DNA from: Bacteroidota bacterium
Lineage (GTDB): Bacteria; Bacteroidota; Bacteroidia; Chitinophagales; Chitinophagaceae
Direction: 5' to 3'
NCBI GenBank assembly: GCA_005798905.1
Contig: SYIK01000012.1
Span: 62,001 to 126,000 of the forward strand
DNA length: 64,000 nt
Both the position numbers and the translations under genes were made by a program. The notes beneath the pieces were generated by a model. The model searched no databases and had not been told where the DNA came from. It saw nothing but the letters and a program-made list of their open reading frames with translations. Shown here in pieces: positions 1 to 64,000 of the stretch; position 1 is the first letter of the stretch; every line of letters starts with the position of its first letter.

Positions 1-2824
1 TTTCAAAACCAATATCCGTCATAAATCCGCTCTGCTCGCCGCCCAACATATTACCTGCACCGCGAATGTCCAAGTCGCGCATGGCAATTTGAAAGCCACT
101 TCCCAAATCGCTGTGCTGTTCCAAAATTTGTAACCGTTTGCGCGCATCATCTGGCAAAGTATTTTTTGGCGGAGCCAATAAATAACAGAATGCTTTTTTA
201 TTACTTCTTCCAACTCTTCCGCGCAATTGATGCAAATCACTCAACCCAAAATAATGTGCATTTTGAATGATGATTGTATTTACATTAGGAATATCAACTC
301 CACTTTCTACAATATTGGTACAAACCAATACATCAAATTTTTTATCAATAAAATCCAATACTTGATTTTCTAATTGATGTCCTTCCATTTGTCCGTGGGC
401 AATTCCAATAGATAAATCTGGGCAAAGCCCTTGAAGTATTGCGGCCATTTCATTCAAACCTTGAATGCGGTTGTGAATAAAAAATAGTTGTCCGCCGCGT
501 TCCGTTTCGAAATAAACAATTTCTCTAATTTGATCTGCATTAAAAACCAATAATTCTGTTTGAATGGGTTGGCGATTGGGTGGTGCCGTATTGATGATAC
601 TTAAATCTCTTGCGCCCATCAACGAAAATTGCAAGGTTCGTGGAATGGGCGTTGCCGTTAAGGTTAAACAATCAACTGCGGTTTTAATTGTTTTTATTTT
701 TTCTTTATGACCAACGCCAAATTTTTGTTCTTCATCAATTACGAGCAAACCCAAATCTTTAAACTTTACTTCTTTGCCAAGCAAACCGTGTGTGCCAATG
801 ATAATATCAATTTTTCCTTCTTCTAATTTTTGTAAAATTATTTTTTTCTCTTTTGCCGATTTGAATCGATTGATGTATTCAACCGTTACGGGAAATTCTT
901 TCAATCGATCGGTAAAAGTTTTATAATGTTGAAAAGCAAGAATCGTAGTTGGAACCAATACAGCAACTTGTTTCCCATCGGTGCAAGATTTAAAAGCAGC
1001 ACGAATGGCAATTTCGGTTTTACCAAAACCCACATCACCACAGACTAATCTGTCCATTGGCGATTCCGACTCCATATCTTTTTTTACATCGGCAGTTGCT
1101 TTTCCTTGATCCGGTGTGTCTTCGTAAATAAAGGATGCTTCTAATTCGGTTTGTAAATACGTGTCAGGTAAATGTTGAAATCCGAGTTGTGCTTTTCGCT
1201 GCGCATAAAGTTGAATTAAATCAAACGCAATTTCTTTAACCTTTGCTTTTGTTTTTTCTTTTAACTTATTCCAAACATCACTTCCCAATTTATTTATTTT
1301 TGGAATGGTTCCTTCCTTGCCGGAAAACTTTGCAATTTTATGCAGCGAGTTAATATTTACATAAAGTACATCGCTGTCTTTATAAAGTATGCGAACAACT
1401 TCTTGCAATTTTCCATTTACTTCCATTTTTTGCAATCCACTAAATCTACCAACACCGTGATCGATATGCGTTACAAAATCGCCGGGTTGCAAATCGCGCA
1501 AAGATCTTAATGTAAGTGCTTTGTTTTTGTTGTATGCTTGTTTGATTTTGAATTTATGATAGCGCTGAAAAATTTGATGATCGGTATAACAAACAATTTT
1601 TAATTCTTCGTCAATAAAGCCTTCGTGAATTGCTTTTACGATTGGCGTGAAATGAATTCCCGCTTTTAAATCTTCAAAAACACTAAAAAGTCGTTCCAGT
1701 TGTTTTGGATTTTCTGCAAACAAATAAAGTTGAAACCCTTTCGATTCCCATTTTTTTAAGTCGTTAATTAAAAGATCAAAATGGCGGTTAAAAGCCGGCT
1801 GTGGCAAGGTTTGAAAGCTGATCGTTTTTTTATCGTTGCTGTTTGAAATTGAAAAAATTTCATCAAATAATATTTGATGAAATTTCAAAACTTCTATTTC
1901 AAAATCGGCAAGCGAAACAAAATCGTTTTTCGTAATATTATTTTCAATTTCAGCATGAGTGGTTTCGGATATTACTTTATCAATTTCTTGTTCGTATTTT
2001 TTAATTTTTTCTTTTATCAATTCTTCATTTTGCCACCAAACAATTGTATTCGCTGGTAAAAATTCTAAAATTGAAATTTTAGCTTCTTGTGAAAATTGGG
2101 TTTGCACATTTGGAATAATGCTTACTTGTAAAAGTCTTCTTTCGCTCAATTGTGATTCGGGATCAATAATCCGAATAGAATCCACGTTATTCACAAACAA
2201 TTCTATTCGATAAGGTTTTTCGTTTCCAAAAGAATAAATATCCAAGATACCTCCACGAATAGCTATTTGTCCGGGTTCATAAACAAAATCGGTTCTTTCA
2301 AATCCGTAATTGGACAACTGAAGCAACAAATTTTCTACATTCAATTCATCGCCAACTTTTATATAAATAATTTGTAAAGAAAGTGTTTCGGGTAAAAAAA
2401 CTTTTTCAATTACAGCTTCAGGATAAGTAATAAGAATTTTTTTATTTACGCTACCATTTTGTTTTAATTGTGTTGCAATTTTTGTTAACGCTTCGGTGCG
2501 CAACATGATATGACTTCCATTCAGTTTGCTAAAATCTTTTGGCTGCTTGAAAGAAGATGGAAAATAAAAAAGATCTAATGCATCAGTAAGCGATTCTAAA
2601 TTATTATGAAAATACGCAGCTTCTTCAGCATCGTTACAAACAATCAAATGATTTAACTCTTTGCAACTTTCAATTTTCAAAATAGAAGCGGTAACAAAAT
2701 GTTTGGAGCTACCAATTAAATTTTTTAAAGCAATTTTTTGAGGATGGGCAAAAGAAAGCCCGTTCGCCAATTGAAAAAGGCGGGGAGAATTTTTATACGC
2801 ATCCAACAATCCCTGTACACTCAT
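1..2824 (-). CDS. mfd: Transcription-repair coupling factor Mfd (3' end cut by window edge)
   Basis: Mfd is a DNA translocase that removes RNA polymerase stalled at lesions and recruits the UvrABC excision machinery. The minus-strand reading frame starts at the ATG at 2824-2822 (MSVQGLLDAYKNSP) and stays open to the window edge, giving about 941 residues of a family usually near 1100. The translocase half shows Walker A in the form GDVGFGKTE (about 1020-1045), the Walker B DEEQ box (about 735) and GSGFQIAMRDLDIRGAGN (about 30-100), a signature shared with RecG and Mfd. The N-terminal part carries the UvrB-like segment with YEPGQIAIRGGILDIYSFG. The gene diverges from the T9SS cargo gene across 99 bases. 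It is intact as far as visible; the missing part is the C-terminal end. The uvrC gene lies elsewhere in this window (about 48-50 kb). Confidence 0.96.
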   Translation of the reverse strand, partial: MSVQGLLDAYKNSPRLFQLANGLSFAHPQKIALKNLIGSSKHFVTASILKIESCKELNHLIVCNDAEEAAYFHNNLESLTDALDLFYFPSSFKQPKDFSKLNGSHIMLRTEALTKIATQLKQNGSVNKKILITYPEAVIEKVFLPETLSLQIIYIKVGDELNVENLLLQLSNYGFERTDFVYEPGQIAIRGGILDIYSFGNEKPYRIELFVNNVDSIRIIDPESQLSERRLLQVSIIPNVQTQFSQEAKISILEFLPANTIVWWQNEELIKEKIKKYEQEIDKVISETTHAEIENNITKNDFVSLADFEIEVLKFHQILFDEIFSISNSNDKKTISFQTLPQPAFNRHFDLLINDLKKWESKGFQLYLFAENPKQLERLFSVFEDLKAGIHFTPIVKAIHEGFIDEELKIVCYTDHQIFQRYHKFKIKQAYNKNKALTLRSLRDLQPGDFVTHIDHGVGRFSGLQKMEVNGKLQEVVRILYKDSDVLYVNINSLHKIAKFSGKEGTIPKINKLGSDVWNKLKEKTKAKVKEIAFDLIQLYAQRKAQLGFQHLPDTYLQTELEASFIYEDTPDQGKATADVKKDMESESPMDRLVCGDVGFGKTEIAIRAAFKSCTDGKQVAVLVPTTILAFQHYKTFTDRLKEFPVTVEYINRFKSAKEKKIILQKLEEGKIDIIIGTHGLLGKEVKFKDLGLLVIDEEQKFGVGHKEKIKTIKTAVDCLTLTATPIPRTLQFSLMGARDLSIINTAPPNRQPIQTELLVFNADQIREIVYFETERGGQLFFIHNRIQGLNEMAAILQGLCPDLSIGIAHGQMEGHQLENQVLDFIDKKFDVLVCTNIVESGVDIPNVNTIIIQNAHYFGLSDLHQLRGRVGRSNKKAFCYLLAPPKNTLPDDARKRLQILEQHSDLGSGFQIAMRDLDIRGAGNMLGGEQSGFMTDIGFE

Positions 2825-2923
2825 GAAGGGTGTAAAAATAACAAATTCTTAGAGAGTGAAATTCAAAAATCAACTGTATATTTATTCGTTACATTTTTAA
2901 GATTGAAAAAAGTTATTTTATTT

Positions 2924-5911
2924 ATGAAGATTTCCAATACAATTGCTGGTGCCTTTTTGTTTTTATTATTAATCTTAACTGGTTTTTGGATTAGTCAAAA
3001 CAAAGAAGCTTTTCCGCATGAAGAAATAAAACAAACTGCATATCATTTTTTGAGATGGAAATATGATGCAGATATGATTAAAGATCCAATTACAGGTAAA
3101 GTCCCAATTGGCATGCGCGAACAAGAAATAGAATTTGCAAAAACAATTCCAATTAGAAATACAGTTTTTGGAAATGCAAGAACTGCTTCTCAGAATAATT
3201 ATATTCCTGCAGGACCAAATAATATTGGTGGGCGCACAAGAGCATTGGCATATGATGTACGCTACAATGGAACTACGAATAGAGTTATCATTGCAGGAAG
3301 TGTGAGTGGTGGTATTCATCGCTCAACAGATGGCGGTGCTACATGGACAAGAGTTTCTCCATCAAATGAAATTCATAATGTGTCAACGATTGTGCAAGAT
3401 CCTCGTTCGGGCAATCAAGATATTTGGTTTGCAGGTGGGGGTGAATATTTTGGCAATTCTGCAGATGCAATTGGTGCAGGTTATTTTGCTCATGGAATTT
3501 TTAAATCAACTGATAATGGTGCAACATGGACACGTTTACCCCTGAATAATATTACCGACATAAATGGAAATACAATTGCTGCAGGTATCGCCGAGCGGTT
3601 TGATCATCCATTTGATTATGTTCATAAGTTGGCAATTAATCCTGTTAATGGAGATTTGTATGTTGCCGGTCATCGCCGTGTGATGCGTTCTATAAATAGT
3701 GGAACTTCTTTTCAAACAATTTTTGGAAGTACAACGGCTTCTTTTGCGGCAAACGGACAATGCGATATAGTAATCTCTGCAACTGGAAAAATTTATATCG
3801 GATATACAGGAGCTGCACCCGACTTGGCATTACGAGGTGTTTGGAAATCAACAACCGGTGATCAAAATTCTTTTACTCGTTTGGCAGGTGGAACGACATT
3901 GGGTGTTGATTCTGTGGCTGACTGGAAAGGAAATGCATACGGCTATCAAGTTGTAAGCGGATCAAATTATTATGACACAAGAAGAATATTGTTGGCATTG
4001 GCCCCATCAAACGAAAACATCCTTTATACTTTATACCAAAATGGACTTTCAAATGCAAGTCCGAGTTTTAATAAAGAAGCAGATTTGTTTAAACTAAATA
4101 TGACTGCTGGAAACAATTGGACAAATCTTTCTGCCAACCTTCCGGATTTTTCTGGTGGAAATCACGAAGCAACGGATCCTTTTGCTATCCAAGGTGGTTA
4201 TGATTTATTTATTTCAGTAAAACCAAACGATCCAGACTTTGTTATTTTGGGTGGTACAAGTTTGTATCGCTCTATAAATGGATTTGCTTCAACAACTGGC
4301 ACATCGTGGATTGGCGGCTATGGGAACACAATGCCCACACTTACTTTTTATGCAAATAGTCATCCCGATATCCATAATCTTGTTTTTAATCCGTCAAATC
4401 CAAACATTGCAATTTGTTCAAACGACGGAGGCATTCAAGTAACAAATGATATTACTGCAAGTTCATCAACAGTTGCATGGGCGAATATGAACAACTATCA
4501 AACTTTGCAATATTATTATGTAGCTATTGATCCGGAAACTAGTGCAAATAATTTCGTTGGTGGTGCGCAGGATAATGGAACACAGTTTAGAGACAAAACC
4601 GGAATTGTAGGATTAGCAGTTGGTGATAGTAATAATCATCGTCGACTAGTTGGAGGAGATGGTGCTGCCGTTGGAATTTCAAAACGAGTTAGTAGCACTC
4701 AATTTTTATATTGTGGAATTCAATTGGGCGCATTACGAAGAGGTCAATTACAATCTTCATTTAGTACAACAGATATTCGCCCATCCGGTTTAACTCCTTC
4801 TTATACAGGCTCTACGACTGAGTTTGGCGAATTTGTAACTAATTTCAAACTCAACCCTGATAATACTGAAGACCTTTTTTACATCAACTTCAACCGGCTT
4901 TTTAGAACAACTGCTGCATCCACGGTTACTACGTCGGGATGGACAGAACTTACCGGATTTTCAAATGCAATTAATGCTGCAAATGGAACCAATATTGCCA
5001 TTCGTGCATTGGCATTTACGCGTGGGAATTATAACCCTGCACATGTACTTTATATTGGAACTACCGATGGAAAAGTTTTTCGATTGGATGATCCACGCAA
5101 TGCTGGAATCCTTGCCGCCCCAATAAATATTTCTCCATCGGGCACTGCGACATATAATATTCAAGATATTGCTGTAAATCCCAACAACGATAATGAAGTT
5201 ATGTTGGTGGTATCAAATTATGGTGTAACCTCTGGCAACAATCTTACTAATATTACAAATATTTGGTGGACGAACAATGCAAAAAGTGCAAGTCCTACTT
5301 GGCTTCAAGCAGAAGGAAACTTAGCGGGCACAATCAACTCCGGATATATTTCTGCACGAAGTTGTATGATAACCGTTAAAAAAGATGCAAGCAATAATCC
5401 CGTTACAGAATATTATGTTGGAACTGCAGCCGGTTTATTTGGAGTAGAAAATTTAGGTACAACACTTGCTGCAAGTGGTTCACCAACTTGGCAACGCGAA
5501 GGATCTTCTGTAATCAATTACTCAATTATTTCCTCATTGGCGTATCGAGCAACGGACAATGTGTTTTTAGTAGGATCGCACGGCAATGGCCTTTATTACA
5601 CATTTTTAGGAACCCCCAATTTTAATCCAATTACAGGAATTGTTAACCCAATATTAAACGATAAAAAATTTATTGCGAATGTGTATCCAACTGTTGGAAG
5701 CAAATTAGTACAATATAAAATTGGCGATAAATATGAAGTAAAAAAATTATTGATTCAATTATTCAACACCAACGGACAAGAGATTTATAGAAATGAAACG
5801 AGCTACCAAGATGGTGTAATTCAATTGAATGGTTTTTCCAAAAACACATACATACTCAGCATTACAAGTAATGATAGAAAATATCGGCATGTTCAAAAAA
5901 TTATTAATTAG
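2924..5911 (+). CDS. Large secreted Asp-box (sialidase-like propeller) protein with T9SS type A sorting tail
   Basis: A 995-residue exported protein. I place the start at the ATG at 2924 because it is followed at once by a signal peptide (MKISNTIAGAFLFLLLILTG); the frame runs upstream to 2738 but that part overlaps mfd. After the signal, GPNNIGGRTRALAYD begins a beta-propeller region with Asp-box repeats of the form S-T-D-x-G-A-T-W (HRSTDGGATWTRV and FKSTDNGATWTRL, about residues 140-230) and further SIN/SND-containing blades to about residue 900. The last 80 residues (from about IANVYPTVGSK) fit the T9SS type A sorting domain and end in VQKIIN. Such proteins are exported by the T9SS and released or anchored at the cell surface. 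The substrate is unknown. Asp-boxes are common in sialidases, but I see no catalytic arginine triad that would justify that name. Confidence 0.85.
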   Translation: MKISNTIAGAFLFLLLILTGFWISQNKEAFPHEEIKQTAYHFLRWKYDADMIKDPITGKVPIGMREQEIEFAKTIPIRNTVFGNARTASQNNYIPAGPNNIGGRTRALAYDVRYNGTTNRVIIAGSVSGGIHRSTDGGATWTRVSPSNEIHNVSTIVQDPRSGNQDIWFAGGGEYFGNSADAIGAGYFAHGIFKSTDNGATWTRLPLNNITDINGNTIAAGIAERFDHPFDYVHKLAINPVNGDLYVAGHRRVMRSINSGTSFQTIFGSTTASFAANGQCDIVISATGKIYIGYTGAAPDLALRGVWKSTTGDQNSFTRLAGGTTLGVDSVADWKGNAYGYQVVSGSNYYDTRRILLALAPSNENILYTLYQNGLSNASPSFNKEADLFKLNMTAGNNWTNLSANLPDFSGGNHEATDPFAIQGGYDLFISVKPNDPDFVILGGTSLYRSINGFASTTGTSWIGGYGNTMPTLTFYANSHPDIHNLVFNPSNPNIAICSNDGGIQVTNDITASSSTVAWANMNNYQTLQYYYVAIDPETSANNFVGGAQDNGTQFRDKTGIVGLAVGDSNNHRRLVGGDGAAVGISKRVSSTQFLYCGIQLGALRRGQLQSSFSTTDIRPSGLTPSYTGSTTEFGEFVTNFKLNPDNTEDLFYINFNRLFRTTAASTVTTSGWTELTGFSNAINAANGTNIAIRALAFTRGNYNPAHVLYIGTTDGKVFRLDDPRNAGILAAPINISPSGTATYNIQDIAVNPNNDNEVMLVVSNYGVTSGNNLTNITNIWWTNNAKSASPTWLQAEGNLAGTINSGYISARSCMITVKKDASNNPVTEYYVGTAAGLFGVENLGTTLAASGSPTWQREGSSVINYSIISSLAYRATDNVFLVGSHGNGLYYTFLGTPNFNPITGIVNPILNDKKFIANVYPTVGSKLVQYKIGDKYEVKKLLIQLFNTNGQEIYRNETSYQDGVIQLNGFSKNTYILSITSNDRKYRHVQKIIN

Positions 5912-5932
5912 TTTTTATTTATATAACTGAAA

Positions 5933-6214
5933 ATGAAAATTCAACTGCAACATCCAACCGGGAAAAAAGCAGTAAGCATCGATAAAGCAAAGTACGATGT
6001 GTTAAAAAAACATGTTTTAAATTGTTTAAAAATAAAAGAAGAAGCAACACATGCTGATATGTTACAATCAATAACAAATGAATTTAAAAAGAGTAAACTA
6101 GAATTTACAGGTTCAGTTGAGTGGTATATGGAATGGGTAAAACTTGATCTTGAAGCAAAGAAAAAAATTAAAAGAATTTCAAACACATCACCAATAAAAT
6201 TTATACTTGTTTAA
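5933..6214 (+). CDS. Small conserved protein, possibly DUF6958 family
   Basis: A 93-residue soluble protein with no signal peptide or membrane segment. It starts 21 bases after the T9SS cargo gene and reads on the same strand. The sequence is lysine-rich and probably helical, with the motif GSVEWYMEWVKLDLEA near residue 60 and a PIKF ending. This matches my memory of a small Bacteroidota family (DUF6958) of unknown function, but I could not check that here. The spacing suggests co-transcription with its neighbours. No function can be proposed. Confidence 0.7.
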   Translation: MKIQLQHPTGKKAVSIDKAKYDVLKKHVLNCLKIKEEATHADMLQSITNEFKKSKLEFTGSVEWYMEWVKLDLEAKKKIKRISNTSPIKFILV

Positions 6215-6236
6215 CTATTAATAATATCGGCTGAAT

Positions 6237-6773
6237 ATGAAAAAGAAAATTTTTATCGGATGTTTCCTGTTTTGTCTTTTTACAGCCCCTTCTTTTTCTC
6301 AATTGATTTTGCCAATAAAAAAAATTCACGCATATAAACAAGCCACTATTCCCGGAATTCCACAAACAAGTTTTGACGAAAATGGAAACAAAATAATTGC
6401 ATCGCGAAAACCTACTTTTAACTATTGGATTTATGTTGAATTTCAGAAATCTGAAAAAATTGAAATTGTTGATTTATGGATTTCAGGAATTAGGTTTAAA
6501 GCAAAATCTGAAACCATCAATTCGCTTCCGGTAAAAAAAATAATTTATACCGCCAATTCCGGAAATGACACTGTTCTATTAATGCCGCCTACTTCACAAA
6601 ATGTTTTATTAACTTATCCAATCGACTTGTTAAATAAAAATAGTAACTCGAGTACTTACCTTAACAAACTTATTAAACAATCAGAATTAGTAATTGGTTT
6701 TTACTGGAATGGAAAAAAATATTTTGCTTCTACAAAACAAATCAAATTATTAGAACCCGATGCACATTTATAA
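6237..6773 (+). CDS. Hypothetical secreted protein
   Basis: A 178-residue protein with a clear Sec signal peptide (MKKKIFIGCFLFCLFTAPSFSQ), so it is probably periplasmic or at the outer membrane. The mature part is rich in beta-strand-type residues and has no cysteine, transmembrane segment or recognisable catalytic motif. It lies 22 bases after the small lysine-rich gene and before the FNR-like reductase. I do not recognise the family. Confidence 0.7.
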   Translation: MKKKIFIGCFLFCLFTAPSFSQLILPIKKIHAYKQATIPGIPQTSFDENGNKIIASRKPTFNYWIYVEFQKSEKIEIVDLWISGIRFKAKSETINSLPVKKIIYTANSGNDTVLLMPPTSQNVLLTYPIDLLNKNSNSSTYLNKLIKQSELVIGFYWNGKKYFASTKQIKLLEPDAHL

Positions 6774-6845
6774 CAACCTTATTTTTCAACTTAGTAAACC
6801 TATTCAAGATTAAACTATTTTTACAAAGTAATTTTTTATAAAAAA

Positions 6846-7568
6846 ATGGCACTATTACCTTGGATAAAAGGAACGGTAATCCGAATCGAAGATCAGACAC
6901 ACAACACAAAGCGTTTCTGGATTAAGGTTCCTGAAGTTGCAGATTTTAATTTTGCACCCGGACAATTCATAACATTAGATCTACCCATTCATGAAAAACC
7001 CAATAAACGATGGCGCAGTTATTCCATTGCAAGTTGGCCCGATGGAACAAATGTTTTTGAATTAGTAATTGTTTTAAATGAGTTTGGTGCAGGAACTCCC
7101 TATATTTTTAAAGAAATAAAAATTGGAAGTGAACTTACATTTCGCGGACCGCTTGGTGTGTTTACATTAAAAGAAAGTGATTTAGAACAAGATTTATTTT
7201 TCATTTGCACCGGAACCGGAATTGCTCCTTTTCGAAGCATGGCTCATCATATTAGAAATAATAATCTTGCACATAAAAATATTTACCTCATTTATGGCAC
7301 GCGTACAAAAAAAGATTTATTGTATTCAGACGAACTTAGCGAATTGCAAAATGTACTCCCTAATTTTAAATACATCCCCGTACTTTCAAGAGAGCAATGG
7401 GAAGGAAGATCTGGCTATCTTCATGCAGTTTATGAAGAATTATGTGCAGAAAAACAATCGGCACATTTCTTTCTGTGCGGTTGGAAAAATATGATTGACG
7501 AAGCAAAAAAACGAATTACTGATTTGGGTTACGACAGAAAATCTATTCATCAAGAATTATACGGTTAA
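6846..7568 (+). CDS. FAD-dependent ferredoxin/flavodoxin-NADP+ reductase-like oxidoreductase
   Basis: A 240-residue soluble flavoprotein of the ferredoxin-NADP+ reductase superfamily. The FAD-binding barrel carries the RSYS motif at residues 57-60 (RWRSYSIAS), and the nucleotide-binding half starts with GTGIAPFRS at 123-131. The C-terminal FLCGWKNMID (209-218) is the usual CG-containing NAD(P)-binding segment, and the chain ends in an aromatic-glycine pair (YG). Family members move electrons between NAD(P)H and a one-electron carrier such as ferredoxin or flavodoxin. The gene lies 75 bases upstream of nuoA on the same strand. Because this nuo operon lacks the NADH module, a role in setting the reduced ferredoxin/NAD(P)H balance is tempting, but it is only an inference. 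Confidence 0.85.
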   Translation: MALLPWIKGTVIRIEDQTHNTKRFWIKVPEVADFNFAPGQFITLDLPIHEKPNKRWRSYSIASWPDGTNVFELVIVLNEFGAGTPYIFKEIKIGSELTFRGPLGVFTLKESDLEQDLFFICTGTGIAPFRSMAHHIRNNNLAHKNIYLIYGTRTKKDLLYSDELSELQNVLPNFKYIPVLSREQWEGRSGYLHAVYEELCAEKQSAHFFLCGWKNMIDEAKKRITDLGYDRKSIHQELYG

Positions 7569-7643
7569 TCTACTTTTAAAAAACCAATTTTCATAATTAT
7601 TTTTAGCAAGGAGTTCCTATATTCGTAAAAACACAAATTAAAT

Positions 7644-7994
7644 ATGGGTGCTTCTTCGCTCATTGTTTTAATGATAGCAGCAATTTCTTTTTCAGGAATT
7701 GCTATCCTCGTTGCCAAACTAGTTTTAAAAGCTACAAAAAACAAACAAAAAGGAGAAACTTATGAATGCGGTGTTCCTACAAAAGGACCAAGTTGGATTC
7801 AGTTCAATGTTGGGTATTATTTGTTTGCGCTTATCTTTTTAATATTTGATGTCGAACTTATTTTTCTATACCCATGGGCTGTAGTAGCAAAAAGTATTGG
7901 ATGGATGGCCTTGGTAGAAATTATAATTTTCTTTTTTATTTTATTTATTGGATTTTTATACGCCCATAAAAAAGGAGCATTAAAATGGATGTAA
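7644..7994 (+). CDS. nuoA: NADH-quinone oxidoreductase subunit A
   Basis: A 116-residue inner-membrane subunit of complex I with three predicted transmembrane helices (about residues 5-28, 57-80 and 87-110). Between helices 1 and 2 is the family motif YECGVPTKGPSW, containing the conserved cysteine near the quinone site. FDVELIFLYPWA in helix 2 holds the conserved acidic residues. It is the first gene of an 11-gene nuo operon, and its end overlaps nuoB by 10 bases. Confidence 0.96.
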   Translation: MGASSLIVLMIAAISFSGIAILVAKLVLKATKNKQKGETYECGVPTKGPSWIQFNVGYYLFALIFLIFDVELIFLYPWAVVAKSIGWMALVEIIIFFFILFIGFLYAHKKGALKWM

Positions 7995-8542
7995 AATCAA
8001 GTATCGAACAAAGTATGAGTTTCCCCGGCGAAGTACATCAATCGCCAACAGGAGGTATCTTGTTGAGTAGAATTGATGATGTTATTAATTGGGCAAGGTC
8101 AAATTCTTTGTGGCCATTGGTTTTCGGAACAAGTTGCTGTGCAATTGAAATGATGAGTACGGCAAGTGCAAAATATGATTGGAGTCGATTTGGTTTTGAA
8201 GTAGCAAGAGCTACTCCGCGACAAGCTGATGTAATAATTATTGCAGGAACGATTGTAAATAAAATTGCACCTGTATTAAAAAGATTGTACGATCAAATGG
8301 CTGACCCAAAATATGTAATTGCAATGGGAGCATGCGCTACAAGTGGCGGCCCATTTTTTTACAATACATATTCTGTTGTAAAAGGTGCCGATCATATTAT
8401 TCCAGTTGATGTTTACATTGCAGGATGCCCTCCCCGACCAGAAGCATTAATTCATGCAATGATTACATTACAAGAAAAAATAAAGAGTGGATTAACTCGC
8501 GAACAAATTAGAATGCCAAAACCAGAACTGATTTCATTATGA
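7985..8542 (+). CDS. nuoB: NADH-quinone oxidoreductase subunit B
   Basis: A 185-residue peripheral subunit that binds the terminal [4Fe-4S] cluster N2, which passes electrons to quinone. All four cluster ligands are present: the tandem pair C51-C52 (GTSCCAIEMM), C117 (GACATSGG) and C148 (CPPRPEAL). The start overlaps nuoA and the end overlaps the nuoC start in an ATGA. The N-terminus is short, as is usual for bacterial NuoB. The intact ligand set indicates that the quinone-reducing module is functional despite the missing NADH module. Confidence 0.97.
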   Translation: MDVKSSIEQSMSFPGEVHQSPTGGILLSRIDDVINWARSNSLWPLVFGTSCCAIEMMSTASAKYDWSRFGFEVARATPRQADVIIIAGTIVNKIAPVLKRLYDQMADPKYVIAMGACATSGGPFFYNTYSVVKGADHIIPVDVYIAGCPPRPEALIHAMITLQEKIKSGLTREQIRMPKPELISL

Positions 8543-8997
8543 CAAAAGAAGAGTTGAAAATAAAATTGACAGAATTATTTTCCTCTGTTTCAATTGATGA
8601 AAGCAGTGAATGGCTAATCATAAATATTAGTTCTGCTAATAGTTTAAATTATTTGACACAACTTAGAAATGATTCAAGTTTGCAATTTGATTATTTGTTT
8701 TGTCAAACTTGTGTAGATTGGAAAACACATTTGACGATGGTGTATCATTTAAATTCAACAACTCATCGACAATCGCTTGTTGTAAAAGTTCAGTTGGATA
8801 GAACATTTCCAGAAATAGAAACGGTGAGTAAAATTTGGAGAACCGCTGAATTTCACGAAAGAGAAATTTTTGAAATGTTTGGTGTCAACTTTCTTCACCA
8901 TCCCGATTTACGACTATTAATTTTACCCGACGGATGGGAAAATAAAAAACCGATGCTAAAAGATTTTGAAGACCCTATTAATATGATAAAATTATAA
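8539..8997 (+). CDS. nuoC: NADH-quinone oxidoreductase subunit C
   Basis: A 152-residue peripheral-arm subunit (30 kDa family). The segment FPEIETVSKIWRTAEFHEREIFEMFGV (given here only as its start, FPEIETVS, and its end, EREIFEMFGV, about residues 90-118) is the family signature, followed by HPDLRLLILPDGW. NuoC and NuoD are separate genes here, not the fused nuoCD of enterobacteria. It overlaps nuoB by four bases and nuoD by one (TAATG). Confidence 0.95.
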   Translation: MTKEELKIKLTELFSSVSIDESSEWLIINISSANSLNYLTQLRNDSSLQFDYLFCQTCVDWKTHLTMVYHLNSTTHRQSLVVKVQLDRTFPEIETVSKIWRTAEFHEREIFEMFGVNFLHHPDLRLLILPDGWENKKPMLKDFEDPINMIKL

Positions 8998-10124
8998 TGT
9001 ACAAAGAAACAGACATTTTAAAGGAGTCTTCGGTTGAAGGAAATTTAATAATTAATATTGGACCACAACATCCTTCTACTCATGGTGTGTTGCATTTAGT
9101 GGTTACACTAAATGGAGAAACAATTAAAAAAGTAGAACCACATCTTGGTTACATTCATCGCTCTATTGAAAAAATGTGTGAAAGTTTAAGTTACCGGCAA
9201 TTCATTTATGTAACAAGTAAAATGGATTATCTCTCATCGCACATCAATAACCATGGTTGTGCCATGTGTGTAGAAAAAGGATTACAAATAGAAGTACCGC
9301 CAAGAGCACAAGTAATTCGTGTTTTGATGGATGAACTGACAAGACTTTCCTCCCATCAACTTTGGTGGGGAGCTATGGCAATGGACATTGGCGCACTCAC
9401 TCCTTTCTTTCATGCATTTAGAGAAAGAGAAATGATTACTTCAATTTTTGAAGAAACTTGTGGTACAAGATTAACGATGAATTATATGGTGCCCGGTGGA
9501 GTAATGGCAGATGTAAATACAAATTTTCAAAAAAGTGTAAAAGATTTTATTATTCATTTCAAAAATAAAATCAATGAATACGATGAACTGTTAACAGGAA
9601 ATATCATATTTCAAAACAGAACAAAAGGAGTTGGATTTATTTCGAAAGAAAATGCAATTTCATTTGGATGCAGCGGACCTACTGCAAGAGGAAGTGGCGT
9701 AAGTTGCGATATCAGAAAATTATACCCTTACGAAGTTTATAACCAATTAGATTTTGATGAAATTTTAGAACCCGGCGGAGATTGTTTTGCTCGTTATTTA
9801 GTTCGGATGAAAGAAATGAAACAATCCATTTCAATAATCGAACAATTAATTGACAATATTCCCGATGGAGATTTTCAAGCAAAAACAAAAGCAGTTTTAA
9901 AATTACCAAAAGGCGAATTTTATTCTTCGGTAGAATCGGCAAGAGGTGAATTTGGTGTGTACATTGTAAGCGAAGGTGGAACTACTCCGTACAGAATTAA
10001 GTTTCGTTCTCCGGGTTTTTCCAATTTAAGTGCATTAGATTTTATGTCGAGAGAAGGTAAAATTGGCGACTTGATTGCAATAATGGGTTCGTTGGATTTA
10101 GTAATTCCAGATATTGATAGATAA
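8997..10124 (+). CDS. nuoD: NADH-quinone oxidoreductase subunit D
   Basis: A 375-residue peripheral-arm subunit (49 kDa family) that, with NuoB, forms the quinone-binding pocket. It opens with the invariant GPQHPSTHGVL (about residues 22-32), which holds the quinone-site histidine, followed by PHLGYIHRSIEKM. The conserved tyrosine that pairs with this site lies in KMDYLSSH. The C-terminus IPDIDR is the normal ending, with the invariant DIDR motif. The gene is full length and translationally coupled to nuoC; nuoH follows after 28 bases. Confidence 0.97.
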   Translation: MYKETDILKESSVEGNLIINIGPQHPSTHGVLHLVVTLNGETIKKVEPHLGYIHRSIEKMCESLSYRQFIYVTSKMDYLSSHINNHGCAMCVEKGLQIEVPPRAQVIRVLMDELTRLSSHQLWWGAMAMDIGALTPFFHAFREREMITSIFEETCGTRLTMNYMVPGGVMADVNTNFQKSVKDFIIHFKNKINEYDELLTGNIIFQNRTKGVGFISKENAISFGCSGPTARGSGVSCDIRKLYPYEVYNQLDFDEILEPGGDCFARYLVRMKEMKQSISIIEQLIDNIPDGDFQAKTKAVLKLPKGEFYSSVESARGEFGVYIVSEGGTTPYRIKFRSPGFSNLSALDFMSREGKIGDLIAIMGSLDLVIPDIDR

Positions 10125-10152
10125 TATTTAAAATAAATAAGTTAAAAACAAA

Positions 10153-11229
10153 ATGCCGAGTTTAGAAAACATAGCCAACTTCATTCACAATTGGTTATAC
10201 ACAACATTCAACGCTACTGTTGCATTGTTGTTGGAATTTACCATTGTCGCAATTTTGGTGATTGGATTGTTTTCAGTTCTCGGATTGGTTTTAATTTTTA
10301 TGGAACGAAAAGTTTCTGCTTATATGCAAGTTCGTCTTGGTCCAAATAGAGTTGGTCCAAAAGGAATTTTTCAAACTGTTGCAGATACATTGAAGTTGAT
10401 GGTAAAAGAAGGAATGACGCCAAATAATGCAGATAAATTTTTATTCAACCTCGCACCATTTATTGTAATGACTGCCGCAATGTTAATATTAGCGCCATTA
10501 GCATTTGCAAAAAATTTTCAAATTTGGGATATTAATATTGGTGTTTTGTTTGTAACTGCTATTTCATCGGTTTCAGTAATTGGAATTTTAATGGCGGGTT
10601 GGGCAAGCAATAATAAATATTCATTATTGGGTGCAATGCGAAGCGGTGCGCAAATTGTAAGCTATGAATTATCAGCCGGCCTCTCCATTATTACAATTGT
10701 TGTACTCAGTGAAAGTTTAAAAATTTCTACTATAATTGAATCGCAAGCAAATGGTTGGTGGATATTTAAAGGTCACATCCCGGCAATTATTGCATTCGTA
10801 ATTTTTATTATTGCAGTAACTGCAGAAACAAACCGAGCTCCATTCGATTTAGCAGAAGCCGAAAGTGAACTCACTGCTGGTTTTCACACAGAATATTCCG
10901 GAATGAAATTTGCTTTATTTTTTTTAGCGGAATATGTAAATATTTTTATTGTCTGCGTTATTGGTGCTACTTTATTTTTGGGAGGATGGATGCCGTTGCA
11001 TTTTGGAACGAATACAACGTTCAATGAAATGATGGATTATATTCCTTCCTCTTTGTGGTTATTCGGAAAAACCTTTTTCTTAATTTTTGTTATCATGTGG
11101 TTTCGATGGACATTCCCTCGATTGAGAATTGATCAATTATTAAATTTAGAATGGAAATATTTGTTGCCAATAAGTATGATAAATTTATTGTTGGCAACAG
11201 CAATGGCTATATTGGGTTGGCACTTTTAA
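10153..11229 (+). CDS. nuoH: NADH-quinone oxidoreductase subunit H
   Basis: A 358-residue inner-membrane subunit with about eight transmembrane helices that links the quinone pocket to the proton-pumping arm. The conserved loop ERKVSAYMQVRLGPNRVGP (about residues 51-69) and the later AETNRAPFDLAEAESELTAG (about 224-243) are the two family signatures, including the acidic residues of the quinone tunnel. The gene is intact and sits between nuoD and nuoI with 10 bases to nuoI. In a complete 14-subunit operon nuoEFG would stand between nuoD and nuoH; they are absent here. Confidence 0.97.
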   Translation: MPSLENIANFIHNWLYTTFNATVALLLEFTIVAILVIGLFSVLGLVLIFMERKVSAYMQVRLGPNRVGPKGIFQTVADTLKLMVKEGMTPNNADKFLFNLAPFIVMTAAMLILAPLAFAKNFQIWDINIGVLFVTAISSVSVIGILMAGWASNNKYSLLGAMRSGAQIVSYELSAGLSIITIVVLSESLKISTIIESQANGWWIFKGHIPAIIAFVIFIIAVTAETNRAPFDLAEAESELTAGFHTEYSGMKFALFFLAEYVNIFIVCVIGATLFLGGWMPLHFGTNTTFNEMMDYIPSSLWLFGKTFFLIFVIMWFRWTFPRLRIDQLLNLEWKYLLPISMINLLLATAMAILGWHF

Positions 11230-11239
11230 TTTTTTTAAA

Positions 11240-11716
11240 ATGTTTTTGAAAGAATACATACAAGATATTTACGGCGCCGTCAAATCTTTATTGATTGGAA
11301 TGAGGCGGACCGGTTATTATTTTACAAACCATAAAGAAATAATAACACAACAATATCCCGACAATAAAGCAACGCTGAATTTGTCGGAAAGATTTAGAGG
11401 TGAAGTGGTGATGATTCACGATGAAAACAACGAACATGCTTGCACGGGATGTACTGCTTGCGAGTTGGCTTGCCCAAATGCAACAATAAAAATTATTACA
11501 CAATTTGATATTTCGCCCGATGGGAAAAAGAAAAAAGCGCTAAACAAATTTGTGTATCATTTAGATTTATGCACCATGTGCAATTTATGCATTGTTGCTT
11601 GTCCCACCGATGCAATAAAGATGGCAAACACTTTTGAACACAGTGTTTTTGATAGAAGTAAATTGACAAAAATTTTAAACAACCCGGATTCAAAAATTAG
11701 AGCTGGAATTGAATAA
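11240..11716 (+). CDS. nuoI: NADH-quinone oxidoreductase subunit I (two [4Fe-4S] clusters)
   Basis: A 158-residue ferredoxin-like subunit (23 kDa family) that carries clusters N6a and N6b and passes electrons to NuoB. Both cysteine sets are complete: C68-C71-C74 with C78, and C111-C114-C117 with C121 (CTMCNLCIVACP). In complexes lacking NuoEFG this subunit is the likely entry point for electrons from an external donor such as ferredoxin or flavodoxin (known from related complexes, not shown here). Helices near the N-terminus attach it to the membrane arm. Confidence 0.96.
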   Translation: MFLKEYIQDIYGAVKSLLIGMRRTGYYFTNHKEIITQQYPDNKATLNLSERFRGEVVMIHDENNEHACTGCTACELACPNATIKIITQFDISPDGKKKKALNKFVYHLDLCTMCNLCIVACPTDAIKMANTFEHSVFDRSKLTKILNNPDSKIRAGIE

Positions 11717-11737
11717 CAATTAAATAAGAAAAACCTT

Positions 11738-12253
11738 TTGGCAAATTCATCCATCATATTTTATATTTTATCAGCACTTATTTTAACTACGGCAATCTTG
11801 TCGGTTACAACACTTAAAATTTTTCGAGCTGCAATTTGGCTACTTTTTTCATTAATAGGAATAGCCGGATTATATTTTTGGTTATCAGTTGAATTTATTG
11901 CTGCTGTACAAATAATAGTTTATGTGGGAGGGATTGTTGTTTTAATAATTTTTTCAATTTTTCTCACCCAGCAATCGGGGAAGGGGATGCAAAAAAATTC
12001 TCTCAGAAGAATTATTGCTGCTACTATTGCAATAGCTATTGGTTTTGTAATGACTTCACTTTTAATTTTTCAATTCGATTTCAAACTTGAAAATAAAATT
12101 TTTGATTCCGGTATTGCAAAAATTGGAACACAAATGCTCTCTGTCGAAAAAGATGGGTTTGCACTTCCATTTGAAGTAGTAAGTATTTTATTGTTAGCTG
12201 CAATGGTGGGCTGTATTGTAATTGCCATAAAATCTAAACCGCAAGAAAAATGA
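11738..12253 (+). CDS. nuoJ: NADH-quinone oxidoreductase subunit J
   Basis: A 171-residue membrane subunit with five predicted helices. The central VEFIAAVQIIVYVGGIVVL (about residues 50-68) is the conserved helix with the pi-bulge and a membrane-embedded glutamate. The only suitable start is TTG at 11738 (reading MANSSIIFYIL); no ATG lies upstream in frame before the nuoI stop, so a non-AUG start is likely. The end overlaps nuoK by four bases (ATGA). Confidence 0.93.
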   Translation: MANSSIIFYILSALILTTAILSVTTLKIFRAAIWLLFSLIGIAGLYFWLSVEFIAAVQIIVYVGGIVVLIIFSIFLTQQSGKGMQKNSLRRIIAATIAIAIGFVMTSLLIFQFDFKLENKIFDSGIAKIGTQMLSVEKDGFALPFEVVSILLLAAMVGCIVIAIKSKPQEK

Positions 12254-12564
12254 ACGAAGTACCATTAACACATATTTTAGTTTTAAGTACTGCCTTATTT
12301 TTTATTGGGATGTTCGGGCTTTTTACCCGACGAAATATGATTACGATTTTGATGTCAGTTGAATTGATTTTGAATAGTGTTAACATCAATTTTGTTGCAT
12401 TTAATAAATATTTATTCCCTGAAAAATTAGATGGCGTTTTTTTTGTACTGTTTATTATTGCAATTGCCGCAGCCGAAGCAGCTTTGGCCATTGCCATCAT
12501 AATTAATCTTTACAGAAATCATCAATCAATTGATGTGGATGATGCAACCGAAATGAAATTTTAA
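12250..12564 (+). CDS. nuoK: NADH-quinone oxidoreductase subunit K
   Basis: A 104-residue, three-helix membrane subunit. MSVELILNSVNINFVAF contains the conserved glutamate of the proton path (about residue 38), and AAEAALAIAIIINLYR holds the second buried glutamate (about residue 75). The length is normal. The start overlaps the nuoJ stop, and nuoL begins two bases after its own stop. Confidence 0.95.
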   Translation: MNEVPLTHILVLSTALFFIGMFGLFTRRNMITILMSVELILNSVNINFVAFNKYLFPEKLDGVFFVLFIIAIAAAEAALAIAIIINLYRNHQSIDVDDATEMKF

Positions 12565-12566
12565 AA

Positions 12567-14489
12567 ATGAATTACGCATCCTATATTTTTTTAATTCCTT
12601 TATTGCCATTGGCGGGTTTTGCCTTATTGGGCTTATTCGGAAAAAAATATTTTAATGAAAGCTCCGGCATTATTGCAACCGTTTTGATTTTAGTTTCTAC
12701 TCTTTTGTCGTTGTACACGGCATACAATTATTTTATTGCTGAAGGAATAATAAATGGAGCCTACCCTTCGATTACTGCATTTCATACAAGCTGGCTTTCT
12801 TTTTCAAAAAATTTATCCATTGATATCGGAATCTTAATTGACCCTATTTCGGTAATGATGTTGATTGTTGTCACTTTTATTTCTTTAATGGTTCATATTT
12901 TCAGTTTGGGATATATGAAAGGCGAAAAAAGATTTGCAACTTATTATGCATTTCTATCGTTGTTTACATTTTCCATGTTAGGACTAATTATTTCAAGCAA
13001 TCTTTTTCAGATTTATATTTTTTGGGAATTAGTTGGTGTGTCTTCTTTTTTATTAATTGGATTTTATTTTGATAAACCATCTGCGGTTGCTGCATCCAAA
13101 AAAGCTTTCATTGTTACACGCTTTGCCGATTTAGGATTTTTGATTGGCATTCTTTTACTTGGATATTATGGAGAATCTTTCGAATTCAGTACGCTGATTC
13201 GTCAGTTAACGGATGTACAATCTTCGCAATCCATCGCTATTACAACAGGAACTTTCGCCGGCATAAGTATTTTAACTTGGGGACTAATTTTAATTTTTAT
13301 TGGCGGTGCTGGAAAAAGCGCATTGTTTCCATTACACATTTGGTTGCCCGATGCAATGGAAGGTCCAACGCCAGTTTCCGCATTAATTCATGCTGCAACA
13401 ATGGTGGTTGCAGGTGTTTTTTTAGTAGCCCGCTTATTTCCCATTTTTTCACTTTCCGAAATTGCATTATCCGTAATAACGGTAGTTGGTTTGTCATCGA
13501 CATTTATTGCTGCAGTAATTGCTTGTACACAAACTGATATAAAAAGAGTTCTTGCTTATTCAACCATGTCGCAAATTGGTTTTATGATGTTTGCATTAGG
13601 AATGACGGGAACTGAAAATACATTAGGATATACAGCTTCTCTTTTTCATTTATTTACACATGCATTTTTTAAATCCTTACTTTTTCTTTGTGCCGGCACT
13701 ATTATTCATTTTATACATAGCAACGAAATAAGTGCAATGGGTGGATTGAAAAAATATATACCATTAACGCATTTAACTTTTTTAATTGCTTGTCTTGCAA
13801 TTGCAGGAATTCCACCTTTTGCAGGATTTTTTAGTAAAGAAGAAATTTTATTGGCCGCATACAATTCAAATAAACTTGTTTTTGGAATTGCATTACTCAC
13901 ATCGGGAATAACTGCATTTTACATGTTCCGTTTGTATTTTTCAATATTTTATAATAAACAAATGGAAATACAAAATCCGCATAGTGAAGGAAGTTTTTCG
14001 ATAAAATTTCCATTAGTTGTTTTAGCTATTTGTTCAATCGTTGTTGGTTTTATTCCTTTTGGAAATTTTGTTGCTGCTGATAATAAAATTTTGGAATCGC
14101 ATCTCGATTTTAGATTTTCATTCGCACCAGTAGTAATTGGCGGTTTAAGTATTTTATTGGCTATGTATTTTTATAAAAATGAAAATGACAAACCGAATAA
14201 AGTTGCTTCTTTTTGGGGTAAAATTTATCAAGCAGCTTTTCGTAAATTTTACGTTGATGAACTTTATATTTTTATTACTAAAAAAATAATTTTCAATTTT
14301 ATTGGGCGACCAGCTGCATGGATTGATAAAAATATTGTGGACGGATTGGTGAATGAAACCGCCCGAACAATTGAAAAATTTTCGTACATGATAAAAGGAA
14401 TACAATCCGGAAAAGTGCAGCATTACCTTCTTTATTTTTTTGGTGGGATTATTTCATTGTTAATCGTATTTGTTTATTTATGGAAATGA
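12567..14489 (+). CDS. nuoL: NADH-quinone oxidoreductase subunit L (antiporter-like)
   Basis: A 640-residue membrane subunit, the distal proton-pumping unit, with about 16 helices. The family core is visible: YIFWELVGVSSFLLIGFYF with the key glutamate (about residue 150), GGAGKSALFPLHIWLPDAMEGPTPVSAL split over residues 245-275 (lysine in GKSALFP), and HAATMVVAGVFL. The C-terminus has the long lateral-helix region typical of NuoL, ending in a final membrane helix. It overlaps nuoM by four bases. The length is in the normal range. Confidence 0.96.
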   Translation: MNYASYIFLIPLLPLAGFALLGLFGKKYFNESSGIIATVLILVSTLLSLYTAYNYFIAEGIINGAYPSITAFHTSWLSFSKNLSIDIGILIDPISVMMLIVVTFISLMVHIFSLGYMKGEKRFATYYAFLSLFTFSMLGLIISSNLFQIYIFWELVGVSSFLLIGFYFDKPSAVAASKKAFIVTRFADLGFLIGILLLGYYGESFEFSTLIRQLTDVQSSQSIAITTGTFAGISILTWGLILIFIGGAGKSALFPLHIWLPDAMEGPTPVSALIHAATMVVAGVFLVARLFPIFSLSEIALSVITVVGLSSTFIAAVIACTQTDIKRVLAYSTMSQIGFMMFALGMTGTENTLGYTASLFHLFTHAFFKSLLFLCAGTIIHFIHSNEISAMGGLKKYIPLTHLTFLIACLAIAGIPPFAGFFSKEEILLAAYNSNKLVFGIALLTSGITAFYMFRLYFSIFYNKQMEIQNPHSEGSFSIKFPLVVLAICSIVVGFIPFGNFVAADNKILESHLDFRFSFAPVVIGGLSILLAMYFYKNENDKPNKVASFWGKIYQAAFRKFYVDELYIFITKKIIFNFIGRPAAWIDKNIVDGLVNETARTIEKFSYMIKGIQSGKVQHYLLYFFGGIISLLIVFVYLWK

Positions 14490-15976
14490 ACTTATTAATC
14501 ATACTGCTTATTCCTTTGCTGACCGCCATGGCATTGCTTTTTGCTAATTCATTAAAGCAAATAAGGTTCATTGCTTTAATGGGTTCGGTTGCACAATTAA
14601 TTTTTTCTTTTGTTCTTTTTTATTTTTATCGAACTGAAAAAAACAACGGAAATACTGCTCTCTTTTCATTTGAACAAAATTATACTTGGTACGCTCCGCT
14701 GAATATTAATTTTCATATCGGAGTAGATGGCATTTCCATCGCAATGATTTTGCTAACGAGTTTTGTAGTGCTTGCCGGCGTTTTGGTTTCTTGGAAAGAA
14801 GAAAGATTGAGTAAAGATTTTTTCTTTTTACTACTATTTTTAAGTCTTGGCACTTATGGTTTTTTTATTTCGCTCGATCTTTTCACACTTTTTTTCTTTC
14901 TTGAACTTGCAGTAATTCCAAAATTTTTACTCATCGGTATTTGGGGAAGTGGAAAAAAAGAATATAGTGCCATGAAACTTGCATTGATGTTGATGGCCGG
15001 TTCTGCATTGGTTTTTGTGGGTCTTTTAGGAATTTATTTCAACACAAATATTAACGGATTGCATAGTTTCGATTTGATTCAAATTGCAAATACGCAACTT
15101 CCACTTGCTGTACAAAAATTATTTTTCCCGTTTGCATTTATTGGTTTTGGAATTTTTACTGCACTGTTTCCTTTTCATACTTGGGTTCCGGATGGTCACT
15201 CTTCCGCGCCAACTGCAGCTTCAATGTTTTTAGCCGGCATTTCCATGAAATTGGGTGGCTACGGATGTTTGCGTGTTGCCACATATCTCATGCCCGATGC
15301 GGCGCAATCGTATTCAACAATTATTATTGTACTTGCAATCATCGCAATTATTTACGGCGCATTTGCAACAATGATGCAAACAGATTTAAAATATATTAAT
15401 GCTTATTCATCCATTAGTCATTGTGGTTTTGTTTTATTGGGAATTGGAATTCTTACAAAAACAGCAATCAATGGAGCGGTATTGCAAATGGTATCACACG
15501 GCTTGATGACGGCTCTTTTCTTTGCTGTTATTGGAATGATTTATGACAGAACTCATTCGCGACAATTATCTCAACTCAGTGGATTATTAAAAGTGATGCC
15601 TTTTATTTCTACAGCATTTGTAATTGCAGGTTTATGTTCATTAGGACTTCCAGGATTTAGTGGATTTGTGGCAGAGATGACTGTTTTTGTTGGTGCTTGG
15701 GAAAAACCAGATTTATTTTATAGAATGGTTACCATCATTGCTTGTGCTTCAATTGTTGTAACAGCAGTTTATATTTTAAGAGCTACCGGAACAGCCATAA
15801 TGGGTCCGATAAATAATAATGATCATTTAAAACTTTCGGATGCTGCATGGTACGAACGATTAGCTGCGATTGTGTTAATTACCGCAATTATCGCAATTGG
15901 CATAAGCCCGTTTTGGTTAACGGATTTAATCGGTCAAAGCACAGACAGTATTGTAAATAAATTATTAAACAAATAG
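14486..15976 (+). CDS. nuoM: NADH-quinone oxidoreductase subunit M (antiporter-like)
   Basis: A 496-residue membrane subunit with about 14 helices, the second antiporter-like proton pump. The conserved acidic residue lies in TLFFFLELAVIPKFLLIGIW, and the later core is FPFHTWVPDGHSSAPTAASM (about residues 230-250). I chose the ATG at 14486 because its ATGA overlaps the nuoL stop; an in-frame ATG at 14480 would add two residues. nuoN follows after 10 bases. Confidence 0.96.
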   Translation: MNLLIILLIPLLTAMALLFANSLKQIRFIALMGSVAQLIFSFVLFYFYRTEKNNGNTALFSFEQNYTWYAPLNINFHIGVDGISIAMILLTSFVVLAGVLVSWKEERLSKDFFFLLLFLSLGTYGFFISLDLFTLFFFLELAVIPKFLLIGIWGSGKKEYSAMKLALMLMAGSALVFVGLLGIYFNTNINGLHSFDLIQIANTQLPLAVQKLFFPFAFIGFGIFTALFPFHTWVPDGHSSAPTAASMFLAGISMKLGGYGCLRVATYLMPDAAQSYSTIIIVLAIIAIIYGAFATMMQTDLKYINAYSSISHCGFVLLGIGILTKTAINGAVLQMVSHGLMTALFFAVIGMIYDRTHSRQLSQLSGLLKVMPFISTAFVIAGLCSLGLPGFSGFVAEMTVFVGAWEKPDLFYRMVTIIACASIVVTAVYILRATGTAIMGPINNNDHLKLSDAAWYERLAAIVLITAIIAIGISPFWLTDLIGQSTDSIVNKLLNK

Positions 15977-15986
15977 TTGCTTTAAA

Positions 15987-17393
15987 ATGTTAACTGATTT
16001 TTTATTATTGATGAAACAAGAATTGTTGCTGGTTGCAATTATTTTTATTCTTGTATTTATCAAACTCGGGAGCAAAGAAAGAAGCAATGAATCTTTGTTG
16101 AACGCAATTAATATTTTACTATTAATAAATTTGATTGCAGGAATTTTCAATTCGCAAACAGGAACTCTTTTTGGAGATATGTTTAATACAAATCAACTAT
16201 TTATTTTTGAAAAAAATATTTTAAACTTTGGTGTATTAATTATTTCATTACAATCTTATGATTGGTTGAAGAAACACAAACACCTTATTGAATTTTACTT
16301 ATTATTACTCTCAGCATTATTAGGAATGTTTTTAATGCTTTCGAGCAATAATTTACTAATGTTTTATTTGGCACTTGAACTTTCAACAATCCCAATTGCA
16401 GCACTGTGTAATTTCGATTTGGAAAAACGAAAATCATCAGAAGCAGCATTTAAAATGATTATTTCTTCTGCATTTTCATCCGGACTTTTACTGCTGGGTA
16501 TTTCATTTTTTTATGGTACAACCGGAACTTTAAATTTTGCTGAAATCCCCGCTACACTTAACGGAAATGCATTACAAATTTTTTCATTCGTTTTATTAAT
16601 AGCAGGATTTGGATTTAAAATTTCTGCTGTTCCATTTCATTTATGGACAGCCGATGTTTATGAAGGATCGCCCATTTCAGTTACTTCATTTTTATCGGTA
16701 ATATCAAAAGGCGCGGTTGTATTCGTATTGGTTTCTGTTTTATATAAAGTTTTCGAACCGCTATCTGAATATTGGTACACTATTTTATTCTTATTGTCTT
16801 TGTTGACAATGATAATCGGAAATCTTTTTGCATTGCGTCAACAAAACATGAAACGATTTCTTGCATTTTCTTCAATTGCACAAGTAGGATTTATATTAAT
16901 AGGAATAAGTGGACAATCACTGGAAGGAACTGCCTCGGTAGTATTTTTTATTTTGATTTATATTTTATCAAACTTGGCTGCTTTTGGTGTAATCAATTTG
17001 GTAAGTAGTAAATGTGATAAGGAATCGATTGGCGATTATAAAGGATTTTACAAATCAAATCCACAACTCACTTGGGTGTTGACAATTGCACTTTTTTCTT
17101 TAGCGGGAATACCGCCCACTGCCGGCTTTTTTGGAAAATTCTTTTTATTGATGGCGGGTGCAGCAAAGAATAATTATTTACTAATTACTGTTGCGGCATT
17201 AAATATGGTGATTGCTTTGTATTATTATTTGCGTGTCATCAAAGCAATGTTTATGGATGCAAATGAAAATCCAATTGAAAAAATAAAAATTCCATTTCAA
17301 CCAAAATTGGCAATGATAATTTGTGTTGCAGGAATTATTATTCTTGGTATTTATAGCAATTGCTACCAATACATTTTTTCATTAATTAAATAA
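15987..17393 (+). CDS. nuoN: NADH-quinone oxidoreductase subunit N (antiporter-like)
   Basis: A 468-residue membrane subunit with about 14 helices, the third antiporter-like unit. FYLALELSTIPIAALCNFD carries the conserved glutamate (about residue 132). GFGFKISAVPFHLWTADVYEGSP (signature parts KISAVPFHLW and DVYEGSP, about residues 213-235) holds the key lysine. AGIPPTAGFFGKF lies near the C-terminal third. It is the last canonical gene of the operon; a small unknown gene follows at once. Confidence 0.96.
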   Translation: MLTDFLLLMKQELLLVAIIFILVFIKLGSKERSNESLLNAINILLLINLIAGIFNSQTGTLFGDMFNTNQLFIFEKNILNFGVLIISLQSYDWLKKHKHLIEFYLLLLSALLGMFLMLSSNNLLMFYLALELSTIPIAALCNFDLEKRKSSEAAFKMIISSAFSSGLLLLGISFFYGTTGTLNFAEIPATLNGNALQIFSFVLLIAGFGFKISAVPFHLWTADVYEGSPISVTSFLSVISKGAVVFVLVSVLYKVFEPLSEYWYTILFLLSLLTMIIGNLFALRQQNMKRFLAFSSIAQVGFILIGISGQSLEGTASVVFFILIYILSNLAAFGVINLVSSKCDKESIGDYKGFYKSNPQLTWVLTIALFSLAGIPPTAGFFGKFFLLMAGAAKNNYLLITVAALNMVIALYYYLRVIKAMFMDANENPIEKIKIPFQPKLAMIICVAGIIILGIYSNCYQYIFSLIK

Positions 17394-17403
17394 AGTGCGA
17401 TTT

Positions 17404-17754
17404 ATGGCAATCAATAAAAATCATGAATTTGAAGATTTGGAAGGAGTAAAATGTGCCGTAGTAGAAAAAAATGTGCTGCCCGAAAGAGTAAATTTTTTAA
17501 AACCACTTTTAGAAACAAATCATTTTACAGTTATTGTTTCCGCATCGCCACCACCAAAAGTATCGTCAATGCCAAACGAAACAGAATTTACGCCAATTGC
17601 CACTTTTACTGTTGGTGTTACTGATGTTTCCTTCAACGCAACCAATGCAATTTTTGGAAGAACATTGAAAACAGCTTCTGCACAAACAGTTACGCTGGCT
17701 TATTGGCAACAAAAAACAACAATAAGTAATGATGAAATTCCTTACTTCGAATAA
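17404..17754 (+). CDS. Small conserved hypothetical protein at the end of the nuo operon
   Basis: A 116-residue soluble protein with no signal or membrane segment (MAINKNHEFEDLEGVKCAVV). The ATG at 17404 is preferred; an in-frame GTG at 17395, two bases after the nuoN stop, would add three residues. The sequence contains SASPPPKVSSMPNETEF and a TFTVGVTDVSFN segment, and ends in DEIPYFE. I do not recognise the family. The tight spacing to nuoN suggests co-transcription with complex I, but the protein has no cysteines suited to bind a cluster beyond a single one, so a redox role is not indicated. Confidence 0.72.
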   Translation: MAINKNHEFEDLEGVKCAVVEKNVLPERVNFLKPLLETNHFTVIVSASPPPKVSSMPNETEFTPIATFTVGVTDVSFNATNAIFGRTLKTASAQTVTLAYWQQKTTISNDEIPYFE

Positions 17755-17765
17755 AGCATAAAAAT

Positions 17766-18221
17766 ATGTTTATAAAAAATTTATTTGACGCAGAATCTTA
17801 TCACGAAATTGTAAATCGCATTAATAATTTAACTCCTGAATCGCAACAGTGTTGGGGAAAGATGACTGTAAGTCAAATGTTGGCACATTGCAGTAAAGGT
17901 TTTACATCTTTGTTTAGAGAAAAAGCAACCAAAAGAAGTCTGATTGGAAGATTAATTGGTTGGTCAGTAAAAAGTAAAATGTATAACGAAACTTCTTGGA
18001 CAAAAAATCTTCCTACTTCTCCTTATTTTATTGTAAATGATGACAGAGATTTTAACAATGAAAAAAAAGAATTAGAAACATTAAATGCAAAATTTTACCA
18101 AACAGGAAGATTAGGAATTGGTGATAAAGTACATCCTTTCTTCGGAAAACTTACTGCAGAACAATGGGGAAAAATGATGTGGAAACATCTCGACCATCAT
18201 TTGAATCAGTTCGGAGTTTAA
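17766..18221 (+). CDS. DUF1569 / DinB-like protein
   Basis: A 151-residue soluble protein resembling the DUF1569 family of the DinB/YfiT-like four-helix superfamily. Histidines in the right places for the superfamily metal site are visible: the LAHCSKGF segment (about residue 41) and WKHLDHHLNQFG near the C-terminus (about residues 139-150). Many members are thought to bind a metal and to modify thiols or small molecules, but the function of this group is unknown. It lies 11 bases after the previous gene and overlaps the convergent outer-membrane gene by four bases. Confidence 0.82.
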   Translation: MFIKNLFDAESYHEIVNRINNLTPESQQCWGKMTVSQMLAHCSKGFTSLFREKATKRSLIGRLIGWSVKSKMYNETSWTKNLPTSPYFIVNDDRDFNNEKKELETLNAKFYQTGRLGIGDKVHPFFGKLTAEQWGKMMWKHLDHHLNQFGV

Positions 18222-18779
18222 AAACTATAACCCACACTTGCGCCTGCCGAAGCTTGCACATATCCGTGTGCAATTAATGGTGTAAATCCAACACGCCAAG
18301 TAAAACCCCCTTTTTCCGGCTGACGACGATACATAAAAGAAGCTGTGCCAAAAATAGAACTTGCTCTATCATCACCGTAAAAGTCCATTATTTCTATTTT
18401 TCTTCCTACAATAGTAAAGCCACCACCAACTTCAAATGTATTTGGTGAACCAACTTTTCCAAAAACATAATTTACTTGTAAAGGAAATGTAACAACGGAA
18501 GCTTGTTTATCGTTATAATAATAAGGTGGCTGTGTCGGTGGGTCATAAGGAATAATGTAACCAGATACAAATCCAAGTCCTACTCTTCCTCCCCATCCAA
18601 ATTGAGATTTGGTAAATCGTTTATCAAGATTAGCTGAAAATAAAATACCGGGCCCACCCAGTTCTGCAAAAAATGTAGTGTAAGTGTACTCTTTTACACT
18701 ATTTGTTTTTTGCAATTGAGAAAAAGAAGTGCTATTAATTGCAAACAAAAAAAAATAAAACTGAAATACCTGTTTTCAT
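18218..18779 (-). pseudogene. Outer-membrane beta-barrel-type protein with a frameshift in its signal peptide
   Basis: The minus-strand frame 18748-18218 encodes about 170 residues of glycine- and aromatic-rich strand-like sequence ending in SVGYSF, as in small outer-membrane barrels. It has no proper start; only a TTG at 18748 is available. An ATG at 18779-18777 begins MKTGISVLFFF but runs into a stop after a run of nine T (plus-strand A run, 18747-18755). With eight T the two frames join into a complete signal peptide, MKTGISVLFFLFAINSTSFSQ (given as MKTGISVLFFLF + AINSTSFSQ), followed by the barrel. So the gene is either broken, phase-variable, or affected by a homopolymer sequencing error. 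It lies 16 bases downstream of glyS on the same strand and could be transcribed with it. Apart from this single base the reading frame is clean, with no stops, which favours a recent change or an assembly error. Confidence 0.75.
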
Positions 18780-18795
18780 AAAATAAATTTTGGAA

Positions 18796-20265
18796 TTATT
18801 TAATCGCGTTTTGTACAAGCGAAAGTATGTTATTAATTGGAATTCTTTCTTGCAACATAGAATCTCGGTATCGAATCGTAACTGTATTGTCTTCTTTAGT
18901 TTGGTAATCAACTGTAATACAAAAAGGTGTTCCAATTGCATCCATTCGACGATAGCGTTTCCCAATGGTATCTTTTTCTTCATAAAAACAACGGAATGAT
19001 GCTTTACATTCGTCAATTATTTTTCGTGCAATTTCTGGTAACCCGTCTTTTTTTACTAATGGCAACACTGCTAATTTCATTGGCGCCAGTTTTGGCGAAA
19101 ACTTTAAAACCACTCTACTGTCCTGCTTTTCAGCCGAACTCAAATCCTCTTCTTTATACGATTGACAAATGGTTAATAAAAACATTCTATCTAATCCAAT
19201 CGAAGTTTCAACAACAAAAGGAATGTAATTCCCAAATGGTTTTCCGGTTGCTTCATCAATTTCATTATCGAAATATTGCATTTTCTTTTTGCTGAATTCT
19301 TGGTGATTTTTTAAATCAAAATTAGTTCGAGAATGAATGCCTTCCACTTCTTTAAATCCAAATGGAAAATCATATTCAATATCGCAAGCTGCGTCGGCAT
19401 AGTGCGCTAATTTTATATGATCGTGAAATCGATATTTTTCTTCAGTAATTCCTAAACTCAAATGCCATTTCATTCGCTCTTCTTTCCAAAACTCGTACCA
19501 CTGTTTTTGTGTGCCGGGACGAATGAAAAATTGCATTTCCATTTGTTCAAATTCACGCATTCTAAAAATAAATTGGCGTGCAACAATTTCATTTCGAAAT
19601 GCTTTTCCAATTTGTGCAATTCCAAAAGGAATTTTCATTCTTCCTGTTTTTTGCACATTTAAAAAATTTACAAAAATTCCTTGCGCTGTTTCCGGTCGTA
19701 AATAAACTTTATTGTCTTCTTCGTTGGCAGAAGTTGTTGCACCAAATTCAGTTGAAAACATTAAGTTGAATTGACGAACATCAGTCCAGTTGCATGTTTT
19801 GCTGATGTTGCATTTTATTTTATTGTCGTCAATTAATTTTTTTAGTTCAGTAAAATTATCCGCAGCTAAAAAAGCATTCATTGCTTCCAATAATTTTTTT
19901 GCTGAAATTTCATCTCCCGCCGCCAGCTTTTCTTCTGCAAATCCTTCTATTAAATGATCTACACGGTAACGCTTTTTGCTGTCTTTATTGTCAATCATCG
20001 GATCGTTGAAATTATCCACATGCCCCGATGCTTTCCAAGTTGTCGGATGCATAAAAATTGCAGCATCAATTCCTACAATGTTTTCATGCATACGTGTCAT
20101 GCTTTCCCACCAATAATCTTTGATATTTTTTTTTAATTCACTTCCCCATTGACCATAATCATAAACAGCTTGTTGCCCTTCGTAAATTTCACTTCCGGGA
20201 AAAACAAATCCATATTCTTTACAATGAGAAATAATTGCTTGAAACTTGTTACTATCTGTAGCCAT
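18796..20265 (-). CDS. glyS: Glycyl-tRNA synthetase (homodimeric type)
   Basis: A 489-residue class II aminoacyl-tRNA synthetase of the single-chain alpha-2 type used by Bacteroidota, charging tRNA-Gly. The N-terminal YGFVFPGSEIYEG (about residue 18) is the usual start of the family. Motif 2 is FRNEIVARQFIFRMREFEQ (about residues 222-240), and motif 3 is ETSIGLDRMFLL (about 370). The C-terminal 100 residues form the anticodon-binding domain (KLAVLPLVKKDG onwards). The length is normal for the type. The gene is 37 bases from the MazG-like gene, read in the same direction. Confidence 0.96.
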   Translation of the reverse strand: MATDSNKFQAIISHCKEYGFVFPGSEIYEGQQAVYDYGQWGSELKKNIKDYWWESMTRMHENIVGIDAAIFMHPTTWKASGHVDNFNDPMIDNKDSKKRYRVDHLIEGFAEEKLAAGDEISAKKLLEAMNAFLAADNFTELKKLIDDNKIKCNISKTCNWTDVRQFNLMFSTEFGATTSANEEDNKVYLRPETAQGIFVNFLNVQKTGRMKIPFGIAQIGKAFRNEIVARQFIFRMREFEQMEMQFFIRPGTQKQWYEFWKEERMKWHLSLGITEEKYRFHDHIKLAHYADAACDIEYDFPFGFKEVEGIHSRTNFDLKNHQEFSKKKMQYFDNEIDEATGKPFGNYIPFVVETSIGLDRMFLLTICQSYKEEDLSSAEKQDSRVVLKFSPKLAPMKLAVLPLVKKDGLPEIARKIIDECKASFRCFYEEKDTIGKRYRRMDAIGTPFCITVDYQTKEDNTVTIRYRDSMLQERIPINNILSLVQNAIK

Positions 20266-20302
20266 AATTGCGCAAAGATAATGGGCTAATAATTTAGATG
20301 TT

Positions 20303-20647
20303 TTATAAAAGCGATTTCAATTTTTTATTTTTCCGATGCCGGGTTAAATCTCTTTTCGTTTTCTTTTCCATATTTTTTTGTAAGGCTTCATTCAAATCAA
20401 CTCCGGTTTGGTTTGCAATACAAATTAGCACCCAAAATACATCTGCCAACTCATCACTCAAGTGATACTTTTTATCCGACTTTTTAAAACTTTGATCTCC
20501 GTATTTGCGCGCCATTATCCGTGCCAATTCTCCCACTTCTTCGGTTAATATTGCCATATTCGTCAATTCGCTAAAATAGCGGACACCAATCGTTTTTATC
20601 CAATTATCTATTTGGAATTGTGCCATTTTTATTGTTAAATTTTTCAT
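20303..20647 (-). CDS. MazG-like nucleotide pyrophosphohydrolase
   Basis: A 114-residue protein of the all-alpha MazG/NTP pyrophosphohydrolase superfamily. The metal-binding acidic residues are in LTEEVGELARIM (about residues 34-45) and LSDELADVFWVLICIAN (about 63-79), the family EExxE and DExxD pattern. Such enzymes hydrolyse non-canonical or excess nucleoside triphosphates to monophosphates. The C-terminus is strongly basic (RKNKKLKSLL). It overlaps dtd by one base in a likely operon with dtd and glyS. Confidence 0.88.
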   Translation of the reverse strand: MKNLTIKMAQFQIDNWIKTIGVRYFSELTNMAILTEEVGELARIMARKYGDQSFKKSDKKYHLSDELADVFWVLICIANQTGVDLNEALQKNMEKKTKRDLTRHRKNKKLKSLL

Positions 20648-21099
20648 TACTCTTTATTTTTCGTATCAATCAAAATTGTTACTGGACCATCATTTATTAA
20701 TTCCACTTTCATATCTGCTCCAAATATTCCGGTTTGAATCGTTTTGCCCAACTCCATTGAAAGTTGTTGAAGAAATTGTTGATACATCGAAATTGCATAT
20801 TCTGGTTTACTTGCTTTTATGTACGAAGGGCGATTGCCTTTTTTAGTTGAAGCATGCAAAGTAAATTGGCTGACCAGTAATATTTCGCCGTCAATTTCTT
20901 TTATAGAATTATTCATTACTCCATTTTCATCATCAAAAATTCGAAGGTTGGCAATTTTTAGGCAAAGCCAATCGATGTCATCTTTTAAATCTGCATCTTC
21001 AATTCCTAAAAAAACGAGCAGTCCTTTTTCTATTTTCGAATAAATTTTTTGATTAATAGTTACACTGGCTTTTGTTACGCGTTGAATGACTGCTTTCAT
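20647..21099 (-). CDS. dtd: D-aminoacyl-tRNA deacylase
   Basis: A 150-residue proofreading enzyme that removes D-amino acids (and glycine from tRNA-Ala) by hydrolysis. It begins MKAVIQRVTKASVTI, the standard family start, and contains the signature SQFTLHA (about residues 77-83) and the cross-subunit proline motif NDGPVTI (about 137-143). The length is normal. It is a first gene ahead of the MazG-like gene and glyS, making a tRNA-quality-related cluster. Confidence 0.96.
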   Translation of the reverse strand: MKAVIQRVTKASVTINQKIYSKIEKGLLVFLGIEDADLKDDIDWLCLKIANLRIFDDENGVMNNSIKEIDGEILLVSQFTLHASTKKGNRPSYIKASKPEYAISMYQQFLQQLSMELGKTIQTGIFGADMKVELINDGPVTILIDTKNKE

Positions 21100-21167
21100 G
21101 ACAGCAAGTTAATTATTTCTACATTTGGATAAGTAATTTTAAGAATTCCTTACTTTAAATTTTTAAT

Positions 21168-21572
21168 ATGAAAAATATTCGATCGGAACTGTTTTTCAAA
21201 ACCTACCGCAGTGGCGGCAAAGGTGGCCAAAATGTAAATAAGGTTGAGACTGCCGTTACCGCTTATTTTGACATTGCCGCTTCTGTTTGTTTTTCGGAAG
21301 AACAAAAATCAATTCTTATAAAAAAACTTGCCAGTAAAATAAATGCTACCGGACAGCTTTTTGTAAAATCTCAAAAACATCGAACGCAATTTTCAAATAA
21401 AGAAGATGCCATTCAAAAAATGAATGAATTAATTAAAAAAGCATTAATTAAGAAAACAATCCGCATTGCAACCAAAAAAAATAAAGCTGCAAAAGAAAAA
21501 AACAAAATTGCAAAAATCAAAAAAGGAGAAATTAAAAAAACGCGAAGAAAATTACGAGATGATTCTTTTTAA
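21168..21572 (+). CDS. arfB: Peptidyl-tRNA hydrolase / ribosome-rescue factor ArfB-like
   Basis: A 134-residue release-factor-like protein. The catalytic GGQ is at residues 19-21 (RSGGKGGQNVNKVET), the hallmark of class I release factors. There is no codon-recognition domain, and the C-terminal 40 residues are lysine- and arginine-rich (KKTRRKLRDD), which suits insertion into the empty mRNA channel as in ArfB (YaeJ). It would hydrolyse peptidyl-tRNA on stalled ribosomes. It diverges from dtd across 68 bases. Confidence 0.9.
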   Translation: MKNIRSELFFKTYRSGGKGGQNVNKVETAVTAYFDIAASVCFSEEQKSILIKKLASKINATGQLFVKSQKHRTQFSNKEDAIQKMNELIKKALIKKTIRIATKKNKAAKEKNKIAKIKKGEIKKTRRKLRDDSF

Positions 21573-21641
21573 TAGTTAACAAAAAATGTATTTCCCAATT
21601 CATTGCAAAAAGATATTTTTGTTGAAACATTTCTCTTTGCC

Positions 21642-23123
21642 TTGAGTAGTATAAAAAAACTTGCACAACAAACCGCTTGGTATGGACTAAGTAATGTAGG
21701 CGGAAGATTTTTAAATTACTTGCTTACTTTTTTGCATGTGTATCTGTTTAAAAGTGCGGAATATGGCGATGTATCTATCTTTTATGCGAATGCGGCATTG
21801 TTAAGTATTCTTTTTTCTTATGGAATGGAAACAGCTTATTTCCGTTTTGTACAAAAAGAAAAACAACCTTATTCCGTTTATTCCACAGGATTTTTTTCAT
21901 TATTTGGAACTTCCATTTTATTCACTGCTGCTATTTTATTTTATCGTCAACCATTGGCGGATTTTATGCACATAGAAAATAATCCGGAATGGATTAGTTG
22001 GCTTGCATTAATTGTGGCAGCAGACACTCTTGCTGCTTTACCGTTTTGTGTTTTGCGTCAACAAAACAAACCGCGCAAATATGCATTTATCAAACTCGTA
22101 AATATTTTTTCAGTCATTGGATTACAACTTGTTTTTTTCTGGCTTTTCCCAATTTGGTTTAATACGACAGTGAATATTGGTTATGTTTTTCTTGCAAATT
22201 TGATTGCCAGTATTATCACACTTTTATTGCTTTCAAAAGAGTTGCTACTTGTAAGTTGGAAGTTTGATAAAAAGTTAAGAAACGAAATGATAATCTATGC
22301 GCTACCATTGATTATAGTGGGTTTTGGCGGAATGATAAATGAAACCATCGACCGACAATTAATACTCCATTTTTTTAATGGCACAGTTGAACAAGCGAAA
22401 TCAGCAAACGGAATTTATTCTGCAAATTACAAATTAGCAATATTGATCATTCTGTTCATTCAAGCATTTCGGATGGGTGCTGAACCTTTTTTCTTTCAAC
22501 AAGCTGAGAAAGAAGATGCGCCAAAAATTTATGCACGTGTAATGAAATTTTTTGTCATCGTTTGTTGTCTTTGTTTTTTGTTCATCGTTTTATTTCTCGA
22601 TGTGTGGAAACTTTTACTTACTACCAAATATCCCGAATACGCACAAGGCATTTTAATTGTTCCAATTCTTGCTTTGTCTAAAATATTTTTAGGAATTTAT
22701 TACAATCTTTCCATCTGGTACAAACTCACGGATAGAAATAAATTTGGTGCGTGGATTACAATTGGCGGGGTTGCAATTACCGTTTTATTTAATATAATTT
22801 TTATTCCGCAAATTGGATATTTTGCTTGTGCAATCGCCACCCTTCTTTGTTACAGTATTATGCTTGTTGCAAGTTATTTATTGGGACAAAAATATTATCC
22901 GGTGCCTTATGATTGGAAAAAACTTTTGACGTATATCAGTTGTGCTGTTTTGCTATTCGGCGTTCATCGTTTGTTTATATCAATCAGCACTAATATTTGG
23001 ATTAATTGCGCTTTAGCTTTTTTACTGATGGGAATATTTGCAACTTATATTATCTCCGTTGAAAAGAATGAATTTGAAAAAATACCATTTCTTAAAAAAA
23101 TAGTAAGGCCATTTACATTTTAA
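21642..23123 (+). CDS. Polysaccharide/lipid-linked oligosaccharide flippase (MATE/Wzx-like)
   Basis: A roughly 493-residue integral membrane protein with about 12-14 helices, belonging to the MOP flippase superfamily (polysaccharide biosynthesis protein). I chose the TTG at 21642 because it gives MSSIKKLAQQTAWYGLSNVG, the usual start of these proteins, whose IKKLA-x-QTAWYGLS segment precedes helix 1; a TTG at 21603 would add 13 residues. Such proteins flip undecaprenol-linked sugars across the inner membrane. No glycosyltransferases are adjacent, so the substrate is unknown. The 3' end overlaps the convergent metallo-hydrolase by four bases. Confidence 0.88.
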   Translation: MSSIKKLAQQTAWYGLSNVGGRFLNYLLTFLHVYLFKSAEYGDVSIFYANAALLSILFSYGMETAYFRFVQKEKQPYSVYSTGFFSLFGTSILFTAAILFYRQPLADFMHIENNPEWISWLALIVAADTLAALPFCVLRQQNKPRKYAFIKLVNIFSVIGLQLVFFWLFPIWFNTTVNIGYVFLANLIASIITLLLLSKELLLVSWKFDKKLRNEMIIYALPLIIVGFGGMINETIDRQLILHFFNGTVEQAKSANGIYSANYKLAILIILFIQAFRMGAEPFFFQQAEKEDAPKIYARVMKFFVIVCCLCFLFIVLFLDVWKLLLTTKYPEYAQGILIVPILALSKIFLGIYYNLSIWYKLTDRNKFGAWITIGGVAITVLFNIIFIPQIGYFACAIATLLCYSIMLVASYLLGQKYYPVPYDWKKLLTYISCAVLLFGVHRLFISISTNIWINCALAFLLMGIFATYIISVEKNEFEKIPFLKKIVRPFTF

Positions 23124-23764
23124 CTTTCTTTCACAAAAGGATTATTCATTTTTTCGTACCCAATCGTAGTTGCGGGTCCGTGACCCGAATAAACTTTCGT
23201 TTCATCGGGCAGAGTAAAAAATTGTGTTTGAATACTATTAATTAAGGTTGAAAAATCGCAACCGGGAAAATCTGTTCTTCCAATGCTCCCTTTAAATAAA
23301 ACATCACCTCCAATAATATATTTCCCTTCTTTGTTATAATAACTAACGCTACCTGGCGAGTGGCCCGGTGTAAATCGAATTTCCAATTCATCTTTGCCAA
23401 TCGCTATTTTAGTTCCTTCATTTATAAAACTTAATTCGGCATCGTAATTTTCAAATGGCAACTGGTACATTGCTCCAGATTGCGGTGCAAAACCTAAAAC
23501 CGATTTTTCTTTTTCGTGAATATGTAATGATAATTTCCAAGTTTCATAAACAAATTTGTTTCCAAAAACATGATCTAAATGGCAATGTGTATTGAGTAAT
23601 AATAGTGGCTGCAGGGACTCTTCGTCTATAAACTTTTTCAACTCCAATTTTTCTTCCGAAAAATAACAGCCTGGGTCGATAATACAACACTGTTTTTCCT
23701 CGTTGTACAAAACATAGGTATTTTCCTGAATAGGATTAAATGTAAAGACTTTAACACTTAACAT
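23120..23764 (-). CDS. MBL-fold metallo-hydrolase (glyoxalase II-like)
   Basis: A 214-residue soluble enzyme of the metallo-beta-lactamase fold. The metal motif H-x-H-x-D-H is at residues 60-65 (THCHLDHVFG). Further ligands are in FTPGHSPGSVSYY (about residue 132) and IGGDVLFKGSIGRTDF (about 151), and the last histidine is in VYSGHGPATTIGYE near the end. This fits the glyoxalase II-like branch, with the GRTDFPG segment shared by these hydrolases. The real substrate is not shown. It could act on S-D-lactoylglutathione or another thioester. Confidence 0.92.
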   Translation of the reverse strand: MLSVKVFTFNPIQENTYVLYNEEKQCCIIDPGCYFSEEKLELKKFIDEESLQPLLLLNTHCHLDHVFGNKFVYETWKLSLHIHEKEKSVLGFAPQSGAMYQLPFENYDAELSFINEGTKIAIGKDELEIRFTPGHSPGSVSYYNKEGKYIIGGDVLFKGSIGRTDFPGCDFSTLINSIQTQFFTLPDETKVYSGHGPATTIGYEKMNNPFVKES

Positions 23765-23866
23765 GAATGCTTTTTAGTAATTTAGATGTAGCGAAATTTT
23801 TCTACTCACAAAATTAAGAATTGAATTATTTTTAACACATAATCTTTCGAATAGAAGTTATCTACT

Positions 23867-26800
23867 ATGAAACAATTTTTAAAATCATTTTTTCTTTTGC
23901 TTGTATTTTTTGTTTCTAAACATGAAATTTTCGCTCAAGTGAGTACGGTAGAATTTGGGAAAAACAGAGTTCAATATCAAAACTTCAAATGGAAATATTA
24001 TCAAACCAATAATTTCAACACTTATTTTAGTCAAGATGGATTGGCTTTGGGAAAATATGTTGCACAAATTGCGGAAAAAGAATTGCCGGCGCTCGAAGAA
24101 TTTATCGAATACGGAATGCAACGAAGAGCAAATATTATTGTGTACAACAATTTCGAATCATTTCAACAAAGCAATATTGGAATTGGAATTGACTGGCAAA
24201 ATACAGGCGGTGTAACCAAATTAGTCAACAATAAAATTGTCGTTTTTTTTGATGGTAATCACGAAAATTTAAAGCGTCAAATAAAACAAGGAATCGCAAA
24301 AGCACTTGTTGACAATATGTTATTTGGTGAAGACTTGACAGAATTTGCTGCCAACCAAGCTTTGTTAGATTTGCCACTGTGGCTTACTTCAGGATTTATT
24401 TCTTATGCTGGAGAAAACTGGAGCACTCAATTGGATGATGAATTAAAATCGGCAATGTTGAGCGGACGTTATAATAATTTTTATCAATTAGCACACGAAA
24501 AACCGCTACTTGCAGGGCATTCTCTATGGCGTTTTATTGGTGATAAATACGGAAAAAGCAAAACCACTTATATGCTTTACCTCAGCCGCATTTATCGAAA
24601 TTTAAATGCCGCTACTTTCAAAGTAACGCAAAAGAAAAAATTTAAATTATTACTTCAAGATTTTATGACTGAGGAGAGTCAGAAATATTTTAAAGACATT
24701 CGAGGAAGAAGAAATGTTCCGAAAGGACAGCTTTCTGTTTCTGAATTAATTGATAAAAAAGATTTCATTCGTTTTAATGCAAATCCTGTTCCCAGAAGTA
24801 TGACTTGGGCGGTTGTCGAATTCAAACACAACAGATACAGCATTGTATTGAATGAAAATTTTGTTAGCAGAAAAGTAATTTTAAAATTAGGAACTCGTGT
24901 TCGCGAAGAAGAAAAAAATCCCAACTATCCAATTCTTGCTTGGGATGGAAAAGGATCTCGATTAGCAGTTTTGTACAGCGAAGAAGGAAAAATAAAACTA
25001 TTCGTTTACGATGTGGTGAATCGTATAAAAATTCAAAAAGTAGTACTGACACAATTCAGTCAGGTACAGGATATGAAGTACATGTTGGATGCAAACACAC
25101 TTTTGTTTAGTGCTGTAAAAAGTGGGCAAACAGATCTTTTTGTTTATAAATTAGACAAACAATCTGTTGAGCAAATTACGAATGATGTTTATGATGATTT
25201 GGATGCATCCTTTGTAACTTTTCCCAATAAAACAGGAATCATTTATGCAAGTAATCGACCATCAGCAACAGCTGTAAGTTCCGATGATTCATTACCAAGT
25301 AGCAAGTTCAATATCTTTTTAGTGGACAATTGGAATCAATCTGAGTTTAAACAAATTTCACAACTCAGCAACTTAAAACAAGGCAATGCTCGATTCCCTT
25401 CGCAATACAATACAACTCATTTTACTTTTACAAGTGATGCCAATGGAATCAACAATCGTTTTGCTGGATTTTTCAGTACCCAAAAAGATGGATTAGATAC
25501 CTTGGTTTATGTTGGCGATGAAATATTACACAATCCCGATCAACAAGAAGTAGATTCTGTATTAAAAGATTGGGATAAAATAGATGTTGACTCCATTGGA
25601 TTTTTCTCGGTTTCCTCCGATTCTGCTTATGTCTTTCCAATCACTAATTATCAAAGTAGTTTGTTAGAAACAAGAACTGCCGGAAGCAATCAACTAACAA
25701 GTGAAGTAGTTCGGCAAGGAGATTTTAAATTTTTATACCGATTGAAAGTAGATGAAAATGTACTTCGTCGTAGAAATGTTGTAGTACGATCAACCGAATA
25801 TGTGAAAAAATTAATGGAAGAAGAAAAATTTTCTTCAAAAGAAATTGACCTACCCGTTCAACTTGATTCCACAATAATTAACCAAGCAGATTTTTTTCAA
25901 AGTGAATTTGCACAAGAGAAAAAAAATGAATTATTGCCAATCATACAAACTGATTTAACTAATTTATCAAAACCTAAAACTGTTTTAGACAATGTAAAAT
26001 TGTTTGAGTACCGTCCTTCAAAATTTTTCAATGATTATTTAGTAAGTGGATTTAACAATAATGTTTTAGTAACGCGTTATCAACCTTACGGCGGTGGCAT
26101 TGGCCCAATAAAACTCAGCAATGGCAATGCTTTTAATGGCATTATGCGCATTGGCACTTCCGATTTATTGGAAGACTGGAAATTTGCCGGTGGTTTTCGA
26201 TTCAGCCCCGATTTTAAAGACAACGAATACGTTTTATCAACGCAGTACCTTAAAAAAAGATTTGATTACGGATTTACTTATTATAGAAATAGTAGCCAAC
26301 TTTCGCTGGTAGGCAGTGGCATTAGTTTCAGTGGAAAAATGTTCACCAATCTTTATCAAGGTTCGGTGGCTTATCCTTTTAACCGTTCAAAAAGTATTCG
26401 TGTAAACATTGGTTATCGTTCCGACAGAATTGTTGTATTGGCAAATGATGTAATTGCGCCACCATTAACATTATTGCTCGAAGACCAAGTAAATAAATAT
26501 GGTCTTTTGCACGCTGAATTTGTACACGATGATGCCATCAATAAAACGTTGAATATTTGGAATGGACTTCGTTATAAATTTTTTATTGATTGGAATTCTC
26601 GAATCAACAAAACAGTATTAAAAACGAATCCTTACACATTTAATTTTGGTGGCGATACGCGATACTATTTACCCATTTATCGCAATATGATTTGGGCCGT
26701 TCGTGGAGCTTTTGATATTTCTTGGGGACCACAAAAAATTATTTATTACTTAGGTGGTGTTGACAATTGGCTCTATCCAAAATTCAATGATGGCAATCGA

Positions 26801-27232
26801 CCTGATCCTGATTCGGATTATTCATTTCAAAGTTTAGCAGTAAATCTCAGAGGATTCAATCAAAATGTTGCAAATGGCAACAATGCATTTATCCTCAATA
26901 GTGAAATTCGCCTACCTGTATTTACAACTTTTTTAAATAGACCGATAAATAATGCGCTGCTTCGAAATTTTCAATTGGTACAATTTTTTGATTTGGGAAC
27001 AGCATGGAATGGTGCTTATGATAAAATTGAACGACCAGCTGTTGTTTACGGTCAATCTCCATTAACTGTAAAAATAAAAGCAGGTGGTATTGGTCCATTT
27101 GCAGGTGGGTACGGCTTTGGTGTACGCAGTACGTTGTTGGGCTATTTTTTAAGATTGGATGCGGGTTGGGAAATGAATGGATTTTTTAAAGAATCCCCAT
27201 TGTTGCACTTAGCAATGGGGTTAGATTTCTAA
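23867..27232 (+). CDS. Composite envelope protein: degenerate peptidase-MA-like domain, TolB-like propeller, C-terminal outer-membrane barrel
   Basis: A 1121-residue protein with a signal peptide (MKQFLKSFFLLLVFFVSKHEIFAQ). Residues about 35-290 look like a gluzincin (peptidase MA-like) domain: NTYFSQDGLALGKYVA, a region where the family has HExxH but this protein has IKQGIAKALVDNMLF, and LPLWLTSGFISYAGENW, matching the family P-x-W-x-x-E/S-G-x-x-x-Y element. The catalytic HExxH is not present, so it is probably inactive. Residues about 300-600 contain repeats typical of TolB-like propellers (WDGKGSRLAVLYSEEG, YASNRPSATAVSSDDS). From about 720 to the end, the sequence has alternating strands with terminal phenylalanine (GLDF), resembling the surface-antigen (D15) beta-barrel family. 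It is probably an outer-membrane protein of unknown function. It starts 103 bases from the divergent metallo-hydrolase and ends 21 bases before glpK; a hairpin overlaps its last codons. Confidence 0.78.
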   Translation: MKQFLKSFFLLLVFFVSKHEIFAQVSTVEFGKNRVQYQNFKWKYYQTNNFNTYFSQDGLALGKYVAQIAEKELPALEEFIEYGMQRRANIIVYNNFESFQQSNIGIGIDWQNTGGVTKLVNNKIVVFFDGNHENLKRQIKQGIAKALVDNMLFGEDLTEFAANQALLDLPLWLTSGFISYAGENWSTQLDDELKSAMLSGRYNNFYQLAHEKPLLAGHSLWRFIGDKYGKSKTTYMLYLSRIYRNLNAATFKVTQKKKFKLLLQDFMTEESQKYFKDIRGRRNVPKGQLSVSELIDKKDFIRFNANPVPRSMTWAVVEFKHNRYSIVLNENFVSRKVILKLGTRVREEEKNPNYPILAWDGKGSRLAVLYSEEGKIKLFVYDVVNRIKIQKVVLTQFSQVQDMKYMLDANTLLFSAVKSGQTDLFVYKLDKQSVEQITNDVYDDLDASFVTFPNKTGIIYASNRPSATAVSSDDSLPSSKFNIFLVDNWNQSEFKQISQLSNLKQGNARFPSQYNTTHFTFTSDANGINNRFAGFFSTQKDGLDTLVYVGDEILHNPDQQEVDSVLKDWDKIDVDSIGFFSVSSDSAYVFPITNYQSSLLETRTAGSNQLTSEVVRQGDFKFLYRLKVDENVLRRRNVVVRSTEYVKKLMEEEKFSSKEIDLPVQLDSTIINQADFFQSEFAQEKKNELLPIIQTDLTNLSKPKTVLDNVKLFEYRPSKFFNDYLVSGFNNNVLVTRYQPYGGGIGPIKLSNGNAFNGIMRIGTSDLLEDWKFAGGFRFSPDFKDNEYVLSTQYLKKRFDYGFTYYRNSSQLSLVGSGISFSGKMFTNLYQGSVAYPFNRSKSIRVNIGYRSDRIVVLANDVIAPPLTLLLEDQVNKYGLLHAEFVHDDAINKTLNIWNGLRYKFFIDWNSRINKTVLKTNPYTFNFGGDTRYYLPIYRNMIWAVRGAFDISWGPQKIIYYLGGVDNWLYPKFNDGNRPDPDSDYSFQSLAVNLRGFNQNVANGNNAFILNSEIRLPVFTTFLNRPINNALLRNFQLVQFFDLGTAWNGAYDKIERPAVVYGQSPLTVKIKAGGIGPFAGGYGFGVRSTLLGYFLRLDAGWEMNGFFKESPLLHLAMGLDF
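27195..27220 (+). terminator. Possible terminator hairpin at the end of the 1121-aa gene
   Basis: An 8-base-pair stem (CCCCATTG ... CAATGGGG) with a 10-base loop lies just before the stop codon, followed by T-rich DNA (TTAGATTTCTAATTCTTTTATT). It could reduce read-through into glpK. It may also be a chance result of the coding sequence, because it lies inside the gene. Confidence 0.35.
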
Positions 27233-27253
27233 TTCTTTTATTAATTATTATTT

Positions 27254-28744
27254 ATGGAAAAATACATTCTTGCTATCGATGCAGGTACTACCAGTAGCCG
27301 CAGTATTGTTTTTGATAAAAAAGGGAATTGCAGAAGTACAGCACAAAAAGAATTCACTCAAATTTTTCCTCAACCAGGTTGGGTAGAACATGATGCAAAT
27401 GAAATTTGGGAAACTCAAATCAACACAATTAACGAAGTACTTGTAAAAAGTAAATTAACTGCAAATCAGTTGGCAGCAATTGGAATTACCAATCAACGAG
27501 AAACAACCGTTGTTTGGGAACGCAGTTCAGGCAAACCAATTTATAATGCTATTGTATGGCAAGATAGAAGAACCGCTTCTTATTGCGACGAGTTGAAATT
27601 GGCAGGAAATAGAGAAACAATTCAACAAAAAACAGGATTGATAATTGACGCTTATTTTTCTGCAACTAAACTAAATTGGATACTTGAAAACGTTCCCGAC
27701 GCAAGAAGAAAAGCTGAAAATGGTGAACTCGCATTTGGAACAATTGATAGTTGGCTAATATGGAAACTGTCTAACGGAAAAATTCACGCAACAGATGTTT
27801 CCAATGCATCACGAACCATGTTATTCAATATTCATACTTGTCAATGGGATCAAGATTTATTGCAATTATTCAACATCCCATTTTCAATTTTACCGGAAGT
27901 AAAAGCATCGAGTTTTATTTTTGGTGATGCAAATTTGCAGGATACGAAAGTTCCCATTGCAGGAATTGCAGGTGATCAACAAGCTGCACTGTTTGGTCAA
28001 ATGTGTGTGCAACCTGGGATGGTTAAAAACACTTATGGCACTGGTTGTTTTATGTTGATGAATACCGGAACTGTGGCAATGAATTCAAAAAATAATTTAC
28101 TCACAACAATCGCTTGGAAAATAAATGATAAAACAGAATACGCATTAGAAGGTAGTGTTTTCATCGCAGGAGCTGTAATACAATGGTTGCGCGATGGATT
28201 AAAAATGATTTCAACTTCCTCTGAAGTTGAAATCCTTGCACAACAAGTTAGTGACAGTGAAGGTGTTTATATTGTACCCTCATTTACAGGACTCGGTGCG
28301 CCACATTGGAACCAGCAAGCCCGAGGAAGTATTTTTGGTTTAACTAGAGGTAGTAGTAATTCGCATATTGCAAAAGCTGCATTGGAAAGTATTGCTTACC
28401 AGACTTTTGATGTGTTGAAAGCAATGGAAGCAGATGCTGGAATTAATATTGCTGAACTACGTGTAGATGGTGGTGCAACAATCAACGAGCAATTAATGCA
28501 ATTTCAAAGCGACATTTTAAATACGAAAGTAGTTCGTCCAAAAATTACAGAAACAACAGCACTTGGAGCTGCCTACTTAGCAGGACTTACTATTGGATTT
28601 TGGAATTCGATAAATGAAATTCAACAACAATGGCAAATTGAAAAAGTATTCTCTGCAACCATGGATTTAGAAAAAAGAACCAAAAAAATAAAAGAATGGC
28701 AACGTGCTGTAAATGCAAGCATTGCATGGGCAGATGAAAAATAA
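27254..28744 (+). CDS. glpK: Glycerol kinase
   Basis: A 496-residue enzyme of the FGGY sugar-kinase family that converts glycerol and ATP to sn-glycerol-3-phosphate. The N-terminus ([18 protein letters not shown]) is the phosphate-1 motif. Further signatures are [12 protein letters not shown] (about residue 103), [11 protein letters not shown] (about 160), SGVF-type [13 protein letters not shown] (about 340) and [18 protein letters not shown] (about 405-422). The length is normal. It is the first gene of a glpK-glpD-glpF-ridA cluster. Confidence 0.97.
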
Positions 28745-28750
28745 TTTTTA

Positions 28751-28769
28751 TTTGATTGTCCCAATCAAA
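28751..28769. other. Hairpin between glpK and glpD
   Basis: A perfect 8-base-pair inverted repeat (TTTGATTG - TCC - CAATCAAA), six bases after the glpK stop and followed by GCCAACAC, with no T run. The missing T tail argues against a simple terminator. It could stabilise the upstream or downstream mRNA ends or be a small operator. I see no matching repeat at other positions in this cluster. Confidence 0.4.
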
Positions 28770-28795
28770 GCCAACACTTTTTCAAATTATCAACA

Positions 28796-30355
28796 ATGAA
28801 TCGTATTCAAATGATACAGCAACTTAAAACTCAAAAAGAGTGGGATATCTGTATTATTGGTGGCGGTGCAACGGGTTTAGGAATTGCAATTGACGCTGCA
28901 TCACGCGGATTCAAAACCATTTTGTTTGAAAAATATGATTTTGCTAAAGGCACCTCAAGTCGAAGCACTAAACTTGTTCATGGTGGAGTTAGGTATTTAC
29001 AACAAGGAAATATTAAATTGGTTTTCGAAACATTAAAAGAAAGAGGTCTATTATTACAAAATGCACCGCATCTTGTAAAAAATCAATCCTTCTTAATTCC
29101 AAACTATAATTTTTGGGAACATTCTTTTTATGGAATTGGATTAAAAATATACGATTGGATGGCAGGTGGACTTAGTATGGGTTCTACCAAGTTTTTATCT
29201 AAAACTGAAACACTGAAACTCCTACCTACTTTAAATTCCGAAGGGTTAAATGGTGGAATTATTTATCATGATGGACAGTTTGATGATGCAAGACTTGCCA
29301 TTCATCTTGCAATGACAGCTGCCGATTATGGTGCAACTTTAGTAAATTATTTCAGTGTAGATATGTTATTAAAAGCAGACGAAAAAATTTGTGGCGTGCT
29401 TGTTTCAGATAGTTTAACAAATTCACAACACGAAGTAAAAGCAAAAATTGTCATCAATGCAACTGGGGTTTTTGTTGATTCTATTTTAAAGATGGATGAT
29501 GAAAATGCAAAGCCAACCTTAGCGCCAAGTCAAGGAATTCACTTAATGTTAGATAAAAAATTCCTTGCTTCAGAAACGGCTATACTAATTCCAAAAACTG
29601 ATGATGGTAGGATACTATTTGCAGTTCCTTGGCACAATAAAACAATTGTTGGGACAACAGATACACCAACAGAAAAACCAACTCTCGAACCTATTGCCTT
29701 TCAAGAAGAAATTGATTTTATTTTGAAACATATAGGAAGATACCTTACTACAAAACCTACACATAAGGACATAAAAAGTGTTTTTGCGGGATTGCGTCCC
29801 TTGTTAAAAAACAGCAATAAAATCACTGCATCGTTAAAAAGAGATCATCAAATTAAAATTTCTAAATCTAACTTAATCACTATTGCAGGTGGCAAATGGA
29901 CTAGTTACCGAAAAATGGCCGAAGATGTAATGAAAATTGCCTGTAGTAAGATTGGGCTTCCTTACCAAAAATGCGTTACAAAAAAATTGCATATTCATGG
30001 GTACAAAAATGATGTAAATTTTGAAAAAGCTCTTTATTACTACGGATCTGATGAACATAAAATTCATTCACTAATTGAAAATAATAAAGAATTAAATCAA
30101 CTAATCCATCCTTCACTTCCTTATATCAAAGCAGAAATAATATGGGCCGTACAAAATGAAATGTGTATAACAGTTGAAGATGCGCTGAGTCGAAGAACAA
30201 GGGCTTTGCAATTAGATGCGAAAGCCGCAATGGAAGCGACTCCGACTGTTGCCAACTTAATGGCAATTGAAATGAACAAAGACGAAAACTGGATTAAAGA
30301 ACAAATCAATATCTTTATTTCTGTTGCAAAGAATTATCTTCCTCATTCAAATTAA
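28796..30355 (+). CDS. glpD: Glycerol-3-phosphate dehydrogenase (FAD, aerobic type)
   Basis: A 519-residue membrane-associated flavoprotein that oxidises glycerol-3-phosphate to dihydroxyacetone phosphate and reduces quinone. FAD binding: IIGGGATGLGIAIDAASRG (about residues 20-38), followed by the family segment TSSRSTKLVHGGVRYL. GTTDTPTE (about 284) and the C-terminal helical domain (EDALSRRTRALQLDAKAA, about 462) are typical of GlpD/GlpA. It sits between glpK and glpF in the same direction, so the cluster forms a glycerol uptake and oxidation unit. Confidence 0.96.
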   Translation: MNRIQMIQQLKTQKEWDICIIGGGATGLGIAIDAASRGFKTILFEKYDFAKGTSSRSTKLVHGGVRYLQQGNIKLVFETLKERGLLLQNAPHLVKNQSFLIPNYNFWEHSFYGIGLKIYDWMAGGLSMGSTKFLSKTETLKLLPTLNSEGLNGGIIYHDGQFDDARLAIHLAMTAADYGATLVNYFSVDMLLKADEKICGVLVSDSLTNSQHEVKAKIVINATGVFVDSILKMDDENAKPTLAPSQGIHLMLDKKFLASETAILIPKTDDGRILFAVPWHNKTIVGTTDTPTEKPTLEPIAFQEEIDFILKHIGRYLTTKPTHKDIKSVFAGLRPLLKNSNKITASLKRDHQIKISKSNLITIAGGKWTSYRKMAEDVMKIACSKIGLPYQKCVTKKLHIHGYKNDVNFEKALYYYGSDEHKIHSLIENNKELNQLIHPSLPYIKAEIIWAVQNEMCITVEDALSRRTRALQLDAKAAMEATPTVANLMAIEMNKDENWIKEQINIFISVAKNYLPHSN

Positions 30356-30367
30356 AACTTAAACAAA

Positions 30368-31084
30368 ATGTTTACATCCTCTTTTTTTGGCGAATTTATC
30401 GGCACTGCATTATTACTAATTATAGGCAATGGCGTAGTAGCCAATGTGGTACTTAATAAAACAAAAGGTAATAATAGCGGTTGGATTGTTATTACAATTG
30501 GCTGGGCAATGGCTGTATTTTTAGGTGTTTATACTTCTGTAAAATTGGGAGGTAGCGGACATCTGAATCCTGCTGTAACTATTGCCATGACAGCATTTAA
30601 CGATTTTGATTCTTCTTTATTAATCCCTTACTTGATTGCACAATTTGGCGGTGCTATTTTGGGAACAACACTTGTTTGGATTGCTTACAAACAACATTTT
30701 GATGAAACTACCGATGCAAATAATAAACTTGCTGTTTTTTGTAATAGTCCTGCAATTCGTAGCTCTTTTTATAATTCTTTTACAGAAGCACTTGGAACTT
30801 TTGTGTTAGTTTTTGGTGTTTTAGCAATGACACCTTCAGCAGCTACATTAGGAACTCTAGATGCATTACCAGTTGCATTATTACTATTAGGTATTGGTTT
30901 GTCATTAGGCGGGCCAACAGGATATGCCATAAACCCTGCAAGAGATTTAGGACCACGTATTGCGCATTTTATTTTACCAATAAAAAATAAAAGAGATAGC
31001 GACTGGAGTTATTCTCTCATACCAGTCGTTGCTCCCATTATTGGTGCATTATTGGCAGCATGGCTTTATAAATGTTGTTTATGA
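30368..31084 (+). CDS. glpF: Glycerol uptake facilitator (aquaglyceroporin)
   Basis: A 238-residue channel protein of the MIP family with six helices and two half-helices. Both NPA motifs are present: residues 67-69 (GHLNPAVTIAM) and 189-191 (AINPARDLGPR). The aspartate after the second NPA (NPARD) is the usual mark of the glycerol-conducting branch. It would let glycerol diffuse into the cell for GlpK. The gene is 12 bases after glpD, and its stop overlaps the start of the exported RidA-family gene. Confidence 0.96.
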   Translation: MFTSSFFGEFIGTALLLIIGNGVVANVVLNKTKGNNSGWIVITIGWAMAVFLGVYTSVKLGGSGHLNPAVTIAMTAFNDFDSSLLIPYLIAQFGGAILGTTLVWIAYKQHFDETTDANNKLAVFCNSPAIRSSFYNSFTEALGTFVLVFGVLAMTPSAATLGTLDALPVALLLLGIGLSLGGPTGYAINPARDLGPRIAHFILPIKNKRDSDWSYSLIPVVAPIIGALLAAWLYKCCL

Positions 31085-31605
31085 AACACTTTTTGTTCCT
31101 CTTATTTTCAATTGTAAATCTTATGTCAATTTCTACTTTAGCGCAAACTGCGGAGCAAAAAATTATTGATAATGGGATTCAATTAACCATTCCCTCAAAA
31201 CCGGTTGCCAATTATGTAAATGCAGTTAGAGTTGGTAATCTATTGTATCTCTCCGGAAAAGGTCCTAATAAAATTGACGGCAGCCAAGTAATTGGAAAAG
31301 TAGGAAAAAATCTTTCGTTGGAAGAAGGATATGAAGCAGCAAGACTAACAGCTATCAATCATTTATCAGTGTTGAAGGCGGAATTAGGAAGTTTAAATAA
31401 AGTAAAAAGAATTGTAAAAGTGTTAGGAATGGTAAACTGTACCGATGAATTTATTGATCACCCAAAAGTAATAAATGGCTATTCTGATTTAATGGTTAAA
31501 ATATTTGGAGAAAAAGGAAAACATGCTCGTTCAGCGGTGGGGATGAGTTCTTTACCATCGGGCATTGCAGTGGAAGTAGAATTAATTGTAGAAATAGAAG
31601 AATAA
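31081..31605 (+). CDS. Exported RidA-family protein
   Basis: A 174-residue protein with a signal peptide (MKHFLFLLFSIVNLMSISTLAQT) followed by a RidA (YjgF/YER057c/UK114) domain. I prefer the ATG at 31081, whose ATGA overlaps the glpF stop; an in-frame ATG at 31072 adds three residues. The domain shows VGNLLYLSGKGPNKIDG, a helix with EEGYEAARLTAINHL, and the conserved HARSAVGMSSLPSGIAVEVE near the end, with the arginine needed for imine/enamine hydrolysis. RidA proteins deaminate reactive imines made by PLP enzymes, usually in the cytoplasm. Location outside the cytoplasm and in a glycerol cluster are both unusual; its substrate is unknown. Confidence 0.88.
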   Translation: MKHFLFLLFSIVNLMSISTLAQTAEQKIIDNGIQLTIPSKPVANYVNAVRVGNLLYLSGKGPNKIDGSQVIGKVGKNLSLEEGYEAARLTAINHLSVLKAELGSLNKVKRIVKVLGMVNCTDEFIDHPKVINGYSDLMVKIFGEKGKHARSAVGMSSLPSGIAVEVELIVEIEE

Positions 31606-31618
31606 CAATTTATACAAT

Positions 31619-32809
31619 CTAAATTTTAGTCGACTGCTTTATTGCTTTAATTATTTTTTTGCAAGATTTAATTATTGTTTTTTCATTTATACAAAGCGGT
31701 GGAGAAATGCGCAAGCAATTTGGTGCAAACAAAAACCAATCCGTCATTAATCCATTTTTAATGCAACTGTCAATTATTTTTTTATTTGTTTCGAAAGAAT
31801 CAAATTCTATTGCAAACCACAATCCACAAGATCGAACGGCTTTAATTTTTGGATGAACAAGCAAAGAATGAAACAATTTTTCTTTTTCGTAAATCGAATC
31901 AATTAATTTTTCTTCCAACAATACTTTTAACGCAGCCATTCCCGCAGCGCAGCAAACCGGATGCCCGCCAAATGTGGTGATATGACCAAGTACAGGATTT
32001 TCCGCCAATTGATTCATCAATTTTTTATCGGCAATAAAAGCGCCGAGCGGCATTCCGCCACCCAATGCTTTTCCAAGTAAAATAATGTCAGGAACAATGT
32101 CAAAATTTTCGAAGCCCCAAAGTTTACCAGTTCTTCCAAAACCAGTTTGTATTTCATCAAGAATCAATAGAGTTCCTTTTTCGTTGCATTTTTTTTGCAA
32201 TACTTGCATCCATTCTTTTGAAGGAGCAATTATTCCTGCTTCTGCTTGAATTGTTTCTGCAATTACACAAGCTGTTTTTTCGGTAATATGTTCTAATGAT
32301 TTAAATGAATTATATTCTAAATGCAATACATCGGGTAATAATGGACGAAACGCATTGCGCCAATATTCATCTCCCATTATGCTTAGTGCCCCTTGCGTAG
32401 ATCCGTGATACGATTTATTAAATGCAATAATCTGTGTTCTGTTAGTTACTTTTTTTGCCAACTTCATGGCGCCCTCCGTTGCTTCTGCGCCGGAGTTTGT
32501 AAAAAAAACTGAATTGAGTGACAAGGGTAAAAGATCCGTAAGCTGTTTTGCATACTGCACTTGCGGCGATTCAATAAATTCTCCATAAACCATCACATGC
32601 AAATAAGCGGCTAATTGTTTTTTAATTGCTTTAATAACTTCCGGATGGCAATGGCCGGTATTTGCCACACTAATTCCTCCAATTAAATCGATATACTTTT
32701 TTTTGTTTATATCCGTCAACAAACAATCTTTTGCTTTTTCAATTTCAATTGCCAAAGGAGAAGTAGAAGTTTGTGCAATGTTTTTAAAAAATAATTCGCG
32801 TTGATTCAT
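31619..32809 (-). CDS. Class III pyridoxal-phosphate aminotransferase (acetylornithine/ornithine-type)
   Basis: A 396-residue fold-type I PLP enzyme. The PLP lysine is K247 in LLGKALGGGMPLG, the cofactor aspartate D218 is in LLILDEIQTGFGRTG, and the phosphate-binding region is FFTNSGAEATEGAMKLAKK (102-120). Substrates in this family are N-acetylornithine, ornithine, 4-aminobutyrate and others. The segment MVYGEFIESPQVQYAKQL fits a broad aspartate-aminotransferase-family class III group, and I cannot assign the amino donor. It converges with the ridA-like gene (14 bases), so there is no operon evidence. Confidence 0.88.
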   Translation of the reverse strand: MNQRELFFKNIAQTSTSPLAIEIEKAKDCLLTDINKKKYIDLIGGISVANTGHCHPEVIKAIKKQLAAYLHVMVYGEFIESPQVQYAKQLTDLLPLSLNSVFFTNSGAEATEGAMKLAKKVTNRTQIIAFNKSYHGSTQGALSIMGDEYWRNAFRPLLPDVLHLEYNSFKSLEHITEKTACVIAETIQAEAGIIAPSKEWMQVLQKKCNEKGTLLILDEIQTGFGRTGKLWGFENFDIVPDIILLGKALGGGMPLGAFIADKKLMNQLAENPVLGHITTFGGHPVCCAAGMAALKVLLEEKLIDSIYEKEKLFHSLLVHPKIKAVRSCGLWFAIEFDSFETNKKIIDSCIKNGLMTDWFLFAPNCLRISPPLCINEKTIIKSCKKIIKAIKQSTKI

Positions 32810-32898
32810 TAGGACACAAAGATGTAAAAGTATTTTTACTTTTTAGTTTAGTTGTATGTCATTAATTTTTTAATTTGCAGTAATCTAAAAAAATCAGC

Positions 32899-33432
32899 AT
32901 GCCCATCATTCTTCCCATTGAAGGCAAATTCCCCAGTTTGGGAAAAAATTGTTTTATAGCACCCAATGCAACAATTATTGGCGATGTAATTGCAGGAGAC
33001 GATTGTAGTTTTTGGTTTAATGCGGTAATTCGAGGCGATGTAAATTTTATTAAACTTGGAAACAAAGTAAATGTTCAGGATGGTGCATGTATTCATTGCA
33101 CTTATAAAAAGTTTGGAACAACGGTTGGCAATAATGTTTCCATTGGGCACAATGCAATTGTGCACGGATGTGAAATAAAAGACAATGTATTAATTGGCAT
33201 GGGCGCAATTATTATGGATGGAGCAATTGTAAACAGCAATACAATTATTGCAGCAGGTGCAGTGGTGCTTGAGGGAACCATTTGCGAAGCCGAAAGTATT
33301 TATGCTGGTGTGCCGGCTAAAAAAGTAAAAACTATTTCGAAAGAAATGATCAGCGGAGAAATTGACCGAATTGCAAACAATTATGTACGTTATTCTGAAT
33401 GGTATAAATTACCAACAGAAATTGGCAAATAA
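32899..33432 (+). CDS. Gamma-type carbonic anhydrase family protein (left-handed beta-helix)
   Basis: A 177-residue trimeric hexapeptide-repeat protein. The isoleucine/valine-rich repeats (NATIIGDVIAGDD, NCFIAPN, NNVSIGHNAIVHGC) build the left-handed beta-helix. The three zinc ligands H66, H84 and H89 (CIHC and SIGHNAIVHGC) are present. Members include gamma carbonic anhydrases and acyltransferase-like proteins of unclear activity. The PAKKVKTI at about residue 140 is the usual start of the C-terminal helix. It diverges from the aminotransferase gene, 89 bases away. Confidence 0.9.
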   Translation: MPIILPIEGKFPSLGKNCFIAPNATIIGDVIAGDDCSFWFNAVIRGDVNFIKLGNKVNVQDGACIHCTYKKFGTTVGNNVSIGHNAIVHGCEIKDNVLIGMGAIIMDGAIVNSNTIIAAGAVVLEGTICEAESIYAGVPAKKVKTISKEMISGEIDRIANNYVRYSEWYKLPTEIGK

Positions 33433-33468
33433 TAATTACCCAATTATTTCGTTTGAATTAGATAACAC

Positions 33469-33663
33469 ATGAAAAAATCGAAATTAATATTAGTTGTCTT
33501 TTTATTATTTTTCATTTTACCCTCTTGTAAAATTTGGAATAAAGTTTTTGCACCAAAATATGGTTGTACAACTGATGGGAAAAATATTGGCGCAGAACGA
33601 ATTTTAAGTGGCGATCCAAATTCGCTAAAAGCTGTTAAAAAAGCAAAGAAATTTCCTCAATAA
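33469..33663 (+). CDS. Small lipoprotein of unknown function
   Basis: A 64-residue protein with a lipoprotein signal (lipobox ILPSC, with the acylated cysteine at residue 20). The mature peptide is only about 45 residues and lysine-rich, and it has a YGCTTDGKNIGAERILSG segment. It follows the carbonic anhydrase gene by 36 bases and converges with icd. I do not recognise the family. Confidence 0.72.
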   Translation: MKKSKLILVVFLLFFILPSCKIWNKVFAPKYGCTTDGKNIGAERILSGDPNSLKAVKKAKKFPQ

Positions 33664-33664
33664 T

Positions 33665-35116
33665 TTATTGCCCTTGCGCAAGACTGTATCCTTTAATGTC
33701 TCCCCAAGCATTCAATAATTCTAACGAACATATTTTAAAATCAGTACTCAGCCTACTGTACAGCTCAATTGAATCTTGTTGGAAAATTTCATTTTCAGCA
33801 ATTGCTTCAAATCTTGCATTGTATTGGTTTACCAAATTTGTGTAAACAGATCCTGTTGGCCAAACTTGTGTGCCGCGGTTACTAAGACTAATTAATTTAA
33901 ATTTATTACCTGCGTGGCTTTCACATTTTTTAGCCACAGCTTCGGGCTGTTCTTCACTTTCAATAAACATATCAACTCCAACAATTTTTCCTGATTTCAT
34001 TTTACCCGAAATCAACATTGGATTTTTTCCTAATTTAAAATCGGTTGCAGAAACAGGTAAATTAGGTAACAACTGCTTTGCACCAAGTGATGGAATTTTT
34101 CCAAAATTGGAAATAATGGTTTCTGCAAATTGGGTTGTATTTACAGCCGCATGTTTCTTATCGCCAAAATCTCCTGTATGCACGCCACTTTCAAGTGTAA
34201 ATAATAAAGCGTTCTCAATAATAGCTGCATGTTTCATTAATCCCAAATGTTGCAACATGCTTACTCCACTTAGTAATAATGCAGTTGGATTTGCAATATT
34301 TTTTCCTGCAATATCCGGCGCCGTTCCATGCACTGCTTCAAAAATGCAAATGTGATCGCCAATATTTGCCGATGGTGCAAAACCTAATCCGCCAATTAAT
34401 CCTGCGCATAAATCAGAAACTATATCGCCTTGTAAATTCGTTAACACAAGCACGTCAAACAAATCAGGTTTGGTTACAAGTTTCATACACAAATCATCCA
34501 CAATCACATCGTCCGCTTTCAATTCCGGAAAATCTTTGGCTACTTCGTAAAAACATTCAAGAAATAAGCCATCGGTAATTTTCATGATATTGGCTTTGTG
34601 AATACAAGTAATTCTTTTGCTTGTTTTTTTCATCGCCATTTCAAAAGCATACCTAATTAATTGCAAACTTCCCGGACGGGTGATAAAGCGCCGGCTCAAG
34701 GTTACATCTTGCGTAAGCATGTGTTCAATTCCGCCGTAAGTATCTTCAATATTTTCTCTTACAATGGTAAGGTCGATAGGAATGCCGGCTTTGCTAAAAA
34801 CCGTATCTACACCGTGCAATGTTTTAAAAACTCTTTTATTCGCGTAAGTATTCCACGTTTTGCGCGCAGTTACATTTACACTTTTTACACCTTTTCCTTT
34901 TGGTGTTTCCATTGGCCCTTTAAATAAAATTCCAAGTTCTTCAATGGTATCTTTTGCTATTGGAGTCATTCCGTTGGAATAACCTTTATCAAACACCCAC
35001 TTACCCATTTCTACAAATTCATAAGTAAGCGGCACATTTTCTGCTTCAAATATTTTAAGCACTGCATCCATAATCTCTGGCCCAATTCCATCACCTTTTG
35101 CAACTGCAATTTTCAT
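33665..35116 (-). CDS. icd: NADP-dependent isocitrate dehydrogenase
   Basis: A 483-residue enzyme that oxidatively decarboxylates isocitrate to 2-oxoglutarate in the TCA cycle. The N-terminus (IAVAKGDGIGPEIMDAVLKIFE, given as IAVAKGDGIGPEIMDAV) is the typical nucleotide-fold start, and the substrate loop is IVRENIEDTYGGIEHM (about residue 120). The signature NLQGDIVSDLCAGLIGGLG (about 225) is shared by the isocitrate and isopropylmalate dehydrogenases. The ~480-aa length with a C-terminal extension is that of the longer bacterial IDH group. A TAATTTTG promoter-like box lies 33 bases upstream of the start. Confidence 0.93.
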   Translation of the reverse strand: MKIAVAKGDGIGPEIMDAVLKIFEAENVPLTYEFVEMGKWVFDKGYSNGMTPIAKDTIEELGILFKGPMETPKGKGVKSVNVTARKTWNTYANKRVFKTLHGVDTVFSKAGIPIDLTIVRENIEDTYGGIEHMLTQDVTLSRRFITRPGSLQLIRYAFEMAMKKTSKRITCIHKANIMKITDGLFLECFYEVAKDFPELKADDVIVDDLCMKLVTKPDLFDVLVLTNLQGDIVSDLCAGLIGGLGFAPSANIGDHICIFEAVHGTAPDIAGKNIANPTALLLSGVSMLQHLGLMKHAAIIENALLFTLESGVHTGDFGDKKHAAVNTTQFAETIISNFGKIPSLGAKQLLPNLPVSATDFKLGKNPMLISGKMKSGKIVGVDMFIESEEQPEAVAKKCESHAGNKFKLISLSNRGTQVWPTGSVYTNLVNQYNARFEAIAENEIFQQDSIELYSRLSTDFKICSLELLNAWGDIKGYSLAQGQ

Positions 35117-35148
35117 TACGCTAAATTTTATTTTTCAAGATAAGGGTG

Positions 35149-35156
35149 CAAAATTA
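35149..35156 (-). promoter_or_regulatory. Possible promoter -7 element of icd
   Basis: On the minus strand the sequence TAATTTTG matches the Bacteroidota -7 consensus TAnnTTTG, 33 bases upstream of the icd start. No convincing -33 TTTG or TTG at a spacing of 19-21 bases is visible, so this is only a half-site. Confidence 0.35.
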
Positions 35157-35238
35157 TGACATACCAATCAAAACGCGTCGTACAATAAAATCAAGCACAT
35201 TGTGTTCTTTTTTTTAATTTTACAAAAATGAAAACCCA

Positions 35239-35625
35239 ATGATTAACCTTATTTCCGAAGGAGTTGAAATTAGTGTAGAAACTTTCTACCAACAGGGTTA
35301 CAGCCGCCCAATTCAATCCGATTATATGTTTGCTTATCGAATTTCTATCGAAAACCATAATTCATTTCCCGTAAAACTTCTTCGCAGGCATTGGTATATT
35401 TTCGATAGCAATAGTAATTGCAGAGAAGTGGAAGGCGAAGGGGTTATTGGTATTCAACCAGTCATTGCGCCTGGAGAAAAATACAACTATGTAAGCAGTT
35501 GCAATTTACAAACCGAAATGGGGAAAATGTCCGGCAATTACACAATGGAAAACCTTGACACCAATCAATTGTTTGTAGTAAATATTCCTGCTTTTGAAAT
35601 GATTGTTCCCCACAAGAATAATTAA
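35239..35625 (+). CDS. apaG: ApaG domain protein
   Basis: A 128-residue protein of the ApaG family, a small fibronectin-like beta-sandwich. Family landmarks: YMFAYRISIENHNSFPVKLLRRHW (parts YMFAYRISIEN and VKLLRRHWYIFDS, about residues 32-62), the glycine-rich VEGEGVIGIQPVIAPGE (about 70) and SGNYTMEN near the end. ApaG is reported to bind pyrophosphate or Mg/Co and to be tied to Ap4A metabolism, but its function is not firm. It converges with gldB nine bases away. Confidence 0.9.
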   Translation: MINLISEGVEISVETFYQQGYSRPIQSDYMFAYRISIENHNSFPVKLLRRHWYIFDSNSNCREVEGEGVIGIQPVIAPGEKYNYVSSCNLQTEMGKMSGNYTMENLDTNQLFVVNIPAFEMIVPHKNN

Positions 35626-35634
35626 TCTTCGATT

Positions 35635-36669
35635 TTATTTTGGTTTATACTTTGCTGATTTAAAAATAGCATTCGCTGTTGATTGCATCACTTGCTCAAC
35701 AGTAAATGCTGATTTTTTTTCTACAAATTTTCGAACAATTTGTCGGCCAATCCACATGCCAATATTCCCCGGCGAATCTTGGGAAAGCGTAGCAGTAAAT
35801 GGCGCATCACCAATGTAGGTCTGAATTACAAGCGGATCGGTTGTATAAATATCTTTTTCGTTTTCAAGTAGATAAGTCCAAATTAAACCTTCATTTTCTG
35901 TACACCAATCCAACTGATTTTTTGTAAACCCTATTTTAATTGAATCGGCTGTTGTTGGCATAAATTTATCCAACAACCAAGCTTGTTTTCCTTTTTCAAT
36001 TATTTGTTCCAATAACTTATTGCCAGCGCTATTATCTGGGAACAAATCATCAACAACCAATTTCATTGCATCGGCAACAATGTATTTTTTATCAAACCTT
36101 CGACTTCGATACAAAGGCGCAACATTTGTAACAAAATAACCATCTTGGTAAAGCTCAAAATCTTTGCCTAAATAAAATTGTAAACTAATGCCGATAAAAT
36201 CTGAACCAATAAAATTTGGCGTTGCTTCTCCTGCCGAAGTTTGTGCTAATGCATCTACAGGCCCAAGTACCGTAATTATCGAAGGAATTTTGTATTCCGG
36301 AAAATAATATTTTACATGACGGAATGAATTTTCAAATTCTTCTTTTATTGGCGAAAAACTGCCAATTTCTTTTTGCGTTGCAGCAAATAAAGTTTCGCTC
36401 AATCGAATGAAATTTTTCACCGAGCTAAAAATTGTTTCAGGATTTACACCTAAAACATGTTGCAAATAAATTGGTGTAAACGAAGGATATTGAACTTGCA
36501 ATTCATTCAACGATTTTTCCAATGCCAACGTATCCATCGCAAAAAAATCTTGGTCAAAGCGATTTACAACAACATCAACTTCTACTTTAGAAATATCCGG
36601 CCCTTGGTTTTCGCCCCTACAGGATAGTAAAAATGTCAAAAAAAACAGAGAATAAAATACTTTGCACAT
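35635..36669 (-). CDS. gldB: Gliding motility lipoprotein GldB
   Basis: A 344-residue lipoprotein with lipobox LLSC (cysteine at residue 17). It matches what I recall of GldB: VDVVVNRFDQDFFAMDT near residue 32, GSDFIGISLQFYLG at about 170, QLDWCTENEGLIWTYLLENE near 265, and DSPGNIGMWIGRQIV near 305. GldB is needed for Flavobacterium gliding and is linked to the T9SS, although its exact role is unknown. It diverges from nadE (68 bases), and gldB-nadE neighbourhood is also known in flavobacteria. The remaining gld genes here are gldKLMN at 50-55 kb. Confidence 0.86.
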   Translation of the reverse strand: MCKVFYSLFFLTFLLSCRGENQGPDISKVEVDVVVNRFDQDFFAMDTLALEKSLNELQVQYPSFTPIYLQHVLGVNPETIFSSVKNFIRLSETLFAATQKEIGSFSPIKEEFENSFRHVKYYFPEYKIPSIITVLGPVDALAQTSAGEATPNFIGSDFIGISLQFYLGKDFELYQDGYFVTNVAPLYRSRRFDKKYIVADAMKLVVDDLFPDNSAGNKLLEQIIEKGKQAWLLDKFMPTTADSIKIGFTKNQLDWCTENEGLIWTYLLENEKDIYTTDPLVIQTYIGDAPFTATLSQDSPGNIGMWIGRQIVRKFVEKKSAFTVEQVMQSTANAIFKSAKYKPK

Positions 36670-36725
36670 ATTAGGAGCGAAGTTAATTGAAAGAAGATTC
36701 TGAATTCAATACGCCAAGATGAGAC

Positions 36726-36733
36726 TAAATTTG
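36726..36733 (+). promoter_or_regulatory. Possible promoter -7 element of nadE
   Basis: TAAATTTG matches TAnnTTTG, ending four bases before the nadE ATG at 36738. If used, transcription would start at or very near the start codon, giving a leaderless or almost leaderless mRNA. No clear -33 element at the right spacing is visible. Confidence 0.3.
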
Positions 36734-36737
36734 TAAG

Positions 36738-38441
36738 ATGAAGATTGCTTTAGCCCAACAGAATTATCATATCGGAAACTTTGCGTTCAACCGCAATAAA
36801 ATTATTGAAGGAATCAATTGGGCAAAACAACAAAACGCTGATTTGGTTGTGTTCTCCGAGCTGTGCATTTGCGGTTATCCTCCACGCGATTTTCTCGAAT
36901 TCGATAATTTCATTAATGGTTGTTATGAATCAATTGATATAATCAAACAACACGCAGATAATATTGGTGTGCTTATTGGTTCGCCTGCTCGAAATAATCA
37001 AAAAGAAGGAAAAAATCTTTTCAATGCTGCTTTTCTTTTATATGAAAAAGAAATAAAAGCAGAAATTCATAAAACACTTTTACCGAATTACGATGTGTTT
37101 GATGAGTACCGTTATTTTGAACCGGCATTTGAATGGAACATAATGAAATTCAAAGGAAAAAAATTAGCCGTTACAATTTGCGAAGACATTTGGAATATGG
37201 GCGACAACCCACTTTATCGCATTACACCAATGGAAAAATTAATTGTACACGAACCTGATGTATTAATTAATCTTTCGGCTTCTCCATTCAATCTTGGCCA
37301 AGATGTGGTGAGAAATAGTATAATAAAAGCACACGCATTGAAGTACCAAAAGCCAATGCTGTACTGTAATGCGGTTGGTGCACAAACAGAAATTATTTTC
37401 GATGGCGGCAGTTTGGTTTATAATAGCAATGGAAATAAAATCAGTGAGTTGAGTTATTTTGAAGAAGCCTATCAAGTTTTTGATTTAGATGAATTATCTC
37501 AAAAAGAAATTACAACGGAAAAAAACAAATCAAAATATTACTACTCATCAAAAGAAATTGAAATCGGAGAAAGTCGTCTTGCTTATTTAGCCAACGAAAA
37601 AAATATTGCAGAAATTCGCAAAGCAATTGTATTAGGTATTCGAGATTATTTTTCTAAAATGAATTTTACAAAAGCTACTCTGGGCGCAAGTGGTGGAATT
37701 GATAGCGCCGTTACACAAGCATTAGCTGTAGAAGCTCTCGGAAAAGAAAATGTGATGGCAGTTTTAATGCCATCTGAGTTTTCGTCTTCACACTCTGTTA
37801 CAGATGCAGAACAACTTTGTACAAATCTTGATTGCAACTTTGAAAACATTTCAATTAAAAATATTTTTGGATCATTTTTAACAACGCTAAATCCTTTGTT
37901 TGAAAAATTACCGTTTGGTTTGGCAGAGGAAAATTTACAAGCAAGAACAAGAGGAAATTTGCTGATGTCAATTGCCAATAAATTTGGATTTATACTTTTG
38001 AACACTTCGAATAAAAGTGAACTGGCAACCGGTTATGGAACATTGTATGGCGACATGGCAGGTGGTTTGAGTGTGTTGGGCGATTTATACAAAACACAGA
38101 TTTATGCTTTGGCAAAAATGATTAATAACGAAACGGAAATTATTCCTAATAATATTTTACTAAAAGATCCAAGTGCAGAATTACGCCCCAATCAAAAAGA
38201 TAGTGACAGTCTGCCCGAATATTCAATACTTGATACAATCTTATTTGAATATATTGAATTGCGAAAAGCACCAAGTGAAATCATCGCAAAAGGTTTTGAA
38301 AAGGAATTAGTAAATAAGATTATAAACCTTGTAAATACCAGCGAATACAAACGCAACCAATTTTGTCCGATACTTCGTGTAAGCAATAAATCATTTGGAA
38401 CTGGTAGAAGAATGCCGATTGTTGGGCAATACTTTTCTTAA
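36738..38441 (+). CDS. nadE: Glutamine-dependent NAD+ synthetase
   Basis: A 567-residue two-domain enzyme that amidates nicotinic acid adenine dinucleotide to NAD+. The N-terminal nitrilase domain has the catalytic triad E41, K112 and C148 (VFSELCICGYPP, HKTLLPNYDVFDE, TICEDIW) and makes ammonia from glutamine. The C-terminal synthetase domain has the ATP-binding loop SGGIDSAVTQALA (about residue 318) and NTSNKSELATGYGTLYGDMAGG. The length fits the long, glutamine-dependent type. Together with nadC in this window it covers the end of NAD biosynthesis. Confidence 0.96.
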   Translation: MKIALAQQNYHIGNFAFNRNKIIEGINWAKQQNADLVVFSELCICGYPPRDFLEFDNFINGCYESIDIIKQHADNIGVLIGSPARNNQKEGKNLFNAAFLLYEKEIKAEIHKTLLPNYDVFDEYRYFEPAFEWNIMKFKGKKLAVTICEDIWNMGDNPLYRITPMEKLIVHEPDVLINLSASPFNLGQDVVRNSIIKAHALKYQKPMLYCNAVGAQTEIIFDGGSLVYNSNGNKISELSYFEEAYQVFDLDELSQKEITTEKNKSKYYYSSKEIEIGESRLAYLANEKNIAEIRKAIVLGIRDYFSKMNFTKATLGASGGIDSAVTQALAVEALGKENVMAVLMPSEFSSSHSVTDAEQLCTNLDCNFENISIKNIFGSFLTTLNPLFEKLPFGLAEENLQARTRGNLLMSIANKFGFILLNTSNKSELATGYGTLYGDMAGGLSVLGDLYKTQIYALAKMINNETEIIPNNILLKDPSAELRPNQKDSDSLPEYSILDTILFEYIELRKAPSEIIAKGFEKELVNKIINLVNTSEYKRNQFCPILRVSNKSFGTGRRMPIVGQYFS

Positions 38442-38447
38442 TACTTA

Positions 38448-38891
38448 TTAATGCTTAAAAGTAATTACTGCTGCAACTGGCAAGGGTAACGATGGTATTG
38501 TAACCTGTTGCGATAAAACCATTTCCGTTTCATTTAAAGTAATAATTGTAAATGTCCCCGATCCTCCAGGAATAAGAGAAGTGGATAAATTTAATTCTGA
38601 TTCATTATTCTGAAACCGCCAAGTAAAAGTTGTAGTCACTGGTGGTGTACAAGGTGTTGCACCTTCGCTTGTACTACCCGTACCATTGGAAACAAATGTT
38701 ATTAAATTATCTCTACTGCAAGCAGGAATGTAGTTGGTCACATCAGTTATACCTGCTACAACTTTTTCAATTTTCCAAGAAGCACTAGTTAGTAACTCTG
38801 TTTTGGTTGGTGGAATTTTTTTCTTTTTACAAGAAAACATGACCGTAACCACCAATAAACTTATTGAAATAATGAACAATAAATTTTTCAT
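38448..38891 (-). CDS. Lipocalin-like small lipoprotein
   Basis: A 147-residue lipoprotein with lipobox MFSC (cysteine at residue 21), followed by a lysine-rich linker. The rest has features of the Bacteroidota lipocalin-like/DUF5004-type proteins: LLTSASWKIEKVV (opening strand with W), ITFVSNGTGS, TTFTWRFQNNESEL and MVLSQQV. Such proteins are surface or periplasmic lipoproteins of unknown ligand. It converges with nadE six bases away and diverges from rsgA. Confidence 0.78.
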   Translation of the reverse strand: MKNLLFIISISLLVVTVMFSCKKKKIPPTKTELLTSASWKIEKVVAGITDVTNYIPACSRDNLITFVSNGTGSTSEGATPCTPPVTTTFTWRFQNNESELNLSTSLIPGGSGTFTIITLNETEMVLSQQVTIPSLPLPVAAVITFKH

Positions 38892-39009
38892 GAAAATATT
38901 TTAGTACACAAAATACATATTTTTATTCATCAACTTATTATCACTTGTTTAATTTGAAATGAATTGTAGTTATCTTTCCTCAAAATCAGTTTATTTATAA
39001 TCGTCCCAC

Positions 39010-39936
39010 ATGAAAGCAATTGTGTATAAATCTACAGGCAGCTGGTTTATTGTAAAAGATACGGAGGGTAAATTTTGGAATGCTCGATTGAAAGGTATTA
39101 TGAAAACAGATTCTATTACTTCTACAAATCCTTTAGCGGTTGGCGATGAAGTGGAAATAATTCTTGAGAATGAAAACGAAAATTCAGTACTTGTGACAGA
39201 AATAGCACAAAGAAATAATTATGTAAATCGTCAATCGCCGCGGCATAAATTCCAGCAACACATTATTGCTTCCAATATCGATCAATCCATTTTATTGGCA
39301 ACTTTAAAAACACCAAAAACTTCTCAAGGATTTATTGACCGCTTCGCTATTGTTTGCGAAATGTACCATTTGCCACTTGTTATTATTTTCAATAAATCTG
39401 ATTTGCATACCGAAATTGAAGAAAATCAATTTCTTTTTTACAAAGAAATGTACACTTCAATTGGTTACACAGTTTTATTAACCAGTTTAAAAAACAATTC
39501 CGGAATTGAAGAATTGAAATCTTTTTTAGAAAATAAAACATCCTTATTCAGCGGACATAGCGGTGTAGGAAAATCTTCATTCATTAATCTACTTTGTCCA
39601 AAATTAAATTTGAAAACAAACGATGTAAGTGGTTGGAACGGGAAAGGAATGCACACAACAACTTTTGTTGAAATGTACGACCTCCCTACATCAGGTAAAA
39701 TTATTGACACACCAGGAATGCGCGAATTTGGTATTGTTGGAATTGAAAAACAAGAACTGTCACACTATTTTCCTGAAATGCGAAAGCTGCTTTCCGGTTG
39801 CCAATACAACAATTGTTTACATATCAACGAACCAGATTGCGCAATTAAAAAAGCCGTGCAAGCAGCGCAGATTTATGAAGAACGTTATATAAGTTACCTT
39901 AATATTTATGAATCCATTGGTGAAAAAAAGTATTGA
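39010..39936 (+). CDS. rsgA: Ribosome small-subunit biogenesis GTPase RsgA
   Basis: A 308-residue circularly permuted GTPase that checks late 30S maturation. An N-terminal OB-fold (MKAIVYKSTGSWFIVKD) precedes the GTPase domain with permuted order G4 (VIIFNKSDLH, about 118-127), G1 (SGHSGVGKSSFIN, about 181-193) and G3 (DTPGMREFG, about 235). The C-terminal zinc site CQYNNCLHINEPDC (about 262-275) is complete. The length is normal. Confidence 0.96.
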   Translation: MKAIVYKSTGSWFIVKDTEGKFWNARLKGIMKTDSITSTNPLAVGDEVEIILENENENSVLVTEIAQRNNYVNRQSPRHKFQQHIIASNIDQSILLATLKTPKTSQGFIDRFAIVCEMYHLPLVIIFNKSDLHTEIEENQFLFYKEMYTSIGYTVLLTSLKNNSGIEELKSFLENKTSLFSGHSGVGKSSFINLLCPKLNLKTNDVSGWNGKGMHTTTFVEMYDLPTSGKIIDTPGMREFGIVGIEKQELSHYFPEMRKLLSGCQYNNCLHINEPDCAIKKAVQAAQIYEERYISYLNIYESIGEKKY

Positions 39937-39942
39937 TGGCGT

Positions 39943-40287
39943 TTAAACTTTTTTAGCGGAATAACCATTTTTCAGAAGCCATTGCAAAACTCGTTCTTTT
40001 TGATCTCCTTGAATAATAATTTCTCCATCTTTCGCAGAACCACCCGTACCACAAGATGATTTTAATTTTTTACCAAGCTCCTCTAAATCATAATTAGTAC
40101 CAACAAACCCTTCAATTAATGTAACCAATTTCCCAGCACGGTTCTTTGCATCCAACCGCACTTTTAATTTTTGATTTGCAGGCAAAACAGTTTCTTCTTG
40201 TTCGTTTTTTTCTTCAAAATTAAAATTAGGATTCGTGCTATAAACAAATCCGTTTGATTCCGAAAAGTTCTTTTTTTGTTTTTTCAT
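39943..40287 (-). CDS. SUI1/YciH-family translation initiation factor
   Basis: A 114-residue protein with the SUI1 (eIF1-like) domain: LKVRLDAKNRAGKLVTLIEGF, the loop SSCGTGGSAKDGEIIIQGDQ and KERVLQWLLKNGYSAKKV at the C-terminus. The N-terminal 35 residues are acidic and disordered. Bacterial YciH proteins are thought to tune start-codon selection, though their role is uncertain. It is preceded by nadC (8 bases, same direction), so the two are likely co-transcribed. Confidence 0.9.
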   Translation of the reverse strand: MKKQKKNFSESNGFVYSTNPNFNFEEKNEQEETVLPANQKLKVRLDAKNRAGKLVTLIEGFVGTNYDLEELGKKLKSSCGTGGSAKDGEIIIQGDQKERVLQWLLKNGYSAKKV

Positions 40288-40294
40288 TGCTCGA

Positions 40295-41149
40295 TTATTG
40301 TGTTGCTTTCAAACTCATGTCCAAACTTTTTGCTTGATGAATAAGCGCACCAACACTTATGAAATTCACTCCTGTAGCAGCATAGCTTTTAATATTTTCA
40401 AGTATAATTCCACCACTTGCTTCTGTTTCAAAATCTTTCCCAATTAGTTTTAAGGCTTCAACAATTTGTTCAGGATTAAAATTGTCTAACATAATTCTAG
40501 AAATTTTGTTTTTGCCAATTTCAATTATTTTTTTCACATCTGCTAAATTTCTTGCCTCTATTTCAATTTTTAAATTTAAATGATTTTTCAAAATATAATC
40601 ATGCACTTTTTCGATTGCCTTTTCAATGCTTCCACAAAAATCAATATGATTATCTTTTAACATTATCATATCAAACAAACCAAAACGATGATTCGTTCCT
40701 CCGCCAATTAGCACTGCTTCTTTTTCGAACAAACGAAAATTGGGAGTTGTTTTTCTTGTATCCAATAATTGGGTTTTGGTTCCTATTAATTGATTGCAAT
40801 ATTGTTTGGTTAAAGTAGCAATTCCGCTCATCCGTTGCATGCAATTCAATACTAATCTTTCACACTGCAAAAGTGAATGAACGGTAGCTTCAACTTCAAA
40901 AGCCACCTCTCCTTTTTTTATTATTTCACCGTCACTTTTAACTTTTCGAAAAATACAATTCGCATCTTTATATTGAAATATTTTTTCGGCTACTTCAACT
41001 CCGGCCAATATCCCATCTTGTTTAATTAATAATGCAGCTTTCCCTTTTACCTCTGTTTGAATACAGGCAATTGTTGAATGATCACCATCTCCAACATCTT
41101 CCAAAAATGCTAAATCAATCAAACGATAAAATTGTTCATCAAAATTCAT
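40295..41149 (-). CDS. nadC: Nicotinate-nucleotide pyrophosphorylase (carboxylating)
   Basis: A 284-residue enzyme that converts quinolinate and PRPP to nicotinate mononucleotide in NAD biosynthesis. The substrate-binding motif TRKTTPNFRLFEKEAVLIGGG is split here: LLDTRKTTPNFR (about 134-145) and GGGTNHRFGLFDMIMLKDNH (about 158-177). EIEARNLADVKKII (about 204) and SGGIILENI (about 253) hold the phosphate-binding residues. The length is normal. It diverges from gpmI. Confidence 0.95.
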   Translation of the reverse strand: MNFDEQFYRLIDLAFLEDVGDGDHSTIACIQTEVKGKAALLIKQDGILAGVEVAEKIFQYKDANCIFRKVKSDGEIIKKGEVAFEVEATVHSLLQCERLVLNCMQRMSGIATLTKQYCNQLIGTKTQLLDTRKTTPNFRLFEKEAVLIGGGTNHRFGLFDMIMLKDNHIDFCGSIEKAIEKVHDYILKNHLNLKIEIEARNLADVKKIIEIGKNKISRIMLDNFNPEQIVEALKLIGKDFETEASGGIILENIKSYAATGVNFISVGALIHQAKSLDMSLKATQ

Positions 41150-41257
41150 TTGACAAATTTAAAAAAGTGGTTTCATATTAAATGTGAACTTTAAAATTTC
41201 ATTAACTTTTTTAAAATGAGTTCTTTTTCAACATAGTTTAGATTTGCTTGCAATCGT

Positions 41258-41287
41258 TTACTTTTAAGAGGCAAACATTTAGTTTTG
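41258..41287 (+). promoter_or_regulatory. Possible gpmI promoter (Bacteroidota type)
   Basis: TAGTTTTG at 41280-41287 fits the TAnnTTTG box, and TTTA at 41257-41260, 19 bases upstream, is close to the TTTG -33 element. The start would be about nine bases before the gpmI ATG at 41303. A second box, TAGATTTG at 41239-41246, lies farther upstream without a -33 element. The elements are weak, so this is tentative. Confidence 0.35.
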
Positions 41288-41302
41288 TAATAATATCATT
41301 TT

Positions 41303-42835
41303 ATGAGTGCTAAGAAAATAATTTTAATCATAATGGATGGATGGGGGTTAGGAAAAATAAAATCTTCCGATGCAATTCAAAATGCAAAAACTCCATTTGT
41401 TAGTTCACTTTATTCAACTTACCCCAATACAACTTTAATTACATGCGGCGAAGATGTTGGCTTGCCTGCCGGACAAATGGGAAATTCGGAAGTTGGGCAT
41501 TTAAATCTTGGTGCAGGTAGAATTATTTATCAGGAATTACAACGAATTAATTTGGCGATACAAAATGGTTCGTTTGCAAAAAATGAAATTCTTTTGCACG
41601 CTATTAACAATGCAAAAACAAGCAATAAACCGTTGCACCTGTTGGGATTGGTAAGTGATGGGGGTGTACATGCACACATCAATCATTTGAAAGAAATATT
41701 AACTACTTGCAAAAACAAAAATCTAAAAAATGTATTTGTTCACGCATTTACAGATGGAAGAGATTGCGATCCTAAAAGCGGATTACAATTTATAAAAGAA
41801 TTACAAATACATTTAAACAAAACTGTTGGAAAAATTGCCACTATTTGTGGCAGGTATTTTTCGATGGATCGCGATAAACGTTGGAATCGAATTCAGCTTG
41901 CTTATGATGCCATTGTAAATGGAGTTGGTGAAAAATCCACTGACCCTATTCTTGCCATTGAAAATTCTTACCAACAAAATATCACGGATGAATTTATAAA
42001 ACCAACTGTAGTACTAACAGAACAAGATGTTCCGATTGCCACTATTAAAGATGGCGACACGGTGCTTTGTTTTAATTTTAGAACTGATCGCTGTCGCGAA
42101 ATTGCACAAGTGCTTTCGCAATCGGATATGCCGGAATTTGGAATGAAAAAATTACAACTTCATTTTACAACGTTGACAGAATACGATCAATCATTTCAAA
42201 ATGTTTCAGCCATTTTTAAGAATGATAATTTGAACAATACGTTGGGTGAAGTATTGGAACAGCAAGGTCTTTCACAAATTAGAATAGCCGAAACAGAAAA
42301 ATATCCACACGTAAGTTATTTTTTTAGTGGAGGCAGAGAAACGCCATTTAAAAATGAAAAAAGAATTTTAGTTCCTTCTCCAAAAGTTGTTACTTATGAT
42401 TTGCAACCAGAAATGAGTGCGCACGAAATAACTGCAGCACTTTTACCCGAAATAAAAAATCAAACAGCTGATTTCATTTGTTTGAATTATGCAAATGCAG
42501 ACATGGTGGGACATACAGGCAATTGGAATGCTGCAATAAAAGCGATAGAAACAACTGATGAATGTGTAAAAAAAATAGTAACAGCCGGATTGGAAAACGA
42601 TTATACAATTTTATTAACTGCCGATCATGGCAATTCTGATTATATGATTAATGAAGATGGAACTCCCAATACGGCGCATTCATTAAACCTTGTTCCACTT
42701 TTTATCATCGATAAAAAATGGAACAAAAAAATTAATCCGGGAAAACTGGGAGATATAGCTCCAACCATATTATCATTGATGCAAATTCCCATTCCAAAAG
42801 AAATGACAGGAAATATTTTATTCGATAATAAATAA
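41303..42835 (+). CDS. gpmI: 2,3-bisphosphoglycerate-independent phosphoglycerate mutase
   Basis: A 510-residue metal-dependent enzyme that interconverts 3- and 2-phosphoglycerate in glycolysis. The catalytic serine is S62 in GNSEVGHLNLGAGR. Metal ligands are in IMDGWGLG at the N-terminus, and in NYANADMVGHTGNW and TADHGNSDYMINEDG in the C-terminal half. The length is normal for the monomeric enzyme. The heme-binding protein gene follows by eight bases. Confidence 0.96.
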   Translation: MSAKKIILIIMDGWGLGKIKSSDAIQNAKTPFVSSLYSTYPNTTLITCGEDVGLPAGQMGNSEVGHLNLGAGRIIYQELQRINLAIQNGSFAKNEILLHAINNAKTSNKPLHLLGLVSDGGVHAHINHLKEILTTCKNKNLKNVFVHAFTDGRDCDPKSGLQFIKELQIHLNKTVGKIATICGRYFSMDRDKRWNRIQLAYDAIVNGVGEKSTDPILAIENSYQQNITDEFIKPTVVLTEQDVPIATIKDGDTVLCFNFRTDRCREIAQVLSQSDMPEFGMKKLQLHFTTLTEYDQSFQNVSAIFKNDNLNNTLGEVLEQQGLSQIRIAETEKYPHVSYFFSGGRETPFKNEKRILVPSPKVVTYDLQPEMSAHEITAALLPEIKNQTADFICLNYANADMVGHTGNWNAAIKAIETTDECVKKIVTAGLENDYTILLTADHGNSDYMINEDGTPNTAHSLNLVPLFIIDKKWNKKINPGKLGDIAPTILSLMQIPIPKEMTGNILFDNK

Positions 42836-42843
42836 ACTATTCA

Positions 42844-43323
42844 ATGAAAAAGAAAATTATTTTAGTACTTACAACCTTAATAATTGTTATTCAATTTTTC
42901 CGTCCAGCAAAAAATACTTCAGACGCCGAGCATGTAAATACTTTGGGAAAAGCATACAGCATTCCCATTGAAGTAAAAACTATTTTGGAAAAAGCATGCA
43001 ACGATTGCCATAGCAATAACACAATTTATCCATGGTATAGTAATGTACAGCCCATCGCTTGGTGGTTGGCAAGTCATATAAAAGAAGGAAAACAACATTT
43101 AAACTTTGATGGTTTTCTTACTTATACCCCTAAAAAACAAGATCACAAAATGGACGAAGTAATTGAAATGGTAAAAGAAAAAAAAATGCCGCTTCCATCC
43201 TATACTTGGACACATTCAAATGCAAAACTTACAAACGAAGAAAGAGTGGTATTAACAAACTGGGCTTCAACTGTTCGCAAAGAAATTACATATAAAACTG
43301 GGTTTATCCCAAAATCGAATTAG
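42844..43323 (+). CDS. Haem-binding domain protein (c-type, CxxCH)
   Basis: A 159-residue protein with an N-terminal hydrophobic anchor or signal (IILVLTTLIIVIQFF) and one haem-attachment site, C52-x-x-C55-H56 (ACNDCHSNNT). The rest matches the Bacteroidota haem-binding domain family: IYPWYSNVQPIAWWLASHIKEG (parts IYPWYSN and WWLASHIKEG, about 61-83) and EKKMPLPSYTW (about 112), the latter with a possible axial methionine. It is probably a periplasmic, membrane-anchored cytochrome. It is followed by a TonB receptor, which suggests, but does not prove, a link to haem or iron uptake. Confidence 0.87.
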   Translation: MKKKIILVLTTLIIVIQFFRPAKNTSDAEHVNTLGKAYSIPIEVKTILEKACNDCHSNNTIYPWYSNVQPIAWWLASHIKEGKQHLNFDGFLTYTPKKQDHKMDEVIEMVKEKKMPLPSYTWTHSNAKLTNEERVVLTNWASTVRKEITYKTGFIPKSN

Positions 43324-43355
43324 AACAAATCACTTTTATTTCAACCTAATTTTAA

Positions 43356-45569
43356 ATGCCAATAAGATTTTTTCTTTTTTTACTATTATTAATAACTCAT
43401 ACATCGATACTATTTGCGCAAATTGACACGATGAGTGAAAAAACGCTTTCTGAAGTATTAATCTCTGCAAATAAATTTAAAGAACAAAAAAGAAATATTG
43501 CACAAAAATTTGAAATTTTAACTGCAAAAACAATTGCAAAAAACAATTCACAAAACACGGGTGATTTATTAATGAACAGTGGAAATGTTTTCGTTCAAAA
43601 AAGCCAACAAGGCGGTGGAAGTCCTGTCCTGAGAGGGTTTGAAGGTAATCAAGTTTTACTCGTTATTGACGGAGTAAGAATGAATAATGCAATTTATCGT
43701 GCCGGTCATTTGCAAAATATTGTCACAGTCGACCAAAACATGTTGGAACGCGTTGAAATCTTATCTGGTCCAGGTTCTACCCTTTATGGTAGCGATGCGT
43801 TAGGTGGTGTTATTTATTTACGGACAAAGTCACCCATACTTTCCAATTCAAAAAAAATAAAAAGTTCAGGAAATTTTTTCAGTCGATATAGTTCCGTTAA
43901 CAATGAAAAATCGTTGCATTTTAATTTGAGTATCGGCGGTAAAAAAATTGCATGGTTACAAGCCTACACTTTTAGTGATTTTGACGATCTTAAAATTGGT
44001 AAAAACGATTACGAGCAATATCCTGAATTTGGGAAAAGAAAATTTTATATCGAATATCTGAATGGGCTGGATACGATTCTAAAAAACCCTGACGATCGAA
44101 TCCAATTATTTAGTGGTTATAAACAATGGGATATGACGCAAAAATTTTTATCCAAACAAAATGAAGCAATCTCACATAGTTTGAATTTTCAATTTTCAAA
44201 CTCTTCCAATATTCCTCGATACGATCGTTTACAAGATGTAAGAAATGGAAATTTAAGATTTGCAGAATGGAGTTATGGTCCTCAAAAAAGAATGTTAAGT
44301 TCTTATGAAATGAATATCAATTCGGCTGGATTTTTTAACCAGTTAAGAGCAAACATTAATTATCAATTTATTGAAGAAAGTCGATTGCAAAGAGATTATC
44401 GTCGTTATGACCGAGCAGATAAACGCATCGAACAACTTCAAGTTTTGGGAATCATTTTTGATGCAAGAAAAAAATGGGATAACAACGAATTAACGATTGG
44501 CGCAGATGCACAATTAAATTCGCTTGCATCCATCGCAACTCGTACTAATTTACTTACGAATACAATTTCAAAACTTGACACTAGATATTTCGACGGAAAA
44601 AACAAAATGAATTATTTCGGACTTTTTGGTCAACATTTTTTGAAACACAAAAATGGGAAATGGATTTTGAATGATGGAATTCGTTTACAAGCCACCACAT
44701 TGAGTTCCTTTATAATAGACAACTCATTTTTTAATTTCCCCTTTTCTTCTATTAAGCAAAATAATTTTACTCTCACAGGAAATATTGGTGCCGTTTATTT
44801 GCCAGATGAATTTTCTCGAGCTGTAGTTAGTTTCGCATCGGGTTTTAGAAGTCCAAACTTGGACGACCTTTCAAAAACATTTGAACCAAACACTTCTCAA
44901 AAAAGAATAATTATTCCTAACCAAAAAGTTAATCCAGAGTTCACTTATTCTTTAGATTTTGGATTGGAAAAAACTTTTTACAAAAAAATAAAAATTGAAT
45001 TAACTAGTTTTTATACAATTTTTAAAAATGCAATCGGGGTTGCACCTTTTCAACTGAACGGCCAGGATTCAATATTTTACAACGGAACTAACATTGCAAT
45101 TTATGCAAATCGCAATGTTAAAAACGCACACATGTTTGGTTACAATGGAAATCTTAAAATTGACTTCACAAACCAATTTTCATTTTTAGGAATCCTGACT
45201 TATACTTACGGAATGTTTAAAAATTCAGATGGAAGAAAATATCCACAAGATCACATACCTCCCGTTTTTGGAAGAACAATTTTGAAGTATTCAACCTCGA
45301 AAATTGAAACTGAAATTTCTTCCTTATTTAATGGATGGAAAAGATTGAAAGATTATAACCCAGATGGAGAAGACAATTTACAATATGCTACAGAAGATGG
45401 AACGCCTTCCTGGATAATATTATCTTGGAAAAATAATTTTTCAATAAACAAAAACATTACACTTCAATTTGCAATTGAAAATATTTTAGATAAAAATTAC
45501 CGCTATTTTGCTTCGGGTATTTCGGCACCGGGAAGGAATTTTGTCTTTGCACTCAGAGGCACATTTTAA
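43356..45569 (+). CDS. TonB-dependent outer-membrane receptor, haem/haemoglobin-receptor-like
   Basis: A 737-residue receptor with signal peptide (MPIRFFLFLLLLITHTSILFAQ). The plug domain (about residues 30-150) shows VLISANKFKEQ, NTGDLLMNSGNVFVQK, SPVLRGFEGNQVLLVIDGVR and MLERVEILSGPGSTLYGSD. The RGFEGN and AGHLQNIVTVDQ pattern is most like haem/haemoglobin receptors. The rest is a 22-strand barrel ending in NFVFALRGTF. It has no N-terminal carboxypeptidase-like domain, unlike SusC types. Its neighbour encodes a c-type haem-binding protein. Confidence 0.9.
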   Translation: MPIRFFLFLLLLITHTSILFAQIDTMSEKTLSEVLISANKFKEQKRNIAQKFEILTAKTIAKNNSQNTGDLLMNSGNVFVQKSQQGGGSPVLRGFEGNQVLLVIDGVRMNNAIYRAGHLQNIVTVDQNMLERVEILSGPGSTLYGSDALGGVIYLRTKSPILSNSKKIKSSGNFFSRYSSVNNEKSLHFNLSIGGKKIAWLQAYTFSDFDDLKIGKNDYEQYPEFGKRKFYIEYLNGLDTILKNPDDRIQLFSGYKQWDMTQKFLSKQNEAISHSLNFQFSNSSNIPRYDRLQDVRNGNLRFAEWSYGPQKRMLSSYEMNINSAGFFNQLRANINYQFIEESRLQRDYRRYDRADKRIEQLQVLGIIFDARKKWDNNELTIGADAQLNSLASIATRTNLLTNTISKLDTRYFDGKNKMNYFGLFGQHFLKHKNGKWILNDGIRLQATTLSSFIIDNSFFNFPFSSIKQNNFTLTGNIGAVYLPDEFSRAVVSFASGFRSPNLDDLSKTFEPNTSQKRIIIPNQKVNPEFTYSLDFGLEKTFYKKIKIELTSFYTIFKNAIGVAPFQLNGQDSIFYNGTNIAIYANRNVKNAHMFGYNGNLKIDFTNQFSFLGILTYTYGMFKNSDGRKYPQDHIPPVFGRTILKYSTSKIETEISSLFNGWKRLKDYNPDGEDNLQYATEDGTPSWIILSWKNNFSINKNITLQFAIENILDKNYRYFASGISAPGRNFVFALRGTF

Positions 45570-45681
45570 GGACTTTTTCTTTAAAATTCAATTTTTCCTG
45601 TTCAACTTTCCAAAAAATGACATTTTTGTGCAGCAATTTGTTTTAAAAATTGTCTAACTTACCGGCACCAAAGGTTAACAT

Positions 45682-46257
45682 ATGACCGAAGAAGCCATAT
45701 TACAAGGATGTGTAAAGCAAAACGCTATAGCGCAGCGTGAGCTTTACAATCAGTATAGTCCACAGATGATGTCAGTATGTTATAGATATGCACAAAACCG
45801 AGAAGATGCAGAAGATATGTTGCAAGAAGGTTTTATAAAGGTCTTTTCGCAGATTCATACTTTCGAAAACAGAGGATCTTTTGAAGGATGGATAAGAAGA
45901 ATAATTGTTCACACTTGTATAAATACACTGAAAAAAAATAAACATTTTAATGATACTGTTAATTCTTTTTATGCAATCAATATTCCAATAAGAGAAGAAT
46001 CTATTTCATCCATTTTGCAAGCAAAACAAGTTGTGGAATGTATAAGAATGTTGCCTATTGGATATAAAACTGTTTTGAATCTTTATGCGTTAGAAGGATT
46101 TAGTCATTTTGAAATTGGACAAATGTTGGAAATAAAAGAAAGTACAAGCCGAAGTCAATATTCAAGAGCTAAAATAATGTTAGAGAATATCTTAATTAAT
46201 AAAAATATTATACAGAAACCAACCCAACAAAAGCAACTCGTTGCAACAAGCGGTTAG
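45682..46257 (+). CDS. ECF-type RNA polymerase sigma factor
   Basis: A 191-residue group IV sigma factor. Region 2 has YNQYSPQMMSVCYRYAQNREDAEDMLQEGFIKVFSQIHTFE (key parts YRYAQNREDAEDMLQE and KVFSQIHTF, about 23-59), which binds core polymerase and the -10 region. Region 4 is the ALEGFSHFEIGQMLEIKESTSRSQYSRAK helix-turn-helix (key parts EGFSHFEIGQML and STSRSQYSRAK, about 145-170) that reads the -35 element. No anti-sigma gene of the usual zinc or FecR type is adjacent. The next gene, with one TM helix and a barrel, is the probable partner. Confidence 0.93.
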   Translation: MTEEAILQGCVKQNAIAQRELYNQYSPQMMSVCYRYAQNREDAEDMLQEGFIKVFSQIHTFENRGSFEGWIRRIIVHTCINTLKKNKHFNDTVNSFYAINIPIREESISSILQAKQVVECIRMLPIGYKTVLNLYALEGFSHFEIGQMLEIKESTSRSQYSRAKIMLENILINKNIIQKPTQQKQLVATSG

Positions 46258-46282
46258 TTTTTTTGATTAAAAAAAGTAAATT

Positions 46283-47641
46283 ATGAACAGACGATTTGAT
46301 AATGATGATTTCGAATCTTTTTTAAGATACAATGCAAATCAATACCCAATGTATCCATCAGATAGAGTTTGGAAAGGAGTTCATGCCACGTTACATACAT
46401 ATCGAAAATGGTATGCATTTACAGCATTGGGATCACTTTTACTATTGGGTGGTTTTACTGCTTTATTTTTTTTAAATACAAATTCAAAAACGCAACCTAT
46501 TGCTAATAATTTAGTTCCCACTTCAGTAAATAAACAATTAAATAATATTAATAATAAAAACAGTAGCATAGATTTTACTCCTGTAACAAAAATATTAGTT
46601 GCAGAAAAAATCACTAACAACAATCCTGTAAAATCAATACTTGTTGCTATAAAAAAGCCTGTAAATACAGCTGTTGAAAATTCAACAGAAACGGCTCAAG
46701 AGATAATTGATGCTCCCGTAAAAGACAGAAACTTAATTATTTCAAATTTGGAAGAGAAGCAATTATTATTAGGTTTTCAACAAAAAATGATTGTAGTTAA
46801 CCCCCAATTTGAAATCAATACTGCAAATTCAATTGAAAATAAAACTACATCAACAGAAAAAATTAATGAAAAATTATTTTCAGTTGCAAACCAAGCTACA
46901 TCAATTCAAAAAAATAAAAAACAAAAAAGATTTAACACACAGCTCTATTTTATACCAACCGTTAGTTACAGGAAATTATCCGAAAATAACAATGCAACTA
47001 TTGCTTATCAGGGATTTGGTTATCAACAAACAATAAATGTAAAAAAGGTTGTAATCCATAAACCCGACTTAGGTTTTGAATTTGGAATTGGAGGACGCTA
47101 TCGAGTAAAAAACAATTTTTACTTTTCCACTGGGTTACAATTTAATTTAACTCGTTATGACATTAGAGCATCATACCATCCTACTGAAATAGCAACAGTT
47201 GCCTTAAACAGAGGATATCGAACTGACTCAATAGCTTCGTTAAGTAATTTCCGAAACGTTAGAGGTGGATTTTCAAATTGGATAGAAAACTTTTATTTTC
47301 AAGCAGCATTGCCAATTGGAATGGAAGTGGTGTTAGCAACTAAAAACAAAATCCAGTGGGGGTTACAAGGATCATTGCAACCTACTTATGTAATCGGAGA
47401 TCGAGCTTATTTGATTTCAAGTGATTATAAAAACTATGCAAAATTTCCAAATCTAATGCGTCGATGGAATTTGAGTTCCAGTATTGGAACTTTTGTTGCT
47501 TATACTTCAGGAAAAATTGATTGGCAGTTTGGACCAATGCTTCGCTATCAACACCTATCTAGTTTTACAAGCAAATACCCTGTTAAAGAAAATCTTTTCG
47601 ACGTAGGATTTAAAGTAGCAGCTACGTTCAATAAAAAATAA
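46283..47641 (+). CDS. Single-TM protein with C-terminal barrel-like region, possible sigma-factor partner
   Basis: A 452-residue protein that starts 25 bases after the sigma factor gene. Residues 1-45 are hydrophilic and could be a cytoplasmic domain (FDNDDFESFLRYNANQYPM). Then comes one transmembrane helix (YAFTALGSLLLLGGFTALFFL, about 48-68). About 150 residues of linker follow, and then 200 residues of strand-like sequence with YFIPTVSYRK, GFEFGIGGRYRV and FYFSTGLQFNL, ending in KVAATFNKK. The arrangement recalls a membrane-bound anti-sigma factor coupled to an outer-membrane-like barrel, but I do not recognise a known anti-sigma motif. Its role as a sigma partner is inferred from adjacency alone. 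Confidence 0.7.
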   Translation: MNRRFDNDDFESFLRYNANQYPMYPSDRVWKGVHATLHTYRKWYAFTALGSLLLLGGFTALFFLNTNSKTQPIANNLVPTSVNKQLNNINNKNSSIDFTPVTKILVAEKITNNNPVKSILVAIKKPVNTAVENSTETAQEIIDAPVKDRNLIISNLEEKQLLLGFQQKMIVVNPQFEINTANSIENKTTSTEKINEKLFSVANQATSIQKNKKQKRFNTQLYFIPTVSYRKLSENNNATIAYQGFGYQQTINVKKVVIHKPDLGFEFGIGGRYRVKNNFYFSTGLQFNLTRYDIRASYHPTEIATVALNRGYRTDSIASLSNFRNVRGGFSNWIENFYFQAALPIGMEVVLATKNKIQWGLQGSLQPTYVIGDRAYLISSDYKNYAKFPNLMRRWNLSSSIGTFVAYTSGKIDWQFGPMLRYQHLSSFTSKYPVKENLFDVGFKVAATFNKK

Positions 47642-47685
47642 TACGCTTCTTTTGAATTTGGATTTTGATTCAATTAATTTTGGCT

Positions 47686-48246
47686 ATGCAATATTATAAT
47701 TACATAGTCACGTTACTTATCGTAACTTTTTTTTCTTGTAATTTTCAAAAAGAAAAACCAACGGAATTGTCCATCTCAAGTGTATCAATAATTCATGGAC
47801 AAATAAATCACATCGACACTTCTTTTTATCAAATTACAAAATTTGAAACCAACAACAACAAAACTGATACTACATTTATTACTCGTGAAATATTTCACAT
47901 TGAAGCAAATGGCTTTCTTGAATTAGATGACATTACAAATAATAAATTTGCAAAAAATTACACAGAAGAAAAAATTATTGACGAAACCCAACAAACTTTA
48001 AGCATTATCCATTCTGCTAAAAACGAAAATCTTGAAATTCAAAAACAAATTATGATTGTGGACATCAGCAATCCATCAAATGCAAAAGTGACTAGCATTT
48101 TTATTGATAAAATAATAGCAACCAATTCAACTTCTGTTCAGCAACGACTTTTTTGGCAATTGGATTCTTATTTTCAAATTGCAACCATTACCACAACAAA
48201 AGAATTTTTAGAAACTACAAAATTGGTGAGAATAACTTGGCGCTAA
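47686..48246 (+). CDS. Lipoprotein of unknown function
   Basis: A 186-residue lipoprotein with lipobox FFSC (cysteine at residue 18). I chose the ATG at 47686; an in-frame TTG at 47665 gives seven more residues, which are unlikely to be part of the signal. The mature part is rich in Thr, Ile and Asn with no known domain. It follows the TM-barrel gene by 44 bases and comes before uvrC. I do not recognise the family. Confidence 0.68.
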   Translation: MQYYNYIVTLLIVTFFSCNFQKEKPTELSISSVSIIHGQINHIDTSFYQITKFETNNNKTDTTFITREIFHIEANGFLELDDITNNKFAKNYTEEKIIDETQQTLSIIHSAKNENLEIQKQIMIVDISNPSNAKVTSIFIDKIIATNSTSVQQRLFWQLDSYFQIATITTTKEFLETTKLVRITWR

Positions 48247-48273
48247 ATAAAATTTTTAGTGCTCGTCATTTTT

Positions 48274-50073
48274 ATGTTGTCAGAAGAATTTAAAAATATT
48301 GCACACAGTTTTCCGCCACAGCCAGGTATTTATAAATATTTTGACAAGAAAGATTCGTTGCTTTATATCGGCAAAGCAAAAAATTTAAGAAAAAGAATCA
48401 GCTCTTACTTTATCAAACAAAATATCAACAACAAAACAATCGAATTAGTAAACCAAATTTTTAGAATTGAGATTGTAGTTGTTGACTCGGAACAAGATGC
48501 ATTTTTTTTGGAGAACTCTTTGATTAAAAAATTTCAACCAAAATATAATATCAACCTGAAAGATGATAAAACCTATCCGTACATCGTCATTAAAAATGAA
48601 CCTTTCCCTCGTATATTTTTAACTCGAAAAATTATTAACGACGGTTCCGAATATTTAGGCCCTTTTACTTCTGTATTTCAATTGCACGAATTGTTGCAAT
48701 TCATCAAACAAACCATTCCAATTCGCAATTGTACGTTAAATCTTTCTCCAAAAAATATTGAAAAAAAGAAATTCAAAATTTGTTTGGAATATCATTTAGG
48801 CAATTGCAAAGGTCCTTGCGAAGGATTACAAACAGCAGAAGATTATCAAAAAAATATTGCACAAATAAAAAATATTTTAAAAGGAAACCTGTCGCCAGTT
48901 ATTCAGTATTTTAAATATGAAATGAACTCGTTTTCAAAAAATATGCAATTCGAAAAAGCTGAACAGGCAAAAAAGAAAATCGAATTTTTAACTAATTACC
49001 AATCTAAATCAGTTATTGTAAATCCAAAACTTTCCGATTTAGATATATTTTATATTCTAAAAAAAGGTACAACTGCTTGTGTTAATTATTTGAAAGTGCA
49101 ATCAGGAACAATTGTTCAGACAAAAACAATTCACTCACAAACATTTCTTGGCGAATCGTTGGAAGAAATTTTAATTTTTGCAATCGCACAATTGCGTAAC
49201 AATTTTAAAAGTGTTGCCAAAGAAATTGTAATTCCATTTAGAATCAACTATCCGGAAATCGGAATTAAAGTAACCGTCCCAAAAATTGGGGATAAACAAA
49301 AATTATTAGCTCTTTCCGAAAAAAATGCAACTTATTTTATTGGAGAACAAGAAAAGAAAAGAAGACTTCATTTAAATACCAATGAAATAACGCCAAATAC
49401 ACTTTTACAAAAAATGAAAGTGGAACTTCATCTTCCTGAAACGCCGACTCATATTGAATGTTTTGACAATTCAAATATTCAAGGGGCTTTTCCGGTTGCT
49501 GCAATGGTTTGTTTTAAAAATGCAATTGCAAGCAAGAAAGATTATAGAAAATTCAAAATAAAAACTGTAAAAGGAATTGATGATTTTGCCAGCATGAAAG
49601 AAACAGTTTATCGGCGATACAAAAGAGTGCTGGATGAAAAACTTCCTTTTCCGCAATTAATAATTATTGACGGCGGAAAAGGTCAATTGAATTCTGCAAA
49701 ACAAGCGTTGCAAGAATTAAATGCAATTGGAAAAACTACATTAATTGGTCTTGCAAAAAAAGAAGAAGAAATATTTTTTGCAAACGATACGCAATCATTG
49801 AAGTTGCCATTAGATAGCAAAAGCTTACAATTAATTCGCAAAATACGCGACGAAGCTCATCGTTTTGTAATTAGATTTCATCGCAACAAAAGGAGCAAGG
49901 ATACATTTTTCAACGAACTTGAAATGATAAAAGGTGTTGGAAATGAAACGATAAATTTATTACTCAAACAATTTAAGTCTGTTATTTCAATTAAAAAACA
50001 AACAGAAGAAAATTTAGCAACAGTAGTTGGAAAAGCAAAAGCAAAAATAATTTATACAAGCTTTCAAAAATAA
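48274..50073 (+). CDS. uvrC: Excinuclease ABC subunit C
   Basis: A 599-residue endonuclease that makes both incisions around bulky lesions. The ATG at 48274 starts MLSEEFKNIAHSFPPQPGIY; a GTG at 48259 would add five residues. The N-terminal GIY-YIG nuclease is visible at PGIYKYFDKKDSLLYIGKAKNLR (key parts PGIYKYF and LYIGKAKNLRKR, about 16-40). The UvrB-interacting UVR motif lies at SKNMQFEKAEQAKKKIE, the RNase H-like core has CFDNSNIQGAFPVAAMV and IIDGGKGQLNSAKQ, and the C-terminal part has an HhH motif (MIKGVGNETINLLLKQF). It pairs with mfd at the start of the window. Confidence 0.96.
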   Translation: MLSEEFKNIAHSFPPQPGIYKYFDKKDSLLYIGKAKNLRKRISSYFIKQNINNKTIELVNQIFRIEIVVVDSEQDAFFLENSLIKKFQPKYNINLKDDKTYPYIVIKNEPFPRIFLTRKIINDGSEYLGPFTSVFQLHELLQFIKQTIPIRNCTLNLSPKNIEKKKFKICLEYHLGNCKGPCEGLQTAEDYQKNIAQIKNILKGNLSPVIQYFKYEMNSFSKNMQFEKAEQAKKKIEFLTNYQSKSVIVNPKLSDLDIFYILKKGTTACVNYLKVQSGTIVQTKTIHSQTFLGESLEEILIFAIAQLRNNFKSVAKEIVIPFRINYPEIGIKVTVPKIGDKQKLLALSEKNATYFIGEQEKKRRLHLNTNEITPNTLLQKMKVELHLPETPTHIECFDNSNIQGAFPVAAMVCFKNAIASKKDYRKFKIKTVKGIDDFASMKETVYRRYKRVLDEKLPFPQLIIIDGGKGQLNSAKQALQELNAIGKTTLIGLAKKEEEIFFANDTQSLKLPLDSKSLQLIRKIRDEAHRFVIRFHRNKRSKDTFFNELEMIKGVGNETINLLLKQFKSVISIKKQTEENLATVVGKAKAKIIYTSFQK

Positions 50074-50074
50074 A

Positions 50075-50096
50075 TAAGCCACTTTTCAGTGGCTTA
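50075..50096. terminator. Bidirectional terminator between uvrC and gldN
   Basis: A perfect 9-base-pair stem TAAGCCACT - TTTC - AGTGGCTTA starts just after the uvrC stop. On the minus strand the stem is followed by TTTATTTTTG, a good U-rich tail for the gldN transcript. On the plus strand the tail is weaker (CAAATAGTTTTAAA). It lies between two convergent genes, uvrC and gldN, and fits a shared terminator. Confidence 0.8.
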
Positions 50097-50121
50097 CAAA
50101 TAGTTTTAAAATCAACAAAAA

Positions 50122-51225
50122 TTAGTACGACCAAAGATTTTGTTCGTAATCAAAGATTTTATTTTTGATATTTTCGCCTTCTAAAAGTGCGAGAATTGGA
50201 TCTTTAATTACTGTCCGAATATTTTTATTTAACGGATTATCAAGTGAAGATTTCACAATATAACTACTAAACATTCTTGCTTCGAATAATTCCTCCCAAG
50301 TCATTCTACTCATGCCCATATTTTTAGAATTATAAACTTCATACTTAGCTAATGTTGGTCGCAAATCGGGGTAGTAAATCCAAAACAAAGGAGTAACACC
50401 TCTTTCCGTTTTTTTATCTATCCCAAAAATTGTTTTACACGGAGCAATGCCAATGATCCGAACAAACATACGGCTGGCTTCTCTATCAAAAACCCAATCT
50501 TCTTTTACTCTAAATTTTACAATATCATCTGGACTTAATTTATCGCAAGTTCTTACATACATATTGGTTTTGGTAGGATCTAAAAGATCAAAAACAGGAA
50601 CCGTATCGCAATTACCTCCACCACCAAATACATTTGCAAATGCAAGAGAATCTAATGGCGTCGTAAATCGATCATCATCTGCGTTAAATGCAGTTACTCC
50701 GCCTTTTCGTATTGCATCAACTAGAATAGCAATAAAGCGTTGATCCCCATTATCATCGTTTGCCTGATTGCGAAAAGGCATATTTATTTTTTCTCGAATA
50801 TCAATTTCGCGCCAAACACGTTGTGTGTATAAAGCATCTTCGGCTCTTAAATTTTCATACACTAATGGTGTTCTTTCGTTGAAAATAGTTTTTACTGTTG
50901 CTCCATCATTTCGTAATGATTTACGAACTGTATCATTAAATCCCCCTACTTGGCTAAAATCTTCTACAAGTAAAAGTCCTCGGTAATGTCCAATTACTTT
51001 TTGTCCGGTTGGTAGAACGGTACCAATTGGAAGCAATGCAGGTGTTGTATCTGCAGGTGGTAATGCTTCTATAACCGAAGGAATAGGATTAGTAACTTCA
51101 ACCGGTTTATTTGTTGCCTGATTAGTAGTTGCATTTCCTCTTCCTCTTCTTTGTGCGTTTGCATTATTTATTGTACAAAAAATAAATGCTGCAAAAAGCG
51201 AATATTTTAAAAGTGATTTTTTCAT
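50122..51225 (-). CDS. gldN: Gliding/T9SS protein GldN
   Basis: A 367-residue periplasmic protein with a signal peptide (MKKSLLKYSLFAAFIFCTINNANA). GldN (PorN) binds GldK in the large periplasmic ring of the T9SS. A low-complexity segment rich in Pro, Thr and Asn follows the signal (about 30-65). The family segments include TLVYENLRAEDALYTQRVWREIDIREKINMPFRNQ (parts YENLRAEDALYTQRVWREID and EKINMPFRNQ), VKEDWVFDREASRMFVRIIGI and ILALLEGENIKNKIFDYEQN. It is last in the gldKLMN order and ends near a bidirectional terminator. Confidence 0.94.
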   Translation of the reverse strand: MKKSLLKYSLFAAFIFCTINNANAQRRGRGNATTNQATNKPVEVTNPIPSVIEALPPADTTPALLPIGTVLPTGQKVIGHYRGLLLVEDFSQVGGFNDTVRKSLRNDGATVKTIFNERTPLVYENLRAEDALYTQRVWREIDIREKINMPFRNQANDDNGDQRFIAILVDAIRKGGVTAFNADDDRFTTPLDSLAFANVFGGGGNCDTVPVFDLLDPTKTNMYVRTCDKLSPDDIVKFRVKEDWVFDREASRMFVRIIGIAPCKTIFGIDKKTERGVTPLFWIYYPDLRPTLAKYEVYNSKNMGMSRMTWEELFEARMFSSYIVKSSLDNPLNKNIRTVIKDPILALLEGENIKNKIFDYEQNLWSY

Positions 51226-51232
51226 TGCTTAT

Positions 51233-52756
51233 TTATTTCAAATTAAAAATTAGTGGGGTTAATTTTCTTCTTCGACCATCAGGACCTACTGCATAAATAT
51301 CTTCAACAGTGATATAAGAACCTGAGCGACATTGATTAATAATTTTTCTTGCTTCAAGCCAAGCTGCACCTGTGTTACTTGCTTCTTCAATTCCATTGTT
51401 GAATCCAGCACCATCTCCAGTAATTCTATAACTAACTACATTAAACTGTGTTTCATAAAAGAAATTTTTAACCATTGCTCTAATACCCGCTTGGCTTTTA
51501 AACACCGATGCTTGAATTTCGCCGCTTTCATTTGCACCAACCATTGGTGTAGGATCGGGAATGGAACGAACACGAAAACGAATTGGTGTTGTTTTTCCAT
51601 CTGGAGTTTTAATACTGATAATACAGTTGTCACTTTCTTGTGTAACTCTAGCAATATATTTTCCTCCTACTCCTGTTAGCACTCCACCACCTCCGGTAAT
51701 CGAAACAACTAGTTGATCTACGCTTCCACTTCCAGAAATTGTTACCGGATTATCAACTCCGATAAATAAAACATTCATTTTATCCAATTGTGCTGCTGCG
51801 TTAGATTGACCAACTGTGTACTCAATTACTTTTTCAATGGATTGTTGTTTACCATTTTGATCGGTAAAATTAACTTTTACAGTTAGCGATTTATGTCCAA
51901 CATCATTTACTCTTGTTTTCCAATGTGAAGCTCCATCTTCTCCAAGTGGAACTACTGTACCTCCAATAGAAATTACTGGTTTTGCAGCTTTGCTAAATGC
52001 ACCAACACCAGCACTTATTTCAAGTTCTTGTCCTGGTAAAAGATAAGTTGCATTTTGGCCTACAACAGCCGCATATGTATCATATCGAACATCTACTTTT
52101 CCAACTTGTTCATGGCAAAAAGTAACAATTTTATTTTCAGAAGTTCTGATATCATTTTGAAACTTACTCAAAATAGTTAAAGAGGCAATAGTTGGAACCA
52201 TGTGGAAATATGCTTTTTCCCAAGTGTTATTGCTTTTATTTTTTGTTTTGGGCATCGTTAAATCAATGGGAAGTGCATTTTCAAAATTTTTTGCAAACAA
52301 TGAATCTACTGCCAACACTTGCTTTTGATAAGCTTGTAATTTTTCAAAAAGGACCTTTCCCTCTCCTTGATCAACCATTATTCGAGTAGTAACATCAAGA
52401 TTATCGATTCCTTTTTCTTCTTCACTTGTTGGATTATACTTCGCTTCTTCCATAATCCTTTTTTTAAGCCCATCGACAAAACTGTAAACATCATTTGAAA
52501 GCTTCTGAACCATTTCGGCTTTCGGATTCCAAATATTGGCTCTTTCGGCCGTTTCAGGTTTTTTAGTTTTTTCAGCTAACGATTCCATTATACTACTCGT
52601 AGAAATATTTACGGTAGCACTAGAACTCTCCAAGCTGTTATTTACCGTTTTAAAAGCATTGAGAATTTCAGACGATACATTTAATGCTAACATTGCTGTA
52701 AGCACCAAATACATCATATTGATCATCTTTTGCCGGGGTTCGCGAGGTAAAGACAT
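51233..52756 (-). CDS. gldM: Gliding/T9SS protein GldM
   Basis: A 507-residue bitopic protein of the T9SS inner-membrane motor. The N-terminal transmembrane helix is in MINMMYLVLTAMLALNVSSEI (parts MINMMYLVLTAMLALN and SSEILNAFKTV), which inserts into GldL. A long helical then beta-rich periplasmic part reaches toward the GldKN ring (strand-rich from about residue 225, with GQNATYLLPGQELEISAGVGAF). PorM family proteins show the same N-terminal start, SLPREPRQKMINMMY. It is seven bases upstream of gldN, so the two are coupled. Confidence 0.95.
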   Translation of the reverse strand: MSLPREPRQKMINMMYLVLTAMLALNVSSEILNAFKTVNNSLESSSATVNISTSSIMESLAEKTKKPETAERANIWNPKAEMVQKLSNDVYSFVDGLKKRIMEEAKYNPTSEEEKGIDNLDVTTRIMVDQGEGKVLFEKLQAYQKQVLAVDSLFAKNFENALPIDLTMPKTKNKSNNTWEKAYFHMVPTIASLTILSKFQNDIRTSENKIVTFCHEQVGKVDVRYDTYAAVVGQNATYLLPGQELEISAGVGAFSKAAKPVISIGGTVVPLGEDGASHWKTRVNDVGHKSLTVKVNFTDQNGKQQSIEKVIEYTVGQSNAAAQLDKMNVLFIGVDNPVTISGSGSVDQLVVSITGGGGVLTGVGGKYIARVTQESDNCIISIKTPDGKTTPIRFRVRSIPDPTPMVGANESGEIQASVFKSQAGIRAMVKNFFYETQFNVVSYRITGDGAGFNNGIEEASNTGAAWLEARKIINQCRSGSYITVEDIYAVGPDGRRRKLTPLIFNLK

Positions 52757-52821
52757 GAAATTTAATATTTATAATATTTCGTCAAAAACGAAAATGGGTT
52801 ATTAAATTAATAAACAATCTA

Positions 52822-53631
52822 CTAAGCTCGCCCCTGCATTGCAGTGAGCATATTGCCATAAACTTGATTCAAACGACTTAGATTAGTTGCAAGCGTAGAA
52901 ATTTGATCGTGTGCTTGTTTTGCTTCATCAATCGTACTGTGCATCACATCAGACGACTGCACTAAATTTCCATAAAATTTATTCATTGCTTTCAAATGAT
53001 TGCTTGTATCCTGCAACTCCAACTCATAAATAGCATTTAGTGATGATAAATTTTTAGTCAGTACTTGCACTTGCTCATGAAAATATTTTGCATCGTTTGC
53101 AGATGTATTAAACTGTTCTGCACTTTCAGCAGCACTCGAATACGCATCTTTCATTTTAGAGAGTGCAGAAGCCGCCTCACGGGTTTTTGTAGAATAATCG
53201 TTAGTAGCAGCTACAGCATCGCTTACTTCGCTAATGCCGCCAGCAGTTGATTCTAACTTTTTAAAGCTATCACTTAGTTTACCCAATGTAGTTGAGTTAA
53301 TACCGGCTTCGTCCAACATAGTATCCATCGCTTTTAATGGAGAAGTATCTCCAGCAAGTGCTAATGGTGTTGGTTTAAAATTAGGATCTAAATCAGGATG
53401 TACATTAATTTCTGGAAAATAACGCTGCCAATGTGGTTCCTCTGGTGGAGGTACCATAAACGCCATTACCAAAAACACGATTACTTCTGATAGCAAACCA
53501 AGTGTAATCATTTCATCCGCATAAGGCCAATGGCGAATTTTAAACAATGCTCCAAGAATTACGACAGCCGCAAAAAATGCAAATATGAAATTTAGAACTA
53601 TCTGACCTTTGTGAGTTTTAAAAAACATCAT
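52822..53631 (-). CDS. gldL: Gliding/T9SS protein GldL
   Basis: A 269-residue inner-membrane protein with two transmembrane helices at the N-terminus (IVLNFIFAFFAAVVILGALF and MITLGLLSEVIVFLVMAFMV). The first helices carry the charged residues thought to conduct protons and to drive the motor with GldM. After residue 70 the protein is cytoplasmic and mostly helical with coiled-coil-like repeats (TNDYSTKTREAASALSKMKDAY and further). It lies between gldK (70 bases) and gldM (65 bases), all on the minus strand. Confidence 0.95.
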   Translation of the reverse strand: MMFFKTHKGQIVLNFIFAFFAAVVILGALFKIRHWPYADEMITLGLLSEVIVFLVMAFMVPPPEEPHWQRYFPEINVHPDLDPNFKPTPLALAGDTSPLKAMDTMLDEAGINSTTLGKLSDSFKKLESTAGGISEVSDAVAATNDYSTKTREAASALSKMKDAYSSAAESAEQFNTSANDAKYFHEQVQVLTKNLSSLNAIYELELQDTSNHLKAMNKFYGNLVQSSDVMHSTIDEAKQAHDQISTLATNLSRLNQVYGNMLTAMQGRA

Positions 53632-53701
53632 ATAGAGTTCGATTTATTTGTTTTTAAAGATGAAATTGTTATTTACGTTTAATAGAAAGAGTTTATTCGG
53701 C

Positions 53702-55012
53702 TTAGCTTCTACGCCCTTTTACCGGACCAGCAGGTAAATCAATTACACAACGGAATCCGATATATGATTTAGCAATATCTTGATATTCATAAGTACGTGT
53801 TCCGTTTTGTATATAATAACCTGCGTCTTTCCAACTTCCACCACGAATTACTTTTCGTTTCATAAGCGGTGGGTCTGAATCTTTGGCATTCCATCTTACA
53901 TCCGGATTCATGTCGTGTTGAAAAGTAAACCCTCCTTCATAAAAAATGGAGGAAGTCCACTCGGCAACATTTCCCGACATATTATATAATCCATAATCAT
54001 TGGGCCAATAAGCATCAGCACGAACGGTATAAAATCCTCCATCCTCTGCATAATTTCCTCTTCCTGGTTTAAAGTTTGCCATCAAACATCCTTTTTTATT
54101 TCGGGTATAATATCCACCCCAAGGATACATTGATTGAGAACGTCCGCCACGAGCAGCATATTCCCACTGCGCTTCTCCTGGTAAGTGAAAGTCTGATTCT
54201 TGTGCTCTGTTTTTTGAATTCAAAAACGCATTTAACAAATGAGTTCTCCATTCACAAAAAGCCGTTGCTTGTTGCCAGTTTACTCCTACAACAGGATAGT
54301 TTCCAAAAGCTGGATGATTAAAGTAGCGTTTTGTTTGCGGTTCATTGTATGAATAAGTAAGGTCGCGAATCCAAACTAAAGTATCTGGATAAATTGGCAC
54401 ATCTTTTTTTACAACGAAGGTGGTGCGAGGTTTTGATTCGTTTTCTTTTTTTGCTGCCTCTTTTAAGTCAAATACTTCCGAATGATAAATAAGCTGGTCA
54501 GGATCTATTTCCGTTTTACCAAAAATTCTATTATCTGGGGAAAGCATCAATTTCGTTTGCCCTAATTGTTCTAATACTTTTGGATCATTCCATTTGATGG
54601 TTTTCATTTTTATCCAATCTACATATTCATTTCCCTCTTTATCTGCTTTCACATATTTCAACTCTCTTGCAGCAATAGAATCTCTAACCCAATGTACAAA
54701 TTGACGGTATTGATTGTTGGTAATTTCAGTTGCATCCATCCAAAATCCACTTATTGAAACAGCACGGTTCCTTGCACTAAAAGCATAAGCAGGGTCCTCA
54801 TCGCTCGGCCCCATTTGAAAAGTTCCTTGTGGCACATAAACCATTCCCGGAGGTTGCGGCATTGTATATTTTCCACCAGAAGAAATACCATGAACTTGTC
54901 CATCATTTGGCAATGCCCCAGATTTATTCTTTTTCCCCAAAATACTACAACTCGCTACGAATAAACAAATAGCTATTGTGAAGATAAAAGAAGATAAATT
55001 TTTCATTTTCAT
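53702..55012 (-). CDS. gldK: Gliding/T9SS lipoprotein GldK
   Basis: A 436-residue lipoprotein (lipobox VASC, cysteine at residue 22) of the outer-membrane-associated T9SS ring. It has the formylglycine-generating enzyme (SUMF1) fold: VPQGTFQMGPSDEDPAYAF, WMDATEITNNQYRQFVHWV, PVVGVNWQQATAFCEWR, LPGEAQWEYAARGG, NMSGNVAEWTSS and VIRGGSWKDAGYYI, ending with YIGFRCVIDL. The catalytic activity of true SUMF1 enzymes is not expected. GldK partners GldN. It is preceded by a TATATTTG promoter-like box. Confidence 0.95.
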   Translation of the reverse strand: MKMKNLSSFIFTIAICLFVASCSILGKKNKSGALPNDGQVHGISSGGKYTMPQPPGMVYVPQGTFQMGPSDEDPAYAFSARNRAVSISGFWMDATEITNNQYRQFVHWVRDSIAARELKYVKADKEGNEYVDWIKMKTIKWNDPKVLEQLGQTKLMLSPDNRIFGKTEIDPDQLIYHSEVFDLKEAAKKENESKPRTTFVVKKDVPIYPDTLVWIRDLTYSYNEPQTKRYFNHPAFGNYPVVGVNWQQATAFCEWRTHLLNAFLNSKNRAQESDFHLPGEAQWEYAARGGRSQSMYPWGGYYTRNKKGCLMANFKPGRGNYAEDGGFYTVRADAYWPNDYGLYNMSGNVAEWTSSIFYEGGFTFQHDMNPDVRWNAKDSDPPLMKRKVIRGGSWKDAGYYIQNGTRTYEYQDIAKSYIGFRCVIDLPAGPVKGRRS

Positions 55013-55031
55013 AATGTTAAACGATTAGTAG

Positions 55032-55039
55032 CAAATATA
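55032..55039 (-). promoter_or_regulatory. Possible promoter -7 element of gldK
   Basis: On the minus strand TATATTTG fits TAnnTTTG, about 20 bases upstream of the gldK ATG at 55012, which would place the start 14 or so bases before the ATG. No good -33 TTTG at the right distance is visible. The 263-base gap to hemD leaves room for a separate promoter. Confidence 0.4.
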
Positions 55040-55275
55040 AGATATTGAAATATACGATAGCATACCGTAAATAATTATTTTCAACTTAATGAGATTCTTT
55101 ATTTCATTATAGGTTTAAACGAAGCGATTGCTTATTTAGTATGTTCTGAATCAAGTATTTTGTCTTTTAGTTTCAATTAATGCTAAGAGTTCTTCTCTCG
55201 GTGAAACAGAAGGTTTTCTGTTTTTGTTAAAGGGTTCCCAAAAGAGTCTTTTTCTTTGTACGAAAGTTGATTTGA
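55040..55275. other. Intergenic region hemD-gldK, with a small hairpin
   Basis: No gene is visible. It contains a plus-strand hairpin AAACAGAA-GGTT-TTCTGTTT at 55204-55223, followed by TTGTT on the plus strand. Because hemD reads on the minus strand, the T-rich side is on the wrong strand for it, so a hemD terminator is doubtful. The region most likely holds the promoter of gldK. Confidence 0.4.
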
Positions 55276-56064
55276 TTATTTGGAATTAGAAAAGTAAATG
55301 TCCAATGCCGTAATCATACTTGGTGATTTTGGTAATGGTGCTTTGATAGAAATTCGTAGCCCAGCTTCTTCAACAGCTTTGATTGTGTTTTCGCCAAATG
55401 CACCAATTACAGTTCCGTTTTGTTTGAATTCAGGCACATTATCAAAAAGAGATTTCACGCCGCTTGGAGTGAAAAAACAAATGACATTATATTTATTTTG
55501 CGTCAGCACATTTTTTACATTATTACTTTCCGTACGGTACATAAATCCAAGAACAAATTCACAATTGTTTGTTTTTAACCAATTACATATTCCATTATCC
55601 TGCTGATTTTCGGAACATACATATAAAAACGATTCATTGCTTTTGTGTTTATTAACAACCTCGAACAAGCTATTATTGGTACCATCAGTTCCGTAAAACA
55701 CTTTTCGTTTTCTGTAATTAATAAATTTTTGAAGGTACAGTGCAATTGGTTCGGTAATACAAAAATACTTTGCGTCTTGAGATACAACAATTTTCAGTTC
55801 ATCACAAGTGCGAAAAAAATGATCTATAGCATTTCGGCTAGTGAATATTATACTGCTATATTTTTGAATATCTATTTTTTGTTTTCGAAATTCTTTCCCA
55901 GAAATTGGTACCAAACTAATAAAAGGATGAAAATCAATTTCAAGTCCAAATTTTTTAGACAAGTCAAAGTAAGGCGATTGTTCGCTTCCAGGTCTTTGTT
56001 GCGCAATCAATATCTTTTTTACAGGAACTGTTACTGCTTTTGACTTCGCATTTTTTTTAACCAT
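55276..56064 (-). CDS. hemD: Uroporphyrinogen-III synthase
   Basis: A 262-residue enzyme that closes the tetrapyrrole ring to uroporphyrinogen III. I chose the ATG at 56064 (MVKKNAKSKAVTV); an upstream TTG at 56085 would add seven residues. The two-domain fold is diverse, but family segments are visible: ILIAQQRPGSEQSPYF (about 26), IIFTSRNAIDHFF (about 77), YVCSENQQDNGICNWL (about 150), ICFFTPSGVKSLFDNV (about 200) and GAFGENTIKAVEEAGLR. It lies between a DUF4271 gene and gldK, an association of haem and T9SS genes seen in other Bacteroidota. Confidence 0.87.
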   Translation of the reverse strand: MVKKNAKSKAVTVPVKKILIAQQRPGSEQSPYFDLSKKFGLEIDFHPFISLVPISGKEFRKQKIDIQKYSSIIFTSRNAIDHFFRTCDELKIVVSQDAKYFCITEPIALYLQKFINYRKRKVFYGTDGTNNSLFEVVNKHKSNESFLYVCSENQQDNGICNWLKTNNCEFVLGFMYRTESNNVKNVLTQNKYNVICFFTPSGVKSLFDNVPEFKQNGTVIGAFGENTIKAVEEAGLRISIKAPLPKSPSMITALDIYFSNSK

Positions 56065-56096
56065 GAAATCCAAATTTGATTGCAAAAGTACGGTTG

Positions 56097-56957
56097 TTAA
56101 TTAAAAAAAGGATACAATATTTTATACCCAATAAAAAGAGGAAGTATTTCAAAAGATGTAGCATAAATTAAAAAATGAAGTGCCCCAATCCGAAATGCTT
56201 TTTGTGCTAATATGTATGTTAACACCATTCTAAACAAATAAAAAATAGCAATCCCAATCCAAGAGATATTGAGTGCTATTGTGAAAAACAAATTATTCCC
56301 AAATGCCAATGCTAATAAAAATGGCAGAATCAAAACCCCTAAAATTTTATTAAGGCCAAAAACTACAAACATATACGATTCAACAATTTTTTGTTCACCG
56401 AACATCCATGTAGTAAATTTTAATCCTAAAAATTTTAGAAGATAAATTGCACTCAAAACTGAAATACAATAAACATATTGTATCCAAAAATTATTATTAA
56501 TGGACAGCTCAAAATATTTTAACTGAAAATTTACATACAACCCAACTGACAAAAGAAAAAATATATTAGTCAAAAAAGAAGGAAAAACTGAAAACAACAA
56601 ATGCTCTCTTGTTTCTCGATGTTTTATGGTTATACGAAAAAAATATTGAAAAAACTCTTTAAACCAGTTGTCGAAACTTCGATACAAAACACCAAAAACT
56701 AAAAACAAGAACAGAATGTAATAAAACAAATAATCTGTGTTTATCTTCAAATTATTTTTTGCGTTTCTCATTAAAACAGCATCACTGTTTTCGTTTCTCG
56801 TGGTATCAATTTTTAAAATTGGTGCTGATTCATTGATAGTACCTTTTTGAAAACCAACAACATTAGTATCTAAAAAAAATATAGTTGTATCTGATTGCGC
56901 AGTAGCACAAACTGTAACAAAAAAGAAAAATATTGAAAACAAATAGCAACGATTCAT
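56097..56957 (-). CDS. DUF4271 membrane protein
   Basis: A 286-residue protein with a signal peptide (MNRCYLFSIFFFFVTVCATAQ), a low-complexity periplasmic part to about residue 75 and about six transmembrane helices after that. The membrane part begins LFYYILFLFLVFGVLYRSF and contains YLLKFLGLKFTTWMFGEQKIVESY. I recall this as the DUF4271 family, found next to hemD in Bacteroidota. Its function is unknown. It is 32 bases upstream of hemD in the same direction and follows the BamA/TamA-like gene. Confidence 0.83.
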   Translation of the reverse strand: MNRCYLFSIFFFFVTVCATAQSDTTIFFLDTNVVGFQKGTINESAPILKIDTTRNENSDAVLMRNAKNNLKINTDYLFYYILFLFLVFGVLYRSFDNWFKEFFQYFFRITIKHRETREHLLFSVFPSFLTNIFFLLSVGLYVNFQLKYFELSINNNFWIQYVYCISVLSAIYLLKFLGLKFTTWMFGEQKIVESYMFVVFGLNKILGVLILPFLLALAFGNNLFFTIALNISWIGIAIFYLFRMVLTYILAQKAFRIGALHFLIYATSFEILPLFIGYKILYPFFN

Positions 56958-57004
56958 TTTTTATAAAAATTTAAACCACAAAACTAATTTTTACTTCTTC
57001 GCTT

Positions 57005-58810
57005 TCAAAAATAATTTACAAAACCAAAATGAATTTTTGATTGTTTGAAATCAATTTTTGTGTCGTCTCTTTTTCCAACAGCCCAGGAAAGATTGAGAAT
57101 ACCGGCTTTCGTTTCAAACGCAAGCCCAAGCCCTGTTCCAAAATAACTATGTTTTTCATTCGCTGCAATGCTTGCATTTTTTCCAAAACCAAAATCTGCA
57201 AAGCCATAAAAAAAAGCATTTATTCCAATAAGATAGCGATACTCCAAAGTAGAAATTGTGTATTGAGAAACATATTCGCTCTCTTCTGAAAATCCACGCA
57301 TCAATTTATACCCGCCAATATGAAACAATTCGTTTCGAAAAATATTGTCGCTAAAATAAACTGCGCTATTGATTGCAGTTTTTAACACGCTTTGTTTTTT
57401 TATCGGAAAATATTTTGCTGCTGCAGCAACAATTTTAAATTGATACGATTTTAATTTAATAGCATCGTACAATGTTTCAAATTTAAAATTCGGATTCGAA
57501 GGATCTTTCAACGATAAAATTTGTTGATTTTTTTTATTTCTTTTTACACCCGCTGAACCATTAATTACAAATTCGTATCCATTTTGTGGATTTGGCCGAT
57601 AATTGGTTTTATTTTTTTCAAATTCAAACCCAACTGCAACCACACTCAAATCCATTACATCGGGCAATTGCTTAGTTGCAATCACTTGCGCGCTTTTTAT
57701 TCCTCCTTCGCTAATTATAGTTTGGTTGTTTTGTAGAAATATTTTGCCGGTTTCATTTTTTGAAATAAAATATTGCGAACCAGCATTTAAATTGATATTT
57801 AAGTAGCTGCTGTCTTTTCTAATCATGTCAAAATTGATTGCAATGCCAGTGTTTGATTTTAGAAAATAAGGATGCTGATAAAAAAAATTGAGCCGTGGCG
57901 ATTTTTGTTGCAATTGTTGCCAATTAAATCCAATCGTTTCTCCGACGCCGAGCGCATTGCGAAGTAAAATATTTGCTTCGCCCGTTAATTTTATTTTTTT
58001 TACATTTTGTTGCTCCTGATTGGGAGCAATGCCAACTAATAAATTAAATTGATTGCTTCGCTTTGGCTGTAAGTATAAATTTACAACCGATCCGGTTGCT
58101 AATAAACTCACATCGGGAACTTGTATTTCTTCCAAAAAAGAAAGCTCTTTAATTTTTTTAGAAATAGATGCAATTTTTTCGCTGTTGTACAAACTGCCAG
58201 AAACAATTCCAAGATGTTTTTGAAGAAAAGAATTTGAAATAACTGTTTTGCCAAAAACACGGATGCTATCTATTTTGTACAACGGTCCTTTTTCTAATTT
58301 TAATTGTGCCATTGCCGATTGATCTTGCAATTGAAAACTGTCTAAATAAATTTTTGCAAATGGATGGCCATTGTTTTCTAAATAATGAATTACACTTTCT
58401 TGTAAATTTTCAATTTCAAAAAAATTCCATGGTTTCTCGTTAGCCCTTTTTTTATCCCAACCAATTATTTTCATAATTGAAGTTGCAGATGAATCAATCT
58501 TTATATTGGTAAACTTATATAAATCGCCCACATATAAAACTAATTTCGCCGACGTGGAATCTAAAATAAAACTATCAACCGACGTAGTTACAAATCCTTT
58601 TGTTTGAAGATTTGAAGCAAGTTGATTTACATAATTGATACATAAATTTTGTGACGAAAATTTTGTTTCAATTTTCAAATGTTCCGAAAGAAATTTTTCA
58701 TCTTTATCAATGCATTTTACAAAAAGTCGATAACTTGTTTGTGCGTTTGCACAAAAATGAAAGAAGAATAAAAAAAATAAAATAGTTAGCCACTGTCGTA
58801 AATTTGCCAT
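57005..58810 (-). CDS. BamA/TamA-family outer-membrane protein
   Basis: A 601-residue Omp85-superfamily protein with signal peptide (MANLRQWLTILFFLFFFHFCANAQ). POTRA-like domains occupy about residues 25-255: TNIKIDSSATSIMK, and YKIDSIRVFGKTVISNSFLQKHLGI (parts YKIDSIRVFG and ISNSFLQKHLGI, with the linker SGSLYNSEKIASISKKIKEL). The C-terminal barrel includes RGFSEESEYVSQYTISTLEYRYL near 480, ends in HFGFVNYF and is normal in size. It would insert or transport proteins or lipids at the outer membrane. It is the first gene of the minus-strand run that leads to hemD and gldKLMN, but I cannot say that it is part of the T9SS. Confidence 0.87.
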   Translation of the reverse strand: MANLRQWLTILFFLFFFHFCANAQTSYRLFVKCIDKDEKFLSEHLKIETKFSSQNLCINYVNQLASNLQTKGFVTTSVDSFILDSTSAKLVLYVGDLYKFTNIKIDSSATSIMKIIGWDKKRANEKPWNFFEIENLQESVIHYLENNGHPFAKIYLDSFQLQDQSAMAQLKLEKGPLYKIDSIRVFGKTVISNSFLQKHLGIVSGSLYNSEKIASISKKIKELSFLEEIQVPDVSLLATGSVVNLYLQPKRSNQFNLLVGIAPNQEQQNVKKIKLTGEANILLRNALGVGETIGFNWQQLQQKSPRLNFFYQHPYFLKSNTGIAINFDMIRKDSSYLNINLNAGSQYFISKNETGKIFLQNNQTIISEGGIKSAQVIATKQLPDVMDLSVVAVGFEFEKNKTNYRPNPQNGYEFVINGSAGVKRNKKNQQILSLKDPSNPNFKFETLYDAIKLKSYQFKIVAAAAKYFPIKKQSVLKTAINSAVYFSDNIFRNELFHIGGYKLMRGFSEESEYVSQYTISTLEYRYLIGINAFFYGFADFGFGKNASIAANEKHSYFGTGLGLAFETKAGILNLSWAVGKRDDTKIDFKQSKIHFGFVNYF

Positions 58811-58856
58811 CGCTTTTACAAAATTTCTATATAAAAGTATTCAATAAAAATTTGTT

Positions 58857-59972
58857 GTGGCCGGTATTTACATTCATATTCCTTTCTGCAAACAAGCTTG
58901 CCATTATTGCAATTTTCATTTCAGCACATCGCTTCGTTTTAAAAATGAATTAATTGCCGCCATTGTAAAAGAAATAGAAATACAAAAAAATTATTTGGGC
59001 AATGAGCCAATCGGTACCATTTATTTTGGAGGAGGAACGCCAAGTTTACTTAGCGAAATAGAAATTCATTCTATTCTAAAATCGATTCAAAACAATTTTA
59101 AAGTAAACGTAGATGCAGAAATTAGTTTTGAAGTAAATCCCGACGACATTTCTGCAACTAAATTAAATGAGTGGAAAAACGCTGGAATTAATCGACTCAG
59201 CATCGGTGTGCAAAGTTTTTTTGAAGAAGATTTACAGTGGATGAATAGAGCACACACGATGCAACAAGCATTTGATAATTTGAAATTAGCAACACAATTT
59301 TATGAAAACATTACTGCTGATCTTATTTATGGAACGCCGCATTTAACTAACGAAAAATGGAAACACAATGTTCAACAAATGATTGAATTGAACATCCCGC
59401 ATCTTTCTTGTTACGCATTAACAGTTGAGCCAAAAACAAAATTGTTTAAAATGATTCAAGAAAAACAAAATGAAAAAATTGATTCAGATAAACAAGCCGA
59501 ACAATTTTTACTACTCATGAATTGGATGGAAATTTCGGGATACGAACATTATGAAATTTCCAATTTTGCAAAACAGGGATTTCGCAGCAAACACAATTCA
59601 TCGTATTGGCAACAAGAAAAATATTTTGGAATTGGCCCCTCCGCACATTCATTTAATGGAAGTAGCCGACAATGGAATGTGGCAAATAACAACACTTACC
59701 GAACTGCAATTGATAATGGAAATCTTTCTTTTCAAAAAGAAGAATTGACAAACGTTCAAAAAATAAATGAATATATCATGACTTCTTTGAGAACGAAAGA
59801 AGGTTTGAATTTGCAAAAAATGGGAACTGCAACAAAAAAACAATTGGAGCAAAATGCAGCAAAATATATTTCAACCGGGAAAATAAAATTGGAAAACGAA
59901 AAATTAATTTTAACCAACGAAGGAAAATTATTTGCAGATGGAATTGCCGCCGATTTATTTTTAGAGTCTTAA
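58857..59972 (+). CDS. hemW: Radical SAM haem chaperone HemW
   Basis: A 371-residue radical SAM protein of the HemN/HemW group. The cluster motif C11-x-x-x-C15-x-x-C18 (PFCKQACHYCNF) has the CNF form of HemW. YFGGGTPSLLSEIE (about 56) and the HNSSYW motif near 240 (RSKHNSSYWQQEKYFG) also fit HemW, which binds haem and delivers it to respiratory proteins. It differs from HemN, the coproporphyrinogen dehydrogenase, in these motifs. The start is a GTG at 58857; no ATG is near. It diverges from the BamA/TamA-like gene. Confidence 0.92.
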   Translation: MAGIYIHIPFCKQACHYCNFHFSTSLRFKNELIAAIVKEIEIQKNYLGNEPIGTIYFGGGTPSLLSEIEIHSILKSIQNNFKVNVDAEISFEVNPDDISATKLNEWKNAGINRLSIGVQSFFEEDLQWMNRAHTMQQAFDNLKLATQFYENITADLIYGTPHLTNEKWKHNVQQMIELNIPHLSCYALTVEPKTKLFKMIQEKQNEKIDSDKQAEQFLLLMNWMEISGYEHYEISNFAKQGFRSKHNSSYWQQEKYFGIGPSAHSFNGSSRQWNVANNNTYRTAIDNGNLSFQKEELTNVQKINEYIMTSLRTKEGLNLQKMGTATKKQLEQNAAKYISTGKIKLENEKLILTNEGKLFADGIAADLFLES

Positions 59973-59978
59973 AATAAA

Positions 59979-61022
59979 TCAAATCAACACTTGTTCAATT
60001 TGTTTAAACCCTTCGGCAGGGCTTAGATTTTCCCATAAAATTTTATACACCGTTTCCGCAATCGGCATTTCGGCTTTAATGTTTTGATTGATTGTAAAAA
60101 TACTTTTGGATGCATTGTAACCTTCTGCCACCATATTCATTTCTAACTGAGCGGCTTTTACAGAATATCCTTTCCCAATCAGCGTTCCAAATGTTCTATT
60201 GCGACTAAACAACGAATAACAAGTAACTAATAAATCTCCCAAATAAACAGAAGCGGCATAGTTGGTTTTTTTCTTATGCGTAAAAGGATCTTCTCCATCG
60301 TGCAAACCAACTTGCATATTGTGAATTCCCACTTTGTGTAAAAACCCCGCCATTTCATCTGCACAGTTTGCAATTAACACACTCGAAAAATTATCTCCAT
60401 ACTGCAACCCTTGTGCAACGCCCGAACCCAACGCATAAATATTTTTTAAGATAGCAGCAAATTGTACACCATACACATCTTCATTAACAACTGTGTTGAT
60501 ATATGGAGTTGTGAAATGTTCGGAAAGTAGTAATGCTTGTTGCTCATCCGATCCGGAAATAGTGAGATACGATAATTTTTCGGTAGCAACTTCTTCTGCG
60601 TGGCATGGCCCCATCACCGTAAAATAATTTTTAAGCTCTACATCAAATTCTTTTTTCAAATAATCATTCAACAAACAATTTTCTTGTGGAAGAATTCCTT
60701 TTACTGCAGAAATAATTTTCTTTCCTTCAAACGCATTTTTTGGAAGCGTTTGAATCGTGTCTAAAATATATGCTGAAGGAATTCCAATAATAATAATGTC
60801 AGATGCGGATACAATTTTTGCAACATCTGTACTTAAATTAAGCAATGAAGTATCAAACAAAACTGAACTAAGATATTTTGGATTATGTTTCTGTTGGTTA
60901 ATATGATTAACCATTGCTTCGGACCTTACCAGCCAATTGATGGTATGCTTATTGTCAGTAAGAATTTTTGCCAGTGCCGTTGCCCAGCTTCCGCTTCCAA
61001 TTATGCCGAATGAATTATTCAA
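59979..61022 (-). CDS. gpsA: NAD(P)-dependent glycerol-3-phosphate dehydrogenase
   Basis: A 347-residue enzyme that makes sn-glycerol-3-phosphate from dihydroxyacetone phosphate for phospholipids. The Rossmann motif is GIIGSGSWATALAKIL (about 5-20). The catalytic lysine is in AVQFAAILKNIYALGSGVAQGL (parts VQFAAILKNIYAL and GSGVAQGLQYGDN, about 195-210), and NRTFGTLIGKG (about 273) is the substrate-binding signature. It converges with hemW six bases away. It lies 59 bases downstream of the efflux adaptor gene. Confidence 0.95.
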   Translation of the reverse strand: MNNSFGIIGSGSWATALAKILTDNKHTINWLVRSEAMVNHINQQKHNPKYLSSVLFDTSLLNLSTDVAKIVSASDIIIIGIPSAYILDTIQTLPKNAFEGKKIISAVKGILPQENCLLNDYLKKEFDVELKNYFTVMGPCHAEEVATEKLSYLTISGSDEQQALLLSEHFTTPYINTVVNEDVYGVQFAAILKNIYALGSGVAQGLQYGDNFSSVLIANCADEMAGFLHKVGIHNMQVGLHDGEDPFTHKKKTNYAASVYLGDLLVTCYSLFSRNRTFGTLIGKGYSVKAAQLEMNMVAEGYNASKSIFTINQNIKAEMPIAETVYKILWENLSPAEGFKQIEQVLI

Positions 61023-61081
61023 ACCTTTTTATTTAGGCAATAAAACTACGTAACTAATTCTTTGAGTAGAAATTTTCTAGG

Positions 61082-62458
61082 TTACTTTTCAAACAGTTTA
61101 TCTTTTGCAACTACTTTTACTTTTGTACCTTCTTTTAATGTTTTACTTACCACATTAAATGGTCCAGTTACAATTTCATCGCCTTCTGCCAATCCACTTT
61201 TTATTTCAATAAAATTAATGTCTTGAATATCTGTTTTAACAACTGCCTTTTTTACTTTCCCATCTTTTTGAATTACAAAAACTATTTCTTCTAAATCATC
61301 CGAATTCATTACATCGGTTACTTCTTCGCCGGCTTCTTCTTCTTTTTTCTTTTGCTTTTCGTCTTCTTTCTTTTTATCGGCAATTGTTTTATCGCTTCCT
61401 TTTACACGAGTTGTAACTGCATTAATGGAAACCGTTAAAATATTTTCGTGTTTTTTTGTTTTAATATCCGCACTTGCATTCATGCCTGGACGAAAAGGAT
61501 ATTTTTTATTTTTATCTGAATCAATTAAATCTTGATAAGACGAACGATCCAAACGAATTCTTACTTCGTACTGTGTAATATCTGCAGCAGCCATCGCGGA
61601 TTGCATTCCGCTTTTTGTACTACTTGCAATTTTAGTAACAACCCCTTTGAATTTGCGACTGTTGTACGCATCAACTTCAACATCGGCGCTATCTCCAATA
61701 TTTATTTTTACTACATCGTTTTCGCCAACATCAACTCTCACTTCCAAAATATTCATATCGGCAACACGCATCATTTCTGTTCCAATGGTGAAACTATTTC
61801 CCGCAACTCGTTCTCCTTTTTTTACAAGAAGCGAAGAAATAACTCCGTTCATTGGCGCAATTAAAGTTGCTCTTCCCAAATTTTTATTTGCAGAACCCAA
61901 TCCTGTTTCTGCAGATTTTACACCCGCTTGTAATCCTTTGATGGTTTGTAATGCAGCATTATAATTTGCTTGAGCCGAACGATAAATAACTTCCAATTGC
62001 TCTAACTCTGCTTTTGAAATTATTTTGTCTTCATACAATTTTTTATTTCTTTCAAAATTTTGTTGTGCTTGATTTAAATTCACTTTCATTCCTTCCAACC
62101 CATCTCTGCTATTTGCCAACGATGCTTGAGATTGATTTACTCTCGATGAAGCTTCATCGCGCTGCAATGCATAAATATCTGCATAAATGCGCGCAAGCAC
62201 TTTTCCTTTTTGTACACTGTCGCCTTCGGCAACATAAAGATCTACGACTTCGCCAGAAATATCCGGACTAATTTTTACTTCCACTTCTGGGTAAATTTTT
62301 CCACTCGCAGTTACTGTTTCTACAATAGTGCGCTTTGCTACTTTTTCTGATGTTACTTTTATTTCCTCTTCTTTATTACCCATCACCAATTTTACTCCAA
62401 CAAGAATTACGATCAATCCAAGCAGCGCAAATAATATCTTTTTAACAGACTTGTTCAT
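61082..62458 (-). CDS. Periplasmic adaptor (HlyD/MacA/RND type) of an efflux system
   Basis: A 458-residue membrane-fusion protein with an N-terminal transmembrane helix (ILFALLGLIVILVGVKLVM). Residues about 40-75 form the first half of the lipoyl domain (VKISPDISGEVVDLYVAEGDSV), about 95-195 a coiled-coil hairpin (RVNQSQASLANSRDG, QAQQNFERNKKLYEDKII), and the second lipoyl half and beta-barrel follow (GVISSLLVKKGERV). A highly charged Lys/Glu-rich insertion (about 345-385) sits before the C-terminal domain, which is unusual. It links an inner-membrane pump to TolC. The pump itself is not adjacent in this window. Confidence 0.9.
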   Translation of the reverse strand: MNKSVKKILFALLGLIVILVGVKLVMGNKEEEIKVTSEKVAKRTIVETVTASGKIYPEVEVKISPDISGEVVDLYVAEGDSVQKGKVLARIYADIYALQRDEASSRVNQSQASLANSRDGLEGMKVNLNQAQQNFERNKKLYEDKIISKAELEQLEVIYRSAQANYNAALQTIKGLQAGVKSAETGLGSANKNLGRATLIAPMNGVISSLLVKKGERVAGNSFTIGTEMMRVADMNILEVRVDVGENDVVKINIGDSADVEVDAYNSRKFKGVVTKIASSTKSGMQSAMAAADITQYEVRIRLDRSSYQDLIDSDKNKKYPFRPGMNASADIKTKKHENILTVSINAVTTRVKGSDKTIADKKKEDEKQKKKEEEAGEEVTDVMNSDDLEEIVFVIQKDGKVKKAVVKTDIQDINFIEIKSGLAEGDEIVTGPFNVVSKTLKEGTKVKVVAKDKLFEK

Positions 62459-62475
62459 TATAAATTTTTTGAAGT

Positions 62476-63903
62476 TTAAAATTTAATTCCTTGCCCTTTA
62501 TAAAATTCCAATAGTTTCATTTTGAAAATATAGTCGAACTGCGAATACAAAGCTTGCACTTTTGTGCGCAGGTAATTATTCTGACTATTTATTAAATCGA
62601 AGGCAGAAAGTAAGTTTTGGTCGTATCGTTTTTGTGCAAATTCAAATGATTTTTTTGCAGTCAACACACTTCTGCTGTCTGCATTAAATTTTTGAATGGA
62701 AGCAGTCGCATCGAGATAAGCTTTGTAAATATCTTGTTTCAATTTTTGGTTGTCTTGTTCTTTGTTCAACTCCCATTGCTTCATCGCCAATTTAGATCGC
62801 TCATAATTTGTACGCAATGCGTTTCCATTAAAAATGGGAATGCTCATACTAACACCAATGTTTTGGCCAAAATTATTTTTCAATTGCTTGCCCAATGAAA
62901 TTGTTTTTTCACCCACTTTAATATAAGATGGCGCCATCACATCATAAGTTATAGGTCCCACATTTACGTAAGCACCCGTACTTTTTGGTGAACCCAATTG
63001 AAATTGCGGCATTTTAATATTTACATAGTTGCTACTCAATCCACCAAACGCTTGTAACGATGGATAAAGCTGACCTTTTGCCGCAGCTACTTGTTTTTGT
63101 GCCGACTTTAATTTTAATTCAATTATTTTTTGTTGTGGCAAATTTGCAAGCGCCAATGCAAAAACAGTTTCTGGTTGTAGGTCGCCCAATTTTTCTACAG
63201 GAATAATTTCTACAATTGGCGTTTCCACATCAAATGCAAGTCCGGCATCTAAATTCAAAATTGCTTTTAATTGCAACAACAATTGTTGTACACCAGTTTC
63301 TGCTACTATTAAATTTGCACTATCTCTCGAAAGTTGTGCTTCTAATTCTGCCGCATTTAATTCTGGCAACATGCCCACATCTACTCGTTTGCGCGTATTT
63401 AAGTAAAGTTCGTTCGTAGCTTGTAACTGAATTTTTGCAAGATTTAATTGTTCTTTCGAAAGCAGAATTTGCAAATAAGCAACGGCTACATTTAATGCAA
63501 TATCTTCTTGCATTTTTTTTATTTGCGCCACATCCGCTTCGTGCGATAATTTATTTGCTTCTATTTGATTTTTTTTGGAGAACCAACCAAACAATGTTGT
63601 TCCCGTTTGTAAACTAAAGCCAGAGCTTAAAAAATTATTGTCTTCCAAAACACCCGTAGTTGGATTTTCGGATCTTCCAAATCGATAACCCGAACTTCCT
63701 TGAATATTCAATGAAGGAATGATTGATTTTTGGCTTTGTTGAAAATTAAGTTCAGAAAGGCGAGCCTGCAAATCGGTTTGTTTAATAGAAATATTATTGC
63801 TGATTGCATGTTCTACACATTTCCTCAAATCCCATTTTACTTGCGCAGTTGCAGCAAAATGAATTACCAATCCCAGTCCTAAATAAATGGCTTTTTTAAA
63901 CAT
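62476..63903 (-). CDS. TolC-family outer-membrane efflux protein
   Basis: A 475-residue outer-membrane protein with a signal peptide (MFKKAIYLGLGLVIHFAATA). The long helical repeats are typical of TolC: ISNNISIKQTDLQARLSELNFQQSQKS, AYLQILLSKEQLNLAKIQLQATNELY and the matching C-terminal repeat KAYLDATASIQKFNADSRSVLTAKK (each cited only in part). The outlet channel connects with the adaptor 17 bases downstream. The transporter substrate is unknown. Confidence 0.92.
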   Translation of the reverse strand: MFKKAIYLGLGLVIHFAATAQVKWDLRKCVEHAISNNISIKQTDLQARLSELNFQQSQKSIIPSLNIQGSSGYRFGRSENPTTGVLEDNNFLSSGFSLQTGTTLFGWFSKKNQIEANKLSHEADVAQIKKMQEDIALNVAVAYLQILLSKEQLNLAKIQLQATNELYLNTRKRVDVGMLPELNAAELEAQLSRDSANLIVAETGVQQLLLQLKAILNLDAGLAFDVETPIVEIIPVEKLGDLQPETVFALALANLPQQKIIELKLKSAQKQVAAAKGQLYPSLQAFGGLSSNYVNIKMPQFQLGSPKSTGAYVNVGPITYDVMAPSYIKVGEKTISLGKQLKNNFGQNIGVSMSIPIFNGNALRTNYERSKLAMKQWELNKEQDNQKLKQDIYKAYLDATASIQKFNADSRSVLTAKKSFEFAQKRYDQNLLSAFDLINSQNNYLRTKVQALYSQFDYIFKMKLLEFYKGQGIKF

Positions 63904-63966
63904 GCAACAAAAGTAAAGTAAATGTTTTGCTGTTGTTTTAGAAATTTGATAAACGGAAATTGTATT

Positions 63967-64000
63967 TTAAGGAATGGCATTAAATGCATGTTCAAAATCC
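63967..64000 (-). CDS. Possible C-terminal end of an upstream gene
   Basis: On the minus strand a frame open to the right window edge ends in DFEHAFNAIP and a TAA at 63969-63967, 63 bases upstream of the TolC-family gene. Its ten residues are too few to name. By analogy with similar operons it could be a regulator, but this is a guess. Confidence 0.25.
   Translation of the reverse strand, partial: DFEHAFNAIP

Follow-up and report, generated by a model that had tools for sequence, protein, structure and literature searches.

An Omp85 barrel protein of the class Bacteroidia with a TolB-like propeller and a gluzincin-fold domain that has lost its zinc site

The machinery which builds the outer membrane of Bacteroidota differs from that of E. 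coli, and parts of it are still being found. Omp85 proteins have assembly or translocation as their general function (PMC4104836). One of the ten Omp85 subfamilies distinguished by Heinz and Lithgow in 2014, named WD40-Omp85, combines a TolB-like propeller with the barrel and has no POTRA domain, and these authors proposed for it a role similar to that of BamA and BamB (PMC4104836). A further Omp85 protein, TamL, is the known TamB partner in Bacteroidota, and in F. johnsoniae the two proteins are purified together (PMC12045153). Operons containing both tamB and bamA have been interpreted as pointing to a complex (PMC4494059). A peptidase with a dual role is known from E. coli, where BepA not only degrades LptD but also promotes its assembly, using an edge strand next to the active site for both (PMC8423444).

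The gene described here encodes 1121 amino acids and lies in a window of 64,000 nucleotides (contig SYIK01000012.1, positions 62,001 to 126,000, assembly GCA_005798905.1, Chitinophagaceae). An initial annotation of this DNA had described an envelope protein in which a peptidase-like domain, a propeller and a barrel follow each other, and all three domain calls were upheld. The domain order was correct as well, equal thirds being only an approximation of the model-based boundaries listed in Table 1. The same annotation did not recognise the architecture, but a POTRA-less Omp85 barrel preceded by a propeller whose closest resemblance is to TolB had already been named WD40-Omp85 in 2014 (PMC4104836), and judged by the description of the subfamily the 1121-residue protein has this architecture. 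What sets it apart, again compared by description, is the gluzincin domain, which the section text on WD40-Omp85 does not name (PMC4104836). In the open-licence literature (articles without preprints or supplements) nothing was found in print on the peptidase domain, on the loss of its zinc site or on the linkage to tamB described below. The anatomy of the protein including its dead zinc site can be regarded as practically certain.

Table 1. Positions in the window of the gene, its encoded domains and motifs, and the divergent neighbour
Feature	Position	Strand	Basis
Whole gene, 1121 aa	23867..27232	+	ORF with ATG start; one copy in the genome
Signal peptide (residues 1-23) without lipobox Cys; mature protein from Q24	23867..23935	+	Q24 invariance, Q-rule
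Gluzincin-fold (Peptidase_MA-like) domain, residues 26-285	23942..24721	+	domain model, fold match, Peptidase_MA_2 scores of relatives
Dead zinc site Q141-G142-I143-A144-K145	24287..24301	+	HExxH in relatives outside class Bacteroidia
S175 replacing third-ligand Glu	24389..24391	+	alignment
TolB-type beta-propeller, residues 286-640	24722..25786	+	sequence and structure match
Fast-evolving, poorly ordered low-confidence linker, residues 641-710	25787..25996	+	pLDDT, conservation, dN/dS 0.055
Omp85-type barrel without POTRA, residues 711-1121, terminal Phe	25997..27229	+	model, structure match
LRGF (994-997)	26846..26857	+	R995 and G996 in 166/166 aligned
N-x-E-x-R-x-P (1011-1017), strand following loop 6	26897..26917	+	E1013 165/166, R1015 166/166
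Divergent metallo-beta-lactamase (MBL)-fold hydrolase gene	23120..23764	-	PF00753

The own genome (1.86 Mb, 19 contigs, 99.68% complete) yields this one match only. The signal peptide is predicted to be cleaved after ...FA and before Q24, a residue present without exception in the 63 rows of the close-relative alignment A1 and the 24 rows of the diverse alignment A2, and a glutamine at the mature N-terminus is what the Bacteroidetes Q-rule predicts (PMC10653852). With A23-Q24 at the signal end, a lipoprotein signal of the TamL kind is absent. Searches of Pfam gave nothing above cut-off for the protein itself; matches to Chordopox_E11 and DUF5962 were both below cut-off and were taken as chance. 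No solved chain found by sequence search spans more of the protein than the propeller. The full-chain model, calculated from the 63-row alignment, has a mean pLDDT of 75.5 and a pTM of 0.74. A strong terminator-like hairpin of 11 pairs is located at 27195-27220 within the last codons of the gene, ahead of glpK (27254), one of seven terminator-like sites found in the region where 2.5 were expected; for the neighbours glpK, glpD and glpF the ORF list was the only source. At one locus on a metagenome contig (L070, 105-2591) the gene is broken into reading frames of 533 and 259 amino acids by a frameshift or an assembly error.

The C-terminal region, previously called a D15-type barrel, was confirmed as such by a match to BamA of D. 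radiodurans (8xnb_A) with a Z score of 25.2 and an rmsd of 4.1 over 320 residues, further structure matches being BamA, TamA, Sam50 and FhaC (FhaC Z 20.4). The features of Omp85 membership which are present comprise the membrane barrel, the E-x-R strand and the RGF of loop 6, the LRGF being what we take to be the counterpart of the Omp85 loop-6 (V/I)RGF motif. PF01103 did not match the protein, either alone or in the search of its own genome. The NCBIfam model Omp85_fam matched the relative L169 at 5.7e-8, which is below cut-off, and the NCBIfam models TamL and TamA gave weak matches over the barrel of the relative L098. A POTRA match was not obtained for the 1121-residue protein, and the corresponding region of the model consists of propeller and linker.

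The earlier reading of the middle region as TolB-like agrees with a weak sequence match to TIGR02800 (TolB; E 2.3e-5) and with a structural match of the propeller in the full-chain model to TolB (4jml_A; Z 20.3, rmsd 3.0, 240 residues). The propeller fold is shared with TolB of the Tol-Pal system, but here it is fused to a barrel, and its 23.5 bits are far below the equivalog cut-off of 343.15 bits.

Modelled alone, the N-terminal domain reached a mean pLDDT of 80.7 and matched lugdulysin of family M30 (Z 13.2, rmsd 7.4, 228 residues), collagenase of family M9 (Z 12.9, rmsd 4.0, 225 residues) and PepN of family M1 (Z 12.0). For a helical domain, gluzincin Z scores between 11 and 13 are no more than moderate, and it is the sequence which carries the case for the fold. 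With Peptidase_MA_2 (PF13485, cut-off 32.4 bits), the relatives L097, L098, L105 and L179 score 56.4, 41.5, 48.3 and 54.1 bits, respectively, so that the fold match of the domain model and relatives above the Pfam cut-off together bear out the proposed peptidase-MA-like domain. The domain thus has the fold of the gluzincin peptidases but fails in HExxH and the downstream glutamate. In homologues from outside the class, which score above the Pfam cut-off, HExxH and the glutamate are intact, whereas in the 1121-residue protein all four key residues are replaced. The annotated replacement of HExxH was found as Q141-G142-x-x-K145 ... S175, and no intact HExxH occurs elsewhere in the domain.

The designation as a dead peptidase is correct for the branch of class Bacteroidia and wrong for the relatives in other classes, where the site is complete. 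From loci L001-L196, 166 non-identical proteins with a length of 1000 amino acids or more were aligned, shorter sequences and duplicates being excluded. HExxH and the downstream glutamate are kept in all 27 of these proteins from outside the class and absent in all 139 from within it. The catalytic glutamate (position E142) has become glycine in 118 of the 139. At the three remaining positions of the former site the residues vary widely between the families of the class, and no common set of histidine, aspartate, glutamate or cysteine substitutes for them. The sole HExxH among the 139 dead sequences, HEKLH in L129, is out of register with the zinc site. A later alignment of 16 divergent class proteins lacked HExxH in 12 and contained it in four, all from family f3. 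Members of this family (L201-L204, L251, L253), though from class Bacteroidia, have the identical architecture with a live HE(L/M)VH site. When 97 proteins, 30 with a live and 67 with a dead site, were placed on a quick tree, a single branch separated the two states (SH-aLRT 100), and the same split was obtained from 95 proteins without the peptidase domain (SH-aLRT 99), both trees being unrooted and several divergent rows forming long branches of uncertain placement. The f3 proteins group on the live side of the tree on a long branch, which makes reversals look unlikely, and they may have been acquired horizontally. Since HExxH is the state of the superfamily, the change in these unrooted trees is to be read as a loss, and one ancient loss of the zinc site with the domain retained for binding is very probable.

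The dead peptidase domain has the lowest dN/dS within the protein and is strongly conserved. In 10 close pairs from 6 groups, dN/dS was 0.016 for the dead domain and 0.002 for the site region (residues 132-182), as compared to 0.022 for the propeller, 0.021 for the barrel and 0.055 for the linker. The mean share of the majority residue in 63 relatives was 0.78 for the dead domain, 0.83 for residues 132-182, 0.74 for the propeller, 0.68 for the barrel and 0.48 for the linker. From these values it follows that the dead site is not decaying.

The family has a wide distribution, both within class Bacteroidia and among other classes of the GTDB phylum. A search with the 1121-residue protein matched 193 of 296 sampled phylum genomes (E 1e-5). 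With profile A2 at most 342 of 395 sampled class genomes match (1e-10), about 315 by hand count at E 1e-25 or better. The figure of 342 is an upper bound, because nine re-inspected weak cases (G029, G103, G118, G134, G238, G310, G415, G481, G546) match only model positions 287-562, which is the propeller, and were rejected as members. Family f5 had no convincing member among the class genomes examined, and as none could be found in many f5 genomes, the protein is not essential to the phylum. For the suggested restriction to Bacteroidota, the search beyond the GTDB phylum was made in plasmid records, none of which covers 80% of the query. The best of them, from plasmid pSR116 of Salinibacter ruber (L262, 3905-5806), is a 1902-bp gene annotated as 'basic secretory protein-like', which covers peptidase and propeller with no barrel and whose product is 33% identical over query residues 24-527.

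Within the class the constant neighbour is the MBL-fold hydrolase gene, which is present in 70 of 78 related loci and in 25 of 40 class loci. Outside the class, a closely spaced run of tamB, rnr and the barrel gene, in this order and all in one orientation, occurs in 11 of 27 genomes, covering 7 of 21 families. In four further genomes, of which two are truncated by a contig end, rnr is adjacent without a visible tamB; counting these, rnr adjoins the barrel gene in 15 of the 27. A visible tamB linkage is missing in 16 of the 27, which is explained by a contig end in G004 and G097. Linkage to tamB was found in none of the 40 class loci and none of the 78 related loci. With equal flanks of 4 kb, tamB was seen in 6 and rnr in 9 of 20 loci outside the class as against 0 of 40 for either gene inside. 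Pfam TamB confirms 7 of the 11 tamB genes in place, and the other four were assigned by similarity to those. The barrel is shared with TamA and TamL, but the 1121-residue protein lacks POTRA and lipobox, and the encoding in one run with tamB is confined to genomes outside the class. In two of the 11 genomes with the three-gene run (G042, G081), a second tamB lies directly against a POTRA-Omp85 gene of its own, so that each TamB there has a nearby Omp85. In the own genome tamB, tamL and the barrel gene are on three separate contigs. An outside-class genome (G078) contains an adjacent tamL-tamB pair (C16:352107-355847; TamL 798 bits) which scores like class pairs and may have been transferred, in addition to a TamB-like gene in a run of the tamB-rnr family on C6. 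Other annotated neighbours, namely the M20 peptidase and TauE genes downstream in the class, an FAD oxidoreductase (f8, f9, f10) and rnr, gave no functional lead by themselves.

Our tentative proposal is that the protein is a pseudoprotease acting as an assembly or quality-control factor of the outer membrane, which would grip or sort outer-membrane proteins rather than cut them. The Omp85-type barrel would be situated in the outer membrane with the TolB-like propeller and the gluzincin-fold domain presumably facing the periplasm. Its ancestor may have been a membrane-anchored zinc protease working on outer-membrane proteins under assembly, together with an inner-membrane bridge of the TamB type. 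The zinc site would then have been lost once near the base of class Bacteroidia, the domain being kept as a binding module. Propeller and closed groove could bind barrel or surface proteins which are unfolded or assembling incorrectly, without cutting them, and might present them to the seam of the Omp85 barrel itself, or to BAM or TAM. We infer the substrates, the interaction with TamB or BAM, the periplasmic orientation and the chaperone-like role. An assembly role is supported by the resemblance of the barrel to BamA, TamA, Sam50 and FhaC, assembly and translocation being what Omp85 proteins do (PMC4104836), and also by the live relatives with the ancestral type of site, the low dN/dS and the precedent of BepA. 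Like that M48 metallopeptidase at BAM, the protein would place a peptidase module with cutting and assembly-promoting roles at a site of barrel assembly, but BepA belongs to a different peptidase family and has no barrel of its own, and catalysis is lost in the 1121-residue protein. The tamB linkage outside the class provides one independent line for an assembly or transport function, and retention of the gene in a 1.86-Mb genome was counted for the proposal as well. It is weakened by the absence of the linkage in the class and by TamL being the known partner of TamB (PMC12045153). The f5 genomes in which no member could be found and the moderate gluzincin Z scores count against it as well.

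As rnr sits between tamB and the barrel gene, the cluster may be inherited gene order, and it is conceivable, though somewhat doubtful, that the order was simply frozen and that the protein has an unrelated envelope role such as the handling of lipids or glycans. The four genomes with rnr alone and the constant class neighbour, a cytosolic hydrolase gene, would fit such a history, but the three-gene order persists unchanged in seven families despite two differing gene sets upstream of tamB (aroK-aroB or two rfaE genes). At the other end, the linkage can be taken at face value, which we consider unlikely as a full account: the protein would have been the outer-membrane partner of TamB in the ancestor of the phylum, a POTRA-less Omp85 barrel whose propeller-gated zinc protease served as an assembly checkpoint, and linkage and catalysis would have been lost in the stem of Bacteroidia, where TamL serves TamB, leaving a pseudoprotease chaperone. 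A translocator of the PlpD or TpsB type, which would carry a partner or its own N-terminal domains to the cell surface, has the same class of barrel, as seen from the FhaC match, and in the Omp85 protein PlpD an enzyme domain is likewise found at the N-terminus (PMC4104836). This is nevertheless rather improbable, there being no POTRA and no recurrent cargo gene beside the barrel gene in the compared loci, and delivery of an effector makes little sense in a class where the enzyme is dead.

The nearest relative of the propeller by both sequence and structure is TolB, and a tether similar to Tol-Pal can be imagined in which the propeller binds a Pal- or OmpA-like lipoprotein and links the outer membrane to the cell wall, with the dead domain as a second dock. 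In the two f3 genomes checked (L251, L253) a gene for a PBP1A-like bifunctional penicillin-binding protein, with transglycosylase and transpeptidase, is directly upstream on the same strand, which would suit a tether. The chances of such a function appear small, as the propeller is far under the TolB equivalog cut-off, the N-terminal domain of TolB was not seen, the remaining Tol-Pal cluster was not found beside the barrel gene, and a whole Omp85 barrel would be superfluous for a tether. Finally, the domain in the class might not be dead but perform zinc-free or re-positioned chemistry conserved within Chitinophagaceae. The extreme conservation of the pocket among close relatives and the recurrent glycine in place of E142 could be understood in this way, but the variability of the three remaining site positions between class families, with no shared set of potential ligands, renders it highly improbable.

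If the pseudoprotease proposal is true, Bacteroidota would have in their outer membrane an Omp85 protein which belongs to the core, is mostly single-copy and has a pseudoprotease built in. Together with its live relatives in neighbouring classes it would form a natural pair of active and inactive proteins by which, in outer-membrane quality control, cutting can be told apart from holding. The linkage to tamB suggests a partner which can be tested.
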